Positions 1 through 64,000 of a stretch of 64,000 nucleotides of DNA are shown here, in pieces. Numbering within the stretch: position 1 is the first letter of the stretch; each line of letters starts with the position of its first letter. Under the pieces are notes generated by a model. That model worked only from the letters and a program-made list of their open reading frames with translations. It ran no database searches and was not told where the DNA came from. The stretch is from assembly GCA_016234485.1 (NCBI GenBank), contig JACRBL010000029.1:186001-250000 (forward strand), read 5' to 3'. Made by a program: the position numbers and the translations under genes. This DNA is from Chloroflexota bacterium. Its GTDB lineage: Bacteria > Chloroflexota > Anaerolineae > Anaerolineales > Villigracilaceae.

Positions 1-2
1 AA

Positions 3-1610
3 AAGCGCCGCACACGCGATAGCAAAATTGTTGTGGAATACTTTAAAGAACAAGAGAAAAAAATACTTGCCGAAATCAAGAAATTACGTGCTCAGCAAAA
101 TGACGATCAACAAGATCAGGCACAGAAAAACGTACACGTATATAACGGGCTGGAGGTTTTGCAAAACCTGCTTTGGAGTGTGCGTGAACAGTTACTTGAC
201 CACGCGCTTTATATTGACCCCAATAAAATTGGTCTGACTGTTTTTAGTCGTATTTTTGATGAGGCAACCCGCACCTACAATTTCCCTTATCGTGATATTC
301 TTCTGAAACTTGTTGAGGGTTATTACGAGTGTTTTTCAACGGAACAAAAATATGAGATAGATAACAGGCATGTTAAAGCATTGCTCGACAGCGGCAAATA
401 CACTAAAGCGGAAAATCTATCAGCAAAGATACTGCGTTCGACAACGCTCTCTCCTGAAAAACGAGTGGATATGCTGATTCAGTATGGCAATATCAAGATT
501 CGTTTGGGTTATATCAAGGATGGGCGCGATTACTTTGAAAATGCAGTGAAATTGTGTCAGAGAAAAAAAATGAAACCCAGTCTGGTCCCAGCGCTCAATG
601 CCCTGGGATGGAGCTATCGCTTGCTGGGCGATTCCGAGTCCGCGATCGAGAATTATAAACGGGCGCTGGAATTAAGTATCCAAACCAAAGATCGACTTCG
701 CCGTGCCTGGATATTGAACAATCTTGCCTTTGTCTATAGCCAGCAGGCGCGCTTTGGCCCTGCGCTGGCATTATGTGACCAAGCCAATGAATTATGGGAG
801 CAGCTTAATTTTGGGCGCGGCCTGGGAGCGTTGTATGAAGTTTACGGCGCTATTTATGCTCGTATGGGGCAATTTGAAAAGGCTGTTGGAGCTTATGTAC
901 ATGCGTTGGGAAAATTCGATAAGCATGATTACGAATGGTTAAGCCGAATTCATGCTGGATTGGGTCTGGTCTATCGCCTTACTGGCGAGCTGCATCAGGC
1001 CGAACGAGAGTTGGAGATCGCGCGCGAATACAAAATCAAACGCGATGAAGCCATGATATTGCACCGCCTTGCACATGTCAAATCTGAAATGGGCCAATCT
1101 GAAATGGCTCGACGTTTATTCGAAGAGAGTTATGCTGCCAGTGTGGAAATTTCCGATGCCTATCATGAACTCAACAATCTTGGCGACTTGTCGAAGATTG
1201 CCATCAAGGAAAAGAAATATGACCGTCTCAAATATTTCACCACTCTTTATCGGAAATACAAGAATAATTGGCCAGACATGACTTATGCGCGCGCTGAAGG
1301 AATGTTATTAAAGCATCTCGCGGATTTAGCAATGGGTTTGAGCTCTAGGAATTATGCTGTGGCTGAACGTTATTACCGGCTTGCTTTTACATTGTTGGCA
1401 CGATATGAAACCTATCAGGAATATACTGTGCAGAATCAATTGATAAATGTGGAACGGCATTGGGAGAACCTAAAAGTGCCACTTGCAGAGCGCGCAAAAA
1501 TTGCGCGACTGCTATATACCACTTGGAAAAAAGAAAACCTATCTCAACAACATCCCGAAGCGACGAGTTTTTTTGTGCGCTGGATGGAAGAGGCTAAAAT
1601 CTATGAGTAA
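3..1610 (+). CDS. TPR-repeat protein, 5' end open at window edge
   Basis: The frame stays open to the left edge of the window, so the GTG at 33 need not be the start and the gene probably begins outside. The visible 530 or so residues are mostly helical TPR repeats: the stretch around LGWSYRLLGDSESAIENY and later units such as LGLVYRLTGELHQAEREL show the W/LG/Y/F/A/P spacing. A charged N-terminal helix (EQEKKILAEIKKL) looks like a coiled coil. The stop overlaps the start of the radical SAM gene by 8 nt, which implies coupled translation and a shared pathway. TPR proteins usually bind peptides or partners; here it may be a substrate-binding or regulatory partner of the enzyme (inference). The coding sequence is more AT-rich than most of the window. 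Confidence 0.8.
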   Translation, partial: KRRTRDSKIVVEYFKEQEKKILAEIKKLRAQQNDDQQDQAQKNVHVYNGLEVLQNLLWSVREQLLDHALYIDPNKIGLTVFSRIFDEATRTYNFPYRDILLKLVEGYYECFSTEQKYEIDNRHVKALLDSGKYTKAENLSAKILRSTTLSPEKRVDMLIQYGNIKIRLGYIKDGRDYFENAVKLCQRKKMKPSLVPALNALGWSYRLLGDSESAIENYKRALELSIQTKDRLRRAWILNNLAFVYSQQARFGPALALCDQANELWEQLNFGRGLGALYEVYGAIYARMGQFEKAVGAYVHALGKFDKHDYEWLSRIHAGLGLVYRLTGELHQAERELEIAREYKIKRDEAMILHRLAHVKSEMGQSEMARRLFEESYAASVEISDAYHELNNLGDLSKIAIKEKKYDRLKYFTTLYRKYKNNWPDMTYARAEGMLLKHLADLAMGLSSRNYAVAERYYRLAFTLLARYETYQEYTVQNQLINVERHWENLKVPLAERAKIARLLYTTWKKENLSQQHPEATSFFVRWMEEAKIYE

Positions 1611-3066
1611 GCCCATCCCCTCCCGTTTAATGTATGCACGATTTCATAGCGAAGTTCCAACCGGCCAATGTGATGCATGTTCGCCGATTCATCGAACTAA
1701 TGAGCCAGCACATGTTTCGATCAACGTGACGCATGTGTCCCACGCGCCACGTATTGTTTTGACTGACTCAGATTATCTTGTACTGGGTAAAGTACCAGTG
1801 ATAATTGATCGTACTATGCTGGACAGATTGGATGAAAAAATCATACTGGAATCTCGGTTCTCATCGGTTTTGAAAGTTCTGGCTAAAGTGGGATTATTAA
1901 CATGGCCAGAGGATGATTGTGCCTGCACTTCGCAGAAAGAGTGCAATTGTGCATGCGAGTTTGTTGAGAATATTCTCCTCACCTCCTGGCTCCACCTCAC
2001 CGACCGTTGCAACCTCCGCTGTGACTACTGCTACCTCCCTCACGTCCGCGAAGACATGACCTCCGCCACAGGTCGCGCCGCAATTGACGCCACCTTCCGC
2101 TCGGCGATTGCCAATGGCTTCAAGCAAGTGAAATTGAAATACGCGGGCGGTGAGCCGTTGTTGCGCTTCCCGCTGATTGTGGAATTGCATCAATACGCCC
2201 AATCGCTGGCCGTTCAACATGGCATTAATTTGGAAGGCGTGGTTCTGAGCAACGGGACACTCCTCACGTCTGCAATGATCGAGACCCTCAAATCTCTCGG
2301 CTTGCGGCTAATGATCTCCCTCGATGGACTTGCTCAACATCACGACATGCATCGTCGCTACGCGGGTGGACGTGGTTCCTTCGCGGATGTAGCCGAAGCC
2401 GTGGACTTGGCGCTTGCCAATGGTTTGACTCCTAACATCTCGGTAACAGTCAGCAATCGCACGGCGGATGGACTGCCCGATGTCATGGCATGGATTTTGG
2501 AACGCGAGTTGCCGTTCAGCCTGAACTTCTATCGCGAGAATGAACTCTCCGCATCCCATGAAGATATGCGTCTGGATGAAGAGAAAATCACCAACGGCAT
2601 GTTGGCGGCGTTCAAAGTGATCGAAGACAATCTCCCGCGCAGACCCTTCCTCGGGGGCATGATTGACCGCGCCAACCTCTCTGCTTCACATACGCACACT
2701 TGCGGGGTGGGACAAAACTATCTGGTCTTCGATCAGCACGGACAGGTTGCCAAGTGCCAGATGCAGATACGCAAACCGATCACAGATGTTCACGTGGCAG
2801 ACCCGCTGGCCGTCATCCGCTCAGACCAGAGTGGGATTCAGAATATGTCTGTGGAAGAAAAAGAAGGGTGCAAATCCTGCGAGTGGAAATATTGGTGCGC
2901 GGGTGGCTGTCCGCTCGCGACGCATCGCGCGACGGGACGGTATGATATCAAATCCCCTAATTGCAACATCTACAAAGCCCTCTTCCCCGAAGCCCTTCGT
3001 TTGGAGGGATTGCGTTTGCTAAAATATCAAGATGACCCCGAAGTGGTTCACAAGATCGTTGCGTAA
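1603..3066 (+). CDS. Radical SAM/SPASM-domain enzyme
   Basis: A protein of 487 aa. The start is ATG 1603, inside the ATGAGTAA overlap with the TPR gene, with GGAAGAGG just upstream. The radical SAM cluster motif CNLRCDYC is at C136, C140 and C143, and GGEP is at 182-185. The C-terminal SPASM domain has the full seven-cysteine spacing: C367, C385, C423, C426, C432, C436, C454, which should hold two auxiliary Fe-S clusters. A separate Cys-rich patch (CACTSQKECNCAC, about 106-118) precedes the radical SAM core. SPASM enzymes of this type are typically peptide- or protein-modifying, including RiPP maturases and sulfatase-maturase-like enzymes; no precursor peptide is visible in the window. Base composition changes from AT-rich to GC-richer near nt 1975, exactly where the catalytic domain begins. 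A strong terminator follows. Confidence 0.9.
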   Translation: MSKPIPSRLMYARFHSEVPTGQCDACSPIHRTNEPAHVSINVTHVSHAPRIVLTDSDYLVLGKVPVIIDRTMLDRLDEKIILESRFSSVLKVLAKVGLLTWPEDDCACTSQKECNCACEFVENILLTSWLHLTDRCNLRCDYCYLPHVREDMTSATGRAAIDATFRSAIANGFKQVKLKYAGGEPLLRFPLIVELHQYAQSLAVQHGINLEGVVLSNGTLLTSAMIETLKSLGLRLMISLDGLAQHHDMHRRYAGGRGSFADVAEAVDLALANGLTPNISVTVSNRTADGLPDVMAWILERELPFSLNFYRENELSASHEDMRLDEEKITNGMLAAFKVIEDNLPRRPFLGGMIDRANLSASHTHTCGVGQNYLVFDQHGQVAKCQMQIRKPITDVHVADPLAVIRSDQSGIQNMSVEEKEGCKSCEWKYWCAGGCPLATHRATGRYDIKSPNCNIYKALFPEALRLEGLRLLKYQDDPEVVHKIVA

Positions 3067-3072
3067 AAGTTG

Positions 3073-3099
3073 CCTCCCGCCTGAAAAGCGGGAGGTTTT
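3073..3099 (+). terminator. Intrinsic terminator after radical SAM gene
   Basis: An 8-bp perfect stem CCTCCCGC / GCGGGAGG (3073-3080, 3088-3095) with a 7-nt loop is followed by TTTT. It lies 7 nt after the stop codon. Confidence 0.85.
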
Positions 3100-3203
3100 C
3101 ATTTCACAGGCAGCTCAATCTCAAACCTCGTCCCACTCCCCTCAACCGAACTCGCTTTTATCCTCCCTCCATACGCCTCGACCAGCGCGTTCGCGATGAC
3201 GCG
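3099..3203 (-). pseudogene. Histidine kinase ATPase-domain fossil (C-terminal end)
   Basis: Read on the minus strand, 34 codons and a TGA stop encode the typical end of a HATPase_c domain: a VIANALVEAYGGRIKA segment, then a GSGTRFEIELPVK end. An in-frame TAG (3204-3206) sits where the GLGL box should be, and no kinase reading frame continues upstream. This is the remnant of a deleted sensor kinase. It adjoins an orphan receiver gene transcribed the other way. Confidence 0.7.
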
Positions 3204-3307
3204 CTAACCGCGTCCGCCAGGTTTCGCGAGATGTCTGGCTTTTTCGCCTCGTTTTCAACGAGTGGTAGAATCGCAACAGAATTTGACGCGGAACGAAGGA
3301 GCAAAAG

Positions 3308-3688
3308 ATGGCGAAAATTCTGTATATTGAAGACATCGAAGACAACATGACTTTCGTGAAGCGTTTTTTGATTCCGCGCGGACATGAACTGTTTTGGGCC
3401 AGGAACGCCGAATCGGGGTTGGAGATGGCCTTTCAGGTGAAGCCCGATTTGATTTTGCTCGATCTTGGCCTGCCCGACGCAGACGGCCAAACCCTTTCAA
3501 CGTGGCTGCGCGGGGAGCCTATGTTGGAGACAGTGCCGATCGTGGTGTTGACGGCCTGGCCGGCAGAGGTGGCGCGCCACACCGTGGAAGCCTACGGGTT
3601 GGACGGCTACCTGTGCAAGCCGTTCAAGATCAACGAACTCATTCAACTGATAGACAAATTGCTGGAACCGACGCGCCATGAAGATTGA
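3308..3688 (+). CDS. Single-domain response regulator (receiver only)
   Basis: A protein of 126 aa, CheY-like, with no output domain. The acidic pocket is IEDIEDN (E8, D9), the phosphoacceptor is D52 in LLDLGLPDADG, the switch residue is T82 and the conserved lysine is K104 in CKPF. GAAGGAG precedes the ATG. The last 11 nt overlap the start of the GNAT gene, so the two are co-translated. The nearest kinase sequence is only a fossil, so its phosphodonor is probably one of the kinases in the 5-25 kb block (inference). Confidence 0.92.
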   Translation: MAKILYIEDIEDNMTFVKRFLIPRGHELFWARNAESGLEMAFQVKPDLILLDLGLPDADGQTLSTWLRGEPMLETVPIVVLTAWPAEVARHTVEAYGLDGYLCKPFKINELIQLIDKLLEPTRHED

Positions 3689-4553
3689 AATTGTGCCTGC
3701 GTCGCGTTTTTCCATTCAGGAATTGACGGATCTCTACAATCAAACCCGCGTAGATTATCTGGTTCCCATGCCGATGAGCGCCGATCGCCTGATGGAATAT
3801 GTGCGCGATTTTAACGTTGACCTTTCGCGTTCGTGCATTGCCCGCGAAAGCGATGGGCAGACCCTTGGACTGAGCATGTTGGGAATGCGCCCCGGGCGGG
3901 GATGGGTGACGCGCCTGGGCGTGTTGCCTGGCACGCGTCGCCATGGCGTGGGGGCCATGCTGATGGATTGCATGTTGGAAAATGCCGAACAGGCGGGCGT
4001 GGGGGAGATCATCCTTGAAGTGATTCAGGATAACGCGCCAGCCTATAATCTTTTTTTGAGCAAAGGGTTCGAGGAGATCGGTTCGTGGCTGGTGATGCGC
4101 CGCGCCCCGCGTCTTGTCTCTGCCGAGCCGCAGGGAGAGATCGAAGCGTTGACGCGCGAGCAGGCGTTGGAGGCGCTGCGGGCCTATCCACATCATGTCA
4201 CCTGGATCAACGCGTATGAGTCCATGAGCAACGCGCCCGATGTCGAGGGGATGCGGATTCAACTTCCCAATGGGGGCAGGGGATGGATTGTGTATCGGAG
4301 TCACAAGTACACGCTTCGATATAGTCTCAGCCATTTGGTCTTGCATACCGAAGAAGGCGACCCTGCTGAAGTGGGCCTGCAACTTTTACTCAATCTGCAT
4401 ACCCAAAACCCCCGTCACGATACGTATGCTGAAAATATTCACACAGACGATCCCCATCTCGTGGCGTTTGGCGAATTGGGTTATTTCAAAAACTTTTCCC
4501 GTATAGAGATGCGCCGCAAGGCGGGTGCGCCTGTGAATTTTCCCGCGGTTTAA
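3678..4553 (+). CDS. GNAT-family N-acetyltransferase with extra C-terminal domain
   Basis: A protein of 291 aa. Residues 1-145 form a GNAT fold: the acetyl-CoA pyrophosphate-binding loop is RRHGVGA at 87-93, after the beta-4 strand TRLGVLPG, followed by the NAPAYNLFLSKGFEEIG motif. Residues 150-291 are a second domain that may be a degenerate GNAT-like half; I see no motif in it. The start overlaps the receiver gene by 11 nt. The acceptor substrate cannot be told. Pairing with a receiver suggests the acetylation is linked to signal transduction (inference). Confidence 0.85.
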   Translation: MKIEIVPASRFSIQELTDLYNQTRVDYLVPMPMSADRLMEYVRDFNVDLSRSCIARESDGQTLGLSMLGMRPGRGWVTRLGVLPGTRRHGVGAMLMDCMLENAEQAGVGEIILEVIQDNAPAYNLFLSKGFEEIGSWLVMRRAPRLVSAEPQGEIEALTREQALEALRAYPHHVTWINAYESMSNAPDVEGMRIQLPNGGRGWIVYRSHKYTLRYSLSHLVLHTEEGDPAEVGLQLLLNLHTQNPRHDTYAENIHTDDPHLVAFGELGYFKNFSRIEMRRKAGAPVNFPAV

Positions 4554-4560
4554 CGCGAAG

Positions 4561-4589
4561 CGTCGCGCCTTTTGAAGATGGGCGCGACG
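4561..4589. terminator. GC-rich hairpin between convergent genes
   Basis: Stem CGTCGCGCC / GGCGCGACG (9 bp) lies just after the GNAT stop. It has no T-tract, so it may be a weak terminator or a simple transcript-end stabiliser. Confidence 0.45.
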
Positions 4590-4635
4590 CGACAATTGTT
4601 CACTGGCTTTTGTGTAGAGCAAGCGCTATTTGTTT

Positions 4636-4717
4636 CTGCGAGGAGGGCTCTCTTCCCGACGAAGCAGTCTCCATGCCGGGAGAGGGGATTGCTTCGCGAA
4701 GTGCGCTCGCAATGACG
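4636..4717. repeat. Palindromic TCATTGCGAG-family repeat, copy 1
   Basis: Intergenic, between convergent genes. The left end CTGCGAGGAGGG and right end GCTCGCAATGACG are imperfect inverted ends; the inner parts GACGAAGCAGTCTCC and GGGGATTGCTTCGCG also pair. It is the same family as the copies at 27727, 38168, 41853, 45594, 51672 and 53282. Confidence 0.8.
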
Positions 4718-4756
4718 ATTACAGTAGTGTTTCTATAAAACCGTGATTTGCCGAAT

Positions 4757-5143
4757 TTATTTATTCAGGGGAGATGGCACGAACGCTTCCACCCGCGCCC
4801 ACAACTCGCGAATGTTGATCGGCTTCGACATGTACACATCGCAACCCGCCGCGAGCGCTTTTTCCGCGTCGCCTTTCAAGGCGTTGGCGGTGACGGCGAT
4901 GATCGGCACGTAGGCCAGCGCGTGCTTTGCGCTGGACCGGATGCGCCTCGCCACTTCGTAGCCGTCAATATCGGGCAGGTTGATATCGAGCAAAATCAAA
5001 TCCACTTCTTCCGCCTCGGCCATCGTCACACCTTTGAGTCCATTCTCGGCCTTCAACAATTTGTAGCCGCGCGATTCCAGGGCGCGTTGCACGAGCAACA
5101 TGTTATCGGGGTTATCTTCGACGTATAAAATATTGTTTCCCAT
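4757..5143 (-). CDS. Single-domain response regulator (CheY/DivK-like)
   Basis: A protein of 128 aa, receiver domain only. It has E9, D10 and D13 in VEDNPDN, phosphoacceptor D53 in LLDINLPDIDGYE, T85 and K107 in MSKPINI. It starts 3 nt after the stop of the threonine-synthase/receiver fusion and is the last gene of the long minus-strand signalling run. Such stand-alone receivers act as phosphotransfer intermediates or as protein-binding outputs. A likely donor is the soluble kinase two genes upstream. Confidence 0.92.
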   Translation of the reverse strand: MGNNILYVEDNPDNMLLVQRALESRGYKLLKAENGLKGVTMAEAEEVDLILLDINLPDIDGYEVARRIRSSAKHALAYVPIIAVTANALKGDAEKALAAGCDVYMSKPINIRELWARVEAFVPSPLNK

Positions 5144-5146
5144 CGT

Positions 5147-6799
5147 TCATTCTCCTTGGTCCGCGCTTTTCTCTGCGATGACCTGGATGACCTGATCCAC
5201 AAACTTGCGCGTGGACAGTGAACCTTTCTGGTACAACGCTTCAATGTGACCGTTGAGGCGTTCGCGCTCTTCCTTTGTAATATCCTTTGCGCTGACGACT
5301 ACCACGGGGATGTTCTTGGTGCGCGGATCTAATTTTAACTCTTCCACCAGCCCAAAGCCATCAATGCCTGGCATGGTCAAATCGCTCACGATCAGGTCGG
5401 GCAGTTTTTGCCGCGCCATGGCGAGGCCCTCCCAGCCGTCTTTGGCGTGGTAGACGCGATAGGTCTTGCGCGCTTCCAACATGCGGCGGATGAGGTGGGC
5501 GTCATCGGGGTTGTCGTCAACCAGCAAAACGGTGGTGGCTTTCTCATCCAGGTTTTCGAGCGCGGCTTGCAGACCTTCGCGCGGCGCGGGGGATTGGTCT
5601 TCGCTCAGGTGGATGTCCACCGCGAACTGGTCGCCCAGCACGTGCTTTTCGACGGGGAAGGTGTGTCCCGTGCAGTTGACGACGACCGTCTCGTCCGCGC
5701 CGATCGTCCCGTTTTTGAGCGCCTTTTCGAGACCCGCGAACGCGACCGCCGTCGCAGGCTCCACGGCCATGCCCTCGCTTTTGGCGAGCGCCTGCATGGC
5801 GGAATAGGCTTCGTGGTCGGTCACTGATTCCATCACGCCGCCGAATTGCTGGGTCAGTTTCCACAGGTAGGTGTAGGCTTTGCCAGGGTCGCCCGTGGAT
5901 AGGATGATGATGCGCGTATCGGGGATGACAGGTTCGGCCACGTCTTTGCCGGCTTTGAAGGCATGCGCCATCGGCGCGCATCCTTCCGCTTGAATAATTG
6001 CCAATTTTGGGATTTTATTGATCAGCCCCATGTGGAGCATTTCTTTGAATCCTTGATACACGCCCAGCGGGCCGAGTCCGCCGCTGACGGCCTGCACGTA
6101 CCAATCGGGCGCGCGCCAGCCGAGTTGTTCCACAATTTCGTAGGCGATGGTTTTCATGGATTCTTTGGCGGGGATGGAACTCGCGCCGCGGTCGAGCAGC
6201 AGGTTGCGCCTCTGCGCGAACTGCGCGGCGATCTGCTTCGTCTGGTCATAGTTGCCGCTGACGCGGATCACCTCTGCGCCGAAGAGCGCGGCCTCGCGCA
6301 GTTTTTCCTGCGGCACGAGGCTGGTCATAAAGACCCACAGTTTAATGCCCGCCCGCGCGCAAGCCGACGCGTAGGCCACCGCCGCGTTGCCCGTGGATGC
6401 GATCACCGCTTCGCGAATCCCGTTTTCGTTCATGGCGGCCACGGCCACCGCGGCCTGCCTGTCTTTGAAGGAGGAGGTCGGACCGTAGCGTTCGTCTTTG
6501 ATGAAGACGGAACCCGCCCCCAGCGAAGGAGCGAAGCGAGCCGAATGCCAGAGGGGAGTCCCGCCGGCGGGGTAGAGGTCCAAAGTGGAGGGATTGTTCA
6601 GCGGCAGGATGTCCTGATAACGCCAGAGGTTGGAGGGGCGGTTGGGAAGTCCGCGCAGGATTTCGCGTTTGAAGGCCTCGTAATCGTAGCGCGCTTCCAG
6701 CCATTGCGATTGGCAATGTTTGCAGATGCCCGGCACGAAGGGTTCGTAGGGTTGTTGTTTTCCGCAGATCACACATTCCAGGGTGAGGGGGAGCGCCAT
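5147..6799 (-). CDS. Threonine-synthase-like PLP enzyme fused to receiver domain
   Basis: A protein of 550 aa. The start is ATG 6799, overlapping the kinase stop by one base (TAATG). Residues 5-30 are a zinc-ribbon (C9, C12, C26, C29). Residues 75-395 are a fold-type II PLP enzyme: the Schiff-base lysine is K112 in SSFKDR, with the phosphate loop SGGLGPLG at 239-246 and a C-terminal CTGHTFP. This matches threonine synthase or a close homologue. Residues 421-545 are a complete receiver domain: D428/D429, phosphoacceptor D473 in SDLTMPGIDG, S503, and K525 in YQKGS. The two halves form one uninterrupted reading frame. Classic threonine synthase (phosphohomoserine to threonine) has no receiver. 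The link implies phosphorylation-controlled amino-acid metabolism, or re-use of the PLP fold in signalling (inference). Confidence 0.88.
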   Translation of the reverse strand: MALPLTLECVICGKQQPYEPFVPGICKHCQSQWLEARYDYEAFKREILRGLPNRPSNLWRYQDILPLNNPSTLDLYPAGGTPLWHSARFAPSLGAGSVFIKDERYGPTSSFKDRQAAVAVAAMNENGIREAVIASTGNAAVAYASACARAGIKLWVFMTSLVPQEKLREAALFGAEVIRVSGNYDQTKQIAAQFAQRRNLLLDRGASSIPAKESMKTIAYEIVEQLGWRAPDWYVQAVSGGLGPLGVYQGFKEMLHMGLINKIPKLAIIQAEGCAPMAHAFKAGKDVAEPVIPDTRIIILSTGDPGKAYTYLWKLTQQFGGVMESVTDHEAYSAMQALAKSEGMAVEPATAVAFAGLEKALKNGTIGADETVVVNCTGHTFPVEKHVLGDQFAVDIHLSEDQSPAPREGLQAALENLDEKATTVLLVDDNPDDAHLIRRMLEARKTYRVYHAKDGWEGLAMARQKLPDLIVSDLTMPGIDGFGLVEELKLDPRTKNIPVVVVSAKDITKEERERLNGHIEALYQKGSLSTRKFVDQVIQVIAEKSADQGE

Positions 6800-9177
6800 T
6801 ATTTTTGCACCTTTTCGGGTTCCATGTTTAGCGCTTCGAGGGGCAATTCCACAAAGAAGGTGGAGCCTTCGCCATTGATGCCGCTGCTTTCGGCCCACAG
6901 GCGTCCGCCGTGCATTTCGATCAGGCGGCGGCTGATGGGTAGGCCCAAGCCTGTGCCGCCCGCTTTGCGCGTGGTGGATGTATCCACCTGCGTAAATTCC
7001 TGGAAGACCGCTTCGAGTTTTTCGGGCGGAATGCCGATGCCCGTGTCGTGTACGCTCACCAACGCGCCCGCTTCGCATCGTTGCAACAGGATGCTGACCT
7101 TGCCGCGCTCGGTGAATTTCATGGCGTTGTTGACGAGGTTGATCATCACCTGGCGGAGGCGCGTGCGGTCGGCGTAGATGGAAACGCCCAGGTCGGACTC
7201 TGGCTCGATGAAGAGCGCCAGATTCTTTTCGCTCGCGAGCGGCGATGTGATGCTGGTCACTTCTTCGAGCAATTCGATCAGGAAGAATGTTTCGGGGTTC
7301 AGGTTCATGCGCCCGGCTTCGATCTTTGCCATGTCCAGCACGTCGTTGATGAGGTGGAGCAGGTGCGTGCCGTTCTTTTGGATGAGGCGCAGGTCGTTTG
7401 TCATGTTCTCGGTTAGCGGGCCGTCGAGTTCTTCGAGGATCACGTCTGCAAAGCCGAGGATGGAATTGAGCGGGGTGCGCAACTCGTGCGACATGTTGGC
7501 GAGGAACGAAGATTTGAGGCGGTCCAATTCGCGCAGTTGGGTGAGGGTGGCGGCCTGCTCGGCGTAGAGTTGCGCGTTTTGTAGCGCCACGCCCACTTGC
7601 GAGGCGAGGGTGGTGTAGATATTGGCGTCATCTTCGGTGAAACGATTGGCTTGCGACGACTGCACGTCGAATACGCCCAGCGTCTTATCGCCCACCACCA
7701 TCGGCACGGCCATTTCGGAGCGCGCGTAGGGGAGTAGGGGGTTGGGGAGGAAGGTAGGGTCGGCCTGCAAGTCGTTCACAATGACGGCTATTCGTTCGCG
7801 TGAAGCGCGCGCCACAATCGATTTTTCCGCGTCGAAGGGAATGGCGTGTTGTTCGGCCACCATGGCCTGCCCAACCTCTCCCGCTCCTGCCGCGAGCAGG
7901 AGGGTATTCCAGGCGTCGTTCGCAAGATAGATGTGGGCATGGTACAGGCCGAAGCGTTCCTTCGTCATGTCCACCACCGATTGCAGGAGTTCATCGGGGT
8001 CAAGCACGGTGGACGCGGTGGTGCTCAGTTTTGCCACGGCTTGAAGTTCGGCGGCGCGTTTTTGCAGTTCTTCCGCGAGGCGGATGGTTTCCAGGTGCGT
8101 ACTGACGCGCTCCGCAATGGCAGAGACCAGGTCGGCTTTTTCAGGATTGACATCCTTCCAATTCGCCACGGCCAGTCGTCCGATGGTTTCGCCGCGTACG
8201 ACAAGCGGACTCGTCAGGTTCAATTCTTGCGGCGTCTGGATGGATCGCATCGGCAGCACTTGATTCGAATCATAGACAAAGCCGAGATTGGCGTCGTCTT
8301 TTTGAGCGGCGTAGGACTCCCAACTTTCACGCGTGAGGCGACGGGTGGCCTCTTCCGCTTCGGCGCGGGCGCGCGATGCATCCGCGAGCAGGCGGATGTT
8401 TTCCACCTGTTGCGCCACTTGTTTGGCGATGGCCGCAACCATGGCGCGGTCGGCATCTGTCATCGGGCGGGATGGGTCGGGTTGCAGGTAAAGCGAGCCG
8501 ACCTGTTCGTCCATCACGTTTACGGTTTCCTGCAACAATTCACCCGTGGCGGGCGATTCATACATCGGCGTAACAGAGGCCTGATCGTAGGCATAGCCGA
8601 TGCGTTCGCTGTTGCGAACGCCATCGAGATATGAGTCCCAACTTTCGTGCATGTACCGGCGCGTAGCATCTTCCGCTTCGGCGCGGGCGCGCTCGGTGGC
8701 GTCGAGCAGGCGCAGGTTTTGAATTTGAAGCGAGGCTTGTTGCGCCACCGCGTTCAAGAGCGATAGTTCATCCGACGTCCACTCACGCTCGGATGGATGT
8801 TGCGCCTGCATTTGGCCGATGACCTGCCCGCTGGCGATTAACGGGACGGCGGCCTTCCCATCGGACGGCGACGCGTCACTTTCCGGACCTTGAAGCGGGC
8901 GGACGACGCCCCCATCGTACGCGTAGCCGACGCGTTCCTTCTCGTACACATCGGGCGCGATGCGACGCGCCTTCTCCTCGAAGACGGGTTCGCTCTTTGT
9001 TTCCTCGATGGCAGGTTCTGGGTTGCGTGCGATCTCTTCCTGCAAAGCGTTCACGCGTTCGCGCAATTTTTTGATCTCGCTTCGCGCCGCGTTGATATCG
9101 CCGATCGGGTTCACCGCCAGGCGTTCGATATCCGCAAAGAGCGTATCCAGCCGTTGTTGGTAATGATTACTGGTCAT
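6799..9177 (-). CDS. Soluble multi-GAF hybrid-type sensor histidine kinase
   Basis: A protein of 792 aa with no membrane segment. After an N-terminal coiled coil (1-60) come three short degenerate GAF-like modules (about 78-160, 180-265, 286-370). The second and third each open with W-x2-Y and then (I/L)G(Y/F)xYD. A full GAF follows (about 395-540). The HisKA box is FLANMSHELRTPLNSI with H564. HATPase has N-box LVNNAMKFT (682-690), G1 DTGIGIPP (711-718) and G2 GGTGLGL (740-746). It is the only complete kinase among the genes from 4757 to 20144, and its stop overlaps the fusion gene. It may therefore serve the adjacent kinase-less sensors and phosphorylate the downstream receivers (inference). 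Confidence 0.9.
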   Translation of the reverse strand: MTSNHYQQRLDTLFADIERLAVNPIGDINAARSEIKKLRERVNALQEEIARNPEPAIEETKSEPVFEEKARRIAPDVYEKERVGYAYDGGVVRPLQGPESDASPSDGKAAVPLIASGQVIGQMQAQHPSEREWTSDELSLLNAVAQQASLQIQNLRLLDATERARAEAEDATRRYMHESWDSYLDGVRNSERIGYAYDQASVTPMYESPATGELLQETVNVMDEQVGSLYLQPDPSRPMTDADRAMVAAIAKQVAQQVENIRLLADASRARAEAEEATRRLTRESWESYAAQKDDANLGFVYDSNQVLPMRSIQTPQELNLTSPLVVRGETIGRLAVANWKDVNPEKADLVSAIAERVSTHLETIRLAEELQKRAAELQAVAKLSTTASTVLDPDELLQSVVDMTKERFGLYHAHIYLANDAWNTLLLAAGAGEVGQAMVAEQHAIPFDAEKSIVARASRERIAVIVNDLQADPTFLPNPLLPYARSEMAVPMVVGDKTLGVFDVQSSQANRFTEDDANIYTTLASQVGVALQNAQLYAEQAATLTQLRELDRLKSSFLANMSHELRTPLNSILGFADVILEELDGPLTENMTNDLRLIQKNGTHLLHLINDVLDMAKIEAGRMNLNPETFFLIELLEEVTSITSPLASEKNLALFIEPESDLGVSIYADRTRLRQVMINLVNNAMKFTERGKVSILLQRCEAGALVSVHDTGIGIPPEKLEAVFQEFTQVDTSTTRKAGGTGLGLPISRRLIEMHGGRLWAESSGINGEGSTFFVELPLEALNMEPEKVQK

Positions 9178-9211
9178 GGCTCAACATCTCCGAAGCGTTT
9201 CTGCATGGCCG

Positions 9212-12200
9212 CTAATCGTTTCCGTTTTTCACGCCGAGTTGGGCAATGGTGAGCGGCGCGCCGAGGGCGTGTCCCAGCTCGCGGGCGGCGATCTGCAATA
9301 CGGCTTCCACGGTGGTGGCGCTTTGGATCTTCTGGCTGATCACGTTTAAGGCGCTTTCGCGTTCGGCCTGTTTCTGCGCCTGTTCAAAGGAGTGGGCGTT
9401 TTGCAGGGCAGTGGCAACCTGGGCGGCGAGGGTGGAAATCACGGCGGTATCTTCAGCGCTGAAGGCGTTGATGGTGTCTTTATGCACGTCCAACACGCCG
9501 AGAATTTGATCGCCCACCAACAGCGGCACGGCCATTTCAGAGCGCGTGTCGGGGAGCAACGGGTTGGGCAACCAGCCTGGGTCGCCTTGCACGTCGTTCA
9601 CCACCACCGCTCGTTTTTCGCGTGCGGCGCGGGCCACCAGCGATTGTTCCTGTTCCAGCGCGATGGTGGTTGTGCCATGCGTGCCTTCATGCACGTCGCC
9701 TTCCTTCCAGCCGCAGGCTATGATCTTGAGGCGTTTGGAAAGTTCATCGTAGGTGAACACGTGGGCGTGATACAGACCGAAACGGCGCTGGGTGAGGAAC
9801 ACCGCTGTTTCGAGCATTTTTTGAATATCCAATTCACGCGCCGAAACCGAGCTGATCTCAGCCACCGATTCCAACTCACGGGCGCGTTTATCCAATTCGA
9901 TCTGGCCGCGCTTGGTTTCTTCAAACAGGCGCAGGTTTTCAATGTGCGCGCCCAGGCGTTGGGCAATGGCATGGGCGAGTTCCGCCGCATCGCCGTCTTT
10001 TTCGTCAACGCCGAGGATGGCAATCTTGCCAATGGTTTCTTCACGCGCTTTGAGCGGCAGGGTGATGGATTTCTCGCTGACATCCCCCTCGGTTGATGCG
10101 GCAGGACTGACCGCGTTCCTGTCATATAGGTAACGCAGAGAGGCTTCCCCGCGAACCTCGATGTATTCACGCCAGCCTTCTACCGTAGCGCGGCGGGTGG
10201 TCTCTTCCGCTTCGAGGCGGTAGCGTTCGGCGCTTTCAAGCAGGCGCAGGCTTTCGATCTGTTGGGCCACCTGGCGGGCCACAATGTTCACCAGTTCCGC
10301 GTTGCGCCCGTTCTGGTTTTCGGCGGTCAGTTCCACTATGAGCGATCCCAGTTTTTCGCCGGAGACCGAGATGGGAGAGGAGAGGGTCTTTGCCTCGGCA
10401 GGCAGTTGGACCTCATCCTCCACCAACGGAAGAATCTCGTTGTTTTCATACACGTAGCCAATGCGCTCGGCTTTGTGGATGGCGTCCAGGTAGTCTTTCC
10501 AGTTGGCGCGCGCCAGGCGGCTGGCCTGGGCTTCCACTTCGGCGCGGGCCTGTTTGGATTCTTCGAGCAGGCGGGCATTTTGAATGGCGACGGCCAATTG
10601 CCCAGCCAGGGCTTCAAAGGCGGGCAGGATTTCCTGGCTCAATGTTCCGGCCTGGCGGCTTTGCATGTCCAGCACACCCACCACATTATCGCCGATGAGC
10701 AACGGCACGGCCATTTCGGAGCGAGTATCGGGTAAAAGCGGATTTGGTTTGAAGGTGGCGCTGGTAGAGGTATCCGCGATAACCACCGATTTTTTCTCCG
10801 TAGCGGCGCGTCCATTGATGGAGGCGCCGTTCAACGGCAATTGATGAGAGCGTCCGATCAATTCCGCGCCGACCGTTCCTGTGCCAGATTGCAAGATCAG
10901 GGCGGTCTGGCTTGGGTTTGTCAGATAAACTTGCACATAGTACAGGTCAAATTGTGAGCGGATCAGTTCGGCGGCATCCTTCAACATAACATCCAGGGCG
11001 CGCACTTGCGACACGGTGCGTCCGATCTCTGCGGCGAGCTCAATGTTGCGGGTACGTTCTGCCACGCGGGATTCCAGGGTGGCAAGGAATTCGCGTAATT
11101 GCGCTGTCATCGAATTGAATGCCTTTGCCAAAACGCCGGTCTCATCCACAGCCTGGACATTGGCGACGGCGTTAAGGTTGCCTTGTGAAATTGTATTCGC
11201 TGTATTTGTCAGATCGCGAATTGGGCGGGTAATCTGACCTGTAAAGATCCAAAGAGCGAGAATTGAAAGGATGATAAATCCTATACTGATCGCTACTTCT
11301 TGAACCGTTGCACGAGTAGCCTGCTTAGTGATTTCCGAGACGGGAACGATTAGACTGAATGACCAATGCGCGCCGGCTTCGCCAATGTTAATCGGCGAAA
11401 ATGCTCTCAGGTAGTTTCCATCCGAACTGAGACTGATGAAGGTTTCGTCGGATGCAACGCGCTGCTGGATATGTTCGAAGTCCGTAAGAATTGAAGATGC
11501 TGATTGAAGCGCCAGATCCGGCTGGTCGTGAACTGCTATCAATATGCCAGTCTCTGAAACAAGAATGGCAGTGGCTGTTCCGTCATACAGATCGATTTCG
11601 TCAACGATGCCTTGTACAAAGTCCATTCTATAGTCTACGCCTGCAACACCGTAGAACTGGTCGTTTTCAACAATAGGAACCACTAGGGATGTCATCAAAA
11701 CATCTACGCCATCTATCGGATAAAAATACGGGGTTACAATCGTTTCTTGTTTTGTTTGGCGGGGTATGAGGTAAAAATCACCAATGCCGGGCGTCTCATA
11801 ATCAATGATTGCGACGCCTTCGATTTCATTGTTGACTCTTACCCAATACGGAATGTACCGTCCGGTCTCATCATGCAAAGAAGTATTTGCATATTGCGCA
11901 TCCTGACCATCGAACGCATTTGGTTCCCATATTGTCCAGGTGCCTAGAAAGGTAGGATTTTCCTGAGCCACTTTTCTCAACATGCCATTTGCTTGGTCGC
12001 GTGTCAGAGGTGTTGGATGGGTTGGGTCCTTTACGGCTCCGAGGCTATATGCCATAGTTCTCGCGGCATTTAATCCATAATCAAGCTGGCTTTTAACATT
12101 GCTTGCGTGCGTTTTAGTTACAGCGAGGGCTGCGGCTTGTGCGTCCTCAATGGCGGTCTGTCGTAGTGTTATGGATGAATAAATAACTAGGACGATGGAA

Positions 12201-12802
12201 AGCGTGATCAGGATTGCGCCTGCCCAGACGGTAATCTTGAGTCGCAGGCTGGCGGCAACTATCTCCCTGGTATTGCGGACGATGAAAAATCCGAGAAGAC
12301 CCACCACCGATGCCGCTAAAATCTGAATGACGATGCCCGGCAGGGATGGTCGCGCCGTTGAACCAAATATGTCCAACAGCAGGGTGGCCAGACCTGAGAT
12401 AAAGGTAAGGACCGCCATCACCCAGGCTGATCTGCGGGGCAAAATCTGAAATGCACTCATCGGCCCAATTGCCATCAAGGCAAGGCCCAACACCAATCCA
12501 AGCCCGCCCACCAGGGTCGCTGAAACTGGCGGATAGGATATCGCCATGGCGCCCAGAACCAGAATGATACCCTGTGTGGGTTGCCCGCGCCGGCTCAATG
12601 CGGTCCCGAATCCGATGATCACGCCCAGCGCAAATGAAATTGCAGCCAGCGCGCGGAATTGAGCGGAGCCGGTAGTCTGGCCCAGATACAGATAGTACGC
12701 CACAGCTACAAAATGCGCAGTAGCGATCGCCGCCGCAATTAGAAATGCGCTGCGCGCCTGAGGGGACATACTTTCGGGAAGGCGAAAAAAATGTTTTTTC
12801 AT
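9212..12802 (-). CDS. Membrane dCache-HAMP-GAF sensor lacking kinase domain
   Basis: A protein of 1196 aa. The N-terminus has about six hydrophobic segments (20-210, a MASE-like integral region). Next come an extracytoplasmic dCache-like domain (about 215-490), a TM at 500-521, HAMP (522-575), GAF (605-745), two mini-GAF modules (from W768 and W877) and a second full GAF (about 995-1145). The conserved tail [16 protein letters not shown] then [12 protein letters not shown] ends the protein at 1196. No H-box and no ATPase boxes are present, so it cannot autophosphorylate. The start overlaps the previous gene as ATGA. The dCache half is visibly more AT-rich than the GAF half. It likely passes ligand state to a partner kinase. 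Confidence 0.85.
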
Positions 12803-14397
12803 TTTACACTCTCTTTGCTGGCGCCGTTGCCGCCATCTTGTCGCCCAGCGATGTTTGCGCTGACACGCGGCGCGCCCAGCGCCAAAGCCAGTTCGCGTGC
12901 GGCGGTTTGCAGAGCTTCATCCACCGTTGCGGCGCGCTGGATCTTCTGTCCGATCAAGTTGACCATTGCTTCCAATTCGGCCTGTGCGTGTGATTCTTCG
13001 TAGGAGTGGGCATTTTGTAGCGAGATGGCCACCTGCGCGGCAAGCGATTGTAGAAGTTGCACGTCATCTTCTCCCAGCCCATTCACCACGTTCTGTTGCA
13101 CGTCCAACACGCCCAGAACCTGTTGGCCCAAAGCAATGGGGATGGCCACTTCAGATCTGGTTTCGGGGAGCAGGGGATTGGGTAACCAGCCTTCGGCCTT
13201 CGACACATCCGGGACGAGGACGGGGGCGTTTGTCTCTGTGGCGCGGCCCACCAAACCGCGTCCTTTCGGGATTTTGTGGCCGCGCGCCAACATCGTGGCG
13301 CCCGCCTCGCCCGTGCCGCCGGCCATCACCAGGTCGCTGGTGGCTTCATCCACAAAGTAAATATGGGCGTGATAATAGTTGAAGGCCGACTGGATTTGTT
13401 CCACCACATCAACCGCCAACTGGCGGGGATTGGTGGCCACAGTCAAACGACGGCTGACTTCGTTCACGGTAGTTACTTGAATAGCGCGGCGGCGCAGGTG
13501 TTCCATCGATTCGCGCAGTCTGATTGTCATGTTATTGAAGGCTACTGCCAATGCGCCAATTTCATCACGGGAAGTGACAGCAACTGTTTGATCAAAATTA
13601 CCGCTGGCGATACTGGTCGCAGCGATGCTCAATCCTGAAATGGGCCGTGTGATCGTGCCAATGAGATAGTTCACCAATGCCAGGATGAGCACAACAAGCA
13701 ATACGCCGACCAACAGGGAAATTTGAGCGGCCGCCTTCGTTTCTGCAGAAATTGTTGCAATCGACATACCGATGCGGTATGCACCCCAATGCTGACCATC
13801 CACATAGATGGGCGCCGAGATATCCCAGGCGGTCTCGCCAGTGTCGCGCTGATAGATCTGAAACAAGATAGGTTTTGTGTTTTGCGCCGCGGCGAGGCCG
13901 ATAGGATCATTGAAAATGCGCTTGGTACGGTTGCTGACAAGGTCGGTCTGATAGTCGCCAGTCAGGGGTTTTGAATATAAAGTGTTATGGGTTGGCAGGT
14001 ATCCATTGGCATCTACTGCCACGGCAAACAATAAATCGTGATCGTCTAGAAAGGAGTCTGATATGCCCAGGATATTTGCATCGGTAAAGCTATCATAGGC
14101 GGTGTGATATTTCGCGGGATCGGTATTGGGAATGATCTGATAATTCGTGTCGAATACCTGGTCACGGGTCAATCGGCCGGTGGCGATCGCGTCCTCCAGA
14201 AGATGTGAGATCATTGTTGCGCCCGAAATTGCCATGATCTCGCCTTTTTGCCGCATTTGATCCTCGATTTCCCTTCCCAATCGTTGGACGTCATACCAGA
14301 CGTAGAGGCTCAGCAACGGTACGAGAATCAGGCTAACCAACAGCGCAGTCTTGATTCTCAAATTTCCTTCTATTTGGATTTTTAGTTTTTGTAACAT
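12799..14397 (-). CDS. Membrane HAMP-GAF sensor lacking kinase domain
   Basis: A protein of 532 aa. I chose ATG 14397 because TCAGGAG lies 9 nt upstream. Domains are TM1 (about 15-35), an extracytoplasmic Cache-like region (40-220), TM2 (225-247), HAMP (248-300) and GAF (about 325-475). The tail [18 protein letters not shown] and [11 protein letters not shown] matches the tails of the two neighbouring sensors. No histidine kinase, GGDEF or methyl-accepting module follows. The stop and the next start overlap as ATGA, so the products should be made in equal amounts. The C-terminal tail resembles the first helix of a GAF domain. Confidence 0.85.
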
Positions 14398-14438
14398 ATA
14401 GTATCTCCTGATTCCTGCGTCAATTCTCAACCGCTCAG

Positions 14439-16778
14439 TTAGTTGCTGTTATCGGAATCATGCAATTGATCGCTCATCAATTGCCTTGGCGTCCGCTTGC
14501 CAGGCAGCGCCTCGGGATCGAGCGTCACCAGCGTCGGCTTCATGCCCAGCGCGTGGCCCAGTTCGCGGGCGGCAACCTGCAGCGCCGATTCTATGGTTAT
14601 CGTACCTTGAATGCTCTGGGTGATACGGTTAAGGGCTTCCTGTTCTGCGGCGCGCTTTGCGATGGTCTCCTGCGCTGTGCGGCTGGCCGTGATATCCGTA
14701 TGCGAACCAGCCATTCGGTAAGGCGCGCCTTTTTCGTCGCGCAGGGCTTTGCCGCGGGCGCGAATCCAGCGGTATGACCCATCTTTATGGTGGAAGCGAA
14801 ATTCAACATCATACTCGTTGCGTTTACCGGTCAAGTAATCGTTGACATGGGCAAGCACGCGGTCATGATCGTCCGGGTGGAGCAGGGCTTCGAAATCGGC
14901 AAAGCCGTTGTTCAACTCGTCTTCGCGATATCCGACCATTTCCTTCCAGCGCGGCGAGAAGAACACCTGATTTGTGACGACATTCCAGTCCCAAATCCCA
15001 TCGTTGGCGCCTGCGATGGCGAGGGTGTACTGTTCCTGTAACCGGCGGCTTTCCTGCACCTGGCGGGCATTTTGCACCGACACCGCCACCTGCGAGCCTA
15101 ATGTCATCTGAATATCGGCATCTGATTCTGTGAAGGCATTGGCCTGCTCGGATTGCACGTCCATCACGCCGATCAGTTTATCGCCGACGAGCAATGGCAC
15201 GGCCAGTTCCGACGCGGTGTCGGGCAGGAGCGGGTTGGGAAGCCAGCCCGGGTCACTGCGTACATCGTTGACGATGACTGGTTGTCTGGTGCGGGCGGCG
15301 CGAGCCACAAGCGATTGCTCCTGCTCCATTGGAATGGTAGCAGTACCGTGCGTACCTTCGTGTTCATCGCCTTCCTTGTAGCCACAAGCCACGATCTGAA
15401 GTACCTGAGTATCTTCGTCATAGGTGAATATATGCGCATGGTACAGGCCGAAGCGGCGTTGGGTCAGGTGGACGACGGTTTCCAGCATTTTCTGCAAGTC
15501 CGGGATGCTGGATGCGATAGTGGCGATCTCGGCCACGTTTGCCAATGATTTGGTGCGGTCGGCAACGCGCTGTTCCAATGTGCTTAAGGTGGAGACCAGA
15601 TCGCCACTCAATTGATTGAACGCATCAGCCAGGTCTTGTATTTCGTCATTTGTCTTGATGTGCACGGACTTTACATACTGACTGGCGCTAAAATGTGTTT
15701 TTTCCTGGGAGAATAACTTGGCCCATGAAGTAATCTCCTGGAGGGGTCGCGTGATAGAGCGTGAGAGGAAAAGCAAAAATACGCTAGCAATAATGAGGAT
15801 CAAAACAGAGAAGAAAATCAAAGTATTTTGTAGCTGTGTGGCTGGTTGGAAAAGTTCCACCTGGGGATAAGCCAACCCTAACGACCAGCCTGTATTCATT
15901 CCAATTGGTTCATAAGCGACAAACATGGTCTTTCCCTGAGGGTCGGTCAAATCGACAAACCCCGCGTCTCCCTTAACCATGTCATTAACCATTTGGTTCC
16001 AGGCCCTCGCCTGTTGTGAAGGGTCGGAAATCAAAGCGCTGTCTTCCATGATTTTGTATTGACCGCCCTGTCCCCCAATACCTAAAATGACCCCATTCGA
16101 ATCTACAAGAAAGGCATAGCCTTGTTCACCAACGGCGATTTTCCGCACGATATCCTGCGTTTGTGAAAAGGCGATATCTGCTGTAGCAACACCCTTTAAT
16201 TTGCCGGTATTGTCGTAAAAAGGTACGCTCCAAGTAACCATCCAAATTTCTCCGCCACCAGCATCGAAGTATGGTGGGGAGAGAATAATCGCGTTCGAAT
16301 CCTTGGCAATTTTATACCAAGGTTGCTGGAAATAATCATATTCTGATGTTCCCAATTGGGCAAACTGTAAAGTTCCACCTTTTGAACGGCTGTAATAAGG
16401 CGCCCAATATTTACGATCTGGTTTAAACGCGTAGGGCTCATAGGAAATCGTCGAACCAAAAACTTGCTCGTTGGGAGTAAGCATTTTTGCAATTGCATCT
16501 TTGCTAGCTTCCTCGTCGGTAATTCCATCCGCCACCGTGCTGAGGTCAACTGCCATGCTTCGCGTCCATGTTAGATACGAACGGATGCCTTCCGCTTGCA
16601 GCGATGCCTCTGCTGCGAGGCTCCTCTTGAGTGTCTCGGTCAACGCAGACTTTGATACCAGTACACTGATGACCGTTACCAATATAAAGGAAAGCACTAA
16701 TAAAGTGATGATGGAAAGCGGCAGTTTAACCCGCAGGTTAAAACGGCCTTTTGGAAGAAATGGAAAAGATTTTTTCAT
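14439..16778 (-). CDS. Membrane dCache-HAMP-GAF-PAS sensor lacking kinase domain
   Basis: A protein of 779 aa. It has TM1 (20-42), a dCache_1-like sensor (about 45-310) with a [10 protein letters not shown] end, TM2 (318-340), HAMP (341-400), GAF (425-580), PAS_3/PAC (about 595-705; the [18 protein letters not shown] and [11 protein letters not shown] signatures) and the shared tail [16 protein letters not shown] then [10 protein letters not shown] (about 718-750). No transmitter domain is present. GAAGGAGAG stands ahead of the ATG. The GAF is close to the last GAF of the 1196-aa neighbour (shared [18 protein letters not shown] and [13 protein letters not shown]), which indicates recent duplication. 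The sensor half is AT-richer than the GAF half. Confidence 0.86.
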
Positions 16779-16849
16779 GGTTTGCTCTCTCCTTCAAGTA
16801 GAATATCTGCTTGATTGAATACTGCGAAATTATGTTTATATGGGGTCAT

Positions 16850-17044
16850 TTATTTGACCCGTGCCGATAACAGCGGCAGGCTCAGGGTGAAGCAGGTGGC
16901 TTTGCCCGGCTCGCTTTCCACACTGATCCGTCCGCCATGTTTCTCGACAATGGAATTGACCGTTGCCTTATTCTCCACCAAATTGCTGTTTTGACCGATA
17001 GAGATAAGAAGAGAAAAGTTTGGAAAAGTTGGCTTGGCGATCAT
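16850..17044 (-). pseudogene. Second histidine kinase ATPase-domain fossil
   Basis: A 64-codon frame starts with ATG at 17044, one nt after the GGDEF-EAL stop (TGAAATG). Its last 40 or so residues are the end of a HATPase_c domain: SIVEKHGGRISVESEPGKAT, then FTLSLPLL. The first 22 residues are unlike any kinase and the N, G1 and G2 boxes are missing. It is either a decayed kinase or a residual peptide still translated. It suggests that the downstream sensors lost their own kinase by deletion. Confidence 0.65.
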
Positions 17045-17045
17045 T

Positions 17046-20000
17046 TCAAACCTCAACTTTGGCGAGTGATTCCGCAAGCAAGGCGCTTGCCATCTGGCTG
17101 TCGATCGGTTTGGTGAAAAGATATCCTTGCCCATACTCACAGTCCATCGACTTTAGTTTTGACAGTTGGTCTTCCGTCTCCACGCCTTCAGCCACCACCT
17201 TCATACCCAGATCGTGCGCCAGCGCCAAAATTGTCCGAACAATCTCTGAGCCGCTCCCGTTCTTCCCGATGCGGTTGATGAAGGTGCGGTCAATCTTGAG
17301 CGTGTCAATGGGAAGTTTCTGCAAATAGCCCAGCGATGAATACCCCGTTCCAAAATCGTCAATTTGCACCTGCACACCCAATGCGCGCAACTCCGAAAGC
17401 ATGGCCGTTGTGGACTCTGCGTCTTCGACGATCATGCTTTCCGTCAGTTCAAGCTTCAAACTGCTGGCATCCAGGCCGGTCTTTTGCAGGACTGCGGCCA
17501 CCTTTTGCACCAGGTCCGTTTGGGCGCACTGCCTGACCGATAAATTTACACTCATCGTTAACGGCGGGTCTGTAGGGAACTGCGCCTGCCACTCACTGAT
17601 CTGGCGGCAGGCCTCGGCGAGAACCCAGTGACCGATCGGTACGATGAGGCCGGTCTCTTCGGCGGTTGGGATGAATTCTGCCGGCGAGACGAGACCGCGT
17701 TTCGGATGCTGCCAGCGCACCAGCGCCTCGAACCCGACGATTTGGCGGGTCCCCAATCTAATGATCGGCTGGTAGTGGATGATTAGTTCCTGACGCTCCA
17801 AAGCCTTGCGCAGGTCCGTTTCCAGTTCCAGGCGCGTCATCGCCTGGGCAAGCATCGCTGAATCGAACATTTCATAGCGTCCGCGACCCTGACCCTTGGC
17901 GCGATACATTGCAATATCGGCATCTCGCAAAATGTCCTCCGGTTGTTCGTAACCGGACATGCTCAGGACGACGCCCATGCTTACGGAGACGAATACCTTA
18001 TGTCCTTCCAATTCATGGGGTAAAGCCAGATCGTGCTGGATTCGATCCGCAATGTGAGTGACATCGATGGGATCCCGAACATCTTCAAGCAGGATGACAA
18101 ACTCATCGCCTCCCAGGCGGGCGACCGTATCTTCACTGCGCAGACAGACCGCCAGACGCTTTGCGCTTTCGATCAACAGCAAGTCGCCGATATTATGTCC
18201 CAAGCTGTCATTCACCACCTTGAAGCGGTCCAGGTCTAGGAACAGCACCGCAAATCGGTAACCTTTGCGCCGTTTGGCGCGTTCCATCGTGTGCCGCAGG
18301 CGGTCCATGAACAATGCCCGGTTAGGCAGGTTCGTCAACGGATCGTGAAAGGCGGTATGGAACAATTCATCTTCCGCGCGCTTGCGCTCCGAGAGTTCGA
18401 CTTGCAGTTGCTGGTTGGTATTGCTGAGTTCAACCGTGCGCTCCCGCACCTGGAGTTCCAAGGCTTCCTTGGCAAATTGAAGAGACTGTTCAGCTTGCCT
18501 GCGCTCGATCACTTCCTGCTGGACGGTTGTATACAACCGCGCATTTTGTATGGCGATCGCCAGTTGACCTGCGATGGTATCCAGAATCATCACGTCCCAA
18601 TCGTTGAATGCATTGATTATTGTGCTTTGCACATCCAGCGCCCCAATGACGAGTTCACCGATCAACAACGGGATGACTGCTTCGGATCGAGTGTCGGGCA
18701 ACAGGGGATTTTTGAGGTGTTTCGTATTATCCAACACATCCATCACGATGACCGGCTGGCGTGTTGCTGTGGCCATTCCGACCAGCGATTTCGAACCAAT
18801 GGCCAATTGATGGTGGCCGACAGGAAGCGAGTTCATCAAGCCGGCGGAGGCGCGCACGACGGCTATGTTCGTGCCTGGCTCGACCAGGAACACGGAAACG
18901 TGATAAAAGCCAAACTTCTTCCGGATCAGTTCCACCGAAGTAACTAGTAAATTATCCAGGTCGAGAGTGGAGGTGGCGGCATTGGCGATTTCAGCGGCGG
19001 CGGTCAGCAGTCCGTTTTGGCGCAGGATGGTTTGCTCGGCGGCTTTGCGATCTTCCGCTGAAATTCTTAATCGGTCAACCATGGTATTGAACGCGTTGGC
19101 CAGCGCGCCAATCTCGTCCCTGGAAGTGACTGTGGCTTGTGCAGTCAAGTCGCCATCTGCCAGCCGTTCCGCCGCTGTTTGAAGCCGGTGGATCGGGGCA
19201 GTAACGGCTCGGGATGTAAACAAGGTGAGGATTGCCAGGGCGGCAAGAGTGATCAAAGTGAAAACGATCCCCTGATTGCCAGACAACTGATTTTGAAATG
19301 CGGCCAGTCCGCTCATTTCAAATGCAAGGCCGAAAACGGCTCGCGTGTCGCCGCCGACCGTGAATGGTGTGTACCCTAAAGTGTGTGGACCGTCTTGGTT
19401 AACAACCAGATCATCACCGATCACGGTTTGACCGGCCAGCGCCTGCTTTATGGAATTGGCATCCAGCAGATGGGTTGAAAAACTTTCCAGGTCTTCTGGG
19501 CGCTCAAAATCCTTGGCGATGATGGTTCCATCTAGTATTAGACCCAGGTTAAGCCCCTGCGCGGCTAAGATGTTGACTCTTGAGAGGAATTCATTGTCAA
19601 TAACCTGGCTGGCGAACACCGCGCCAACTGTCGCGCCTGAATCGTTAGTGATGGGGACAGCGGCGGCAATGGAGATTATCGAGCCGTTGTCGCTTTCTTC
19701 CACAGTCACTCCAGTGGCCTCGACACCCAACAACGCCAGCCGGATAATGCGATCCTCATCTTCATCGATTAACCCTAAGTCCAAAAGACGTTCACCGGCG
19801 GCATTGACCAAATCCAAATCGTCAAAATCGAAGCGGGCGGACGCGATCAACACGTCAGCTCTGATAGTCTGAATATCCTGTGCGGCTAAAGATTCCAACA
19901 GGCCGGGTGTGTTCTCAACGAACTTGACGTTATCCAGTATTTCCTGCTCGATTTCGGCAACGCGGGCTTGGATGGCGCTTGCATCCTGCTCGATGCGCTG

Positions 20001-20144
20001 ACGACCCGTCTGGAAGATCAAAGCATTGAGATTGCTATTGGTGGTCAAGACCACGCCTGCCAGCAAAAGGCTGAACACGAGCAGGGCTATCCCATTCAAC
20101 TTGATGCCCAGTCTTAAATTAGCGAAAAAATTTAATAGCCGCAT
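17046..20144 (-). CDS. Membrane GAF-GGDEF-EAL cyclic-di-GMP enzyme
   Basis: A protein of 1032 aa. It has TM1 (14-34), an extracytoplasmic double-Cache-like region (35-288), TM2 (290-312), HAMP (312-365), GAF (385-540) and a coiled coil (545-595). The GGDEF domain (about 597-765) carries GGDEF at 678-682 and an RxxD inhibitory site at 669-672. The EAL domain (about 775-1030) carries E806-A-L and [10 protein letters not shown]. Both catalytic signatures are intact, so it may both make and degrade c-di-GMP, with the switch set by the Cache, HAMP and GAF inputs. It is the only evident second-messenger enzyme in the block, so it is one plausible final output of the pathway. Confidence 0.93.
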
Positions 20145-20178
20145 GATTTACTCATTCACAGACTCGCGGGTTGGGTTT

Positions 20179-21501
20179 TCATACGGTCTTTTCCTGCAAC
20201 GCGGCATACCAGGCCGCGCTTTCCATTGCGACAGCGGCTTGATTGGCAATCGCCTGTAGAATGGGGATATGTTCCTGCTTAAAATACGCGTAGTTTGCGT
20301 GAGTTAATAAAATGGCGCCGAGCAATCCACCTAGGTGGTTGGTCATGGAGACAAAGATCGCCGAAAGGGCCGAATCTCCCAGGGCTTCCCGCCATGGTTC
20401 ATGCTCGGTGAGTTGGTCAATACACCCGCCGCTCTTGTGCGGGTTTTTTTGCAGGATGGCGTGAACCTTCGACATGTCAAACTTTGGCGCGGAATTGGGG
20501 AAGGCGCGCGCGGTGAAATTGGAAAAATCAAGAATGTACCCGCTGTCTGTGCCAAGGCGTTGAACGATCAATTGCAGGACTTCATCCAGCATCGTTTCCA
20601 ATGGCTCGCGCGAATTTAGAATGGCAGTAATTTCGAGCAACATGCTCAACTCGCGATTTTGGCGCAGCAGGTGATCTTCGGCTTCCTTCACTCGCAATTT
20701 CGTGCGGATGCGCGCCATCAGTTCGCGGCGGTCGAAGGGCTTGGTCACGTAGTCGTCCGCGCCGAGATTGAGTCCCGATTGAATATCCACAGGGTCAAGG
20801 CGGGCGGCAGTCAGGATAATGACTGGGATGTGTTGCAGCGCGGCATCGGCGCGAATCTCGGCCAGAACCTCGAAGCCGTCCTTCTTGGGCATGTTGACGT
20901 CGAGCAGGATGAGATCGGGCAGGTGTTCGCGCGTCCGCTCCAATGTTTCCTCGCCATCCGACGCGGTGACGTAGGAATATCCCTCGTTTTCGATGTAGCG
21001 GCACAACAGGGTCACATTATCTGGGCGGTCATCCGCGATCAAAATTTTGAATGGTTTGGCGGCTGGTTTTTCGTTTGCCTGCGGTGTGGAGCGATTCCAT
21101 GCTTCCAGCAGGCCGGTGACGATTTGGCAGATGCGTTCGGGGCGCACAGGCTTAACGATGATTTCATCCACCTTCGCTCGCCGCGCGGTTTCTTTCAACC
21201 CTGGCACGTCGTAGGCGGTGATCAAGATGATGTGCGCGGGTCTTCCCCCTGGATGGCGCTGTAATTTTTCCACCAGTTCGATGCCATTCATATCGGGCAT
21301 GATCATGTCGGTGATGAGGATATCGGCCGCGCTCCCGTCCAGGCGTTCGAGGGCCTCGCGTCCACTGGTGGCGGAAATCACGTTAACTTTCGGCCCCAGT
21401 TGGGACACGGCGCGCGCCAGGGTATGAGCTGTGGTCGGGTGATCGTCCACGATCAGCACGCGCACAGGGAATTCGCCAGTGAGATTGGTTTGCGGGTTCA
21501 T
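20179..21501 (-). CDS. Double-receiver protein with C-terminal GAF
   Basis: A protein of 440 aa from ATG 21501 (TAGGGG close upstream); a longer version from 21555 is possible but has no ribosome-binding site. Receiver 1 (about 13-130) has VDDHPTT, phosphoacceptor D in ITDMIMPDMNG and IIVKPV. Receiver 2 (about 150-265) has ADDRPDN, LLDVNMPKKDG, ILTAAR and TKPFDRRE. A short coiled coil leads into a GAF domain (about 280-435). There is no DNA-binding or enzymatic output. Tandem receivers with a GAF look like a phosphate relay or scaffold joining the kinase at 22426-25029 to the downstream sensors. Confidence 0.88.
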   Translation of the reverse strand: MNPQTNLTGEFPVRVLIVDDHPTTAHTLARAVSQLGPKVNVISATSGREALERLDGSAADILITDMIMPDMNGIELVEKLQRHPGGRPAHIILITAYDVPGLKETARRAKVDEIIVKPVRPERICQIVTGLLEAWNRSTPQANEKPAAKPFKILIADDRPDNVTLLCRYIENEGYSYVTASDGEETLERTREHLPDLILLDVNMPKKDGFEVLAEIRADAALQHIPVIILTAARLDPVDIQSGLNLGADDYVTKPFDRRELMARIRTKLRVKEAEDHLLRQNRELSMLLEITAILNSREPLETMLDEVLQLIVQRLGTDSGYILDFSNFTARAFPNSAPKFDMSKVHAILQKNPHKSGGCIDQLTEHEPWREALGDSALSAIFVSMTNHLGGLLGAILLTHANYAYFKQEHIPILQAIANQAAVAMESAAWYAALQEKTV

Positions 21502-21628
21502 TGCCCCTATTTTTATCCAATTTTCCCCACTGGACAGTTTGTCATTTACTTGCAAAAGTTGGCAAATGTTGGCGCAAGCGCCCAGGATACCTTCGTAACG
21601 CCTTGCAGGATCGTGAAACCTGGATAAC

Positions 21629-22429
21629 CTAATCCACTACCAACCGGTATCCGCTCCCGCGCACATTGATGATAAAGGTGGGATTCTGTGCATCGCGTTC
21701 GATGGCCTGACGAATGTGGTGGATGTGCCACTTTACCAGCTCCTGCGCCTCGCGCGTTTCGGCCTGATAGCCCTGTGCCTCAGAGACAAGCGTCTGGTAG
21801 TCCACCACGTTGGGCGCGTGCCGCGCCAAAACCAGTAGGTAGTCGAAGGCGGTGGGGGGCAGGTTAATGATGCTCTTCCCAATGTTGACGCGGCGGGTGT
21901 GTAGGTCCAACGTCAGGTGACCACGCGTGAGGAAGCGATCCCCACCCGCGGGGTTGGGTCGAAGCGACGCGGTGGAAAGTTCCCCGGTTTCCAATTTTTT
22001 CAATTCCGCCTGGAGGGATTCGATCTGCGATTGGATCTCCCGTTTGCGACGCTCCTTTTCCAGGCGCGTCAACGCGGCCCGCGTTCGATCCAGCAGGACC
22101 TCGGGCTGGAGAGGCTTTAACAAGTAGTCTATCGCGCCCAGACGGAGAGCCTCCACCGCGGAGTGCGTATCGGGCTGGGCTGTGAACAAAATGACGGGCA
22201 GGTTTGGCTGGCTTTCGTGGATGGCCTTCAAGGTTGCCAGGCCTCCGATGCCGGGCATGCGGATGTCCATGTAAACCAGGTCGAATGACGCGCTGGCAAG
22301 GATGGAGATGCCCATCTCGCCGCTTTCGGCGGTCGTCACTTCGTAGCCGGCCCGCTGTAGGATGCGCGCCAAAGTCTGACGGAGGGGGGCCTCGTCGTCA
22401 ATGATGAGGATGTGGCCGTTTTGACTCAT
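21629..22429 (-). CDS. Response regulator with OmpR-type winged helix
   Basis: A protein of 266 aa. The receiver (1-120) has D11/D12, phosphoacceptor D55 in YMDIRMPGIGG, T83 and K105. A Gln/Glu-rich coiled linker (about 125-150) leads to a winged-helix DNA-binding domain (about 168-264) ending VRGSGYRLVVD, typical of OmpR/PhoB. The start overlaps the kinase stop as ATGA, so this is the cognate regulator of the NtrB-like kinase upstream. It is the only DNA-binding regulator in the signalling block. Confidence 0.93.
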   Translation of the reverse strand: MSQNGHILIIDDEAPLRQTLARILQRAGYEVTTAESGEMGISILASASFDLVYMDIRMPGIGGLATLKAIHESQPNLPVILFTAQPDTHSAVEALRLGAIDYLLKPLQPEVLLDRTRAALTRLEKERRKREIQSQIESLQAELKKLETGELSTASLRPNPAGGDRFLTRGHLTLDLHTRRVNIGKSIINLPPTAFDYLLVLARHAPNVVDYQTLVSEAQGYQAETREAQELVKWHIHHIRQAIERDAQNPTFIINVRGSGYRLVVD

Positions 22430-25029
22430 ATCTCCTCCGACCGATAAGCGGGCAACCAGATTTTGAACGTGGCCCCCCCGTCGGGATTATTTTCCGCTTC
22501 GATGCGCCCATTGTGACGCTGGACGATGTCGTAGGTGATGGTGAGGCCGAGGCCCGTGCCGCTTTCCTTGCTGGTGACGAACGCGTCGAAGATGCGCGGC
22601 AGAAGGGCTGGGTCAATGCCTGGCCCCGTATCGGCCACTGCGAGCATGGCTTCTTTATTTTCCGTCATCTGGGTGGAAACGGTTAATAGCCCGCCGGAAG
22701 GAATGGCCTCCACGCCGTTCATCAGCAGGTTAAGCGTCACCTGTCGCAACTGGTCGGGCAGGCCTGACACAAGGGGCAGGTTGGGATCGGGATGAAACTC
22801 AAACGCCACGTTTTTATGTCGCAGATGCGTGGCCAGCAAGGCGTACACATCCTCCACGATGACGTTGAGTTGAATGGGTTGGAATTCATCCAATTGGGGC
22901 GGACGATAGGAGGCCCGCAGACGCTCGATCAAGCCAGCCATGCGCTCGGTTTCGGAAAGGACGATCTGGAGATCCTGCCTGCTTTGCGACGACATGCCCT
23001 CATCGTCTTTGATAAGGAAGAGGGCGTTTTGAATCGCTTGCAAGGGGTTGTTCAATTCGTGGGAAACGGAGGCCAGAAGACGCCCCACCAGCGCCAGCCT
23101 TTCGCTCTGGATGAGTTGCATCCGCATGGATTTTTCCATATTGAGCGAGTCTTGCAGGTTGGAATAGAGCTCCGCTTTTTGAAGGGAGATGGCTAATTGT
23201 TCAGCCACAGCGCTGATGAGTTGGAGATCGTGCTGGTGCAAGCGACGAGGCGATGATTGTTGAATGTCCAACACGCCCAGCACGCTATCGCTTACTTTGA
23301 TGGGCATGGCTAGTTCGGAGTGGGTTTCTGCCAGGAGAGGATGTGGAACGAAAAATACAACATCTTCCACGTTGTTGGTGAAGAAGGCCTCGCCAGTCTC
23401 GGCAACATGGCCGATGATGCCCGCCCCAGCGGAGAGACGGGCGCCTCTGAGAAGAATGCCTCGTTCTCCGCTTTCGTGTTTTATCACAAGCTCGCCGCTG
23501 GCGGGTTCAACAACGACGATCGAAACATGATAGTAGCCAAAGATGGCTTGCAGGAGGTCCACCACTTCCTGCATCAGCTGGTCGGCGTCCAGCGAGGCGG
23601 CCAATTCGCGCGTGATGCGATAGAGGGCATCCACCTCTTTGAGGCGGCGCTGGGTGGTTTCCAACAATCGGGCATTTTCAATGGCGATGGCGGCTTGCAC
23701 TCCAAACCCGGCCAACAGTTGTTGTTCATCCATGTTAAAAGCGTTTGGCTTGCCGCTCTGCACGCTGATGGTGCCGAGACGTTCCTTTCCGCTTTGAATG
23801 GACGAGACCATCAACGAACGGAAGCGCGGCGGCGTTTCGTCACGCAAGAAGCGCGGGTCGGTTTCCACATCCGCGATGTTGATGACCACGCCCGTGGCGA
23901 ACACCTGTCCGGCCACGCCCTCGCCCAGACGCATGTTGAGTTGCCCGCCGCTTAATTCGGTAATGCCCGTCACGGCGCGCGGGATCAATGCTTGTTGCTC
24001 GATATCCAGCAAATGGATCACGGTTTTTTCCGCGCCAGGGATGAGGTCGCGCGCCGACTCGACAATCATCTGCAAGACTCGATCCAAGCCGATGCGCTCG
24101 CTCTCGCTCAAGGCGCGGCCGATTTCGGCCAGCGCATTGGATTCGCGCAGGCGCCGCGCCAGTTCGATATCCTGCTGAATATCCCATAAAGCCAGCGCCA
24201 CCAGGTTGCCCGCCTGTTCGGCGCGGCGGATTTCATCGCTGTCGAATGTATGATAATTTTTGTAGGCGATTAAAGCCGCCCCAAGGCGGTGATTGCCGAT
24301 GATTAGAGGAATGCCCAGGATGGATTTGCAGGAAAACTGGGCAAGGATGCTCGGGTTTACGAGGGGAGATGTTTCCACGTTCTCCACTCCAATGGCATGC
24401 CCCGCTTCCAATACAGCCTGGCTCAGGTTTATTTCCTCTGGATCAAACTTAATTTCGAGATATGTTCGCGCAGAGGTTCCCGAAGCCCCGCTCGGGATAA
24501 TCTGATTGAGCGTCGAATCCCAGCGCGTGAAATAGCAGTCATCCGCGCCAAGCAATTCCGCCAGGCTGGCAGGAAGTTTCTGATAAATTTCCTCCATTTT
24601 TTCCGTACCCAGAATCGACGCGGTGATTTCATTGAGCATGGTTAGATACCGTTCGCGTGCGCGCAGTTCTTCCTCCACTTGCGAACGCTGTTCCACAAAG
24701 CGCCTTACGCTCCCGGAAATGATTCCAACCAACACGATGATAATTGCGCCAGGGATGAACGCTTTTTGTGCGAGGAGGAAGATCCCAAAATCTGAAGACG
24801 TTGTCAGGAGAATGGAATTGGCGATGATGGCGAGCAGGCTGGCAATAATTCCCCAGCCTAACCCAAAATACCAACCTACCGCGGCGACTGGAAAAACGCT
24901 GAACGCAGTGGCAGAATCGCCCACCACTTGATGCAGGAATGGAAAGGTGATGAAAAAAAGCGCGGCCAGAACCAAAATAAAGCCCCGTTCCACCCATCGG
25001 AAACGATTAGTGAAACGAGGCATCTTCAT
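22426..25029 (-). CDS. Membrane multi-GAF sensor histidine kinase (NtrB-like)
   Basis: A protein of 867 aa. An integral membrane region (about 15-108, roughly four segments) takes the place of a periplasmic sensor. Three GAF domains follow (about 140-285, 310-455, 475-620), then a HisKA box SVSHELNNPLQAIQN with H657, N-box LLMNGVEAI, G1 DTGPGID and G2 GTGLGL. The HELNNPL form of the H-box is the NtrB/ZraS class. It lies 33 nt after ribonuclease Y and overlaps its response regulator by 4 nt, a classic two-component pair. Confidence 0.92.
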   Translation of the reverse strand: MKMPRFTNRFRWVERGFILVLAALFFITFPFLHQVVGDSATAFSVFPVAAVGWYFGLGWGIIASLLAIIANSILLTTSSDFGIFLLAQKAFIPGAIIIVLVGIISGSVRRFVEQRSQVEEELRARERYLTMLNEITASILGTEKMEEIYQKLPASLAELLGADDCYFTRWDSTLNQIIPSGASGTSARTYLEIKFDPEEINLSQAVLEAGHAIGVENVETSPLVNPSILAQFSCKSILGIPLIIGNHRLGAALIAYKNYHTFDSDEIRRAEQAGNLVALALWDIQQDIELARRLRESNALAEIGRALSESERIGLDRVLQMIVESARDLIPGAEKTVIHLLDIEQQALIPRAVTGITELSGGQLNMRLGEGVAGQVFATGVVINIADVETDPRFLRDETPPRFRSLMVSSIQSGKERLGTISVQSGKPNAFNMDEQQLLAGFGVQAAIAIENARLLETTQRRLKEVDALYRITRELAASLDADQLMQEVVDLLQAIFGYYHVSIVVVEPASGELVIKHESGERGILLRGARLSAGAGIIGHVAETGEAFFTNNVEDVVFFVPHPLLAETHSELAMPIKVSDSVLGVLDIQQSSPRRLHQHDLQLISAVAEQLAISLQKAELYSNLQDSLNMEKSMRMQLIQSERLALVGRLLASVSHELNNPLQAIQNALFLIKDDEGMSSQSRQDLQIVLSETERMAGLIERLRASYRPPQLDEFQPIQLNVIVEDVYALLATHLRHKNVAFEFHPDPNLPLVSGLPDQLRQVTLNLLMNGVEAIPSGGLLTVSTQMTENKEAMLAVADTGPGIDPALLPRIFDAFVTSKESGTGLGLTITYDIVQRHNGRIEAENNPDGGATFKIWLPAYRSEEI

Positions 25030-25062
25030 TCCATTTACCTGTCTACGTGTGTACCTGTTTAC

Positions 25063-26595
25063 CTACTTGGCGTAATCCACCGCCCGCGTCTCGCGGATGA
25101 CCGTCACCTTGATCTGACCGGGATACTGCATGGTTTCCTCGATCTTCTTGGCAACGTCGCGCGCGAGGCGCGCCGAGTCGAGATCGTCAATCTCCTCGGG
25201 GCGGACGATAATGCGGACTTCGCGTCCCGCCTGGATGGCGAAACTCTGTTGCACGCCCTGGAAGGAGTTGGTGAGGTCTTCGAGATTCTTGATGCGTTTG
25301 ATATACGCTTCCAGGTCTTCGCGACGCGCGCCGGGGCGTGCGCCAGAAATCGCGTCGGCGGCCTCGGCTATGACGGCCTCAATGCTCTCCTGTTCGGTCT
25401 CGTGGTGATGCGAGGCGATGGCGTTGACCACTTTCGGGTTCACGTTGTAGCGTTTGCAGAATTCCGCGCCCAGGCCGGCGTGCGTGCCTTCCTGGTTGTG
25501 ATCCATGGCCTTGCCGATGTCGTGCAGGAAGCCGCCCTGTTTCGAGAGCTCCACGTCCGCGCCCAACTCGGCCGCGAGGATGCCCGCCAGTTTTGAGACT
25601 TCCACCGCGTGCGAAAGTTGGTTCTGTCCATAGGATGTGCGGAATTTCAGGCGTCCCATCATGCGCAGGACTTCAGGATGCAGACCCGCGATGTTCGCGT
25701 CGTAGGCGGCCTGCTCGCCCGATTCGTTGATGATTTTATCAACGGCCTTTGTTTCGTCTTCGATGATTTTTTCGATGTGGGTGGGATGGATGCGCCCATC
25801 CACGGTGAGGCGCGTCAACGCGCGGCGGGCGATCTCGCGGCGCACCGAGTCGAAGCACGAGATGGTGACCGACTCGGGCGTATCGTCCACGATCACGTCC
25901 ACGCCCGCGGCCTGCTCGAAGGCTTTGATGTTGCGTCCGTTGCGGCCCACGATGCGTCCCTTCATTTCCTCGTTCGGCAGGGTGACGCGCGAGCTGGTGA
26001 CCTCGGCCACATGTTCCGACGCGACGCGCTGGATGGCGTCCGCGATCAACTTGCGGGCGCGCTTCTCGCCTTCCTCGCGCGCTTCCGCTTCGATCTGACG
26101 GTAGATGCGGGCCATGTCGGCGCGGGCTTCTTTTTCCACGGCCGCGAACAAGTCCTTGCGCGCCTCATCCTGCGTTAGATTTGAAATCTGTTCCAGTTTC
26201 GCCACTTCCTGGCCGTACAGTTTTTCGATGTCGTTGGCGCGGCGATCCACGGTGGACTGGCGCTTGTTCAGGGTTTGCTCGCGCTGTTCCAACTTGTCGG
26301 CGCGGCCTTCCAACTCGGTGCGGCGCTTATCGAGGCGTTCGGCCTCGCGGCTGTTTTCGGCGCGGCGTTCCTTGATATCCTGCTCGGCGGTTTGCAGAAC
26401 CTTGGCGGCATTTTCACGCGCCTGCGTCTCGATCAGACGCGCCTGTTCGCTTGCGCCTTTCAAAATGTTGGCAACTTTTTCCTGTCGGTCGCGCGTGGCC
26501 TTTTCCACCTGATAGCGATGGAAGAAGTAACCAGCCGCGGCCCCCGCGGCCAGCCCAAAGAACAGGGCGAATAAAATTATGATCCACTGATTCAT
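25063..26595 (-). CDS. rny: Ribonuclease Y
   Basis: A protein of 510 aa, the usual family length. It has an N-terminal membrane anchor (IIILFALFFGLAAGAAAGYF, about 5-25), a long charged coiled coil (30-195), a KH RNA-binding domain (about 205-270, with GRIVGRNGRNIKAFE) and an HD phosphohydrolase domain with HDIGKAMDHNQEGTH. It ends in the usual VTVIRETRAVDYAK. RNase Y is a membrane-bound endoribonuclease that starts mRNA decay. GAGGAAA precedes the ATG, which overlaps the recX stop as ATGA. Confidence 0.97.
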   Translation of the reverse strand: MNQWIIILFALFFGLAAGAAAGYFFHRYQVEKATRDRQEKVANILKGASEQARLIETQARENAAKVLQTAEQDIKERRAENSREAERLDKRRTELEGRADKLEQREQTLNKRQSTVDRRANDIEKLYGQEVAKLEQISNLTQDEARKDLFAAVEKEARADMARIYRQIEAEAREEGEKRARKLIADAIQRVASEHVAEVTSSRVTLPNEEMKGRIVGRNGRNIKAFEQAAGVDVIVDDTPESVTISCFDSVRREIARRALTRLTVDGRIHPTHIEKIIEDETKAVDKIINESGEQAAYDANIAGLHPEVLRMMGRLKFRTSYGQNQLSHAVEVSKLAGILAAELGADVELSKQGGFLHDIGKAMDHNQEGTHAGLGAEFCKRYNVNPKVVNAIASHHHETEQESIEAVIAEAADAISGARPGARREDLEAYIKRIKNLEDLTNSFQGVQQSFAIQAGREVRIIVRPEEIDDLDSARLARDVAKKIEETMQYPGQIKVTVIRETRAVDYAK

Positions 26596-27248
26596 AAGAT
26601 TTCCTCATCTTCAAAGTCTGTGTCTATTTTGCCACCGCGCTCGCTCCAAAGTTTTTTGACTGTGGGCGCAATGACATCGTACGCGAATCCTCTTCTTGCG
26701 AGGAACTCGCTCAGTTTTTTGCGAAACTCGTTCCACTCCAAACCTTCCAGCCTGCGGACTCGCTTTTCGGCGGCCGCGTAGGCCAGGGCATGCTCGTCCA
26801 CCGCCTCGGTCGCGGACTGGATGGCGGACGCGTCCAACCCTTTGCGCTTCAGCTCGTATGTGAGCGCGCGCTTGCTACGCGGGCGGAACTCGGAGCGATT
26901 TGCCACCCAGTTTTGCGCGAACTCTTCATCGTTCAGCAATCGTTCCACCCGCAGGCGTTCGATGGTGACGTTAATCGTCTCTGACGGCATCTCGTGCTTT
27001 TCAAGGTTCTTGCGGACTTCGGCCTCAGAGCGGGCGCGATAGCCCAGAAAGAGCATGGCCTGTTGATACGCCTTTTCTTGCGAGTCTTCGGCCACCAGGC
27101 GGGAAATCTTCTCCTCGCTCAGCGTCTGTCCCACGGCCAACCAGGCGGCCACGAAGCGGTCCAGCCCGAAGGCGAACTCCCCATCCAGGTGAATGTTCAC
27201 CCGCTTGGGATTCTTCTTCTGAACTTCGATGGCGGTGATTTTTTTCAT
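26592..27248 (-). CDS. recX: Regulatory protein RecX
   Basis: A protein of 218 aa from ATG 27248 (GGTGGAG upstream); the frame is open further but without a ribosome-binding site. It shows the three-helix repeats of RecX: YQQAMLFLGYRARSEAEVR, then an RLLNDEEFAQNWV block, SKRALTYELKRKGL and WNEFRKKLSEFLARRGF. RecX binds RecA filaments and limits recombination. No recA is in the window. It overlaps rny by 4 nt; the recX-rny pairing is a frequent bacterial neighbourhood. Confidence 0.9.
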   Translation of the reverse strand: MKKITAIEVQKKNPKRVNIHLDGEFAFGLDRFVAAWLAVGQTLSEEKISRLVAEDSQEKAYQQAMLFLGYRARSEAEVRKNLEKHEMPSETINVTIERLRVERLLNDEEFAQNWVANRSEFRPRSKRALTYELKRKGLDASAIQSATEAVDEHALAYAAAEKRVRRLEGLEWNEFRKKLSEFLARRGFAYDVIAPTVKKLWSERGGKIDTDFEDEEIL

Positions 27249-27261
27249 TGATTCTCCACCC

Positions 27262-27296
27262 CCTCTCCCATTTTCGTTCTTTGAAAATGGGAGAGG
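27262..27296. repeat. CCTCTCCCATTTTC palindrome in recX leader
   Basis: A perfect 14-bp stem CCTCTCCCATTTTC / GAAAATGGGAGAGG with a 7-nt loop, just upstream of the recX ribosome-binding site. It resembles the hairpin at 56471-56510 and could affect recX translation. Confidence 0.6.
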
Positions 27297-27463
27297 CCAG
27301 GGTGGGGGTTGGGGTGAGGTTAAAAACACACAGCCGCAGACCGCCCGGAGCGGCCTCGGCTGCGCGAAAAATTTGGGTTTGGCTACCACGGCCCAACGTC
27401 CCGCGGGGGCGGAACGGGGAGATAACTTACGCTAAACCGGATGAGTGTCCGTATCAACAATCA

Positions 27464-27586
27464 TCATGGTTCTTGCATCTGTCGGTCGGTTTCGTCGCAA
27501 TTAATCCCAATTGCAGGGCAAAAGTCGTAGTCGGGGTCAAACTTGCAGCCTGGCCGTCGCTGAGACGGGGGAAAATTCTTGATCAT
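27464..27586 (-). CDS. Candidate small protein of 40 aa upstream of recX
   Basis: The minus-strand frame runs from ATG 27586 to a TGA TGA double stop. The peptide starts MIKNFPPSQRRPGC and continues KFDPDYDFCPAIGINCDETD; it is acidic in its second half and has three cysteines (C14, C23, C30). AAGG directly abuts the ATG, a weak ribosome-binding site, and a perfect TATAAT lies at 27610-27605, 18 nt before the start. I do not recognise the family. It may be a small metal-binding protein or a leader peptide for recX-rny. Confidence 0.4.
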   Translation of the reverse strand: MIKNFPPSQRRPGCKFDPDYDFCPAIGINCDETDRQMQEP

Positions 27587-27604
27587 CCTTATGGATTGGC
27601 GTTA

Positions 27605-27610
27605 ATTATA
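27605..27610 (-). promoter_or_regulatory. -10 box of the recX-rny run
   Basis: A perfect TATAAT on the minus strand in an AT-rich stretch. It is the best promoter candidate for the small ORF, recX and rny, and possibly the signalling genes beyond. No convincing -35 box is at 17 nt. Confidence 0.5.
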
Positions 27611-27726
27611 CATTAAAAAAGAGATTACGCCGCTGTAAATCTCCCGAAATAGTGACGAAAAGAACTATGTATTTTGGACGGCCTGTGCGATAATTTAACC
27701 ACAATCCCTTCTTCTCTACTGCACAA

Positions 27727-27816
27727 CCGTCATTGCGAGGGCGATCTTCCCGAAGCAATCCCCTCCACGATGCGGGATTGCTTCGTCGGGAAGACCACCC
27801 CCTCCTCGCAATGACG
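27727..27816. repeat. Palindromic TCATTGCGAG-family repeat, copy 2
   Basis: A full-length copy of 90 bp. Its ends are CCGTCATTGCGAGG and CCTCGCAATGACG; the inner parts CCGAAGCAATCCCC and GGGATTGCTTCG also pair. It lies between the promoter zone and the malic enzyme start, so it would be in the mRNA leader. Confidence 0.85.
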
Positions 27817-27870
27817 ACATTCTCTCGTATTTGTACGGTGGAGAAATCCCATCAAAGAATTGGAGTTCCC

Positions 27871-30135
27871 ATGGCAAAAATCACCCGTGAAGACGCTCTT
27901 GAATATCACCGCCTGAAAGGCAAGCCCGGCAAGGTGGCGATTGTCCCAACCAAACCGATGGACACCCAGCGCGACCTGAGCCTGGCCTACTCGCCCGGCG
28001 TGGCGGAACCTGTTTTGGAGATCGAAAAGAACCCCGAGGACGCCTACGAATACACCTCGAAAGGCAACCTCGTGGCGGTCGTCTCGAACGGGACGGCCAT
28101 CCTTGGCTTGGGCGACCGCGGCGCTCTGGCTAGCAAGCCCGTGATGGAGGGCAAGGGCGTGCTGTTCAAAAAATTCGCGGACGTGGACGTGTTTGACATC
28201 GAGGTGAACTCGCACGACCCCGACGAGATCATCAAAGTTGTCGCGGCCATCTCCCCGACCTTTGGCGGGATCAACCTCGAAGACATCAAGGCCCCCGAAT
28301 GTTTCTACATCGAGGAAGAACTGAAGAAGATGCTCGACATCCCGGTCTTCCACGATGACCAGCACGGGACGGCCATCATCTCCTCCGCGGGACTTGCGAG
28401 CGCGCTGGAGATCGTGGGCAAGAAGCACGAGGACATCCGCCTCGTCATTTCGGGCGCGGGGGCCTCGGCCATCTCGTGCGCGGAACTGGCGATCAGTTGG
28501 GGCGTGAAGCGCGAGAACATCATGCTGGTGGACACAAAAGGCGTGGTCTACAAAGGTCGCACCGTGGGCATGAACAAATATAAAGACCGCCTTGCCGTGG
28601 ACGATAAGGGTCATCGCACCCTGGCCGACGCGGTGAAAGACTCAGACGTGTTTTACGGCCTTTCGGTGGCGAACGTGTTGACGCCCGAAATGGTCAAATC
28701 CATGGCGAGCGACCCGATCATCTTCGCGATGGCGAACCCCGATCCTGAGATCCGTCCCGAACTGGCGAAGGAGGCCCGCCAGGACGTGATCATTGCGACT
28801 GGCCGCTCCGACTATCCCAACCAGGTGAACAACGTGTTGGGCTTCCCGTTCATCTTCCGCGGCGCGTTGGACGTGCGCGCGAAAGCCATCAATGAAGAGA
28901 TGAAGTTCGCGGCATCCAAAGCCCTGGCCGCATTGACGAAAGAAGACGTGCCTGATTCTGTCCTGCGCGCGTATGGCGCGGACAGCATGAAATTTGGGCG
29001 CGAATACATCATCCCCAAGCCGCTGGATCCGCGCGTGCTTTTGTGGGAAGCCCCCGCCGTCGCCGAAATGGCGATGAAGACGGGCGTGGCGCGCAAGCCG
29101 ATTGACATCGAAGAATATCGCGAGCAATTGCGCTATCGTCAGGGCAAGGGCGAGCAGGTGCGTCACTTCTTCCAGAACAAGGCCCGCGCCAGCGGAGGCA
29201 AGAAGCGTGTGGCGTTCGCGGAGGGCGAGGAGCCCAAGGTCATCCGCGCCGCGTTCCAATTGAAGGAAGAAGGAATCGCCTCTCCGATTCTGATCGGCCG
29301 TCCCGAAGTCATCCAGAAGCGCATCGCCGAACTCGGCCTGCCCTGCTGCCCCGATATAGTGGACCCCGCCACCTTCGCGCGCATTGACGAGTACGCCCAG
29401 GCTTATCACGACATCCGTGCGCGCAAGGGCGTCTCGCTTGCCATTGCCGCCAACCGCATTCGCCAGGTGAACATCTTCGGCTCAATGATGGTGAAGATGG
29501 GCGACGCCGACGCGTTCATCTCCGGGTTGACCTACGAATATCCCGACGTGATCCGCCCCGCTCTGCGCATCCATCACACCGCGACGGGCGCGGCGCGCGC
29601 CGCGGGCGTGTACATCATGATCGTGGACGACCGCGTCTATCTCTTCACCGACGCCACGGTCAACATTGACCCGAGCGCCGAAGACCTGTCCGAGATCGCC
29701 ACCCTCGCCGCCGACTTCGCCAAGCAACTCGAGATCGAGCCGCGCGTGGCCTTCCTCTCGTTCTCCAACTTCGGCTCCACGCCGCATCCGCTTTCGGAAA
29801 AGGTGCAGAAGGCCGTCGCGCTGACAAAAGCCCGCCGCCCCGACCTGGTGGTGGACGGCGAGATGCAGGCCGATACCGCCGTAGTCAACGAGATCGCGGA
29901 CGAGCGCTATCCGTTCAGCAAAGTCCGCGACGCGAACGTGCTGGTCTTCCCCTCGCTTGAGTCGGCCAACATTGCCTACAAACTGCTGGCCCGTCTCGGC
30001 AATGCCAAGGCCATTGGCCCCATCCTGCTCGGCATGGGCGCGCCTGTCCACGTGTTGCAGACGGGCGATGACGTGAACGCCATCGTGCAGATCGCCTCGG
30101 TCGCGGTGATGGACGCGATGAACCGCGGAAAATAG
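27871..30135 (+). CDS. maeB: NADP-type malic enzyme with phosphotransacetylase-like domain
   Basis: A protein of 754 aa. ATG 27871 has GGAG 6 nt upstream; the longer frame runs into a repeat and is not used. Residues 1-420 are malic enzyme: [14 protein letters not shown] at the N-terminus, the catalytic region near HDDQHGTA and the Rossmann motif [15 protein letters not shown]. Residues about 430-754 are a phosphotransacetylase-like domain (start [17 protein letters not shown]), as in the MaeB class, where it usually serves allosteric control by acetyl-CoA rather than catalysis. The reaction is oxidative decarboxylation of malate to pyruvate. Confidence 0.95.
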
Positions 30136-30143
30136 CCACGGAG

Positions 30144-30190
30144 TCCAACGTCTCCGACGTTGGATTGCTCCAAAGTCAGAGACTTTGGAG
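30144..30190. repeat. Two GTC-nnn-GAC palindromes after maeB
   Basis: TCCAACGTC-tcc-GACGTTGGA (30144-30164) and CTCCAAAGTC-aga-GACTTTGGAG (30168-30190) are perfect short hairpins with 3-nt loops. The same design recurs at 33865-33885, 53998-54022 and 54035-54051. Confidence 0.65.
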
Positions 30191-30200
30191 TCCGAACAAT

Positions 30201-30233
30201 AAAAGAGGCCTCGGATTTTCCGAGGTCTCTTTT
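30201..30233 (+). terminator. Intrinsic terminator after maeB
   Basis: AAAAGAGGCCTCGG pairs with CCGAGGTCTCTTTT (one G-T pair), a stem flanked by A and T runs. It would stop transcription arriving from maeB. Confidence 0.75.
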
Positions 30234-30238
30234 ATAAT
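30233..30238 (+). promoter_or_regulatory. TATAAT 6 nt before start codon
   Basis: TATAAT-GGACTC-ATG. The box directly follows the terminator T-run and leaves no room for a leader, so the NnrS-like gene is probably transcribed without one. Confidence 0.6.
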
Positions 30239-30244
30239 GGACTC

Positions 30245-31312
30245 ATGAACAAGAAAATTCTTCCCTTCCTCGTCCCCGCCTTGCTTGCCCTGATCGTCGC
30301 GCTTTGGGCGGGACTTCTCCGCCTCGGCTGGACTCTCCCCTCTACGCGTGGCCTCGCCCTCGCTCACGGCCCACTAATGGTGAGCGGCTTCCTCGGCGCG
30401 TTGATCGCGCTCGAACGCGCCGTCGCGTTGAAGCAGAAGTGGATGTACGCCGCGCCGCTTCTCGCGGGACTGGGATGGCTGACCAGCCTGCTCGCGCCGA
30501 CTCTCCCCCTCGGCGCGATCCTGCTCACCCTCGCCTCCGCGGTGACGGTGGGGATTCTCGCGGTCATCGTCCGCCGCGAATCCGCCCTCCACACGTGGGC
30601 GATGTTCTTCGGCTCTTTGACCTGGCTAGCCGCCAACATCCTCTGGCTTTCGGGCAAGTCCGTTTTTCAGGTGGTGTATGGCTGGCAGGCCTTCCTCATC
30701 CTCACCATCGCGGGGGAGAGGTTGGAGTTGAACCGTGTCCTGCGTCCATCCAAACGACAGCAGAATCTCTTCGGCCTTCTCGCCGCGACCTTGTTGGCAG
30801 GTATCATTCTCACCGCGTTCAACTTGCAATGGGGCGTGAGACTCAGCGGCTTGGGAATGCTTTCGCTCGCGCTCTGGTCGCTTCCCAATGACATTGCCTG
30901 GCGCAACATCCGTCACAAACTGCCGCTCACGCGTTACATCGCCTGGTGCCTCGCACTGGGATTCGTCTGGCTGGGAATCGGCGGCGCGTTAAATCTCGTT
31001 TTTGGCGCGCAGGTCGCAGGTCCAAAATATGACGCGCTCCTGCACGCGGTCTTCGTCGGCTTCGTCATCTCGATGATCTTCGGCCACGCGCCCATCATCT
31101 TTCCCGCCATCCTCGGCGTGCCGATCAATTTTTATCCCACGTTCTATTTCCACCTGGCCTTGCTCCACCTCTCCCTTGCCTTGCGCGTAGGCAGTGACCT
31201 GCTGAACTGGACTCAAGCCCGCATGTGGGGCGGACTCTTAAACGAAATCGCCATCCTGATTTTTCTCGGGATGACGATTTACTCGGTGCGGAAGGGGATG
31301 CAGACAAAATAA
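30245..31312 (+). CDS. Polytopic membrane protein, NnrS-like
   Basis: A protein of 355 aa with about 11-12 hydrophobic segments through its whole length. Conserved-looking polar landmarks sit inside membrane segments: LAHGPLMVSGFLG near residue 40 and HAVFVGFVISMIFGHAPIIF near 265. These resemble the His-containing helices of NnrS/haem-copper-type membrane proteins, a family tied to nitrosative stress and metal or haem handling. There is no ribosome-binding site; TATAAT lies 6 nt before the ATG. The assignment rests on these motifs only. Confidence 0.6.
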   Translation: MNKKILPFLVPALLALIVALWAGLLRLGWTLPSTRGLALAHGPLMVSGFLGALIALERAVALKQKWMYAAPLLAGLGWLTSLLAPTLPLGAILLTLASAVTVGILAVIVRRESALHTWAMFFGSLTWLAANILWLSGKSVFQVVYGWQAFLILTIAGERLELNRVLRPSKRQQNLFGLLAATLLAGIILTAFNLQWGVRLSGLGMLSLALWSLPNDIAWRNIRHKLPLTRYIAWCLALGFVWLGIGGALNLVFGAQVAGPKYDALLHAVFVGFVISMIFGHAPIIFPAILGVPINFYPTFYFHLALLHLSLALRVGSDLLNWTQARMWGGLLNEIAILIFLGMTIYSVRKGMQTK

Positions 31313-31326
31313 TTTTGGCAGTACCG

Positions 31327-31448
31327 CATAACTTGCTATTGGATTCTCGAAATGCCGCCTTGCCTTGCCAAAACAGAGAAAATAGCCGTCATTTTTTCTG
31401 TTTTCTGCGTCAACTGCGATAGTGCGCGTAACTGAATAGCAAGTTATG
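31327..31448. repeat. 122-bp element with 14-bp inverted ends
   Basis: A left end CATAACTTGCTATT (31327-31340) and right end AATAGCAAGTTATG (31435-31448) are perfect inverted repeats enclosing an AT-rich non-coding core. The structure is that of a small MITE or a solo relic. I saw no other copy in the window and no clear target duplication. Confidence 0.5.
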
Positions 31449-31488
31449 CTCCATTGCTAATTTTGTCTTTACCTTTTGATCTGTGCCG

Positions 31489-32013
31489 TCAATAGGCGCC
31501 TGGGCGGATTTCTCCATTACTATCTGGTACATAAGCGGTTATGAAATTTTTGTTGTTAGCCTTCCAAAATTTCATTGCACCGACTAATACTTGGTGCCCA
31601 TCATGTAGACGGAAAAATTCCTTGAGCGTATTTATATCCTGCACGAAGGCAATTCTTCTATTGTTATGCTCACCCAAGAGGGGGTTAAGACATATTATGT
31701 CCAATCCTTCGTATGCGTTGTATTCTTCGGTAAACAGTTTTTCTGTTTTTTCCAGAAGATGAACATCCATTCGGCCTTTTATCGAAAACGCACTTTCGAA
31801 AAAGACCGTAATGGAAGTTCTCGGCGTTAGTTTTTCTACGAGCACGACGAAATCGTCCCTTGTTCTAACAAGGGAATAATCTTTTGCTCCTGCAGAATTT
31901 GGATAGCGAATTAACAGGACGACAACCTCACCATTTGTGAGATGTTCATCTACAATCGCAAGAAACCCAGGGTTGTGAGTTGAGACAGGCTCAATTGAGA
32001 GGAAATCATTCAT
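31489..32013 (-). CDS. Hypothetical protein, AT-rich orphan
   Basis: A protein of 174 aa from ATG 32013; a TTG start at 32037 is also possible. It appears soluble with mixed alpha/beta composition and no signal peptide, membrane segment or motif I recognise. Segments such as GEVVVLLIRYPNSAGAKDYS and FVVLVEKLTP suggest a beta-rich N-terminal half; the C-terminus has LHDGHQVLVGAMKFW. The codon use is noticeably more AT-rich than in the flanking genes, and the gene stands next to an inverted-repeat element, so recent acquisition is plausible. Confidence 0.7.
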   Translation of the reverse strand: MNDFLSIEPVSTHNPGFLAIVDEHLTNGEVVVLLIRYPNSAGAKDYSLVRTRDDFVVLVEKLTPRTSITVFFESAFSIKGRMDVHLLEKTEKLFTEEYNAYEGLDIICLNPLLGEHNNRRIAFVQDINTLKEFFRLHDGHQVLVGAMKFWKANNKNFITAYVPDSNGEIRPGAY

Positions 32014-32083
32014 AACAAAAAAGCCAGAGGTTTTCAAAATTATTCGACTATCTGACTATCCAGACCAACCGACTAAAAGACTA

Positions 32084-33349
32084 CTACTCCTGCCACTCCA
32101 ACTCAAACTCTCCAATCGCGACCGTATCGCCCTCCTTGATGCCCGCCTCGCGGAGCGCCTTGTCCACGCCGATTTTTTCCATCAACTTTTGGAATCGGCG
32201 GAGCGAGCCTTCGTGTTGCCAATACGTCATCTTGGCCGAGCGTTCGATGGCCGCGCCCGAAATGCGCCACTCGTTCGTGCCTTCACGCGCCACCTTAAAC
32301 TGATTCGGATCCGCCTCGGCGCGGTAGACGGGCATGGGCGGTTCCACCTCTGCCAGTGTGGGCGTCTCGGCGAGAAGTTGCGCGGCCTTCAACACCAGCT
32401 CGCGCGTATTTGTGCGCGCCAGCGCCGAGACCGATATCAATTCCACTTTTTGTTTTTTGAATTTCTTTTTCAAGTCCGCGAGACGTTCCTGCACTTCGGG
32501 CTGGTCAATCTTATTCAGCGCCACGATCTGCGGCTTCTTCGCGAGATTCGGATCGAACAGCGCCAGCTCGGAATTGATCTGGCTGAAATCTGCCAGCGGA
32601 TCTTCGCCCAGACCGTCGAGCAAATGAATCAAAACGCGCGTCCGCTGAATGTGACGTAAAAAGTCGTGGCCGAGTCCCGCGCCGCCGGCCGCGCCTTCGA
32701 TCAGGCCTGGGATGTCCGCGATCACGACGGTCGTATCGTCGTCAATGTTCGCCACGCCGAGATTCGGTTCGAGCGTGGTGAACGGATACGCCGCGATCTT
32801 CGGACGCGCATTCGTCAGCGCCGAAAGAAGCGTGGACTTGCCCGCGTTCGGCAGGCCGACCAGACCGAGGTCCGCGATCAACTTCAATTCCAGTTTGAGG
32901 CGTCGCTCCTCAAACGGCTCGCCCTTCTCGGCCATGCGCGGCGCCTGGTTGCGCGCAGACGCAAAATGCTGATTGCCGAGTCCGCCGCGGCCGCCCTTGC
33001 AGACCGTCAGGCGTTGACCCGCCTCCGTCAAGTCGCCGAGCAGTTCGCGCGTATCCGCGTCGAAGATGGCTGTGCCAGGCGGGACGGGAATCACCAAGTC
33101 CTCGCCGCCCTTGCCCGACTTCTGATTCGAGCCGCCGTTCTTGCCGTCGTCTGCCTGAAACTTTTGATTCGGGCGAAAGGTCGAAAGCGTGTTGAGCGTG
33201 GCGCGCACCTCAAAGATGAGATCGCCGCCCCTGCCGCCATCGCCGCCATCGGGACCGCCGCGCGGCATATACTTCTCGCGGCGAAAATGCATCATGCCAT
33301 CGCCGCCTTTTCCTGAACGAACGTAAATTTCTACCTGGTCTATGAACAT
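32084..33349 (-). CDS. obgE: Obg family GTPase
   Basis: A protein of 421 aa. It has the glycine-rich Obg fold (1-158, with GGDGGRGGD and GGRGGLGNQHFASARNQAP) and a G domain with GLPNAGKSTLLSAL (P-loop), YPFTTLEPN (switch I), ADIPGLIEGA (G3) and LNKIDQ (G4). A C-terminal OCT domain ends GDTVAIGEFELEW. Obg works in late 50S ribosome assembly and stress signalling. The start lies one nt after the SEC-C protein stop, so the pair is an operon. Confidence 0.96.
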   Translation of the reverse strand: MFIDQVEIYVRSGKGGDGMMHFRREKYMPRGGPDGGDGGRGGDLIFEVRATLNTLSTFRPNQKFQADDGKNGGSNQKSGKGGEDLVIPVPPGTAIFDADTRELLGDLTEAGQRLTVCKGGRGGLGNQHFASARNQAPRMAEKGEPFEERRLKLELKLIADLGLVGLPNAGKSTLLSALTNARPKIAAYPFTTLEPNLGVANIDDDTTVVIADIPGLIEGAAGGAGLGHDFLRHIQRTRVLIHLLDGLGEDPLADFSQINSELALFDPNLAKKPQIVALNKIDQPEVQERLADLKKKFKKQKVELISVSALARTNTRELVLKAAQLLAETPTLAEVEPPMPVYRAEADPNQFKVAREGTNEWRISGAAIERSAKMTYWQHEGSLRRFQKLMEKIGVDKALREAGIKEGDTVAIGEFELEWQE

Positions 33350-33350
33350 A

Positions 33351-33809
33351 TTAATTTACTTTGCGTTTCACGCCATGACAATTTTTGAACTTGCGCCCAC
33401 TGCCGCACGGACAGCGATCATCGGGCTTCACGTTTGAAAAATCCAGATTCTTCAATGGTTGCCGCCAGCGCGGGATGCCAGGGTAGAGATCGGGTTCATC
33501 CTCGTCCTCTTCATTCTCGACGAAAAATTCATCATCGAATTCTTCGTCGAGAAAATCGTCCCCGTCGTCATCGTCGCCGATGGACGGGAACGCAGGAGGC
33601 CGCACCATGTCCCAGATTCGGTTGATAAGATAACCCGCCGCCACCAGCGAAGCCAACCCCAGCAACGTGGCCTGAAACGGCTCGAAATCCGCAATCAGGT
33701 TGATCCCCAACCCCAGCCCGTAGGCCAGCAAAAAAACAAGCCCGCCCGCCAACCCCAGCAAAAGCAAAACGGCCAACAGGATTCCCAGCAATGAAGCGAT
33801 GGCTTTCAT
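33351..33809 (-). CDS. Small membrane protein with C-terminal SEC-C zinc motif
   Basis: A protein of 152 aa. Two hydrophobic segments (about 5-30 and 40-62) are followed by a very acidic stretch (about 75-115, [20 protein letters not shown]) and a SEC-C motif at the end: [14 protein letters not shown]. The SEC-C motif binds zinc and is known from SecA tails. AAGGAG precedes the ATG and TATAAT lies upstream (33844-33839). It is coupled to obgE. The function is unknown. Confidence 0.85.
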
Positions 33810-33838
33810 CGTAAACTCCTTAAGTGATCTTCAATCTC

Positions 33839-33844
33839 ATTATA
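33839..33844 (-). promoter_or_regulatory. -10 box for SEC-C/obgE operon
   Basis: A perfect TATAAT about 30 nt before the SEC-C gene start, here with a normal leader and ribosome-binding site. Confidence 0.55.
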
Positions 33845-33864
33845 GCAGACCGACCGACGCGGAC

Positions 33865-33885
33865 TCGAAAGTCTCCGACTTTCGA
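33865..33885. repeat. TCGAAAGTC palindrome
   Basis: TCGAAAGTC-tcc-GACTTTCGA, a 9-bp perfect stem with a 3-nt loop, between divergent genes. It has the same design as the hairpins at 30144-30190. Confidence 0.6.
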
Positions 33886-33934
33886 CGCGCTGTTACTTTT
33901 CACGTACAATTGCAACAAGATAAAGGATGACCCC

Positions 33935-35017
33935 ATGAAACGCATTTGGACTCTCGCCTCGATCCTGATTCTCCTCATTGGACTCTTCGGTCTTTCCCCC
34001 CTCGCGCGGGCTGAGGCCTCTTCGGCATTTTCCCCGCCCGAGCAGGATTCCCCCACCGAAACGCCCCAACCTTCCGCGGCCACTCCCGCCGAAGTGATCG
34101 CGGCCGTCAACGAACTCCGCCTTTCGCGCGGACTCTCCGCTCTCACGACCAACTCCATCCTCATGCAAGTCGCGGCCGACCAGGCCAACGCGCTCGCGGC
34201 CTCCGAAGGCGCCATCGGACACGAACGTCCCTGCGGCATGACCCTCGGCCAGGACCTGCTTCGTCGCGGCTATCCGCTTTCGGGCGCGCTCTCGCTCGAT
34301 GGCTACCGCTCCGAAAACTGGGTGGCCGCTCCTACTGCGCGAGACGCGGTCAATGCCTGGCTGGGCGATGAGCCGCATACAGATACGATGGTTGATCCGA
34401 ATCGCAGTGACATCGGCGCGGCCGTCGCGGTCGGCGATCAGACCTACATCGTCCTCGAAACCGCGCTCAGCACCGCCAGCGGACAGATGCAATACGAAGC
34501 CGCGGCCATCCTGACAGGCATCCCAATGACGGTCAGCGCCTGTTATGGACAGTCCACCGAATACGCCGCGAACAGCCTGCTCCCACAATACTCCATCCCC
34601 GTCGCGCGCGCCACCGCCCTCCCCAGCGGAGACGTGATCCACGAAGTGAAATATGGACAGGCCTTGTGGAGCATCGCCATCCAATATGGCACGACGATTG
34701 ACAATCTCCGCCGCTTGAATAACCTGCCATCCACGCCCGTGATTTTCCCCGGGCAAAAATTGATCGTGATGAAAAACGCCACCCAGCCCGCGCCCGACGC
34801 GCGCCTGACTCCATCGCTTCCCGCCGCGAATGTCAGTTACGATTTTGTCATTACACCCATCGCCACCTATTCTCCCACCGCGACAGGGACGCAACCAGTC
34901 CCCGTCTCCACTGGCGATTTTGTCCAACAGAACGGGATGACACTTGCCATCCTGCTCGTCAGTTTTGTAGTTTTGGTGACTGTGTTTGGAGTGATGGGGG
35001 GGAAGAAGCCAAAATGA
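33935..35017 (+). CDS. Secreted CAP-domain protein with LysM and C-terminal anchor
   Basis: A protein of 360 aa from ATG 33935 (AAAGGA upstream). The signal peptide (1-26) has a probable ARA-EA cleavage site. A CAP/SCP-like domain (about 50-210) includes AVNELRLSRGLSAL, AIGHERPCGMT and YRSENWVAA. A LysM domain (about 230-280; VIHEVKYGQALWSIA, then PSTPVIFPGQKLIV) would bind peptidoglycan or similar glycans. The C-terminus has one membrane helix (LAILLVSFVVLVTVFG) and a KKPK tail, so the protein is probably anchored outside the cell. The CAP domain function is unknown. Confidence 0.87.
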   Translation: MKRIWTLASILILLIGLFGLSPLARAEASSAFSPPEQDSPTETPQPSAATPAEVIAAVNELRLSRGLSALTTNSILMQVAADQANALAASEGAIGHERPCGMTLGQDLLRRGYPLSGALSLDGYRSENWVAAPTARDAVNAWLGDEPHTDTMVDPNRSDIGAAVAVGDQTYIVLETALSTASGQMQYEAAAILTGIPMTVSACYGQSTEYAANSLLPQYSIPVARATALPSGDVIHEVKYGQALWSIAIQYGTTIDNLRRLNNLPSTPVIFPGQKLIVMKNATQPAPDARLTPSLPAANVSYDFVITPIATYSPTATGTQPVPVSTGDFVQQNGMTLAILLVSFVVLVTVFGVMGGKKPK

Positions 35018-35050
35018 TGATGGAAGAAATAATAACGCTCGCATAAAAAA

Positions 35051-35083
35051 AGGCATCGGAAGTCTTCAAGACTTCCGATGCCT
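35051..35083. terminator. Bidirectional terminator between CAP-LysM and glycosyltransferase genes
   Basis: A 16-bp near-perfect palindrome AGGCATCGGAAGTCTT / AAGACTTCCGATGCCT, preceded by seven A and followed by a T run (CTGCTTTTTG). It serves both convergent genes. Confidence 0.85.
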
Positions 35084-35092
35084 GCTTTTTGT

Positions 35093-35776
35093 CTAATCCA
35101 CAAACCGATACTTCAACAACGTCCACACCGCCTCGAACGCATCCTTCAACTTAATCTTCTTCCCCTGCGAATAATCGCGTGGATTAAACGAGATCGCCAC
35201 TTCGTAGATGCGGTAGTGACGTTTTAGCACCTTGGCCGTGAACTCAGGCTCAAAGTCGAAGCGTTTGGCGCGGATTTTCATCCCATCCACCACCTTGCGG
35301 CGAAAGACTTTGTACCCTGTCTCCATGTCGCTCAAGATGGTGTTGTACAGGATGTTGGTCATGAACGTCAGCATTTTGTTGGCGACCATGTGCCAGTACA
35401 TCGCCACCCGACGCGGCCCGCCCAGGAAACGGGAGCCGTATACAACGTCCGCGATACCTTCTTCGAGCGGCTGGAGGAGCTTGTCGTAGTCGCGCGGGTC
35501 ATATTCGAGGTCGGCGTCCTGAATGAGCATGATCTCACCCGCGGCCGCGTCCATCCCAGTGCGGACGGCCGCGCCCTTGCCCTGATTCTTTTCGTGCAGA
35601 ATCACGCGCACCTTGTCCTTGCCGTCCAGTGTCTTCAAGATGTCGCGCGTCCCGTCTTGCGAGCCGTCGTCCACCACGATGATTTCGGAGGCCTTTTTGG
35701 TGGTCTTGACGCGTTTGAGAATTTCTTCGATATTCCCAACTTCATTGTAAACGGGGATGATGACTGATAGTTTCAT
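35093..35776 (-). CDS. Family 2 glycosyltransferase (dolichol-phosphate-mannose-synthase-like)
   Basis: A protein of 227 aa from ATG 35776. The GT-A fold has VIIPVYNEVGNIEEIL at the start, VVDDGSQDGT and the metal-binding DxD in IQDADLEYDP. ETGYKVFRR and FDFEPEFTAKV are typical of the DPM1/GtrB branch. It lacks C-terminal membrane helices, so it is the short soluble form acting at the inner membrane surface, probably on a polyprenyl phosphate acceptor. TATAAT is 7 nt before the start, which predicts a leaderless transcript. Confidence 0.9.
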   Translation of the reverse strand: MKLSVIIPVYNEVGNIEEILKRVKTTKKASEIIVVDDGSQDGTRDILKTLDGKDKVRVILHEKNQGKGAAVRTGMDAAAGEIMLIQDADLEYDPRDYDKLLQPLEEGIADVVYGSRFLGGPRRVAMYWHMVANKMLTFMTNILYNTILSDMETGYKVFRRKVVDGMKIRAKRFDFEPEFTAKVLKRHYRIYEVAISFNPRDYSQGKKIKLKDAFEAVWTLLKYRFVD

Positions 35777-35783
35777 GGCAGGA

Positions 35784-35789
35784 ATTATA
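35784..35789 (-). promoter_or_regulatory. TATAAT 7 nt before glycosyltransferase start
   Basis: Minus-strand TATAAT-TCCTGCC-ATG. A plus-strand TATAAT for the divergent ATPase gene lies at about 35806-35811. Confidence 0.6.
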
Positions 35790-35850
35790 AACGAATTTAA
35801 TGATGCTATAATCGCAATGCTATTCATTCCATCCCTTGCGGGAGGCCTCG

Positions 35851-37182
35851 ATGACATCATTGAGAAGGTCGGATCCCCTCGATTCCTCATCTGCTCCGTT
35901 TTATCCCCCCACTCTCAACAGCGTGGAAGATACAGGTCTATCCTCTTTATGGTTACAGGACCTGGCCTTGAAGATTCTCTATTTTCAGGGCTACATGAAC
36001 GGTTTTAAAATCGCCGAAGAGATCGCCCTGCCTTTCGCGGGCATCATGGATACGATCCTTCAGGCGCTCAAGGCCGACAAACTGATCGAAGTGAAATCCT
36101 CCCAGGGTGGACTGGGAGAGGGCGCGTACACGTACGCCATCACGGGGGCCGGCATCGCCCGTGCCCGCGAAGCCCTTGACCGCAGTCAATACGCGGGACC
36201 CGCGCCCGTGCCATTCGACATCTACAACGAAGCCATCCGCCGACAAAAAAGCGGACGGCTCACCGTCACCACGCGCACGATGCGCCAGATTCTTTCGCAA
36301 CTGGTCATCTCTGAAACCACCTTCCAGCGCCTCGGCCCTGCGCTTAACTCTGGCACGTCTATTTTTCTTTACGGCCCTCCAGGCAATGGCAAGACGAGTA
36401 TCGCCCGCGCGTTTGGCAATATGGCGCTCGCGCAGACGATGTATATTCCCTTCGCGATCTATCTCGACGGGCAGGTGATTAAACTCTACGACGCCGTCAG
36501 CCACAAAACCGCGCCCGAATCGGAATCGCCCTCCGCGGCGACGGGAGGGTTGCGCCCGTCCACGCGACGCGACCCGCGCTGGATCAAGATCCGTCGCCCG
36601 TTCATCGTCGTCGGCGGCGAGTTGACCCTCGCAGGTCTTGATCTTGTCTTCGATGATACGCACAAATTCTACGAAGCGCCGTTCCAGGTGAAGGCCAACG
36701 GCGGCATCCTGCTCATTGACGACTTTGGCCGCCAGCAGGTGCGTCCGCGTGACCTGCTCAACCGCTGGATTGTCCCGCTCGAAAACCGCGTGGACTTCCT
36801 CACGCTTCATACGGGACGCAAGTTTGAAGTGCCGTTCGACGTGCTGGTGGTCTTCTCCACGAACCTGCCACCGAAAGACCTGGTGGACGAGGCCTTCCTG
36901 CGCCGCCTGCGTCACAAGATCGAGATCGGCGACCCGTCCTTTGAAGAATATCGCGAAATTTTCAAGCGCGTCGCTTCGGATAAAAAGATTCCTTACAACG
37001 ATCAAGGACTGGCCTACCTTTTGCAGGAATATTACGTGAAACGCAATCGCAAACTGCGTGCATCTCATCCACGCGATATCTGCGATCAGATCCTCGATAT
37101 TGCATCCTACCTCTCTGTTGAACCTGAAGTGTCGCGCGAAATGATTGACCGCGCCGCGCAAGCCTATTTTGTGGATTTGTAA
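35851..37182 (+). CDS. AAA ATPase with N-terminal winged-helix-like domain
   Basis: A protein of 443 aa from ATG 35851 (GGGAGG upstream). Residues 35-110 look like a winged helix: LALKILYFQGYMNGFKIAEE, then LKADKLIEVK and a YAITGAGIARA wing. The AAA module has Walker A GPPGNGKTS (175-183), Walker B GGILLIDDFG (284-293) and the arginine-finger region RRLRHKIEIGDP. A 25-residue low-complexity insert (about 220-245, SESPSAATGG) sits between them. Substrate and partners are unknown; the family recurs in Chloroflexota, but I cannot place it further. Confidence 0.8.
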   Translation: MTSLRRSDPLDSSSAPFYPPTLNSVEDTGLSSLWLQDLALKILYFQGYMNGFKIAEEIALPFAGIMDTILQALKADKLIEVKSSQGGLGEGAYTYAITGAGIARAREALDRSQYAGPAPVPFDIYNEAIRRQKSGRLTVTTRTMRQILSQLVISETTFQRLGPALNSGTSIFLYGPPGNGKTSIARAFGNMALAQTMYIPFAIYLDGQVIKLYDAVSHKTAPESESPSAATGGLRPSTRRDPRWIKIRRPFIVVGGELTLAGLDLVFDDTHKFYEAPFQVKANGGILLIDDFGRQQVRPRDLLNRWIVPLENRVDFLTLHTGRKFEVPFDVLVVFSTNLPPKDLVDEAFLRRLRHKIEIGDPSFEEYREIFKRVASDKKIPYNDQGLAYLLQEYYVKRNRKLRASHPRDICDQILDIASYLSVEPEVSREMIDRAAQAYFVDL

Positions 37183-37209
37183 CCTGTTTGTAAAACGTGC
37201 CATTGAAAA

Positions 37210-37251
37210 CGGCGAAGCAGTCCCCAATTCGATGGGGAGATTGCTTCGCCG
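37210..37251. repeat. Truncated core of the palindromic repeat family, copy 3
   Basis: Only the inner part remains: CGGCGAAGCAGTCCCC and GGGGAGATTGCTTCGCCG. It forms a strong hairpin between convergent genes and may serve as a terminator. Confidence 0.65.
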
Positions 37252-37299
37252 TTCCGCGTCTCAATGTTTAAGATGATCCCCGTTCAGCCAGGATAAAAA

Positions 37300-38103
37300 T
37301 TACGCGTTCTCTTCCAGCCAATCGGCCACGCCGCCCAAGTGTTGGAATGTGTAATTAGGTTGGAAGGGGGAGTCTTTTAAATCTTCGATTTTTGTTTCAC
37401 CGCTCAAAACCAAAATGGTGGCAATACCGCTCGATTGGCCGAGCGCGATATCGGTGTACAGACGGTCGCCGATCATTGCCAAGCGCTCCACGGGGAGATT
37501 CAACTTTGCGGCCGCCGCGTCCACGATGAGACGATTTGGTTTGCCGACCACCAGGTCTGGTTCCCTGCCCGTCGCGGCTTTCACAAAGGCGATCATCGCG
37601 CCAATGTCGGGCATCCAGCCTGTTTCGGTGGGGCAATTGAAATCAGGGTGGGTCGCGATGTATGGAACGCCTGCCCGCGCGAAATCACACAGCATCCACA
37701 ATTTTTGATAGGTCAGGGTCGTGTCGAAGCCTAGCACGATGAAATCGGGATTTTTATCCACGAGTTGGAATCCGTGCAAGCGGAACTCTTCTTCAAGGGA
37801 TGGTGTGCCGACCACAAAGACTTTGGCTCCAGGTTTCTGTCCTTGCAAATGGAGCGCGGTCGCCTCGCCCGATGTCAACACCAATTCCTCGGGGAGGGGG
37901 AGACCAAGTCGCGTGATCTTCTCGGCATACTGACGGCGGTGTTTGGATGAATTGTTGGTGAGGAAGAGGAACTCTTTCTTTTGCGCGCGCAACAGGTCAA
38001 TAAAGCGCAACGCGCCTTCCAGTAGGCGATCGCTGAGGTAAAACGTCCCGTCCATGTCCAGCAGGAAGCCGCGAACTTTGCTCAATTTTTCGATGTCACT
38101 CAT
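37300..38103 (-). CDS. HAD superfamily (IIA, NagD-like) phosphatase
   Basis: A protein of 267 aa. Motif I is LLDMDGTFY (nucleophile D16, general acid D18), motif II is FLTNNSS, the C2 cap holds GWMPDIGAMI, motif III is VVGKPN, and motif IV is IGDRLYTDIALG. Length and cap type fit the NagD/p-nitrophenylphosphatase group, which hydrolyses sugar phosphates or nucleotides. The substrate cannot be told from sequence. Confidence 0.9.
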   Translation of the reverse strand: MSDIEKLSKVRGFLLDMDGTFYLSDRLLEGALRFIDLLRAQKKEFLFLTNNSSKHRRQYAEKITRLGLPLPEELVLTSGEATALHLQGQKPGAKVFVVGTPSLEEEFRLHGFQLVDKNPDFIVLGFDTTLTYQKLWMLCDFARAGVPYIATHPDFNCPTETGWMPDIGAMIAFVKAATGREPDLVVGKPNRLIVDAAAAKLNLPVERLAMIGDRLYTDIALGQSSGIATILVLSGETKIEDLKDSPFQPNYTFQHLGGVADWLEENA

Positions 38104-38167
38104 TATGGAAGCCTATTCTTGGAATGTTTAGTTTTGCCTGTCGAGTTACGGAGAAGACTCTCTTTTT

Positions 38168-38247
38168 GTCATTGCGAGGAGGGCGTTCTCCCTGATACCA
38201 TCCCGAATGCTCTTATCGGGACGAAGCAATCTCCGTTCGCAATGACG
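38168..38247. repeat. Palindromic TCATTGCGAG-family repeat, copy 4
   Basis: Ends GTCATTGCGAGGAGGG and CGTTCGCAATGACGG, with an inner CCCGAATGCTC / ATCGGGACGAAGCAATC segment. It lies upstream of the DHH gene in its leader or promoter region. Confidence 0.8.
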
Positions 38248-38361
38248 GTGAGGTGTGTTCTTATTTTTCAAACATCCAACCGACTGGCGCTGTCAATCAT
38301 ACGCAGGGTCAACATCCCTGTCAACGTGTCCGTGATAGAATACGCAAAAACAAGGAGAAAC

Positions 38362-39579
38362 ATGCTGAAGAATTGGTTTGACGCAATGGAAAATGCCATT
38401 CGGGAAATTAAACAATCGCCCGAAAAATCTGTGCAGGTTTTTCACCACAACGATGCAGATGGAATTACATCGGGAGCCATTCTCACCCGCGCATTCGAAC
38501 GGCAGGGATACAAAGTTCAGCGCTTTAGTTTGGAGAAGCCCTATCCCGCGGTGCTGAAAAAAATTTTCGAACAAGAGGGGCGCATCATCATCTTTGCCGA
38601 TTTCGCGGGCCGCATCGCGCCGATGATCTCCGACCTGAACAAAGGCAGGAACCTCACACTGATCCTCGACCACCACGTCGCGGCGGCCTCCACCGACCCA
38701 AAAGTCCACAACCTCGACCCCGATCTCTTCGGACTGAAAGGGGATCGCGACATCTCTGGCTCCACCACCTGCTATCTTTTCGCGGTGACCATGAATCCGA
38801 TCAACCATGACCTGGCGCCGATCGCCGCCGTCGGAGCCGTCGCGGACGGTTTCTTCGTGGATGGACTCCTTGTCAACCAGAATCGCGACGCGGCGTTGGA
38901 GGCCGTTCAGCAGGGGAAGTTCGCCATCAAGGAAATCGCCAATGGCGAGCAGTATTGGTTGAAGACCCCAAACGGAGACATTCCCGTCCTCGAGTTCGGC
39001 GATTATCTCGATCTGCTGGGAGGCGTGGGCTATTACCACAACGGACCGGATATGGGCGTCAAAGTTTGTCTGGAAGGCGTTTCCCCCGAGTCGGATAAGA
39101 TGGTCGAGGAGTTGAAAGTCACTCGAAAGAAGATCTTTGACGAGGAAATCGCCAGGCTTCAATCTGGCGGGTGGAAGCAGGCACCCCATATTCAGTGGTT
39201 CCAAGTGGAAAACCGCTTCTTCCCGATGGGCGTAAAAATGATCGGCGCGTTTTGCGATGCAATCCGGGAGACGAATCTGATTGACCCCAAAAAATACCTT
39301 GCGGGATTCCAGATCATCCCCGATGAGATTCCTGGCTTTGGCGCGATCAAATTCAATGAAGTAAAAATTTCCATGCGAGTTTCCCCGTTCATGGAAGGGG
39401 AGATTCGCGGCGGGCGCGTCATGGGACTCAATATCCTGCTTCCCGAAGCGACGAACAGGCTGGGCGGTTTTTCGGACGCGTGTCACAGCCTGACGGCGGC
39501 CACGACCGTGGCGATTGGTAAAGAAGAAATGTTGATCGAAGAAATGGAAAAAATCCTTCAAGGAGAATCGAATGGCTAA
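38362..39579 (+). CDS. DHH-family phosphoesterase
   Basis: A protein of 405 aa from ATG 38362 (AAGGAG upstream). Motif I is HHNDADGITSGAIL (29-42), motif III is ILDHHVAAA (D103, H104, H105) and motif II includes IIFADFAG. A C-terminal DHHA1-like part contains EIRGGRVMGLNI and GGFSDACHSLTAA, similar to the substrate-binding GGG/H motif. DHH proteins cleave phosphodiesters or nucleotides (RecJ, nanoRNase, GdpP relatives). The stop overlaps the mevalonate kinase start by 8 nt (ATGGCTAA), a tight coupling that I cannot explain from known pathways. Confidence 0.88.
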   Translation: MLKNWFDAMENAIREIKQSPEKSVQVFHHNDADGITSGAILTRAFERQGYKVQRFSLEKPYPAVLKKIFEQEGRIIIFADFAGRIAPMISDLNKGRNLTLILDHHVAAASTDPKVHNLDPDLFGLKGDRDISGSTTCYLFAVTMNPINHDLAPIAAVGAVADGFFVDGLLVNQNRDAALEAVQQGKFAIKEIANGEQYWLKTPNGDIPVLEFGDYLDLLGGVGYYHNGPDMGVKVCLEGVSPESDKMVEELKVTRKKIFDEEIARLQSGGWKQAPHIQWFQVENRFFPMGVKMIGAFCDAIRETNLIDPKKYLAGFQIIPDEIPGFGAIKFNEVKISMRVSPFMEGEIRGGRVMGLNILLPEATNRLGGFSDACHSLTAATTVAIGKEEMLIEEMEKILQGESNG

Positions 39580-40507
39580 AGGCACAGGTTTTGGCAAGTC
39601 CATCTTGATCGGGGATCAGTTCGTTTTGGAAGAAGTCCCCGCGATCGTTTCGGCGATTTCCTACGAGACCGAAACCACCGTCGAACGGCTCGCTTCGGGC
39701 GAGGGGTGGACGTTGGAAGATAACCGCATCGAAGTTCCAGGCTACAAGGAAAAGAAGTTCGACCAGCAGGTCGGCTCCATCAACAGAATACTTGAAGTCA
39801 TGAATTTTGACGCCAAAAAGAATCCCATCAAGATCACCGTCGGTGGCAACTTGCTGGCAGGGAGCGGAGTCGGCGCGAGCGCGGCCAGTTGCGTTTCGTT
39901 GGCGCGCGCGATCAACGAGGAGTTCAAGCTGGGTCTCCCGATCGAAGAGATCAATCGAATCGCCTGGCAGGGCGAATTTCCCTATCATGGCATCGCCAGC
40001 GGCGTGGACAATACCGCCTCCACGTACGGCGGGCTTCTGCATTTCTGGTTGAAGGATGGAAAGCAGAATTTCGCAAAGATCAAAACCCCGAAGCCGTTTG
40101 AGATCGTTTTGGCGAACAGCGGCATCACCGCAAACACCGCTCTCCTGGATGAATTCAGCGAACGCCAGAAGGCGGAAAACCCCGCGCTCTTCGCTTCTCG
40201 CATGAAACTGATCACCGAGCAGGGACATGAGATGAAAGCGGCGCTGGAAGCGGGCGACTTGAAGAAGGTTGGCGAGGTCATGGTGACCAACCACAATCTC
40301 CTGGCTGAGATGGAATATTCCCACGAGATTCTGGACGCGATGTGCAAAAAGGCTCTCGCGTGGGGAGCCTGGGGAGCCAAAGTGACGGGCGGCGGCCGCG
40401 GCGGCTACATGATCTCGCTGACGCCGGACAAAGACCTTCAGAACAAGATCGCTTCGGCCTTTGACGCGGAAGGATACAAGGTCATCAAGGCGACCATCGG
40501 CGGGTAA
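39572..40507 (+). CDS. GHMP kinase, probable mevalonate kinase
   Basis: A protein of 311 aa. Motif 1 is GFGKSILIGDQFVLEEVPAI (mevalonate kinases usually have GEH here, so GDQ is unusual). The ATP-binding loop AGSGVGASAAS is at 96-106, HGIASGVDNTAS carries the catalytic D146, and motif 3 is KVTGGGRGGYMI near 275. Length fits mevalonate kinase, which phosphorylates mevalonate in isoprenoid synthesis; some Chloroflexota use the mevalonate route. A related GHMP kinase or decarboxylase of an alternative mevalonate branch is possible. Confidence 0.78.
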   Translation: MAKGTGFGKSILIGDQFVLEEVPAIVSAISYETETTVERLASGEGWTLEDNRIEVPGYKEKKFDQQVGSINRILEVMNFDAKKNPIKITVGGNLLAGSGVGASAASCVSLARAINEEFKLGLPIEEINRIAWQGEFPYHGIASGVDNTASTYGGLLHFWLKDGKQNFAKIKTPKPFEIVLANSGITANTALLDEFSERQKAENPALFASRMKLITEQGHEMKAALEAGDLKKVGEVMVTNHNLLAEMEYSHEILDAMCKKALAWGAWGAKVTGGGRGGYMISLTPDKDLQNKIASAFDAEGYKVIKATIGG

Positions 40508-40538
40508 TCATTTTCGACGAAACGAAAGCGCTCTCAAC

Positions 40539-40582
40539 AGTAACGACTTTAGCCGTATTTTCAGGCGGCTAAAGTCGTTACT
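40539..40582. repeat. 17-bp hairpin AGTAACGACTTTAGCCG
   Basis: A perfect 17-bp stem AGTAACGACTTTAGCCG / CGGCTAAAGTCGTTACT with a 10-nt loop. There is no T-tract. It may protect the 3' end of the kinase mRNA or be a REP-like element. Confidence 0.6.
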
Positions 40583-40604
40583 ATGATTCACACAACACGT
40601 ATTG

Positions 40605-40610
40605 TATAAT
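40605..40610 (+). promoter_or_regulatory. TATAAT 6 nt before start codon
   Basis: TATAAT-CATCCC-ATG ahead of the glycerophosphodiesterase; no ribosome-binding site fits, so a leaderless transcript is likely. Confidence 0.6.
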
Positions 40611-40616
40611 CATCCC

Positions 40617-41372
40617 ATGTCCAATAGACAAACCTCACCCATCATCTTCGCGCATCGCGGCGCGAGGAATGATGCGCCCGAAAACACATTGGCGGCCTTC
40701 CAGTTGGCGCTCGAACAAGGCGCAGATGGCATTGAATTGGATACCCAATTGACGTTGGATGGTCAGGTGGTTGCCTTTCACGACAAGACCGTGGACCGTA
40801 TCACCAATGGGCATGGCAAACTCGCCAAAATGACCCTGGCGCAGATTCGCGAATTGGACGCGGGCAGTTCCTTTTCGGACAAATTTAAGGGCGAAAAAGT
40901 CCCCACCCTCGATGAAGTTTTTGAAACCCTCGGCAAACGCGCCCTATTCAATGTAGAGTTGAAAAATTTCTCCACGCCTTTCGATCATCTGGCCGAAAAA
41001 GTTTGTGCGGCGGTTCGTCGTCACGCGATGGAGAAAAATATTGTTTTTTCATCCTTCCTGCCCTGGGATTTGAAAATCGCCGCGCGCCTCCTGCCCGATG
41101 TGCCGCGCGGATTGCTTACGATCAAAGGACGATGGGGCACTTGGGGACGCTCGTTCGGCTTTAACTTTGGAAACTATGACGCCCTGCATCCCAACCTGGA
41201 CGACGTGACCGCGCAGACGGTGCAACGCGTGCATCGTCTGAATCGCAGGATCAACGTGTGGACGGTCAACGCGGAGGAAGATAGCCGCAGGATGATTGCC
41301 TGGGGCGTGGACGGAATCATCACCGACGTCCCCGCCACCGCCGCCCGCGTCGTGAAAGCGGGCGCGACATGA
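40617..41372 (+). CDS. Glycerophosphodiester phosphodiesterase
   Basis: A protein of 251 aa, the usual length, cytoplasmic (no signal peptide). IIFAHRGARNDAPENTLAAF contains the catalytic HRG and metal-binding E; GIELDTQLTLDGQVVAFHD supplies the ELD metal ligands and second histidine. A GDPD insertion region follows, and the C-terminus has NVWTVN and GVDGIITDVP. It splits glycerophosphodiesters into glycerol-3-phosphate and an alcohol. It overlaps the next gene as ATGA. Confidence 0.94.
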   Translation: MSNRQTSPIIFAHRGARNDAPENTLAAFQLALEQGADGIELDTQLTLDGQVVAFHDKTVDRITNGHGKLAKMTLAQIRELDAGSSFSDKFKGEKVPTLDEVFETLGKRALFNVELKNFSTPFDHLAEKVCAAVRRHAMEKNIVFSSFLPWDLKIAARLLPDVPRGLLTIKGRWGTWGRSFGFNFGNYDALHPNLDDVTAQTVQRVHRLNRRINVWTVNAEEDSRRMIAWGVDGIITDVPATAARVVKAGAT

Positions 41373-42412
41373 TTCCCGCCGAGTGGGTGGATCAGGCTGA
41401 CGCGCGCATCGCGCCGCACATCGTCCGCACGCCGTTGACGCATGATGCGGCGCGGAATCTGTATATCAAGTGGGAAAACCATCAGAAGACAGGCTCCTTC
41501 AAAGCGCGCGGCGCGCTGAACCGAATCCTTGCCATGACAGAAAGCGAACGCTCCGTGGGCATCGTCACCGCTTCGGCGGGCAATCACGGACAAGGCGTGG
41601 CCCTCGCGGGTCAACTGACGGGTGCGCGCGTCACCTGCTTCGTCTCGGAACACGCCGCGCCCGTGAAAGTGGACGCTATCCGCGCGCTCGGCGCGCAGAT
41701 CGTCGCGGTGCAAGGCGGCTATCCCGAAGCTGAAGCCGCGGGCAGAAAATTTGCCGAAGAGAATCGCAAGACTTGGGTTTCGCCCTACAACGATGAATGG
41801 GTCATCGCGGGGCAGGGGACGGTTGGTTTGGAGATTTTAAATCAACTCCCGCCGTCATTGCGAGGAGGATGGCTTTCCCGACGAAGCAATCCCCTCTCGG
41901 ACGGGGAGACTGCTTCGTCCCTCGCAGTGACGATGGGCGCGGTAGATCGAAATAATATTTCGATTTACGTCCCCCTCAGCGGCGGCGGATTGCTCGCGGG
42001 CATTGGCCTTGCGCTCGCGCGTCTCTCGCCGCGGCCGCGACTGGTGGGCGTGCAACCCGAGACTGCGCCGTTCATGCACGGACTCTTCTATCGCGGCTCG
42101 CAGGATGGCATCCCCGACCTGCCCTCGCTCGCCGATGGTTTGACGGGCGCGGTGGAGGCCGATTCGATCACGATATCGATGGTGAAAGCTCTGGTGGACG
42201 AGATCGTTTTGATTTCTGAAGAAGAGATCGCCCGTGCGGTCGCGTTCGCGTACAAGGAATATGGCGAAGTGATCGAAGCCTCGGGCGCGGTGACAATAGC
42301 CGCGGCGCTGCGTGATGTAAACCCGTCCCTGGCGATCGTTTCGGGCGGCAACATCCAGCCCGAAGTCCACGCGCGAATCGTCGCCGATTACACAGGGGAG
42401 GCGTGGGCGTGA
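41369..42412 (+). CDS. Threonine-dehydratase-like PLP enzyme with repeat-derived insert
   Basis: A protein of 347 aa. It has fold-type II PLP motifs: KTGSFKARGA with Schiff-base lysine K45, TASAGNHGQGVA (68-79), GQGTVGLEIL (148-157) and the phosphate-binding SGGGLLAG (204-211), with VSGGN near the end. It fits threonine/serine dehydratase or serine racemase. Residues about 161-191 are encoded by copy 5 of the palindromic repeat, inserted in frame just before the strand leading into SGGG. The remaining motifs are intact, so the enzyme could still fold with a surface loop. It overlaps both neighbours by a few nt, as part of a three-gene operon. Confidence 0.88.
   Translation: MIPAEWVDQADARIAPHIVRTPLTHDAARNLYIKWENHQKTGSFKARGALNRILAMTESERSVGIVTASAGNHGQGVALAGQLTGARVTCFVSEHAAPVKVDAIRALGAQIVAVQGGYPEAEAAGRKFAEENRKTWVSPYNDEWVIAGQGTVGLEILNQLPPSLRGGWLSRRSNPLSDGETASSLAVTMGAVDRNNISIYVPLSGGGLLAGIGLALARLSPRPRLVGVQPETAPFMHGLFYRGSQDGIPDLPSLADGLTGAVEADSITISMVKALVDEIVLISEEEIARAVAFAYKEYGEVIEASGAVTIAAALRDVNPSLAIVSGGNIQPEVHARIVADYTGEAWA
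41853..41932. repeat. Palindromic repeat, copy 5, inside a coding sequence
   Basis: CCGTCATTGCGAGG to CTCGCAGTGACG with inner GACGAAGCAATCCCC and GGGGAGACTGCTTCGTC. It is read in frame within the threonine-dehydratase-like gene without a stop. Confidence 0.85.
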
Positions 42413-45144
42413 GACGTCTCTTTTTAGCCGCGCTCGTCTTCGCGTTGCTGGTCGTGTCCATCCCGCCCGTGCAGGCGCAGACGTTGGAACCACCCATTCA
42501 GGTGCGTCAATTGTTCAACGCCATGACGCCCGAGGAGCGCGTGGGACAGTTGTTCCTCGTCACGCTCAACGGGACGCAGACCGATGAGGATTCGGCGATC
42601 CATGACCTGATTGTGAATTATCACGTGGGTGGGGCGGTGTTGCTGGCAGGCAACGATAATTTCGCCGACGCCCCCAACACGCTGACCGACGCGCACAATT
42701 TGATCGCCCGCTTGCAGGAAGTGGAGCGGATCAATTCCACCAGGCAGGTGATGAACAACGAGACGGGTCGGCTTGGCTCGCCCGCCTATGTGCCGCTGTG
42801 GGTGGGAATTTCGCAGGACGGCAACGGCGCGCCCACCGACCAGATCTTGAGCGGACTCACGCTTCTGCCCTCCGAGATGGCGATCGGCGCCACCTGGGAC
42901 CTTTCTCTCGCCGAAGAGGTGGGCGCCACGCTTGGGCGCGAACTCTCTGCGCTGGGATTCAATTTTTACTTCGGCCCCTCGCTCGATGTGTTGGATCAAC
43001 CCTCGCCTCTTTCCAACCGCGATCTGGGGACGCGCTCTTTTGGCGGCGACCCCTTCTGGGTGGGCGAAATGGGACGCGCCTACATCCGCGGTTTGCATCG
43101 CGGCAGCGCCAATCGCCTGATGGTGATCGGCAAACATTTCCCCGGGCGCGGCAGTAGTGACCGCCTGCCCGAGGATGAAGTCGCCACCGTCCGCAAATCG
43201 TTGGAACAACTCAAGCAGGTGGAGCTGGTTCCCTTCTTCGCAGTGACAGGTAACGCGCCCGACTCGCCCTCCATGGCCGACGGCGTGTTGGTCTCGCATA
43301 TCCGTTATCAGGGCTTTCAAAATAATATTCGCGCCACCACGAGGCCCATCAGTTTCGACTCTGTGGCAATGGACGAGATTCTCAAACTGCCGCAACTTTC
43401 GGGCTGGCATCAGAACGGCGGCCTGATCGTGAGCGACGACCTCGGCAGTCGCGCGGTGCATGAATTTTACGCGCCTGGCGATTCTCTCTTTAATTCCCGG
43501 CTCATCGTGCGCGATGCCTTTTTGGCGGGCAACGACCTGCTCTACCTCGGCAACATCTACACCGCCGATCCCACCGATCAAAATCCCACCGTCAAACAAA
43601 TTCTCAATTATTTTGTCCAGCGCTACGTGGAAGATACCGCCTTCGCCCAGCGCGTGGACGCGGCCGCGTTACGCATCCTCACGCGCAAATATCAGATTTA
43701 CGGCGATTTCAACGACGCCAAAGTTACGCCCGATACCGTGCAATTATCCCGCATCGGCGTTTCGGACGAACTCGCCTTCCAGGTCGCGGGCCGCGCCGCC
43801 ACCCTCATCAGCCCCGAACGCGCCGAGTTGGATAGCGTCCTGCCCGACCCGCCCGCCTCCAGCGATTACATCGTCTTCCTCACCGATTCCAGCGTTGCCC
43901 GGCAATGTTCCCTCTGCCTCGAGCAACCCGTCCTTGCCGTCAGCGCGTTGCAGGATGCGGTTCTCCGTCTTTATGGCCCCAACGCGGGCGGGCAGGCTTT
44001 TGCCAGCCGCCTCAGTTCCTATTCATTCACCGATGTCGCCAACCTGCTCAACGGCGTCCCTCCCGAAAACATGGAGAGCAACCTGCGCCGCGCCAGTTGG
44101 GTGGTCATCTCCATCAAAGACTCGTCGGCCTCCCAGCCCGAGCTCATTCAACGCTTCCTCGCCGAACGGCAGGATCTGCTCCGCAACCAAAAGTTGATCC
44201 TCTTCTCGTTTGGCGCGCCCTACTATTTTGACTCCACCGACATCGCCAAACTCACGGCCTACTTCGCCTTCTACGGAAAATCCCCCGCGTTCGTGGACGC
44301 CGCCGCCCGCGCGCTTTATGGCGAACTCTCGCCGCAGGGACATTCCCCCGTCTCCATCCCTGGCAGTGGATATGACTTAATTGACGTCACCGCGCCCGAC
44401 CCCAACCAGATCATCTCGCTCTTTCTGGACCTTCCGCCGGCTCCTGCTTCGACAGCCTCTCCCTCGCAGACGCCCGAACCGACACCCATCCCAGCGTTCA
44501 ACATTGGCGATATGATCACCGTCCGCACAGGGACGATCTTCGACCACAACGGCAACCCCGTCCCCGATGAGACCGTGGTGCATTTCAGCGCATCGATCGG
44601 CGGCGAAGTAGTTCAACAACAGGTTGCCACTACCGCCGCAGGGAGCGCGGTCACCTCCTTCCGCATTGATCGGCAAGGCTTCATGGAGATTCGCGCCGCC
44701 AGCGATCCTGCCACGATCTCCGCTGTTGTGCGATTGACTGTGATGGAAGGCGCGCCCGCCGTGGTGACAGTGTTTGTCCCCGTGTTGACCGAGACGGTCG
44801 AGCCCGCCACGCCCACGCCCACCCCAACGCCGCAAAGCGATTTCGTCACTCCCGACGGCTCGCCGCGTTTCAGCGGTTGGATGCTGAGTCTCTTCATCCT
44901 GGGTGGGGGAGCCGTCCTGGCATATTGGGTTGGTTCCAGCGCGGGCAAAGCGCGCTGGGGCCTGCGCTGGACGTTATGCGCGCTGGTGGGCGGACTGCTC
45001 GTCTACAATTACCTTGCCCTTGGCCTGCCCGGAGCGGCAGACGCGCTCCAATCTGGCGACGGCGGCGCGCTCGTCGGTCTGGTCTTGCTCGGGCAAATGC
45101 TCGGCGCGCTTGGCGCGTGGGTGTGGATGTTAAGGAAAAAATAG
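42409..45144 (+). CDS. Secreted, membrane-anchored GH3 glycosidase (NagZ-like)
   Basis: A protein of 911 aa from GTG 42409 (GGGGAGG upstream, overlapping the previous stop). A signal peptide (1-23) precedes a GH3 barrel with the KHFPGRGSSDRLPEDE motif (His of the NagZ-type catalytic dyad region) and GLIVSDDLGSRAV with the nucleophile Asp. A GH3-type C-terminal domain follows, then an Ig/bacterial-Ig-like beta domain (about 695-790), Pro-Thr linkers (TPEPTPIP, TPTPTPTPQ) and about three membrane helices at the end. It probably removes beta-linked N-acetylhexosamine, for example from peptidoglycan, on the outer face of the membrane. Confidence 0.86.
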   Translation: MRRLFLAALVFALLVVSIPPVQAQTLEPPIQVRQLFNAMTPEERVGQLFLVTLNGTQTDEDSAIHDLIVNYHVGGAVLLAGNDNFADAPNTLTDAHNLIARLQEVERINSTRQVMNNETGRLGSPAYVPLWVGISQDGNGAPTDQILSGLTLLPSEMAIGATWDLSLAEEVGATLGRELSALGFNFYFGPSLDVLDQPSPLSNRDLGTRSFGGDPFWVGEMGRAYIRGLHRGSANRLMVIGKHFPGRGSSDRLPEDEVATVRKSLEQLKQVELVPFFAVTGNAPDSPSMADGVLVSHIRYQGFQNNIRATTRPISFDSVAMDEILKLPQLSGWHQNGGLIVSDDLGSRAVHEFYAPGDSLFNSRLIVRDAFLAGNDLLYLGNIYTADPTDQNPTVKQILNYFVQRYVEDTAFAQRVDAAALRILTRKYQIYGDFNDAKVTPDTVQLSRIGVSDELAFQVAGRAATLISPERAELDSVLPDPPASSDYIVFLTDSSVARQCSLCLEQPVLAVSALQDAVLRLYGPNAGGQAFASRLSSYSFTDVANLLNGVPPENMESNLRRASWVVISIKDSSASQPELIQRFLAERQDLLRNQKLILFSFGAPYYFDSTDIAKLTAYFAFYGKSPAFVDAAARALYGELSPQGHSPVSIPGSGYDLIDVTAPDPNQIISLFLDLPPAPASTASPSQTPEPTPIPAFNIGDMITVRTGTIFDHNGNPVPDETVVHFSASIGGEVVQQQVATTAAGSAVTSFRIDRQGFMEIRAASDPATISAVVRLTVMEGAPAVVTVFVPVLTETVEPATPTPTPTPQSDFVTPDGSPRFSGWMLSLFILGGGAVLAYWVGSSAGKARWGLRWTLCALVGGLLVYNYLALGLPGAADALQSGDGGALVGLVLLGQMLGALGAWVWMLRKK

Positions 45145-45449
45145 CGCCAGAGCCACGTACGTGCGACGCGGAGCGTTTTCCTAAATCTTTGAATTAAGTT
45201 CGGGGCTATGCGTGAGAGTCTCTTGCCAAACTTGACCAGTTTCACGATCTTCGCCTTCTCGCGAATAAACCACGGCACGATCTGTTTTGCATGGTCGTGA
45301 TTCACGGCTTCGATGATGGCGTAACCGGTGTGGTCCTGGTCTTTGCATCCCCACTCAAAATGATGCAGATAGCCTGCGGCGTGGATTGCCTTGATGACCT
45401 TGTCGCAGTCTTCCGCGGTGTGCGGCGAAAGGATGATAAAGCGCTCCAT
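45009..45449 (-). CDS. Small conserved protein with antisense C-terminal extension
   Basis: A protein of 146 aa; AAGGAGAAACCC precedes ATG 45449. The first 75 or so residues form a compact alpha/beta unit (FIILSPHTAEDCDKVIKAI, then HHFEWGCKDQDHTGYAIIEA) that resembles small DUF3303-type ferredoxin-fold proteins, which normally end about where KIVKLVKF stands. The following 70 residues are low-complexity and lie opposite the 3' end of the GH3 gene for 136 nt. The stop codon seems to have been lost and the frame now reads through antisense sequence. Confidence 0.65.
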   Translation of the reverse strand: MERFIILSPHTAEDCDKVIKAIHAAGYLHHFEWGCKDQDHTGYAIIEAVNHDHAKQIVPWFIREKAKIVKLVKFGKRLSRIAPNLIQRFRKTLRVARTWLWRYFFLNIHTHAPSAPSICPSKTRPTSAPPSPDWSASAAPGRPRAR

Positions 45450-45512
45450 GGGTTTCTCCTTACCGATAAGTTTTCGTTAGTATAGTCCGAAAAACTGGAC
45501 TGTCAATCATCG

Positions 45513-45553
45513 AATCAAAAGTTCCCGTCAACGCTCGACGGGAACTTTTGATT
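45513..45553. terminator. Hairpin AATCAAAAGTTCCCGTC, likely bidirectional terminator
   Basis: A perfect 17-bp stem with a 7-nt loop; the A-run on one side and T-run on the other make it usable in either direction. Confidence 0.65.
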
Positions 45554-45593
45554 AAGGCAGTTACTGGCGTTTGAAAAATAATAACTCATCCTG

Positions 45594-45683
45594 CCGTCAT
45601 TGCGAGCGCTCTTTGCGAAGCAATCCCCTCCCTACGACCGACAGATTGCTTCGTCGGGAAGAACGCCCTTCTCGCAATGACGG
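45594..45683. repeat. Palindromic TCATTGCGAG-family repeat, copy 6
   Basis: 90 bp with ends CCGTCATTGCGAGCG and CTCGCAATGACGG; inner TGCGAAGCAATCCCC and CAGATTGCTTCGTCGGG. Intergenic, downstream of the LysM protein gene. Confidence 0.85.
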
Positions 45684-45718
45684 AAAGCGAGTGACTATCG
45701 TTCTTCAAAATTCAGTGA

Positions 45719-46897
45719 TTACTGCGCTGGCGTCGGCTGGATGGTGGTGGCCGTCCAGGTGAAGTCGCGCTTCTCGCTGGCCGCGCCCGCCGGGGTCCAG
45801 ATGGGCTCGCCCTGGTCGTCCGTCCCAGTCTGGCGGACGGGGACGACCCACCAGCGCATGATGTGCGCGATATTGTCGTTCGGTCGGAACGTGACAGGGA
45901 TAATGTAACTGGTGTCGGTCACATAGTCCACGATGCGGTGGCCGTTGTCGGCGGTCACGTCTTCGATGATGACCTGGTACGCTTCGCCGTCGCGCAGGGT
46001 TCCGAGCGAGGCCCATTGCAGGGTGACGACATCGTGCGCGAGGGTGAAGGCCGCGCCGTCAATCGGCAGGAGCAGGCTGGGAGCGGGGTAGGGTGGCGGA
46101 GGCGTGGCGGTGGGAGTCGGCTGGTTGGGATCGGGCGCGCGCTTGCAGAGAGGAATCAGAAGCGTTTGCCCAAGTTGCACCACGTCGGTGGGCAGGTTGT
46201 TGAAGACACGGATGTCCGCCATCGAGACGTTGTAATTGGCCGCGATGCTCGAGAGCGTGTCGTTGGCCTGGACGGTGTAACGGGCCTTGTCGCACGCATC
46301 CTGTGTGGCCGCGGCGGGTTCCAGCGTGCTGGTGGGCGGCGGAGGCGGCGTGGGCGTGGGGTAGGGGACTTTGATCGTCTGTCCGATGCGCAGGGTGGTG
46401 CATTGCGCGTCGAGGTTGTTTTGGATGATGATGCTTTGCACCGAAACGCCAAACGAGAAGGCAATGCCGCCGCAGGTATCGCCCGCCGCGACGGTGTAAT
46501 CAAAGGGCGGCAGGGGCGTGAACGTAGGCGAGGGCGTGAAGGTGGCGAATTCTGTGGCGGTGGCCGTGGCGGTGGCGGTGTTTGTGGCAGTGGGGACGGC
46601 AGTTGCCTCCACAATTTCTTTTCCAAAGGCGCCAGTCTGCAACGCGAAATACACGACGATCATGCCAATCAGCAGAACCACCACTCCCGCGCCGAGCGCG
46701 GCAGGCAGGCTGAGCGTGACTTCGGGCATGCGCGCCGCCTGCAATGTGGAGGCGGGCTTCTCCGCTTTTTTGGCGGGCGCGGCGGCTTTGGCCGTTAACT
46801 CCGTCCCGCATACGAGACAGCGCGTGGCGTTCTCGCTCAAGCGCGTTCCGCAGGTGGGACAGATCTTTGTTTTCTTGGAATCAGTTTCGGGACTCAT
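45719..46897 (-). CDS. Zinc-ribbon, membrane-anchored, double-LysM protein
   Basis: A protein of 392 aa. The N-terminus is a cytoplasmic zinc ribbon (CPTCGTRLSENATRCLVCG, about 13-31). An Ala/Lys linker and one membrane helix follow (about 67-90, LGAGVVVLLIGMIVVYFAL), then an external Thr/Pro linker (TATATATATEF, TPSPTFTPLP). Two LysM domains (about 132-180, YTVAAGDTCGGIA; and 206-255, YTVQANDTLSSIA) are separated by PTPPPPPT, and a C-terminal beta domain comes last. The layout puts a zinc ribbon inside and glycan-binding LysM outside. TATAAT lies 10 nt before the ATG. Confidence 0.85.
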   Translation of the reverse strand: MSPETDSKKTKICPTCGTRLSENATRCLVCGTELTAKAAAPAKKAEKPASTLQAARMPEVTLSLPAALGAGVVVLLIGMIVVYFALQTGAFGKEIVEATAVPTATNTATATATATEFATFTPSPTFTPLPPFDYTVAAGDTCGGIAFSFGVSVQSIIIQNNLDAQCTTLRIGQTIKVPYPTPTPPPPPTSTLEPAAATQDACDKARYTVQANDTLSSIAANYNVSMADIRVFNNLPTDVVQLGQTLLIPLCKRAPDPNQPTPTATPPPPYPAPSLLLPIDGAAFTLAHDVVTLQWASLGTLRDGEAYQVIIEDVTADNGHRIVDYVTDTSYIIPVTFRPNDNIAHIMRWWVVPVRQTGTDDQGEPIWTPAGAASEKRDFTWTATTIQPTPAQ

Positions 46898-46907
46898 ACG
46901 GGGCGGG

Positions 46908-46913
46908 ATTATA
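46908..46913 (-). promoter_or_regulatory. TATAAT 10 nt before LysM protein start
   Basis: Minus-strand TATAAT, 10 nt, ATG. The space allows only a very short leader. Confidence 0.5.
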
Positions 46914-46934
46914 CCATCGAAAAATTAGCGTTCT

Positions 46935-47228
46935 TTAAGGCGCGATGCCTTCCACCAGAACCATGTTCGTTTTCGCATATTTGTGCCGCAAGGCGCGCGC
47001 GGGCGCGTATTCGGGAGAGTTGAGCCATGCCCTGGCCTGTTCCGCGGTGGGAAATTCCAGAATAACCAGTCGTTTCGCCTGCCACTCGCCCTCGAGCGTT
47101 TCCGTCGCGCCGCCGCGGGCGATATAACGTCCACCATAGATCGCGATTGTTGGCGGCGCGGCCTGGATGTAATCCTTGTATCCTTCGGGATCGGTCACTT
47201 CGACATCAACGATAACGTAGGCGCTCAT
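46935..47228 (-). CDS. DUF1330 family protein
   Basis: A protein of 97 aa, the full family length. AYVIVDVEVTDPEGYKDYIQ at the start, then GGRYIARGG and LVILEFPTAEQARAWLNSPEY are characteristic of DUF1330, a dimeric ferredoxin-like fold of unknown function. GGAGAAGC precedes the ATG. It has no evident operon partner. Confidence 0.92.
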   Translation of the reverse strand: MSAYVIVDVEVTDPEGYKDYIQAAPPTIAIYGGRYIARGGATETLEGEWQAKRLVILEFPTAEQARAWLNSPEYAPARALRHKYAKTNMVLVEGIAP

Positions 47229-47251
47229 GCTTCTCCTTTTTCATGCCGATC

Positions 47252-47311
47252 GTTTGGCGATTGAAATCGCCACTACGCTTGCAAAGTCAGCCGACGAAGG
47301 TCGGCTTCGTA
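47252..47311. repeat. Short palindromes between DUF1330 and CorC-like genes
   Basis: TGGCGATT-gaa-ATCGCCA-like and AGCCGAC-gaag-GTCGGCT hairpins in a 129-bp gap that holds no gene. Confidence 0.45.
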
Positions 47312-47357
47312 AACGTTGGTGCGACTTCCAGCCGCCCAGAACAGGGCGCAACACGTT

Positions 47358-48686
47358 CTACTTCTCCTCCTCCTTCGCCGCGACAGGTTTGCTCAACGTC
47401 GTCACCAGCACCTTATCCACGCGGCGGGCGTCCATGTCCATCACTTCGAATTGCATCCCGTTCCACTCGAAACGATCGGCGGTCTGCGGGATGCGTCCCA
47501 GCGAGAACATCACGAAGCCGCCCAGGGTTTCGTAATCGCTCTCCTCGGGTAGATCGCGCAGGTTGAAGATTTCCTTGAAATCGTCCACGGGTAACATGCC
47601 GTCCAAAAGCCACGAGCCATCCTGACGTTGGGTGGCCTGCGGTTCGCCTGTGCCAATGCCTTCCACGATCTCGGAGAGAATATCATTCAGGGTGATGAGT
47701 CCCTGCACCGAGCCGAACTCGTCCACCACCAGCATCAACTCGGCTTTGCCGCCCTTGAACATTTCCAGCGCCTGCGAAGCCTCCGCTGATTCGGGGATGT
47801 AAATGGCGGGATGCAAATTGTGTTTCAGATTGATCTTTTCGCCCGCCAGGTTGGTGAGCAAAAGATCGCGGGCGCGGACGACGCCCACCACGTTGTCCAA
47901 CGAGCCGTCGCGGACGGGGAAGCGGGAGAAGGAACAGCTCGCGATCTTGGCGCGGATCTCCTCGGGCGCATCGTCCACTTCGAGCCAGACGATCTCAGTG
48001 CGCGGCGTCATCAACGAGTAGACGCGCTGGTCGCCGATGCTGAACACGCCCTCGATCATGTCCTGCTCCGATTCTTCAAAGACGCCCGCCTGTCGCCCCT
48101 GATCGAGCAGCGCCTGAAATTCCTCCTCGGTAACGGGCGGCTCCGTGCTGGGGCGAATGCCCAGCAGGCGCAAAATCCCATCCGTGGAAAAACTGAGCAG
48201 TTTCACGAACGGCGAAAATATCTTCGCGAAAAATAGCATCGGTCCCGCCACCGCGGCCGAGACGCGCTCAGGCGAACGCATGGCGAGACGTTTCGGAACC
48301 AGTTCGCCCAATACCAGCGAAAGATACGTGACGGGCAGGATGCCCACCAGGAGGCTGATCATGGAACTGTATGGCGCGAGCGCGGGATAATGCTCCAACT
48401 GTCCGTCAATCCACACGCCCAGCGTCGCGCCTGTCAGCGCGCCGATCAACAGGTCAATGGATGTGATGCCGATCTGGATCACGGACAGAAACTGATTTGG
48501 ATTCTCGGTGAGTTTGAGAACTGCGCCTGCGCGGGCGTCCCCCTCATTACTTTGATGATGCAGTCGCGCTTTGCGTACAGAGAGCAGGGCGGTTTCGGCC
48601 ATTGCCAGAATGCCGTTCAACAACAACAAAACTGCAATAGCGATCAGCCCCGCGTTTAAATCAATTTCTATGGGGATTTCTTCCAT
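47358..48686 (-). CDS. HlyC/CorC (CNNM-CBS) family membrane protein
   Basis: A protein of 442 aa. The N-terminal DUF21/CNNM region (1-190) has about four hydrophobic segments and NGILAMAETALLSVRKARL. A CBS pair (about 205-325) includes VYSLMTPRTEIVWLEVDD and ELMLVVDEFGSVQGLITLND. A CorC_HlyC domain (about 345-430) has DDFKEIFNLRDLPEESDYET. These proteins are tied to Mg2+/Co2+ export or homeostasis, although names such as haemolysin persist. Confidence 0.93.
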   Translation of the reverse strand: MEEIPIEIDLNAGLIAIAVLLLLNGILAMAETALLSVRKARLHHQSNEGDARAGAVLKLTENPNQFLSVIQIGITSIDLLIGALTGATLGVWIDGQLEHYPALAPYSSMISLLVGILPVTYLSLVLGELVPKRLAMRSPERVSAAVAGPMLFFAKIFSPFVKLLSFSTDGILRLLGIRPSTEPPVTEEEFQALLDQGRQAGVFEESEQDMIEGVFSIGDQRVYSLMTPRTEIVWLEVDDAPEEIRAKIASCSFSRFPVRDGSLDNVVGVVRARDLLLTNLAGEKINLKHNLHPAIYIPESAEASQALEMFKGGKAELMLVVDEFGSVQGLITLNDILSEIVEGIGTGEPQATQRQDGSWLLDGMLPVDDFKEIFNLRDLPEESDYETLGGFVMFSLGRIPQTADRFEWNGMQFEVMDMDARRVDKVLVTTLSKPVAAKEEEK

Positions 48687-48754
48687 ACTTGCTTGTCCTA
48701 AAGGATGCTCCTCGTTATGTGTCCCAAATTTTTTTTGGGAAGGTTCTCTACATT

Positions 48755-49816
48755 CTATCCTATTTCAATGCCCGCGCCGCTTCGCGCTTCTCCCACCGCC
48801 CAAATGGGCTGACCCGCTTCCTCTGCCCGTTTCATGAACGCGAAAAGTTTTTCTTGCGGCACGCCCAGCAATAATCCGCCGCTGGTCTGCGGATCGAAGA
48901 GCAACATCTCGGAGGGTTCGTCCAATTTTTTCGCGAATGTCACGTCAGCCCGATAAAACGAACGATTATCGAACGCGCCGCCGGGGAATGTCCCCATCTG
49001 CGCGTATTTGCGCGCGCTGTTTATGAAAGGGATTTTCTCAAATTCAAAACGAAGCGCCACGCCCGACGCCTTTGCCATCTCGAGCGCGTGGCCGAGCAGA
49101 CTATAGCCCGTGATGTCCGTCCCGCCGCGCAGACTGAACTCGACCGCCAACTCCGACGCGGACTTGTTCAGCCGCTTCATCCACTCCACCGCTTCGCTCA
49201 CATCTGGACCTTCGGCCTGCTCCCGTTTCAGGGCGGTTGTCACCACGCCGAAGCCGAGCGGCTTGGTGAGGACCAACGCGTCGCCCGCGCGCAGGCCGCT
49301 TTTGGTCAGCATCCGTTGCGGGTCCGCGAAGCCGAGCGCCACGAGTCCGTACTTCGGCTCGTCGTCCTTGACGGTATGTCCGCCCGCGATGACCACGCCC
49401 GCCTCGCGCGTCTTCTCCGCGCCGCCGCGGAAGATCTCCGCGGTCACCTCCGCGGGCAGTTTGTCGGGCATGGCGGCCACGTTCAACGCGAGAAAAGGTT
49501 TTCCGCCCATCGCGTAAATATCCGAGAGGCTGTTGGCCGCCGCGATGGAGCCGTAGTCGTAGGCATCGTCCACCACGGGGGTGAAGAAATCTGTGGTGAC
49601 GACCAGCGCCCGCGTTTCATCCAACCGCCAGACCGCCGCGTCGTCGGGACTGTCGAGTCCCACCAACAGGTCGGGGAAGTCTGCGGGGTTGAATAGTTTC
49701 TGCATGGGGCGCAGAACCTGCGCCAGCGCGTCCGCGCCTAGTTTCGACGCTCAGCCCGCGCAGGCCGAAAGGCTCGTCAAACGGATTTGCTTGCCAGAGG
49801 GAAAATGCGAATTCAC
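48755..49816 (-). CDS. selD: Selenide, water dikinase, selenocysteine-containing
   Basis: A protein of 353 aa when the in-frame TGA at 49753-49751 is read as selenocysteine. The start is GTG 49816 with GAGGAACC upstream. The N-terminus reads IRLTSLSACAGU with Sec at 22, then ASK with K25; U22 and K25 match the catalytic Cys17/Lys20 spacing of E. coli SelD. The rest is the AIRS-like fold (VVTTDFFTPVVDDAYDYGSI, GGHTVKDDEPKYGLVALG, QTSGGLLLGV). It makes selenophosphate from selenide and ATP. Stopping at the TGA, or starting at the internal ATG 49705, would lose the active site. A hairpin fitting the bacterial SECIS rules follows the TGA. selA, selB and tRNA-Sec are not in the window. Confidence 0.93.
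49708..49724 (-). promoter_or_regulatory. Bacterial SECIS hairpin of selD
   Basis: GGCGCAG-GTT-CTGCGCC begins 26 nt after the TGA: a 7-bp perfect stem, a GUU apical loop with G first, and a loop about 33 nt from the UGA. All three values fit the published bSECIS limits (apical loop 16-37 nt from UGA, G in the first two loop positions). A weaker GCGTC/GACGC pairing is closer to the UGA. Confidence 0.75.
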
Positions 49817-49828
49817 GGTTCCTCAATA

Positions 49829-49867
49829 AAAGAGGTCGGTCAGCGGCTCCCGCTCACCGACCTCTTT
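49829..49867 (-). terminator. Intrinsic terminator of the band-7 gene
   Basis: A 12-bp stem AAAGAGGTCGGT / ACCGACCTCTTT with an inner GCGG-ctc-CCGC hairpin. It lies between the band-7 gene stop and the selD start and separates the two units. Confidence 0.7.
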
Positions 49868-49877
49868 GCTTGGAGTT

Positions 49878-49938
49878 GTTCGGCAGTTCGATTTGCTTGG
49901 CAAATCGTGCCGAACTGCCAGCAGTTCAACTGCTGGCA
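49878..49938. repeat. Nested palindromes between band-7 gene and selD
   Basis: GTTCGGCA...TGCCGAAC enclosing a GATTTGC / GCAAATC pairing, followed by TGCCAGCAGTT-ca-ACTGCTGGCA. These are two adjacent hairpins of REP type. Confidence 0.5.
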
Positions 49939-49971
49939 GAACGATACTGATCACTGAAAACTGATCACCGA

Positions 49972-50913
49972 TTACTGCGGAATCATCTCCCCCAGCGGCA
50001 GGATATACGGCGCGCCGCTCGGGAGTAACATCACCGTGATGTTCGGCGCGAGTTTGCTGATGTATAAATACGTCAGCAATTCGGGATGGCCTACCAGCGA
50101 AGCCGCGATCAACTCGTTGGCCTTGGCCTCCGCCTCGGCCTGAATGAGACGGGCTTCCGCCGAGCCCTTGGCCGAGATCACCGCCGCGTCGGCCTGGCCT
50201 TGCGCCACCTGGCGGGCTTGTTCGGCTTCCTGGCGTTTCTGCTCCACCACGAACTTGGCCTGTTGCGCCTGCTGTTCCGCGATCTGCTTCTGTTCCACCG
50301 CGGCGGCGTACTCGTCGCTGAACCGAATATTGCGAAGCAGGAAGTCGGTCATAATGATGTGATTTTGGGCAAAACTCGCTTTGATCTCTTCGCGGATGGC
50401 AATTTCCAATTCCCCGCGTTTACTGCTGACGATTTCTTCCACGCCAAATTGCGAAACCGCATTACGAATGGCGGCACGCGCCACTGGGCGCACAACCATC
50501 TCTTCATAGCGATTCTGCCAGGTGATATGCAGTTGGATCAATTTGTTGGGATCAATCGCGTAAATGACCGATGCGTCGATGGAAATTTGCTGGCCGTCTT
50601 TTGTACGCGCCTGAATGGAATCGTCACCCTGGACCGCGCCCTCGCTACTGGTCGAAGACATGGTGTAGGTCTGGCTCGCGACCGAATACTTTTGCACGGT
50701 CTCGATGAATGGGATGATCAGGTGAAGACCCGGGCCAACCGCCTCTTTTCGATAGCCATTCGGTTGGATAAAAGATTTCACGATGCCATATTCGTCGGCT
50801 TGCAGGAATACAAAGGTTGAAGACAAAAGCACGACAATGGCAAATAGCGCCGCAGGAATGATCCAAATGCGGGGGTTTAACCGTCCACGATTGGCAAAAT
50901 TTTGGTTTGACAT
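49972..50913 (-). CDS. Band-7/prohibitin family membrane protein
   Basis: A protein of 313 aa. One N-terminal membrane helix (about 17-38), an SPFH/band-7 domain (about 40-215; EYGIVKSFIQPNGY, PGLHLIIPFIETV, VIYAIDPNKL) and a long Ala/Glu/Gln-rich coiled coil (about 208-275, EQKQIAEQQAQQAKFVVEQK). A hydrophobic ITVMLLPSGAPYILPLG closes it. Such proteins form membrane-associated oligomers. It is not paired with NfeD, unlike the other SPFH protein at 57325. Confidence 0.9.
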   Translation of the reverse strand: MSNQNFANRGRLNPRIWIIPAALFAIVVLLSSTFVFLQADEYGIVKSFIQPNGYRKEAVGPGLHLIIPFIETVQKYSVASQTYTMSSTSSEGAVQGDDSIQARTKDGQQISIDASVIYAIDPNKLIQLHITWQNRYEEMVVRPVARAAIRNAVSQFGVEEIVSSKRGELEIAIREEIKASFAQNHIIMTDFLLRNIRFSDEYAAAVEQKQIAEQQAQQAKFVVEQKRQEAEQARQVAQGQADAAVISAKGSAEARLIQAEAEAKANELIAASLVGHPELLTYLYISKLAPNITVMLLPSGAPYILPLGEMIPQ

Positions 50914-50998
50914 TTTTTCTCCATTTGAAATAACGACGATGACGGCATTATAACGCCTCCCGCTTGTCCCTCTGTAATAACCGTGTTAATATTTGCCC

Positions 50999-51652
50999 AT
51001 GCCCGAAGGAAAAATTCTCGAACGCATGTTGGATGGACGCCGCGCCGCCGCGCGGATTGCCTGCGCCGCGAAGCTCGTCCCCGCGCCGGGGCAGTACTTG
51101 CTCGCGTACTTGCCCGCCTCGGACGACCCGCTGGCGGTCGCGGTGTTTTCGGCGGGAATTGCCAACGACGGGTTTTACGCGGCCTCGTCGCTACCCAGCG
51201 CGTGGACGGCGGGCGCGTCCCTCTCTCTGCGTGGGCCGCTCGGGCGCGGATTCGCCATCCCTGGCAACGCGCGGCGGGTGGCGCTGGCCGCGCTAGACGT
51301 TAGCCCCGCCTACCTGCTGGGACTCATTCCGCTCGCGGAGAAGCAGGGCGCGGACATTGTCCTCGTCTGCGATAACCCGCCCGAAGATATTCCCGCCAAT
51401 GTGGAGATTCGTCCGCTGACCGCGTTGGACGAGATCGCGCAGTGGGCTGATTACCTGGCTCTGGTCGCGAGCCGCGCGGGGTGGCGCGAACGCGTCCACG
51501 GGCGCGGCCGGCCAAACGTCACGCGTGAGGCGCAGGTTTTAATCGTCACGCCCATGCCGTGTGGAGGTCTGGCGCGCTGTGGCGTCTGTTCTGTCGAAGT
51601 GGGGAAGGGGCTGGTTTTGGCCTGCGATGACGGGCCCGTGTTCAGTTTATAA
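50999..51652 (+). CDS. PyrK-like 2Fe-2S protein without a partner dehydrogenase
   Basis: A protein of 217 aa. The C-terminus MPCGGLARCGVCSVEV plus a later LACDDGPVF gives the four-cysteine pattern that binds a 2Fe-2S cluster in PyrK, the electron-transfer subunit of dihydroorotate dehydrogenase B. The first part (SLRGPLGRGFAIPG, about residue 75) fits the FAD/ferredoxin-reductase-like region. Family members are about 250-280 aa, so this one is short, and the N-terminal FAD domain looks reduced. No pyrD or other pyrimidine gene is adjacent. A TTG start at 50993 is an alternative. Confidence 0.7.
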   Translation: MPEGKILERMLDGRRAAARIACAAKLVPAPGQYLLAYLPASDDPLAVAVFSAGIANDGFYAASSLPSAWTAGASLSLRGPLGRGFAIPGNARRVALAALDVSPAYLLGLIPLAEKQGADIVLVCDNPPEDIPANVEIRPLTALDEIAQWADYLALVASRAGWRERVHGRGRPNVTREAQVLIVTPMPCGGLARCGVCSVEVGKGLVLACDDGPVFSL

Positions 51653-51671
51653 AAAAATTTCCACCGTATAT

Positions 51672-51759
51672 CCGTCATTGCGAGCGGTTTTTGCGAAGCA
51701 ATCCCCTATGTGGTGAGGAGACTGCTTCGTCGGGAAAACCGCCCTCCTCGCAGTGACGG
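51672..51759. repeat. Palindromic TCATTGCGAG-family repeat, copy 7
   Basis: 88 bp, CCGTCATTGCGAGCGG to CTCGCAGTGACGG, with inner TGCGAAGCAATCCCC and GAGACTGCTTCGTCGGG. It lies between two convergent genes and may also stop transcription. Confidence 0.85.
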
Positions 51760-51765
51760 AAATTT

Positions 51766-52698
51766 TTAGTACCAAATTCGGAAGGACGTGGTTGTGGTGG
51801 TGGTCAGCCCGTCTTTTGTGACCGTGATTTCGATGATGACGGTTTTGCCGTAGGGTTGGTTGGTGAACGTGAGCGGGACGATGCCCACGCCGCTGGTGTT
51901 GGTGAAGAAGGGTTGAGTGGAATTTGTGCCATCGGGCCATTTCACCACCGCTGTGCCTTGCACGTTGATCACGGGTTGCAGGTTTTGATCCTGGACGATG
52001 ATGTAGACCAGTTGGTTGTCGTTGGCGAGGGCCACGGCTTTCCAGACGAAGGCCTGGGTTTGCAGTTTGATCACGCGGGGGCTTGGGTCGCCTTCGGGCG
52101 ATTTCAGCCAGATGGCAGGTTCTTGCAGGAAGTCGAAGTATTCGCGCCCGATATCGGCGAGCGAGACGCGCTGGCCTTCATCTGTGGAATATTTCCATTC
52201 AAAGCGGGCGTATTCGAAATATTGCACGATCAGGTCGTTGCGATATTCAAAGGGCGAGATAGGCTGGCCGAAACGCTCCTCGCCGCCGTTCTGGTTGTAG
52301 AAATCGAGGAAGGCGTAGCAAACCGAGAAGCCCGTTTGGCGGAAGTAGCGGCAGGCGAACGGGTTGAAAATGCTGAGTTGCTCGCCTTTGCGATACATTT
52401 CAGCGCCGATGGGCGTCAGTTTCACGCGCTGGCCGGCGGCCAGTTCGGGGTGCAATTCCATGCGGCCGCGCTGGAAGTATTGGATGGTCTGCCCGTTTTT
52501 GCTGACCACTTCGGTGATTGGGTAGCCCAGCGTGGTGGTGGCGTTGGAGACGCTTCGGTAGTAGGCCAGAAACTCGCCGCCCACGTAATGGCCGGTCTGC
52601 TCAAAATATTGGGGGTCGGGTTCTTGGGCGAACGCGGACGTCCCTGTTGAAAGTAACAGGGACAAAGCAATCAAAATCCCGAGCAGGCGTGTCTTCAC
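51766..52698 (-). CDS. Secreted protein with LGFP-like repeats
   Basis: A protein of 310 aa from GTG 52698, placed 7 nt after a TATAAT; an ATG at 52734 lies upstream of that box. The signal peptide is about 1-25 (LLGILIALSLLLSTGTSAFA, AQ). Repeated units such as GYPITEVVSKNGQTIQYFQR and FGQPISPFEYRNDLIVQYFE resemble LGFP-type repeats in secreted cell-wall proteins. The C-terminal 90 residues form a beta-sandwich (YGKTVIIEITVTKDGLTTTT). The role is unknown; the protein is probably exported. Confidence 0.8.
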   Translation of the reverse strand: MKTRLLGILIALSLLLSTGTSAFAQEPDPQYFEQTGHYVGGEFLAYYRSVSNATTTLGYPITEVVSKNGQTIQYFQRGRMELHPELAAGQRVKLTPIGAEMYRKGEQLSIFNPFACRYFRQTGFSVCYAFLDFYNQNGGEERFGQPISPFEYRNDLIVQYFEYARFEWKYSTDEGQRVSLADIGREYFDFLQEPAIWLKSPEGDPSPRVIKLQTQAFVWKAVALANDNQLVYIIVQDQNLQPVINVQGTAVVKWPDGTNSTQPFFTNTSGVGIVPLTFTNQPYGKTVIIEITVTKDGLTTTTTTSFRIWY

Positions 52699-52705
52699 GA
52701 TTTTG

Positions 52706-52711
52706 ATTATA
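52706..52711 (-). promoter_or_regulatory. TATAAT 7 nt before GTG start
   Basis: TATAAT-CAAAATC-GTG on the minus strand, again without a ribosome-binding site. Confidence 0.6.
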
Positions 52712-52743
52712 CCTAAATTGCTTTTTATGAACATTACAAAGCG

Positions 52744-53955
52744 CTAACGGGAAAACTCCAGGAGGGCTTCCACGATTCGCCCCGCGGCATGACCATCGCC
52801 ATACGGATTCGACGCCCGCGCCATCTTCTCGTATTCTGACGGGTCGTCCAAAAGCCGCTTCGCCTCCTCGACGATGCGCGGGGTGGCCGTTCCGACGAGT
52901 TTTAACACGCCCGCGGCCACGCCCTCCGGCCGTTCGGTCACTTCGCGCAGGACGAGGGCCGGGATGCCGAAGGCGGGCGCTTCCTCCTGGATTCCGCCCG
53001 AATCGGTCAAAATGAGTTTGGCGCGCTTCATCAGGTGGACGAGAGGCAGGTAATCGAGCGGCGGCAGGAGGGTGACGTGCGCCACGCCGTCGAGCAGACG
53101 GTGGGCGGGTTCCTGCACGTTGGGGTTGAGATGCACGGGCCAGACGATTTCCACATTTCCGCGGGCGGCTAGTTGTTTGAGCGCTTCGCAAATGTCTTCA
53201 AGCGGTTGGCCGAAGTTTTCCCTCCGATGGGCGGTGACGAGGATGAGTTTTTTGTAGGTCGGATTGCCAATCCGACTTACTCCGTCATTGCGAGGGTGTT
53301 CTTCCCGAAGCAATCCCCGCCCCGCAGAGGAGACTGCTTCGTTCCTCGCAGTGACGGAACTTGGAGTGAGACGGTTGAGAAGAGATGCAATCTCAGGCGG
53401 CTCCGGTTGTTGCGCGACGAGATTCAACGCGTCGATGACTGGGTTGCCGGTCACTTTGATGAGGGCATCGTCCACGCCTTCGCGGAGGAGGTTTTGGCGC
53501 GCCCATTCGGTGGGGGCGAAGTGCAGGTCTGCTACGGCGCCGGCCACGCGGCGGTTGATCTCCTCGGGGAAGGGTTGCCACTTGTCGCGGGTGCGGAGTC
53601 CCGCCTCCACATGTCCGAAGCGGACGCGGCGATAGTAGGCCAGCAGGGACGCGATCGCGACGGTGGTCGTGTCGCCCTGCGCGAGAATCCAATCGGGTTG
53701 GAAGTCCGCGATGACGGGGTCGAGATGCGTGAAGATGGCCGCGCTGAGTTCCGCGAGGGATTGGTCGTCGCGCATCAGATTGAGATCGTAATCTGGTTGA
53801 ATGTCGAACAAGTCCAACACCTGATCGAGCATCTGCCTGTGTTGTGCGGTGACGCAGACGCGCGAGGTGATGCCTGGCGTCTGCGCCAGTTGTTGAACCA
53901 CAGGAGCCATTTTCACGGCTTCGGGGCGGGTTCCAAATACGGAGAGGATTCTCAT
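52744..53955 (-). CDS. wecB: UDP-N-acetylglucosamine 2-epimerase with repeat-derived insert
   Basis: A protein of 403 aa against a usual 360-380. Landmarks are FGTRPEAVKMAPVV, AQHRQMLDQVL, QGDTTTV, GHVEAGLRT, PEEINRR, TGNPVIDAL, TAHRRENFG, LTDSGGIQEEAP and REVTERPEG. Residues about 198-233 are extra: SSVTARNEAVSSAGRGLL and following residues come from palindromic-repeat copy 8, and SRIGNPTY comes from a second palindrome next to it. Both are read in frame just ahead of LILVTAHRREN, at the linker between the two Rossmann domains. The enzyme converts UDP-GlcNAc to UDP-ManNAc. It is two genes from wecC. Confidence 0.93.
   Translation of the reverse strand: MRILSVFGTRPEAVKMAPVVQQLAQTPGITSRVCVTAQHRQMLDQVLDLFDIQPDYDLNLMRDDQSLAELSAAIFTHLDPVIADFQPDWILAQGDTTTVAIASLLAYYRRVRFGHVEAGLRTRDKWQPFPEEINRRVAGAVADLHFAPTEWARQNLLREGVDDALIKVTGNPVIDALNLVAQQPEPPEIASLLNRLTPSSVTARNEAVSSAGRGLLREEHPRNDGVSRIGNPTYKKLILVTAHRRENFGQPLEDICEALKQLAARGNVEIVWPVHLNPNVQEPAHRLLDGVAHVTLLPPLDYLPLVHLMKRAKLILTDSGGIQEEAPAFGIPALVLREVTERPEGVAAGVLKLVGTATPRIVEEAKRLLDDPSEYEKMARASNPYGDGHAAGRIVEALLEFSR
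53258..53276. repeat. GTCGGATTGCCAATCCGAC palindrome inside wecB
   Basis: A 19-nt palindrome (9-bp arms) coding RIGNPT in wecB. A related GGATTGCCAATCC lies at 61278-61290, after the beta-CASP gene. Confidence 0.7.
53282..53357. repeat. Palindromic repeat, copy 8, inside wecB
   Basis: CCGTCATTGCGAGGG to CCTCGCAGTGACGG with inner CCGAAGCAATCCCC and GAGACTGCTTCGTT. It is read without a stop as part of WecB. Confidence 0.85.
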
Positions 53956-53997
53956 TTACGATTGCCGATTTACGATTTTTTATTGATGGTGATAAGG

Positions 53998-54051
53998 ATT
54001 CCGAAAGTTCTACTTTCGGAATGAGGGAGATATTCTGAAGTAGAACTTCAG
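53998..54051. repeat. Two short palindromes upstream of wecB
   Basis: ATTCCGAAAGT-tct-ACTTTCGGAAT (53998-54022) and CTGAAGT-aga-ACTTCAG (54035-54051). They sit between wecB and the deacetylase gene and share the 3-nt-loop design seen at 30144 and 33865. Confidence 0.6.
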
Positions 54052-54064
54052 GATTTCAATCTGC

Positions 54065-55066
54065 TCACTCCCACGAAGCAGTATACATCTTCATGATTTC
54101 CTCCAGCGTTTTTCCGCCGGGGCGGCCGGAGATGCCGTCGCTGTTGGGCGGGAGGATACGCGGGAGTTTGTACCAGTCTTCGGGTTTATTTTGCCAGGCC
54201 GCGTTTTGCAGGATGGGGTAGGTGTTACCGCCAAAGGCGATCTCGATGCCGATGGTTTTGAGTTCCTTCGCCCACGAGGGGACGGCTTCGAGCGGCCAGG
54301 TCAGCAGGAAGACGTCACAGCCGTCCCCGATCTTCTCCTCGATGATGCGCTTGGACTCGGTCAATTCGGCCAGACCTTTTTCCTTGCTAATCAAAGAAAA
54401 ATCCTGATGGCTGATGGTGTGCGTGCCGATGGTGACGTAGCCCGAGTTGTGCGCGGCGCGGTAGGCTTCCCAACAGCGGTCATCGGGACAAAGAACGGAA
54501 GAGCCAGCGTCCATGCCATAGTGGGTGATGGTGAAGAGTCCAAACATCTGGTATTTGCGAAAGACTTCGAGCATGCGCGGCACGCTGTTCACGCCGTTGT
54601 TGCCCAAGTCGAAGGTCAGGATGACCGAGCGAGCGGGGAGTTCGATCGTGCTGTTGAGCCAGTCGCGCAGTTCCTCGCCCGTCACCGCGTGGACGCGGTT
54701 TTCGTGGAACCAGGCCATCTGCTCTTCAAATTTCTCGGGGCTGAGTTCCACCACTGCCGCGCCAAACGGAATCCGATAATTATCGCCGTGATATTCGAGC
54801 GCGGGGATGGATGCCGCGGGTCCCTGCTCGGCGAGATAGGCGAGTCGCTCCAACTCGTGATTGGCGCGCACCTCCTCCTTTGTCCACGTAGCGGGGTCGG
54901 GATTCTGCGTGGCCGTGGGGACGATGGTCGGCGTGGGCGTCAACGTGGGCAGGGCAGTGGGCGTCAACGTGGGGGCAATCGTCGGCTGTGGCGTTGGCGT
55001 GGGCAGAGGCGCGGGCGGCGCGCAGGCGGTGAGGAGGAGAAGGAGGGTGAGGAGGATTTTTTTCAT
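54065..55066 (-). CDS. Polysaccharide-deacetylase-fold lipoprotein
   Basis: A protein of 333 aa. The lipoprotein signal is LLLTAC with the modified cysteine near residue 15, followed by a long Pro/Thr linker (TPTPQPTIAPTLTPTAL). The NodB-like domain (about 125-330) has VILTFDLGNNG, where the metal-binding D is kept but the usual TFDD is TFDL, and GTHTISHQD with both metal-binding histidines. It probably deacetylates a surface glycan outside the membrane. It lies between wecB and wecC, which fits cell-envelope polysaccharide work. Confidence 0.86.
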   Translation of the reverse strand: MKKILLTLLLLLTACAPPAPLPTPTPQPTIAPTLTPTALPTLTPTPTIVPTATQNPDPATWTKEEVRANHELERLAYLAEQGPAASIPALEYHGDNYRIPFGAAVVELSPEKFEEQMAWFHENRVHAVTGEELRDWLNSTIELPARSVILTFDLGNNGVNSVPRMLEVFRKYQMFGLFTITHYGMDAGSSVLCPDDRCWEAYRAAHNSGYVTIGTHTISHQDFSLISKEKGLAELTESKRIIEEKIGDGCDVFLLTWPLEAVPSWAKELKTIGIEIAFGGNTYPILQNAAWQNKPEDWYKLPRILPPNSDGISGRPGGKTLEEIMKMYTASWE

Positions 55067-55091
55067 TGATAAAGGGGGGGCGGGTGTGAGA

Positions 55092-55125
55092 TACGCAATA
55101 CGTACTACGTAGTACGTATTGCGTA
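55092..55125. repeat. 34-bp perfect palindrome ACGCAATACGT type
   Basis: TACGCAATACGTACTAC followed by its exact reverse complement, with no loop, between the deacetylase and wecC. The half-site ACGTATTGCGTA recurs at 58219-58246 as direct repeats. Confidence 0.75.
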
Positions 55126-55141
55126 CTGCGTTTGTACCTGT

Positions 55142-56443
55142 CTATTTATTTACGCCTAACCGATGCAACTTGAATCCCGCCCCATCCCAATCGCGCCCGT
55201 CCCAGCCGTTGACGGTGTCTACTAAAATTTTTGCGGCGGTGAGCGGACGAAGCGCGGCGGGAGTCAACGCGCGGAAGTCGGTGTGGTTGACGAGCAGGAG
55301 GATGACGTCCGCATCTTTGACGGCGGCTTCGAGCGTGGGGACACATTCCATGTCCGGCAGTCCTTCGGGTTTGAACGGCTCGAAGGCTTTGACGAGCGCG
55401 CCTTCTTTTTGGAGCAGGTGGACAACTTCCGCCGCGGGACTTTCGCGCAGGTCGTCCACATCGGGTTTGTACGCGAGACCGAGCGCGGCGATCCTCTGAC
55501 CTTTGAGCGCGCCCGCGGCCTTGCGGACGAGTTCCACCACCTGACGCGGTTGCCCGTCGTTGACGATGCGCGCATGATAGATGAGCGGCGTGAGTTCAGG
55601 CGCGGACTCGACGAAGAACCACGGATCCACGCTGATGCAATGTCCGCCGACGCCGGGGCCGGGGGAGAGAATTTTGACGCGCGGGTGCAGGCTGGCGATG
55701 GAGATGGCCTCCCAGACGTCCACGCCGAATTTATCGGCGAGACGCGCAAACTCGTTGGCGAGGGCGATGTTAACGTCGCGGGTGGTGTTTTCCATCAGTT
55801 TGACCATCTCGGCGGTGGTGGCGTCGGTTTGGATGATCTGTCCCTTTACGAAGGTCGCGTACAGGTCGCGTCCGGCCTGCGCGGATTCGCGAGTGACGCC
55901 GCCGATGACGCGCGCGTTCTCAATCAGCTCGCGCAAGATCTGCCCTGGCAGGACGCGTTCGGGAGAGTAGGCCAGATGAAAGTCGCGGCCGGCCAAAAGT
56001 CCGGAACGCTCAAGGATGGGGCGGACGAGGTCCACGGTGGTGCGCGGCGGAGACGTCGACTCTAGCACGACGAGGTTCCCTTTCCGCAAGTGGGGGACGA
56101 TGGATTCGGCCGCGGAGGTCACGGCGCGCATGTCCGCTTTTTTGAATTGGACGCCGTTCGCTTCGCCGAGCTCGCCCTCGTAAAAGGGAGTCGGCACGGC
56201 GATGATGAACGCGTCGGCGGGCGCGGGCGTGGACGCGAAGGTGAGACGTCCCGTTTTGAGCGCGGACTGAAATTCTTCGCGCAGGCCAGGTTCGTGGATG
56301 TGGATGTCGCCGTTGCGCAGGGTGGCGAGGATCGCTTCGTTGATGTCCACGCCGAGGACGTTTACGCCGTGCGCGGCGAAGGTGGACGCGGTGGGCAGGC
56401 CAATGTAGCCGAGGCCGATGACGCAGAGGGTGTTGAAGTTCAA
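55142..56443 (-). CDS. wecC: UDP-N-acetyl-D-mannosamine dehydrogenase
   Basis: A protein of 433 aa, the usual length. The Rossmann start is LCVIGLGYIGLPTAS, with VLESTSPPRTTVDL, YSPERVLPGQ, an NTTRDVNIALANEFA helix, and the catalytic cysteine in GVGGHCISVDPWF. The GYIGLPTA and GHCISVDP forms point to the WecC/ManNAc group rather than UDP-glucose dehydrogenase. With wecB it gives UDP-ManNAcA for surface polysaccharides. Confidence 0.93.
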   Translation of the reverse strand: MNFNTLCVIGLGYIGLPTASTFAAHGVNVLGVDINEAILATLRNGDIHIHEPGLREEFQSALKTGRLTFASTPAPADAFIIAVPTPFYEGELGEANGVQFKKADMRAVTSAAESIVPHLRKGNLVVLESTSPPRTTVDLVRPILERSGLLAGRDFHLAYSPERVLPGQILRELIENARVIGGVTRESAQAGRDLYATFVKGQIIQTDATTAEMVKLMENTTRDVNIALANEFARLADKFGVDVWEAISIASLHPRVKILSPGPGVGGHCISVDPWFFVESAPELTPLIYHARIVNDGQPRQVVELVRKAAGALKGQRIAALGLAYKPDVDDLRESPAAEVVHLLQKEGALVKAFEPFKPEGLPDMECVPTLEAAVKDADVILLLVNHTDFRALTPAALRPLTAAKILVDTVNGWDGRDWDGAGFKLHRLGVNK

Positions 56444-56470
56444 TGGAGGCTCCTAACCCCCTCCCCGTCC

Positions 56471-56510
56471 CTCCCCCATTTCCGCCGAAATTCAGGCGGA
56501 AATGGGGGAG
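56471..56510. repeat. CTCCCCCATTTCCGCC hairpin upstream of wecC
   Basis: A perfect 16-bp stem CTCCCCCATTTCCGCC / GGCGGAAATGGGGGAG with an 8-nt loop, just ahead of the wecC start. It resembles the hairpin ahead of recX (27262-27296), which also lies just before a ribosome-binding site. Confidence 0.6.
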
Positions 56511-56667
56511 GGGGATTAATGTCGGGTGGGGGCAAATTCCCGCCCATTATACAGCCTTCCCAAGATTGGCCTTTCTTGCGCTTGGGAACCTTTTGCCATG
56601 CGACTGCCATGCGTAAGAATCGCATAAAATCGGCCTGCCCAAGTAAGGGGACAAAATCATTTGGTTG

Positions 56668-56673
56668 TATAAT
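56668..56673 (+). promoter_or_regulatory. -10 box for the NfeD-SPFH operon
   Basis: TATAAT 21 nt before ATG 56695, with AGAGGAG between, a conventional leader. Confidence 0.55.
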
Positions 56674-56694
56674 GGCTGTGTAAGAGGAGATGCC

Positions 56695-57300
56695 ATGAAC
56701 ATTTTGTTAGATCCCAATCTCGCGTATCTGCTCCTGCTGGTGGGGACATTACTTGGCCTGCTGGCGCTCGTCACGCCTGGGACGGGCGCTTTGGAAATCG
56801 GCGCGTTCTTCTGCCTGTTGCTGGCAGGCTACGCCATCACCCAACTTGATTTCAACCTGTGGGCGCTGATCCTCATTCTCGTGAGCGTTGTGCCGTTTGT
56901 GTACGCCATCCGCAAGCCGAAGCGGGAGGTCTTTCTCGCGCTTTCGATCATCGGATTGGTCATCGGCTCGGCGTATCTGTTCCTGGGCGAGAAGTGGTAC
57001 ATTCCTGGCGTGAACCCCTTCATCGCGCTGGCCGCGTCTTTGATGTACGCCGCGTTCGTGTGGATCGCCGTCCGCAAATCGGCGCTGGCGTTGCTCGCGC
57101 CGCCGACGCATAACTTGGCCGCGTTGGTGGGACAGGTGGGCGAAGCCAAGACGCGCGTCCACGACGAAGGCTCGGTGCAGGTGGCGGGAGAATTGTGGAG
57201 CGCGCGCAGTAAGTCGCCTATCCCCGCGGGTAGGCAAGTCAAGGTTATTGCGAGGGACGGATTCATCCTCGAAGTGGAATCCGATTCGTCGAACAAATAA
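56695..57300 (+). CDS. NfeD-family membrane protein
   Basis: A protein of 201 aa from ATG 56695 (AGAGGAG upstream). Four hydrophobic segments occupy about 10-135 (LLLLVGTLLGLLALVTPGTG and others). A C-terminal OB-fold NfeD domain (about 140-200) includes LVGQVGEAKTRVHDEGSVQV and GELWSARS, ending in VKVIARDGFILEVE. It has no protease domain (short NfeD type). It lies 24 nt ahead of the SPFH gene; the pair is a well-known partner set. Confidence 0.93.
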   Translation: MNILLDPNLAYLLLLVGTLLGLLALVTPGTGALEIGAFFCLLLAGYAITQLDFNLWALILILVSVVPFVYAIRKPKREVFLALSIIGLVIGSAYLFLGEKWYIPGVNPFIALAASLMYAAFVWIAVRKSALALLAPPTHNLAALVGQVGEAKTRVHDEGSVQVAGELWSARSKSPIPAGRQVKVIARDGFILEVESDSSNK

Positions 57301-57324
57301 CACCATCATCACAAGGAGAATCGA

Positions 57325-58215
57325 ATGGACAATCTCATTTATATTCTTTGCGCGGTTTTGATCGTTGGCGGAGGCCTGTTCATCTTCCTCACCAACGCCA
57401 TCAAAATCGTCCCCGAGTACCAACGCCTGGTCGTCTTCCGCCTCGGACGGTGCGTTGGCACGCGCGGCCCTGGCCTGATCCTGCTCATCCCTATCATTGA
57501 CAAGGCCGTCCGCGCCGACCTGCGCGAGCAGGTGCGCGAGATTCCGCACCAGGTCTCGATCACCAAAGACAACGCGCCGATCTCGATTGACTTCCTGTGG
57601 TACTACAAAGTGCTCGATCCTGCGGAATCCGTTTTGCAGGTGGGCAACTTTGAAGTCGCGGCGCAAGGCATGGCCACCACCACGCTGCGCGCCGTCATTG
57701 GCGGCATCATGCTGGACGACGTGCTGTCCCAGCGCGAGCATATCAACACCCTGCTCCGCACCCGCCTCGACGAAGTGACCGAACGCTGGGGCGTGAAAGT
57801 GACCAACGTGGAAATCCGCGAAATTATTCCTCCTCGCGAGGTACAGGAAGCGATGAATCGCCAGATGACCGCTGAGCGCGTCCGCCGCGCGCTCGTGACC
57901 GAGTCCATGGGCGATCAGGCCGCCGCCATCAACCGCGCGGAAGGCACAAAGCAAGCCGCCATTCTGACTGCGGAAGGCGAGAAGCAGTCCAATATTCTGC
58001 GCGCCGAAGGTGAGCGCCAGGCGCAGGCTCTGCGGTCGCAAGGTTACGCGGATGCCCTCAACAACATCTTCGCCGCGGCCAAGTTGATTGACCAGAAGAC
58101 GATGACGCTTCAATACTTCGAAACGCTCAAGTCAATGGGCAATGGTCCGTCCACCAAGTACATCTTCCCGATGGAATTCACCAGCATGATCGAGAACTTC
58201 GTGAAGAGCAAATAG
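57325..58215 (+). CDS. SPFH/stomatin-like (slipin) membrane protein
   Basis: A protein of 296 aa. One N-terminal helix (about 5-25) and a band-7 domain (VPEYQRLVVFRLGR, then GPGLILLIPIIDKAV, about 30-190). The region EIREIIPPREVQEAMNRQM is diagnostic of stomatins and slipins, and an Ala/Glu coiled coil follows (about 200-250). AAGGAG precedes the ATG. It probably forms a membrane scaffold with the NfeD protein. Confidence 0.95.
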   Translation: MDNLIYILCAVLIVGGGLFIFLTNAIKIVPEYQRLVVFRLGRCVGTRGPGLILLIPIIDKAVRADLREQVREIPHQVSITKDNAPISIDFLWYYKVLDPAESVLQVGNFEVAAQGMATTTLRAVIGGIMLDDVLSQREHINTLLRTRLDEVTERWGVKVTNVEIREIIPPREVQEAMNRQMTAERVRRALVTESMGDQAAAINRAEGTKQAAILTAEGEKQSNILRAEGERQAQALRSQGYADALNNIFAAAKLIDQKTMTLQYFETLKSMGNGPSTKYIFPMEFTSMIENFVKSK

Positions 58216-58218
58216 CGT

Positions 58219-58246
58219 AACGTATTGCGTAATGCGTATTGCGTAA
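58219..58246. repeat. Direct repeats CGTATTGCGTAA
   Basis: Two copies (58221-58232 and 58235-58246) of the half-site found in the 34-bp palindrome at 55092-55125. Confidence 0.5.
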
Positions 58247-58254
58247 CCGAGTAA

Positions 58255-58287
58255 AATAGAGGCCTCCCGTTTCGGGAGGTCTCTATT
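58255..58287 (+). terminator. Terminator-like hairpin after SPFH gene
   Basis: AATAGAGGCCTCCCG pairs with CGGGAGGTCTCTATT over 15 positions (one G-T) with a 3-nt loop. The T-run is short. Confidence 0.6.
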
Positions 58288-58321
58288 ATCTACTCTCTGT
58301 TTTCTATTCTCTCATCCCCTC

Positions 58322-58756
58322 ATGCAAATCCTTCCCGCCTCCCTCCTGGATATCAACTCGCTGCGCCGTATCGAACAAGCCTGCTTCGACCATGATGCCT
58401 GGCCGCTGCTCGACCTGATGGCGGTATTGACCTTTCCAGATGTGATCCGATTAAAAGCCGTGGACAATGGCCGCATGATCGGTTTTGTGGCGGGCGATAC
58501 GCGCGACCAAGGCCTGTCGTGGATCGCCACCATCGCCGTCCTCCCTGAATATCAAAAGCAGGGAGTGGGGCGCGCCCTGCTCGACGCCTGCGAATCAAAA
58601 TTGACCGCCGCGCGCGTCCGCCTCTGCCTCCGCACCGACAACGTCTCCGCGCTTCGACTTTACGAAACGCATGGATACCAGCGCGTGGACATTTGGCGCG
58701 CCTATTACAAAGACCGCGCCGACGCATTGGTGATGGAGAAGGTGAGAGGGGTATAA
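58322..58756 (+). CDS. rimI: RimI-like GNAT acetyltransferase
   Basis: A protein of 144 aa. IATIAVLPEYQKQGVGRALL (about 68-87) holds the Q/RxxGxG/A acetyl-CoA loop, and RTDNVSALRLYETHGYQRVD is typical of RimI, which acetylates the N-terminus of a ribosomal protein. The gene may equally be another small GNAT. The gene end carries the -10 box of the RNase D gene. Confidence 0.75.
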   Translation: MQILPASLLDINSLRRIEQACFDHDAWPLLDLMAVLTFPDVIRLKAVDNGRMIGFVAGDTRDQGLSWIATIAVLPEYQKQGVGRALLDACESKLTAARVRLCLRTDNVSALRLYETHGYQRVDIWRAYYKDRADALVMEKVRGV

Positions 58757-58757
58757 T
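58752..58757 (+). promoter_or_regulatory. TATAAT 7 nt before RNase D start
   Basis: TATAAT-CGCCCGC-ATG; the box overlaps the rimI stop codon. No ribosome-binding site precedes the ATG. Confidence 0.6.
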
Positions 58758-58764
58758 CGCCCGC

Positions 58765-59877
58765 ATGTCTGACCGTCTCCTTCCGCCTGTTTGGGTGGCA
58801 ACAAGTTCCGCGCTCGAATCGCTGACAAACGCGCTCGCAAGTCAAACGCGCGTCGCGGTGGATACCGAATCCAATTCGCTCCACGCCTACCGCGAGCAGG
58901 TCTGCCTCATCCAATTTTCCACGCCAGAGAACGACTATCTCGTTGACCCGCTCGCGCTGGCCGATCTTGATCCGCTCGCGCCTATCTTTGCCAATCCGCG
59001 CATCGAAAAAATTTTCCACGCCGCAGAGTATGACATCCTCTGCCTGCGCCGCGATTTTGGTTTTACCTTTGCGAACATTTTCGACACCATGCAAGCCGAA
59101 CGGATTTTGGGATTTGAAAAAGTGGGATTGGACGCCGCCCTCGAAAAATATTTCAACGTGATCGTGGACAAACGCTTCCAAAAAGCGGACTGGGGGGCGC
59201 GTCCGCTCGCGCGTGACCTGCTGGAGTATGCCCGCTTCGACACGCGTTACCTCATCCCGTTGCGCGACGCGCTCCAGCGCGAACTTGAAGAAAAGGGACG
59301 CGGGGAACTCGCCCGCGAAGACTTCCATCGCCTCTGCTGGGCGAACGGGGAAGTCGCGGCCGAGACGCCCGAACCATGGGAGCGCTACGCCAATCGCCGC
59401 GATTTGAATTTGCGCGAGTTGACGATTTTACGCGAACTGACCAACCTGCGCGAAAAGATCGCCGCCAAACTCGATCGCCCGCCGTTCAAGGTCATCGGCG
59501 AGGACAAGCTCTTCGCCATCGCGCGCGCTGTCCCGAAGACGAAGAAGGAAGTGGCCGACATGCTAAGCGAGAGACAGGCGGCGCGCTGGGGCGGCGAAGT
59601 CCTCGCGGCGGTGGGGAGGGGCGCGGCGGCTCCGCTCGTGAAGCGCAGGCCCGCCCAACGTCCAGATGACGCGGTTCTTCGTCGGTTGGACGCGCTCAAA
59701 GAGTGGCGCAAAAAAGTCGCCATGCAGATGGGCGTGGAGTCGGATATCGTCCTGCCGCGGCCGTTTTTGAATGCGCTGGCCGAGCGCGGCGGGCATGACA
59801 TGAAATCGATTCTCGAAACGTCCCCCACGCGGCTGGCGCAATATGGCGAACAAATTTTAAAAGTTTTAGGAGGCTGA
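58765..59877 (+). CDS. rnd: Ribonuclease D
   Basis: A protein of 370 aa from ATG 58765. The DEDDy exonuclease has VAVDTESNSLHAY (motif I), IFHAAEYDILCLRRDFG (motif II) and LLEYARFDTRYLIPL (motif III with Y). An HRDC domain (about 205-290, NLREKIAAKLDRPPFKVIGE) follows and a second HRDC-like part ends it. RNase D trims the 3' ends of tRNA precursors. It is followed by a beta-CASP nuclease and tRNA-Ser. Confidence 0.92.
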   Translation: MSDRLLPPVWVATSSALESLTNALASQTRVAVDTESNSLHAYREQVCLIQFSTPENDYLVDPLALADLDPLAPIFANPRIEKIFHAAEYDILCLRRDFGFTFANIFDTMQAERILGFEKVGLDAALEKYFNVIVDKRFQKADWGARPLARDLLEYARFDTRYLIPLRDALQRELEEKGRGELAREDFHRLCWANGEVAAETPEPWERYANRRDLNLRELTILRELTNLREKIAAKLDRPPFKVIGEDKLFAIARAVPKTKKEVADMLSERQAARWGGEVLAAVGRGAAAPLVKRRPAQRPDDAVLRRLDALKEWRKKVAMQMGVESDIVLPRPFLNALAERGGHDMKSILETSPTRLAQYGEQILKVLGG

Positions 59878-59878
59878 A

Positions 59879-61273
59879 ATGCGTATTCACTTTCATGGCG
59901 CGGCTCATACGGTGACTGGCTCGCAACATTTGATCGAAATCAACGGCTCGCGACTTCTGCTGGAGTGCGGGCTGTATCAAGGCAAACGCGACGAGTCTTT
60001 TGCCCGCAACCGAAGTTTTAAATTTGACCCGCGTTCTGTGGACGCGATGATCCTCTCCCATTCGCACATTGACCACTGCGGCAATTTGCCGAATTTGGTG
60101 AAGCAGGGATTTAAAGGCTCGATTTATTTAACAAAACCCGCCGCCGAGTTGACCGACGTGATGTTGCGCGATTCGGGTCACATCCAGGAATCGGACGCGG
60201 AATATTTAAACAAGAAGCGACGGGCGCGCGGCGAGCCTTTGATCGAGCCGCTTTATACGCAACAGGATGCGGAAGCCGTCTCGGAAAATTTTGTGCCGAA
60301 GAATTATGGCGAGGAGTTCGAGCCAGCCCCTGGCGTGAAAGCGCGCTTCGTGGAAGCGGGACACATTCTCGGCTCGGCGGCCATGTCGTTGGAGTTGACC
60401 GAGAAGGGTCGCAAAGTCCGCTTCTGGTTTTCGGGCGATATTGGGCGTTATCATCTTCCGCTGTTGCGCGATCCCATTTTGCCCGACGACGCGGATTTCC
60501 TCCTGATGGAATCCACCTACGGCGACAAGCCGCATCGCGGTCCGCAACTCGCGTATGAGGAGTTTCGCGAAGTGGTGCGGCGCACGCAGGAACGCGGCGG
60601 CAAGGTCATCATCCCCGCCTTCGCGGTGGGACGCACGCAGGAGCTCGTCTACTGGCTGAACACGATGATGCACGAAGACGGTATAAAGATGATGCCCGTC
60701 TATGTGGATAGCCCGCTGGCCGTGAACGCGTCGGACGTGTTCAAGCGCTTCGCCGACACCTTCGACGAGGAGACGCGCACGTTTGTCCGCGAGAACCGCC
60801 ACCCCGCCCTCGACTTTGAGCGGCTGACCTACGTCCGATCGGTGGAGGAGTCGAAGGCGCTGAACGAACGCCGCGAGCCGATGGTCATTATCTCCGCTTC
60901 GGGCATGGCCGAGACGGGACGCATCCTGCACCATTTGAAGAACAACATCGAAAACGCCAATAACACCATCTGCATCGTCTCGTGGCAAGCGCCCGAAACG
61001 CTGGGACGCCGATTGGCCGAACGCGAAAAGCAGGTGAAGATTTTTGGCGAAATTTATAACGTGCGCGCCGAAGTCTCCACGATCGGCGGACTCTCAGGCC
61101 ACGCCGGCCAGGACTTGTTGATGCAATACGCGCTGGCGGGGAATGGCAAGAAGCGGAAAGTATTCCTTGTCCACGGGGAGGAAAAGCCCGCTTCGATCTT
61201 GCAGGGTAAATTGCGCGATGTCGGCATCCGTCAAGCGGAGTATCCTGAAATGCACAGCAGCGCGGAACTGTAA
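59879..61273 (+). CDS. Metallo-beta-lactamase/beta-CASP RNA nuclease
   Basis: A protein of 464 aa; AGGAGG stands ahead of the ATG. The metal site is LSHSHIDHCGNLP with further ligands in GHILGSAAM and FSGDIGR. The beta-CASP region (about 200-380) has MESTYGDKPH, PAFAVGRTQELVYWL, YVDSPLAV, ISASGMAETGR and the C-terminal GLSGHAGQ with its histidine. It matches the YSH1/CPSF-like bacterial RNA processing nucleases. It is coupled to rnd, which suggests joint RNA maturation. Confidence 0.93.
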   Translation: MRIHFHGAAHTVTGSQHLIEINGSRLLLECGLYQGKRDESFARNRSFKFDPRSVDAMILSHSHIDHCGNLPNLVKQGFKGSIYLTKPAAELTDVMLRDSGHIQESDAEYLNKKRRARGEPLIEPLYTQQDAEAVSENFVPKNYGEEFEPAPGVKARFVEAGHILGSAAMSLELTEKGRKVRFWFSGDIGRYHLPLLRDPILPDDADFLLMESTYGDKPHRGPQLAYEEFREVVRRTQERGGKVIIPAFAVGRTQELVYWLNTMMHEDGIKMMPVYVDSPLAVNASDVFKRFADTFDEETRTFVRENRHPALDFERLTYVRSVEESKALNERREPMVIISASGMAETGRILHHLKNNIENANNTICIVSWQAPETLGRRLAEREKQVKIFGEIYNVRAEVSTIGGLSGHAGQDLLMQYALAGNGKKRKVFLVHGEEKPASILQGKLRDVGIRQAEYPEMHSSAEL

Positions 61274-61277
61274 AGTG

Positions 61278-61290
61278 GATTGCCAATCCG
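61278..61290. repeat. GGATTGCCAATCC palindrome
   Basis: A short copy of the 19-nt palindrome found in wecB, five nt after the beta-CASP gene stop. Confidence 0.5.
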
Positions 61291-61371
61291 CCCCACGTTT
61301 GCTAATTTTTTTCGGTTATAATCTGCGCCGCTCACTTGACACCTGATACGTGGAACGTGACACCGAAATAT

Positions 61372-61458
61372 GGAGAGGTGCCAGAGTGGTTGAATGGGAC
61401 GGTCTCGAAAACCGTTGTGGGCTCCGGTCCACCGAGGGTTCGAATCCCTCCCTCTCCG
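61372..61458 (+). tRNA. tRNA-Ser (anticodon CGA)
   Basis: 87 nt. The acceptor stem GGAGAGG/CCTCTCC has discriminator G. The anticodon stem ACGGT/ACCGT holds loop CTCGAAA, giving CGA for UCG codons. A long variable arm (GTGG...CCAC) and T-arm GAGGG-TTCGAAT-CCCTC confirm a class II serine tRNA. CCA is not encoded. A strong terminator starts 5 nt downstream. Confidence 0.96.
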
Positions 61459-61462
61459 CTAA

Positions 61463-61492
61463 CCCCGATCAAGAATGATCGGGGTATTTTTT
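61463..61492 (+). terminator. Terminator 1, after tRNA-Ser
   Basis: CCCCGATC-aagaat-GATCGGGG, then TATTTTTT. Confidence 0.88.
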
Positions 61493-61500
61493 CCCACTGA

Positions 61501-61545
61501 GCGCCCCCATTAAGGGGATGGGATTCGAATCCCTCCCTCTCCGCT
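61501..61545 (+). repeat. tRNA-Ser 3'-end copy 2
   Basis: 22 nt (61524-61545) are identical to the T-loop, T-stem, acceptor end and following CT of the tRNA. They are preceded by CGCCCCCATTAAGGGGATG, a small CCCC/GGGG hairpin. No anticodon or 5' acceptor arm exists. The distance to copy 1 is 85 nt. Confidence 0.85.
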
Positions 61546-61549
61546 AAAA

Positions 61550-61576
61550 GCCTGACTTGAATGGTCAGGCTTTTTT
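61550..61576 (+). terminator. Terminator 2
   Basis: GCCTGAC-ttgaatg-GTCAGGC, then TTTTTT. It follows copy 2 and is unrelated in sequence to terminators 1 and 3. Confidence 0.85.
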
Positions 61577-61584
61577 ATTTCCAC

Positions 61585-61630
61585 CGCGCCCCCATTCAGG
61601 GGATGAAGTTCGAATCCCTCCCTCTCCGCT
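61585..61630 (+). repeat. tRNA-Ser 3'-end copy 3
   Basis: 22 nt (61609-61630) are identical to copies 1 and 2, again preceded by CGCCCCCATTCAGGGGATG. The T-stem 5' strand is lost here (GAAG). The distance to copy 2 is 85 nt. Confidence 0.85.
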
Positions 61631-61633
61631 GAG

Positions 61634-61662
61634 AAACGCGTCCGCAAAGACGCGTTTTTTTT
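61634..61662 (+). terminator. Terminator 3
   Basis: AAACGCGTC-cgcaaa-GACGCGTTT with the T-run extended to eight T. Confidence 0.85.
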
Positions 61663-61741
61663 ACAGACTATCAAGACTGAAAGCATCCAATTTGACAAAT
61701 GTGCATATAATCCAGCCACTTTTACCAAATAGGAGATTGCC

Positions 61742-63019
61742 ATGAAAATTCACCGTTCGATATTTATCGTGATCGTATTTGCCCTTTTGCTTTCAGCCTG
61801 TGGCGGAAGCGCGCCCGCGGAGCCAACGCAAGCCCCCACGCTTGCGCCTCCCGCCGAGACGCCCGCGCCAACTCTCGCCCTCGCGCCGACCGAGACCGCC
61901 ATCCCTCTGCCCACGTTCACTCCAACCTCCCTGTCTACGGTTGATCCCGAAATCATCAAGCAATGCAAGCCCGCGCCGGTCGCGTTCACGAACGTGGGAT
62001 TTGGCTTCCCGCCCGCCGACTATAAGTTGCCCTCCCTCGGCGACGTGAAAACCATTGTGTTGTTTGCCGATTTCGCCGATGTGCCAGGCGCGACAACGCC
62101 AGAACAATTCTTCTCCGAATTTTCGCCCAACGCTGAAAATTTCTATTCCACCGTGTCCTATGGGCGCATGAATTGGATTCTCGAGCCGCACATGAAATGG
62201 CTGAGACTGAGTCAGGACTCGGCCTACTATGGCGAAGCGATCCGTTCCTACGATGGACACCTGGAATTTATTCAGGAAGCGGTTCGCCTCGCGGACCCCG
62301 AGGTGGATTTTTCCAGCGCGGACTCGGTCGTGGTGATGGTCCCGCCGGAGGCGACCGCGGTTGAATTTGGTCCCGCCCTGGGCGCCAATCCGGGTGAAGG
62401 TTATTCAGCCGATGGCAAGGTCTTCTCGAACGGCGTAACGTCCGCCGCGGACTTTCCAAATTGGGGCTTCATCTGGCTCAATCACGAAAGCGGTCACACC
62501 ATGGGCCTGCCCGACCTCTACGGCTACGATTGGGACGGCACGAATTACGATGACATTCATCGCTTTGTCGGCGGTTTCGGGGCGATGGGTTACACCGCCG
62601 GGGACGCGATGGAGTTTTTCGCCTTCGAGCGCTGGCAACTGGGCTGGCTGGACGATAACCAGTTCGTCTGTCAATTGGATGCCGACCAGACCACGACTCT
62701 CTCCGCCATTGAAATGGCAGGCGGTTTGAAGGCGGTGATCGTCCCCCTTGGAGTGAACCGCATCCTGGTCGTCGAATCGCGGCGGGCGCTGGGATATGAC
62801 GAAAAGATATCCAAGGAAGGCGCGCTCGTCTACGTGGTGGATACAACCATCGCGTCGGGCTATGGGACCTTGGCCGTGTATCCCGTTTTGGACGGCGATC
62901 CCTATCGCTATAAGTCCCCGCTGGCGGTGGGCGAATCCGTCACCGTGGAGGGCGTGACCGTCACCGTGATCGAAGCGACCGATCAAGGAGACACAGTGCA
63001 AGTGACTGTCGCAAAGTAA
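61742..63019 (+). CDS. M6-like metalloprotease lipoprotein
   Basis: A protein of 425 aa; GGAG is upstream of the ATG. The lipobox LLLSAC has modified C20, followed by a Pro/Thr linker (about 25-65). The catalytic domain has NHESGHTMGLPDLYGYDWDG with zinc ligands H248 and H252, catalytic E249 and the downstream D258, as in immune-inhibitor-A type (M6) peptidases. A loop with GAMGYTAGDAMEFFAFERWQLGWL follows the site. It probably acts as a cell-surface peptidase. Confidence 0.88.
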   Translation: MKIHRSIFIVIVFALLLSACGGSAPAEPTQAPTLAPPAETPAPTLALAPTETAIPLPTFTPTSLSTVDPEIIKQCKPAPVAFTNVGFGFPPADYKLPSLGDVKTIVLFADFADVPGATTPEQFFSEFSPNAENFYSTVSYGRMNWILEPHMKWLRLSQDSAYYGEAIRSYDGHLEFIQEAVRLADPEVDFSSADSVVVMVPPEATAVEFGPALGANPGEGYSADGKVFSNGVTSAADFPNWGFIWLNHESGHTMGLPDLYGYDWDGTNYDDIHRFVGGFGAMGYTAGDAMEFFAFERWQLGWLDDNQFVCQLDADQTTTLSAIEMAGGLKAVIVPLGVNRILVVESRRALGYDEKISKEGALVYVVDTTIASGYGTLAVYPVLDGDPYRYKSPLAVGESVTVEGVTVTVIEATDQGDTVQVTVAK

Positions 63020-63025
63020 GACGTA

Positions 63026-63065
63026 AAGACTTCCGAGGTTTCGTTGACTTCGGAAGTCTTTTTTT
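63026..63065. terminator. Bidirectional terminator
   Basis: AAGACTTCCGA / TCGGAAGTCTT (11 bp) with A and T runs, between convergent protease and transporter genes. Confidence 0.8.
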
Positions 63066-63984
63066 ATTCCGTCTTATCGCCCCAGCGCAACAGGATGACT
63101 CCAGTGAAGACCATCACACTTCCGATCCACTGAATGGAATTGAGTTGTTCGCGAAGCAGGAAGTACGCCCAAATGGACGTGAGCGCGGGTTCGAGCGTGG
63201 CGATGAGATTTGCGACGGTGGGCGCGAGATAGCGGAGGCTGAGGGTGTAGAGTCCAAAGCCGCCGAGGGTGGGCGCGATGGCAAGGAAGATGAGAAAACC
63301 CCAGGCCGAGACGGAATCGCCGAGCCAGAGCATGTCGGAGAGGAGCAGCTTGCCGGAGAATCCGTCCACGGCGAGGTTGAAGAGCAGGAGGAAGAACGTG
63401 GCGATGGCGAAACTGTAGAGCAGGGCCGTCCACGAATCAATAGATTGGTCGGAGGCGCGCTTGCCTTCGAGATTGTAGAAGGCGAAGAAGAGTCCCGTGA
63501 ACAGGCCGAAGGTGATACCGAGCGGATTGACGCGCCAGTTGGCAAAGTCATGCGCGCCCGAGACGAGGAAGGTTCCAAGCAGACTCAAGACGATGGAGAG
63601 AATCTTGACGCGGTTGAAATTTTCCTTGAAGATGATCTTGCTTAAGATGGCCGTCATCGCGGGGGAGGAAAAGGCCAAAACGGTCGCGACCGCCGCCCCG
63701 TTGTATTGAACCGAAAACGTCCAGAGCGAGTTGAAAACCGCCAGCGTGAGTCCATATAAGACGAGGAATGTCCAATGCGAACGATCCAGATGAAAACGCG
63801 CGCGGCTGAACAACGCAAAGATGAGGGCGAGGCCGATCGAAAGGAAAAGGTCGCGCCAGAAGGCCAGCACGAGGGACGGAAGCGCGTAGGTCTTGCTGAG
63901 GTAACTGATGAGGATGCCCGTGAACGACCAGAGGACGGTGGCGGTGAGCGCGATGACGTAGCCGCGCGAGTAGGTTGATTTCAT
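63064..63984 (-). CDS. EamA/DMT-family transporter
   Basis: A protein of 306 aa with ten hydrophobic segments in two EamA repeats (about 7-145 and 155-300). Signatures include ATVLWSFTGILISYLSK at the start, a FSSPAMTAILSKIIFKE end of repeat 1 and LEPALTSIWAYFLLREQL in repeat 2. DMT members export metabolites such as amino acids; the substrate is unknown. The start ATG has GGAG nearby. The whole gene is inside the window. Confidence 0.92.
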   Translation of the reverse strand: MKSTYSRGYVIALTATVLWSFTGILISYLSKTYALPSLVLAFWRDLFLSIGLALIFALFSRARFHLDRSHWTFLVLYGLTLAVFNSLWTFSVQYNGAAVATVLAFSSPAMTAILSKIIFKENFNRVKILSIVLSLLGTFLVSGAHDFANWRVNPLGITFGLFTGLFFAFYNLEGKRASDQSIDSWTALLYSFAIATFFLLLFNLAVDGFSGKLLLSDMLWLGDSVSAWGFLIFLAIAPTLGGFGLYTLSLRYLAPTVANLIATLEPALTSIWAYFLLREQLNSIQWIGSVMVFTGVILLRWGDKTE

Positions 63985-64000
63985 GGAGACTCCGCAATGC

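Follow-up and report, generated by a model that had tools for sequence, protein, structure and literature searches.

Arrays of 3'-end copies carrying a conserved hairpin behind tRNA, tmRNA and RNase P RNA genes of Anaerolineales

In Anaerolineales, tRNA, tmRNA and RNase P RNA genes can be followed by short arrays in which the end of the gene itself is repeated, nearly every time with a small hairpin set into the copy. These arrays suggest a cassette, so far undescribed, by which essential RNA genes have their ends copied and multiplied. The locus followed up here belongs to a window of 64,000 nt, that is, the whole stretch of DNA analysed, which corresponds to positions 186001-250000 of contig C8 in a Chloroflexota genome of 68 contigs and 4.46 Mb (G000). 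We read this locus as two gene-end cassettes arrayed behind a tRNA gene, a reading whose likelihood we place somewhat short of even.

All features of the window locus lie on the + strand. The parent gene, tRNA-Ser(CGA), occupies 61372..61459 (ARAGORN; Rfam RF00005, 58.7 bits), and its own 3' end, from the T-loop to 2 nt past the discriminator (B1, 61439..61460), is an exact instance of the 22-mer TTCGAATCCCTCCCTCTCCGCT. A terminator, T1, follows at 61462..61492 (fold -17.7 kcal/mol, z -5.1). The first unit begins with A' (61493..61503), which by eye is a copy of the gene immediately 5' of the T-loop (CCCACTGAGCG vs CCACCGAGGG); it continues with the hairpin H (GCGCCCCCATTAAGGGGATGGGA, 61501..61523), which is set between A' and B and is also present behind other RNA genes, and ends with the second exact copy of the 22-nt tail (B2, 61524..61545) and the terminator T2 (61546..61577; -17.2 kcal/mol, z -5.5). 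The second unit repeats this order with A' (CCACCGCG, 61581..61588, sequence comparison by eye), H (GCGCCCCCATTCAGGGGATGAAG, 61586..61608), the third exact copy of the tail (B3, 61609..61630) and T3 (61631..61662; -15.2 kcal/mol, z -4.9). Terminators resembling T2 are found by eye behind Ser(CGA) in L094, L127, L012, L013 and L016, and terminators resembling T3 in L009, L011 and L109.

When the whole 4.46-Mb genome was searched, the 22-mer was found exactly at 61439, 61524 and 61609 only, the four other matches having 3 mismatches each; because it is exact three times and absent elsewhere, chance is ruled out for the tail copies. The original prediction, made from the letters of the window, was thus right that the 22-nt end of the tRNA-Ser recurs at 61524 and 61609 and that three strong and unrelated terminators are present (z about -5 each). 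It had also described an 85-nt period and a CCCC/GGGG hairpin upstream of the two extra tails. The period exists in the window, where a unit is made of 85 nt of tail, terminator and hairpin without integrase or cargo, but it is incidental, as other arrays are spaced from ~56 to >200 nt. Copies two and three do have GCGCCCCCATT[A/C]AGGGGATG in common 5' of the tail, and the hairpin is there, but it is embedded in the copied tRNA end, and other RNA genes are followed by it as well. Immediately upstream of the tRNA, at 58768-61273, the window holds genes for an RNase D-like protein (DNA_pol_A_exo1 and HRDC) and a beta-CASP/RMMBL nuclease (Pfam). The original prediction had linked this neighbourhood to a possible role of the tail RNAs in titrating tRNA 3'-processing enzymes. 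As an argument for titration the link fails, and the neighbourhood seems coincidental to the array: dozens of arrays belong to other RNA genes, and in genome G014 the gene downstream of the Ser(CGA) array is a different one.

The extra tail of tRNA-Ser(CGA) is a copy of the last ~32 nt of the gene, with a ~20-nt hairpin of the type CCCC-ATTNA-GGGG-ATGATA placed within the T-loop. The order of a unit is A' (the sequence just 5' of the T-loop), H (~20 nt), B (from the T-loop to the 3' end) and usually a terminator, and its size is mostly ~55-110 nt. The insertion is seen plainly in a tRNA-Met copy (L065), which reads CTTGGTCGCTGGT [CCCCATTGAGGGGATGGTA] TTCGACTCCAGCC. A' and H precede B in nearly all copies (80 of 181 tRNA loci had copies; H served to fetch many of these loci, which biases the figure). 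The A|B boundary differs by RNA gene, being located in the T-loop, in the variable loop or in the RNase P core, a variation that no single known recombinase explains. That each copy has its own terminator does not hold as a rule: by eye, no terminator lies between the copies of single arrays at Pro (L363), Val (L366), Arg (L174), Asn (L089) and rnpB (L250), and one is present between the copies of arrays at Val, Pro and Asn in L043, L046 and L070. Two further kinds of insert were observed. In L127, L109, L102, L273, L166 and L158, a second hairpin class (e.g. CCCGCAAGGGGACGATG) is placed either at the T-loop or in the interval from H to the tail, and copies of the Val tail have a third insert type, similar to GAAGCACCCTGCGGGTTGCG, in their acceptor arm (L053, L055).

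G000 has nine exact copies of CCCCATTNAGGGGATG: two behind Ser-CGA, two behind tmRNA (a gene assigned with Rfam), and one each behind Ser-GCT, Val-CAC, Pro-TGG, Lys-TTT and Glu-TTC. Each time it is followed by the tail of its own parent gene, decayed at Lys and partly at Glu. Met-CAT (L199) has a tail copy with another hairpin; no units were found at the RNase P RNA gene of this genome (L243). By the criterion of the tail, 6 of the 44 tRNA genes of G000 have copies, a count that omits a 3-mismatch Ala match, taken as a neighbouring tRNA, and that includes some tRNAs with <200 nt of downstream sequence.

The same layout was found widely when other tRNA genes and related genomes were searched, as the original prediction had proposed. 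Exact H is present in 36 of the 120 genomes of the window's family. A scan of GTDB contigs returned 75 stretches, 72 of them with Chloroflexota titles, the named ones being mostly Anaerolineales; of the other three, L087 and L091 have a locus without a tRNA, and L103 carries a tail array. Of 298 genomes sampled across the class, H is matched in 6, and all six are among the 14 from the window's own family; a variant unit is found in another family of the order (L171), and no exact H was found in viral contigs. All these counts use the exact pattern and miss variants. The GTDB contig loci hold 108 distinct exact matches (111 with three duplicates, since L151 repeats L089), 87 of which follow a tRNA at a distance of 15-341 nt and on its strand, the strand being set by the search rule. 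Among the remaining ones, 8 are <120 nt from an edge and 13 are of other kinds: eight of these are array sequence whose parent tRNA is not seen (L101, L105, L149, L132 three times, L103 twice), and five fit poorly (L085, L087, L091, L104, L125). Moreover, the isolate Anaerolinea thermolimosa IMO-1 has an array behind tRNA-Asn (L089). Because this isolate and the single-contig genome G014 both have the layout, the array is not an artefact of one metagenome-assembled genome, the outcome that would have undone the original prediction.

A survey that was not selected by H concerned tRNA-Ser(GGA), whose gene was matched in 104 of the 120 genomes; five of the 104 loci were too short, and L302 was dropped as a chance coding match. 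Units are present at 22 of 99 genes, so that the presence of arrays is patchy, and ~10 more genes have decayed remnants by eye. Some assemblies are broken at or near a tRNA or an array (G030:C85, G035:C423, G000:C4, G011:C115), and unit numbers in draft genomes are therefore lower bounds. A tRNA-Met-like sequence without an ARAGORN call was seen in L125 (Levilinea saccharolytica, ~5580-5760) and on the reverse strand of L103 (~5850-6200); the Levilinea saccharolytica version has hairpin inserts at several points, which are absent from that of L103.

RNase P RNA genes carry units in nine of the 41 loci read, out of 55 found (L216, L218, L219, L225, L229, L231, L248, L250 and L253), and two further arrays are L064 in G090 and L370 in G030. 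The clearest boundary has the hairpin at GGACAGAA|TGCGG, a site in the conserved 3' region of the RNA, which we take to be helix P4. On contig C1 of G024 (L367, ~1000-1320) there are consecutive copies of the RNase P RNA tail with the hairpin CCCCCGTTGGGGGG; Rfam did not find the RNase P RNA gene on this contig stretch. A similar MITE-like insertion with the inverted repeat AGTGTTTCTTAAAT..AAACACTCT was noted inside the rnpB array L231 (G081) and directly behind rnpB in L244 (G005).

How such units might arise can be outlined from their sequence. The account that we prefer, tentatively and at nearly but not quite an even chance, is insertion at the end of the gene of a cassette that would bring a replacement tail, followed by recombination between tails. 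The cassette would consist of B, in most cases followed by a terminator of its own, of a short A' and of H, in this order, and would enter the RNA gene at the A|B boundary. The B of the incoming cassette would complete the gene, and the old B would be pushed downstream behind A' and H; in this way the cassette would act as a miniature gene-restoring element. Identical copies of B could then recombine, by which further units would be added or lost, and H would be kept because it is read by a putative trans-acting factor, either DNA- or RNA-binding. In support of this mechanism stand the common A'-H-B layout of units at tRNAs of many kinds, at tmRNA and at RNase P RNA, the position of 87 of the 108 exact H matches, and the stem, loop and terminator evidence given below; presence is patchy, with decayed remnants. 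Against it stand the variation of the boundary between RNA genes, the predicted folds of the window units, which lack H, and the mixed comparison of terminators; moreover, we found no cargo-bearing partner, circle or enzyme in the sequences analysed. The original prediction had proposed serial integration of mobile elements, a suggestion that is only half right, as the units are mostly ~55-110 nt, gene-free, and also present at tmRNA and RNase P RNA.

The hairpin H is under constraint, and its stem shows compensatory changes in Ser arrays. Covariation was evaluated on 22 same-register cores from Ser arrays, derived partly from the survey of Ser(GGA) and partly from loci similar to the window array, with the motif G[AG]G required; 21 of 43 cores were left out because their loop length, hairpin or register differed. 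Among the 22, a C-G pair is replaced by U-A at the second position of the stem in five cores and at the third in two. The covariation score is 0.235, against 0.129 in shuffled alignments, with 0 of 500 shuffles as high, and 7 cells are changed on both sides against 1.6 in shuffles; two of the five measures are unexceptional (double-change pairs, 79/500; further pair types, 432/500), and an alignment slid by one column scores 0.192. When all loci are considered, a few more compensated stems are found beside Ser tails and fewer half-changed ones, and some of the rows are chance hits off tails.

The loop gives a second line of evidence. Whether its variable base is G or not is concordant across loci within genomes for 42 pairs out of 45, where 22.2 would be expected (1 of 20,000 shuffles), in a test uncorrected for phylogeny and with the G065 array (C94, C219) counted once. 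The base is G in 0/12 cases in genus g1, 0/8 in g16 (with one array counted twice), 5/5 in g11 and 16/21 in g8; it follows the genus, and shared descent therefore explains part of the agreement. That the base shifts jointly across different genes suggests that units may spread between genes or that a common factor may read the loop.

A conserved hairpin could also belong to an RNA with a job of its own, and a functional processed RNA is the main rival of the cassette reading, unlikely on our estimate, yet with a substantial chance of being right. Units would be read through, cut by tRNA-processing enzymes, and the hairpin and tail kept for the work of the RNA, for instance as a decoy that draws off RNA 3'-end-binding factors. 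The covariation in Ser arrays fits such an RNA, as does the position of the 87 counted matches on the tRNA strand, which is fixed by the search rule; the single Pro, Val, Arg, Asn and rnpB arrays with no terminator between copies would be co-transcribed with their gene. By eye the E. coli tyrT locus shows the same A'-hairpins-B anatomy, and its RtT RNA is described in PMC4986893 as released during tRNA processing; small RNAs produced by terminator read-through are moreover known behind rRNA operons (PMC8144298). On the other hand, the two window units fold no better than shuffles (z -0.4 and +0.6), and H is absent from the predicted minimum-energy fold of both. The RtT covariance model (E <=1) has no match in seven loci or regions, namely the window at 59000-64000, L155, L162, L250, L076, L174 and L173, and in the same run it matches E. 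coli (L256) three times. Units at only 22 of 99 Ser(GGA) genes, with ~10 more decayed, also count against a functional RNA of this kind.

The terminators bear on how units arrive. In the array-free locus L020, and by eye in L021, Ser(CGA) is directly followed by a terminator of the form ACCCTANAGG..CCTNTAGGGT / ACCCTAAAGG..CCTTTAGGGT; a third array-free Ser(CGA) locus, L014, has a different terminator. In L010 (G014) the L020-type terminator is found behind the last copy and differs from the terminator behind the tRNA, and the same is true of L127; the best scores of these last terminators, 18 and 24, are both with L020, and the maximum of a shuffled null is 14. By eye, the last terminator of L084 resembles that of the array-free L023. 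For Ser(GGA), the last terminator of a 4-unit array in G005 matches array-free G001, of the same genus (score 30, L294). Where the last terminator is like that of an array-free site, the unit therefore sits between the body of the gene and its apparent old end. To this extent, in a few relatives, the terminators lie as serial insertion at the tRNA end, the original suggestion, would leave them.

The systematic comparison of terminators with empty sites is mixed. At a score >=20, Ser(GGA) arrays (n=23) match an empty site by the last terminator only in 2 cases, by the first only in 6, by both in 6 and by none in 9; the corresponding figures are 0, 2, 1 and 11 for Ser(CGA) (n=14), and 0, 1, 1 and 14 for Ser(GCT), where there is one empty site (n=16). 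First terminators also match sites scored as empty, such as that of L127 with L013 (23) and that of G005 with L007 (25). That they do so at least as often as last terminators is partly because decayed arrays keep the first one: by eye, L013, L007, L258, L016 and L314 are decayed arrays, and L267 and L284 have no clear remnant. The 7-nt acceptor strand was compared in 80 arrays; in the last copy it is identical in 68, pairs worse with the 5' strand of the gene in 11 and better in 1 (L165), and these counts therefore give no support to a mismatched incoming tail. An empty site may also arise by deletion, so that the gain of units is inferred and not proven.

The same data bear on neutral local duplication, which we consider unlikely. 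In that case unequal crossing-over would copy the gene end, the hairpins would be by-products of repair or slippage, and the units would be passive pseudo-ends. Of 53 Ser arrays, a set that includes L021, mis-scored as an array, 18 have a first and a last terminator that clearly resemble each other (score >=26), which is what tandem duplication would give; with this count, unrelated terminators, which the original prediction had stressed, do not hold as a rule. As expected for ageing copies, in arrays of at least two units the first copy is closer to the gene in 9, the last in 2, and 20 are tied (n=31). Recent local duplication does not, however, predict the unrelated terminators of the window or the scores of only 6-7 between first and last terminators in L010, L127 and L155, and a neutral process does not account for the same hairpin behind unrelated RNA genes and genera or for the compensatory stem changes in Ser arrays. 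Simple tandem duplication as the whole story was rejected, since it fails both on the common hairpin behind unrelated RNA genes and on the unrelated terminators.

It is improbable that the tails are scars of integrase islands, each being the displaced fragment left by a phage or integrative element deleted later. The targets would suit, since tRNA and tmRNA genes are the usual targets of integrases, with the gene regenerated and a fragment displaced (PMC4383910). One locus, L085, resembles such a case: at 1000-4800 an apparent end of an integrative element, with HTH_17 (excisionase-type) and ParA-type genes, directly borders a hairpin array with a Ser(GGA)-like tail. No integrase was found in the five frames scanned there, and no tRNA was called in the 8-kb locus. 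The junction itself lacks H, and ordinary islands are therefore not obviously the source of the units; exact H is also absent from viral contigs. Among the phage (20) and plasmid (44) records matched, none covers 80% of the query; the matches listed, 8 of each, cover 29-31% of it, in the tRNA part. Dozens of similar small scars at many RNA genes, with A' and H before nearly every B, would moreover be needed.

A retroelement process, by which stable RNAs would be reverse-transcribed from their 3' ends with a template switch to a hairpin RNA, is very improbable: the copies do span the 3' ends of varied structured RNAs and are broken in conserved structures, but they remain beside their source gene, and no RVT_1 match was found in the array-bearing drafts G011, G030, G062, G072, G073 and G075, which rejects reverse transcriptase as a necessary agent. 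Two known array types were also rejected. CRISPR arrays consist of identical repeats parted by unique non-self spacers, and here the intervals between hairpins are copies of the end of the parent RNA. In integron attC sites crossover takes place at the G|TT of a GTT-type core, and by eye the boundary of the units fits G|TT at Ser and not at Val, Pro or rnpB.

A bolder form of the cassette reading, which we hold to be doubtful, would be a homology-guided miniature mobile cassette that can attack any stable-RNA gene, whether of a tRNA, tmRNA or RNase P RNA, at its 3' end, supplies a replacement end, acquires the gene-end sequences of each target, and is recognised through its one hairpin by a dedicated, putative enzyme of the host or of the element. 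In many genomes of the family a Y1 transposase domain is part of a long open frame (~540-600 aa), whose product may be domesticated and is a candidate hairpin binder; a Y1 transposase is present in 117 of 120 genomes and is therefore uninformative.

Several known systems share features with the arrays. REP-type repeats are dispersed in intergenic regions whatever the neighbour. The units are like REP sequences in having short hairpins, compensatory stem changes and several copies per genome; unlike them, H is not dispersed, given that 87 of the 108 distinct exact matches lie downstream of tRNA genes. The small RNAs rrA, rrB and rrF lie between the dual terminators of E. coli rRNA operons and arise through read-through; an RNA from the arrays would similarly lie between successive terminators behind a stable-RNA gene, whereas rrA, rrB and rrF are not presented as copies of gene 3' ends in the abstract of PMC8144298.

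Genomic islands integrated in tRNA genes are another such system. In the islands reported by Islander, tRNA and tmRNA genes are regenerated and the displaced fragment is left (PMC4383910). As in such islands, a tail lies ahead of a downstream duplicate of the 3' end of the gene. The terminators of last copies resemble those of array-free sites in L010, L127 and G005, with mixed results in the wider survey. Unlike islands, the units have no integrase or cargo, are mostly ~55-110 nt, contain a hairpin inside the displaced copy and target RNase P RNA as well.

The closest known system is RtT, and by their anatomy the arrays of Anaerolineales are repeats of that kind in another phylum. In the tyrT locus of E. 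coli (RF00391, annotated rttR), a piece of the variable and T-arm of the tRNA, a hairpin-forming sequence and the last 18 nt of the tRNA are repeated, by eye; in both cases repeats downstream of a tRNA contain its 3' end. Unlike RtT, the units of Anaerolineales have one short conserved hairpin with a compensating stem, and they are found behind many tRNA species, tmRNA and RNase P RNA. No description of tail arrays in Anaerolineales or Chloroflexi is among the literature matches listed, in lists that were short. For annotators, a practical caution is that some contigs in Anaerolineales end at these arrays. The arrays show a natural route by which essential RNA genes have their 3' ends and terminators copied, and perhaps replaced. 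RtT, an oddity long known from tRNA operons, has a counterpart in a second phylum, at many tRNA genes and at tmRNA and RNase P RNA genes, so that the origin of such repeats and the importance of their RNAs can be put to the test.
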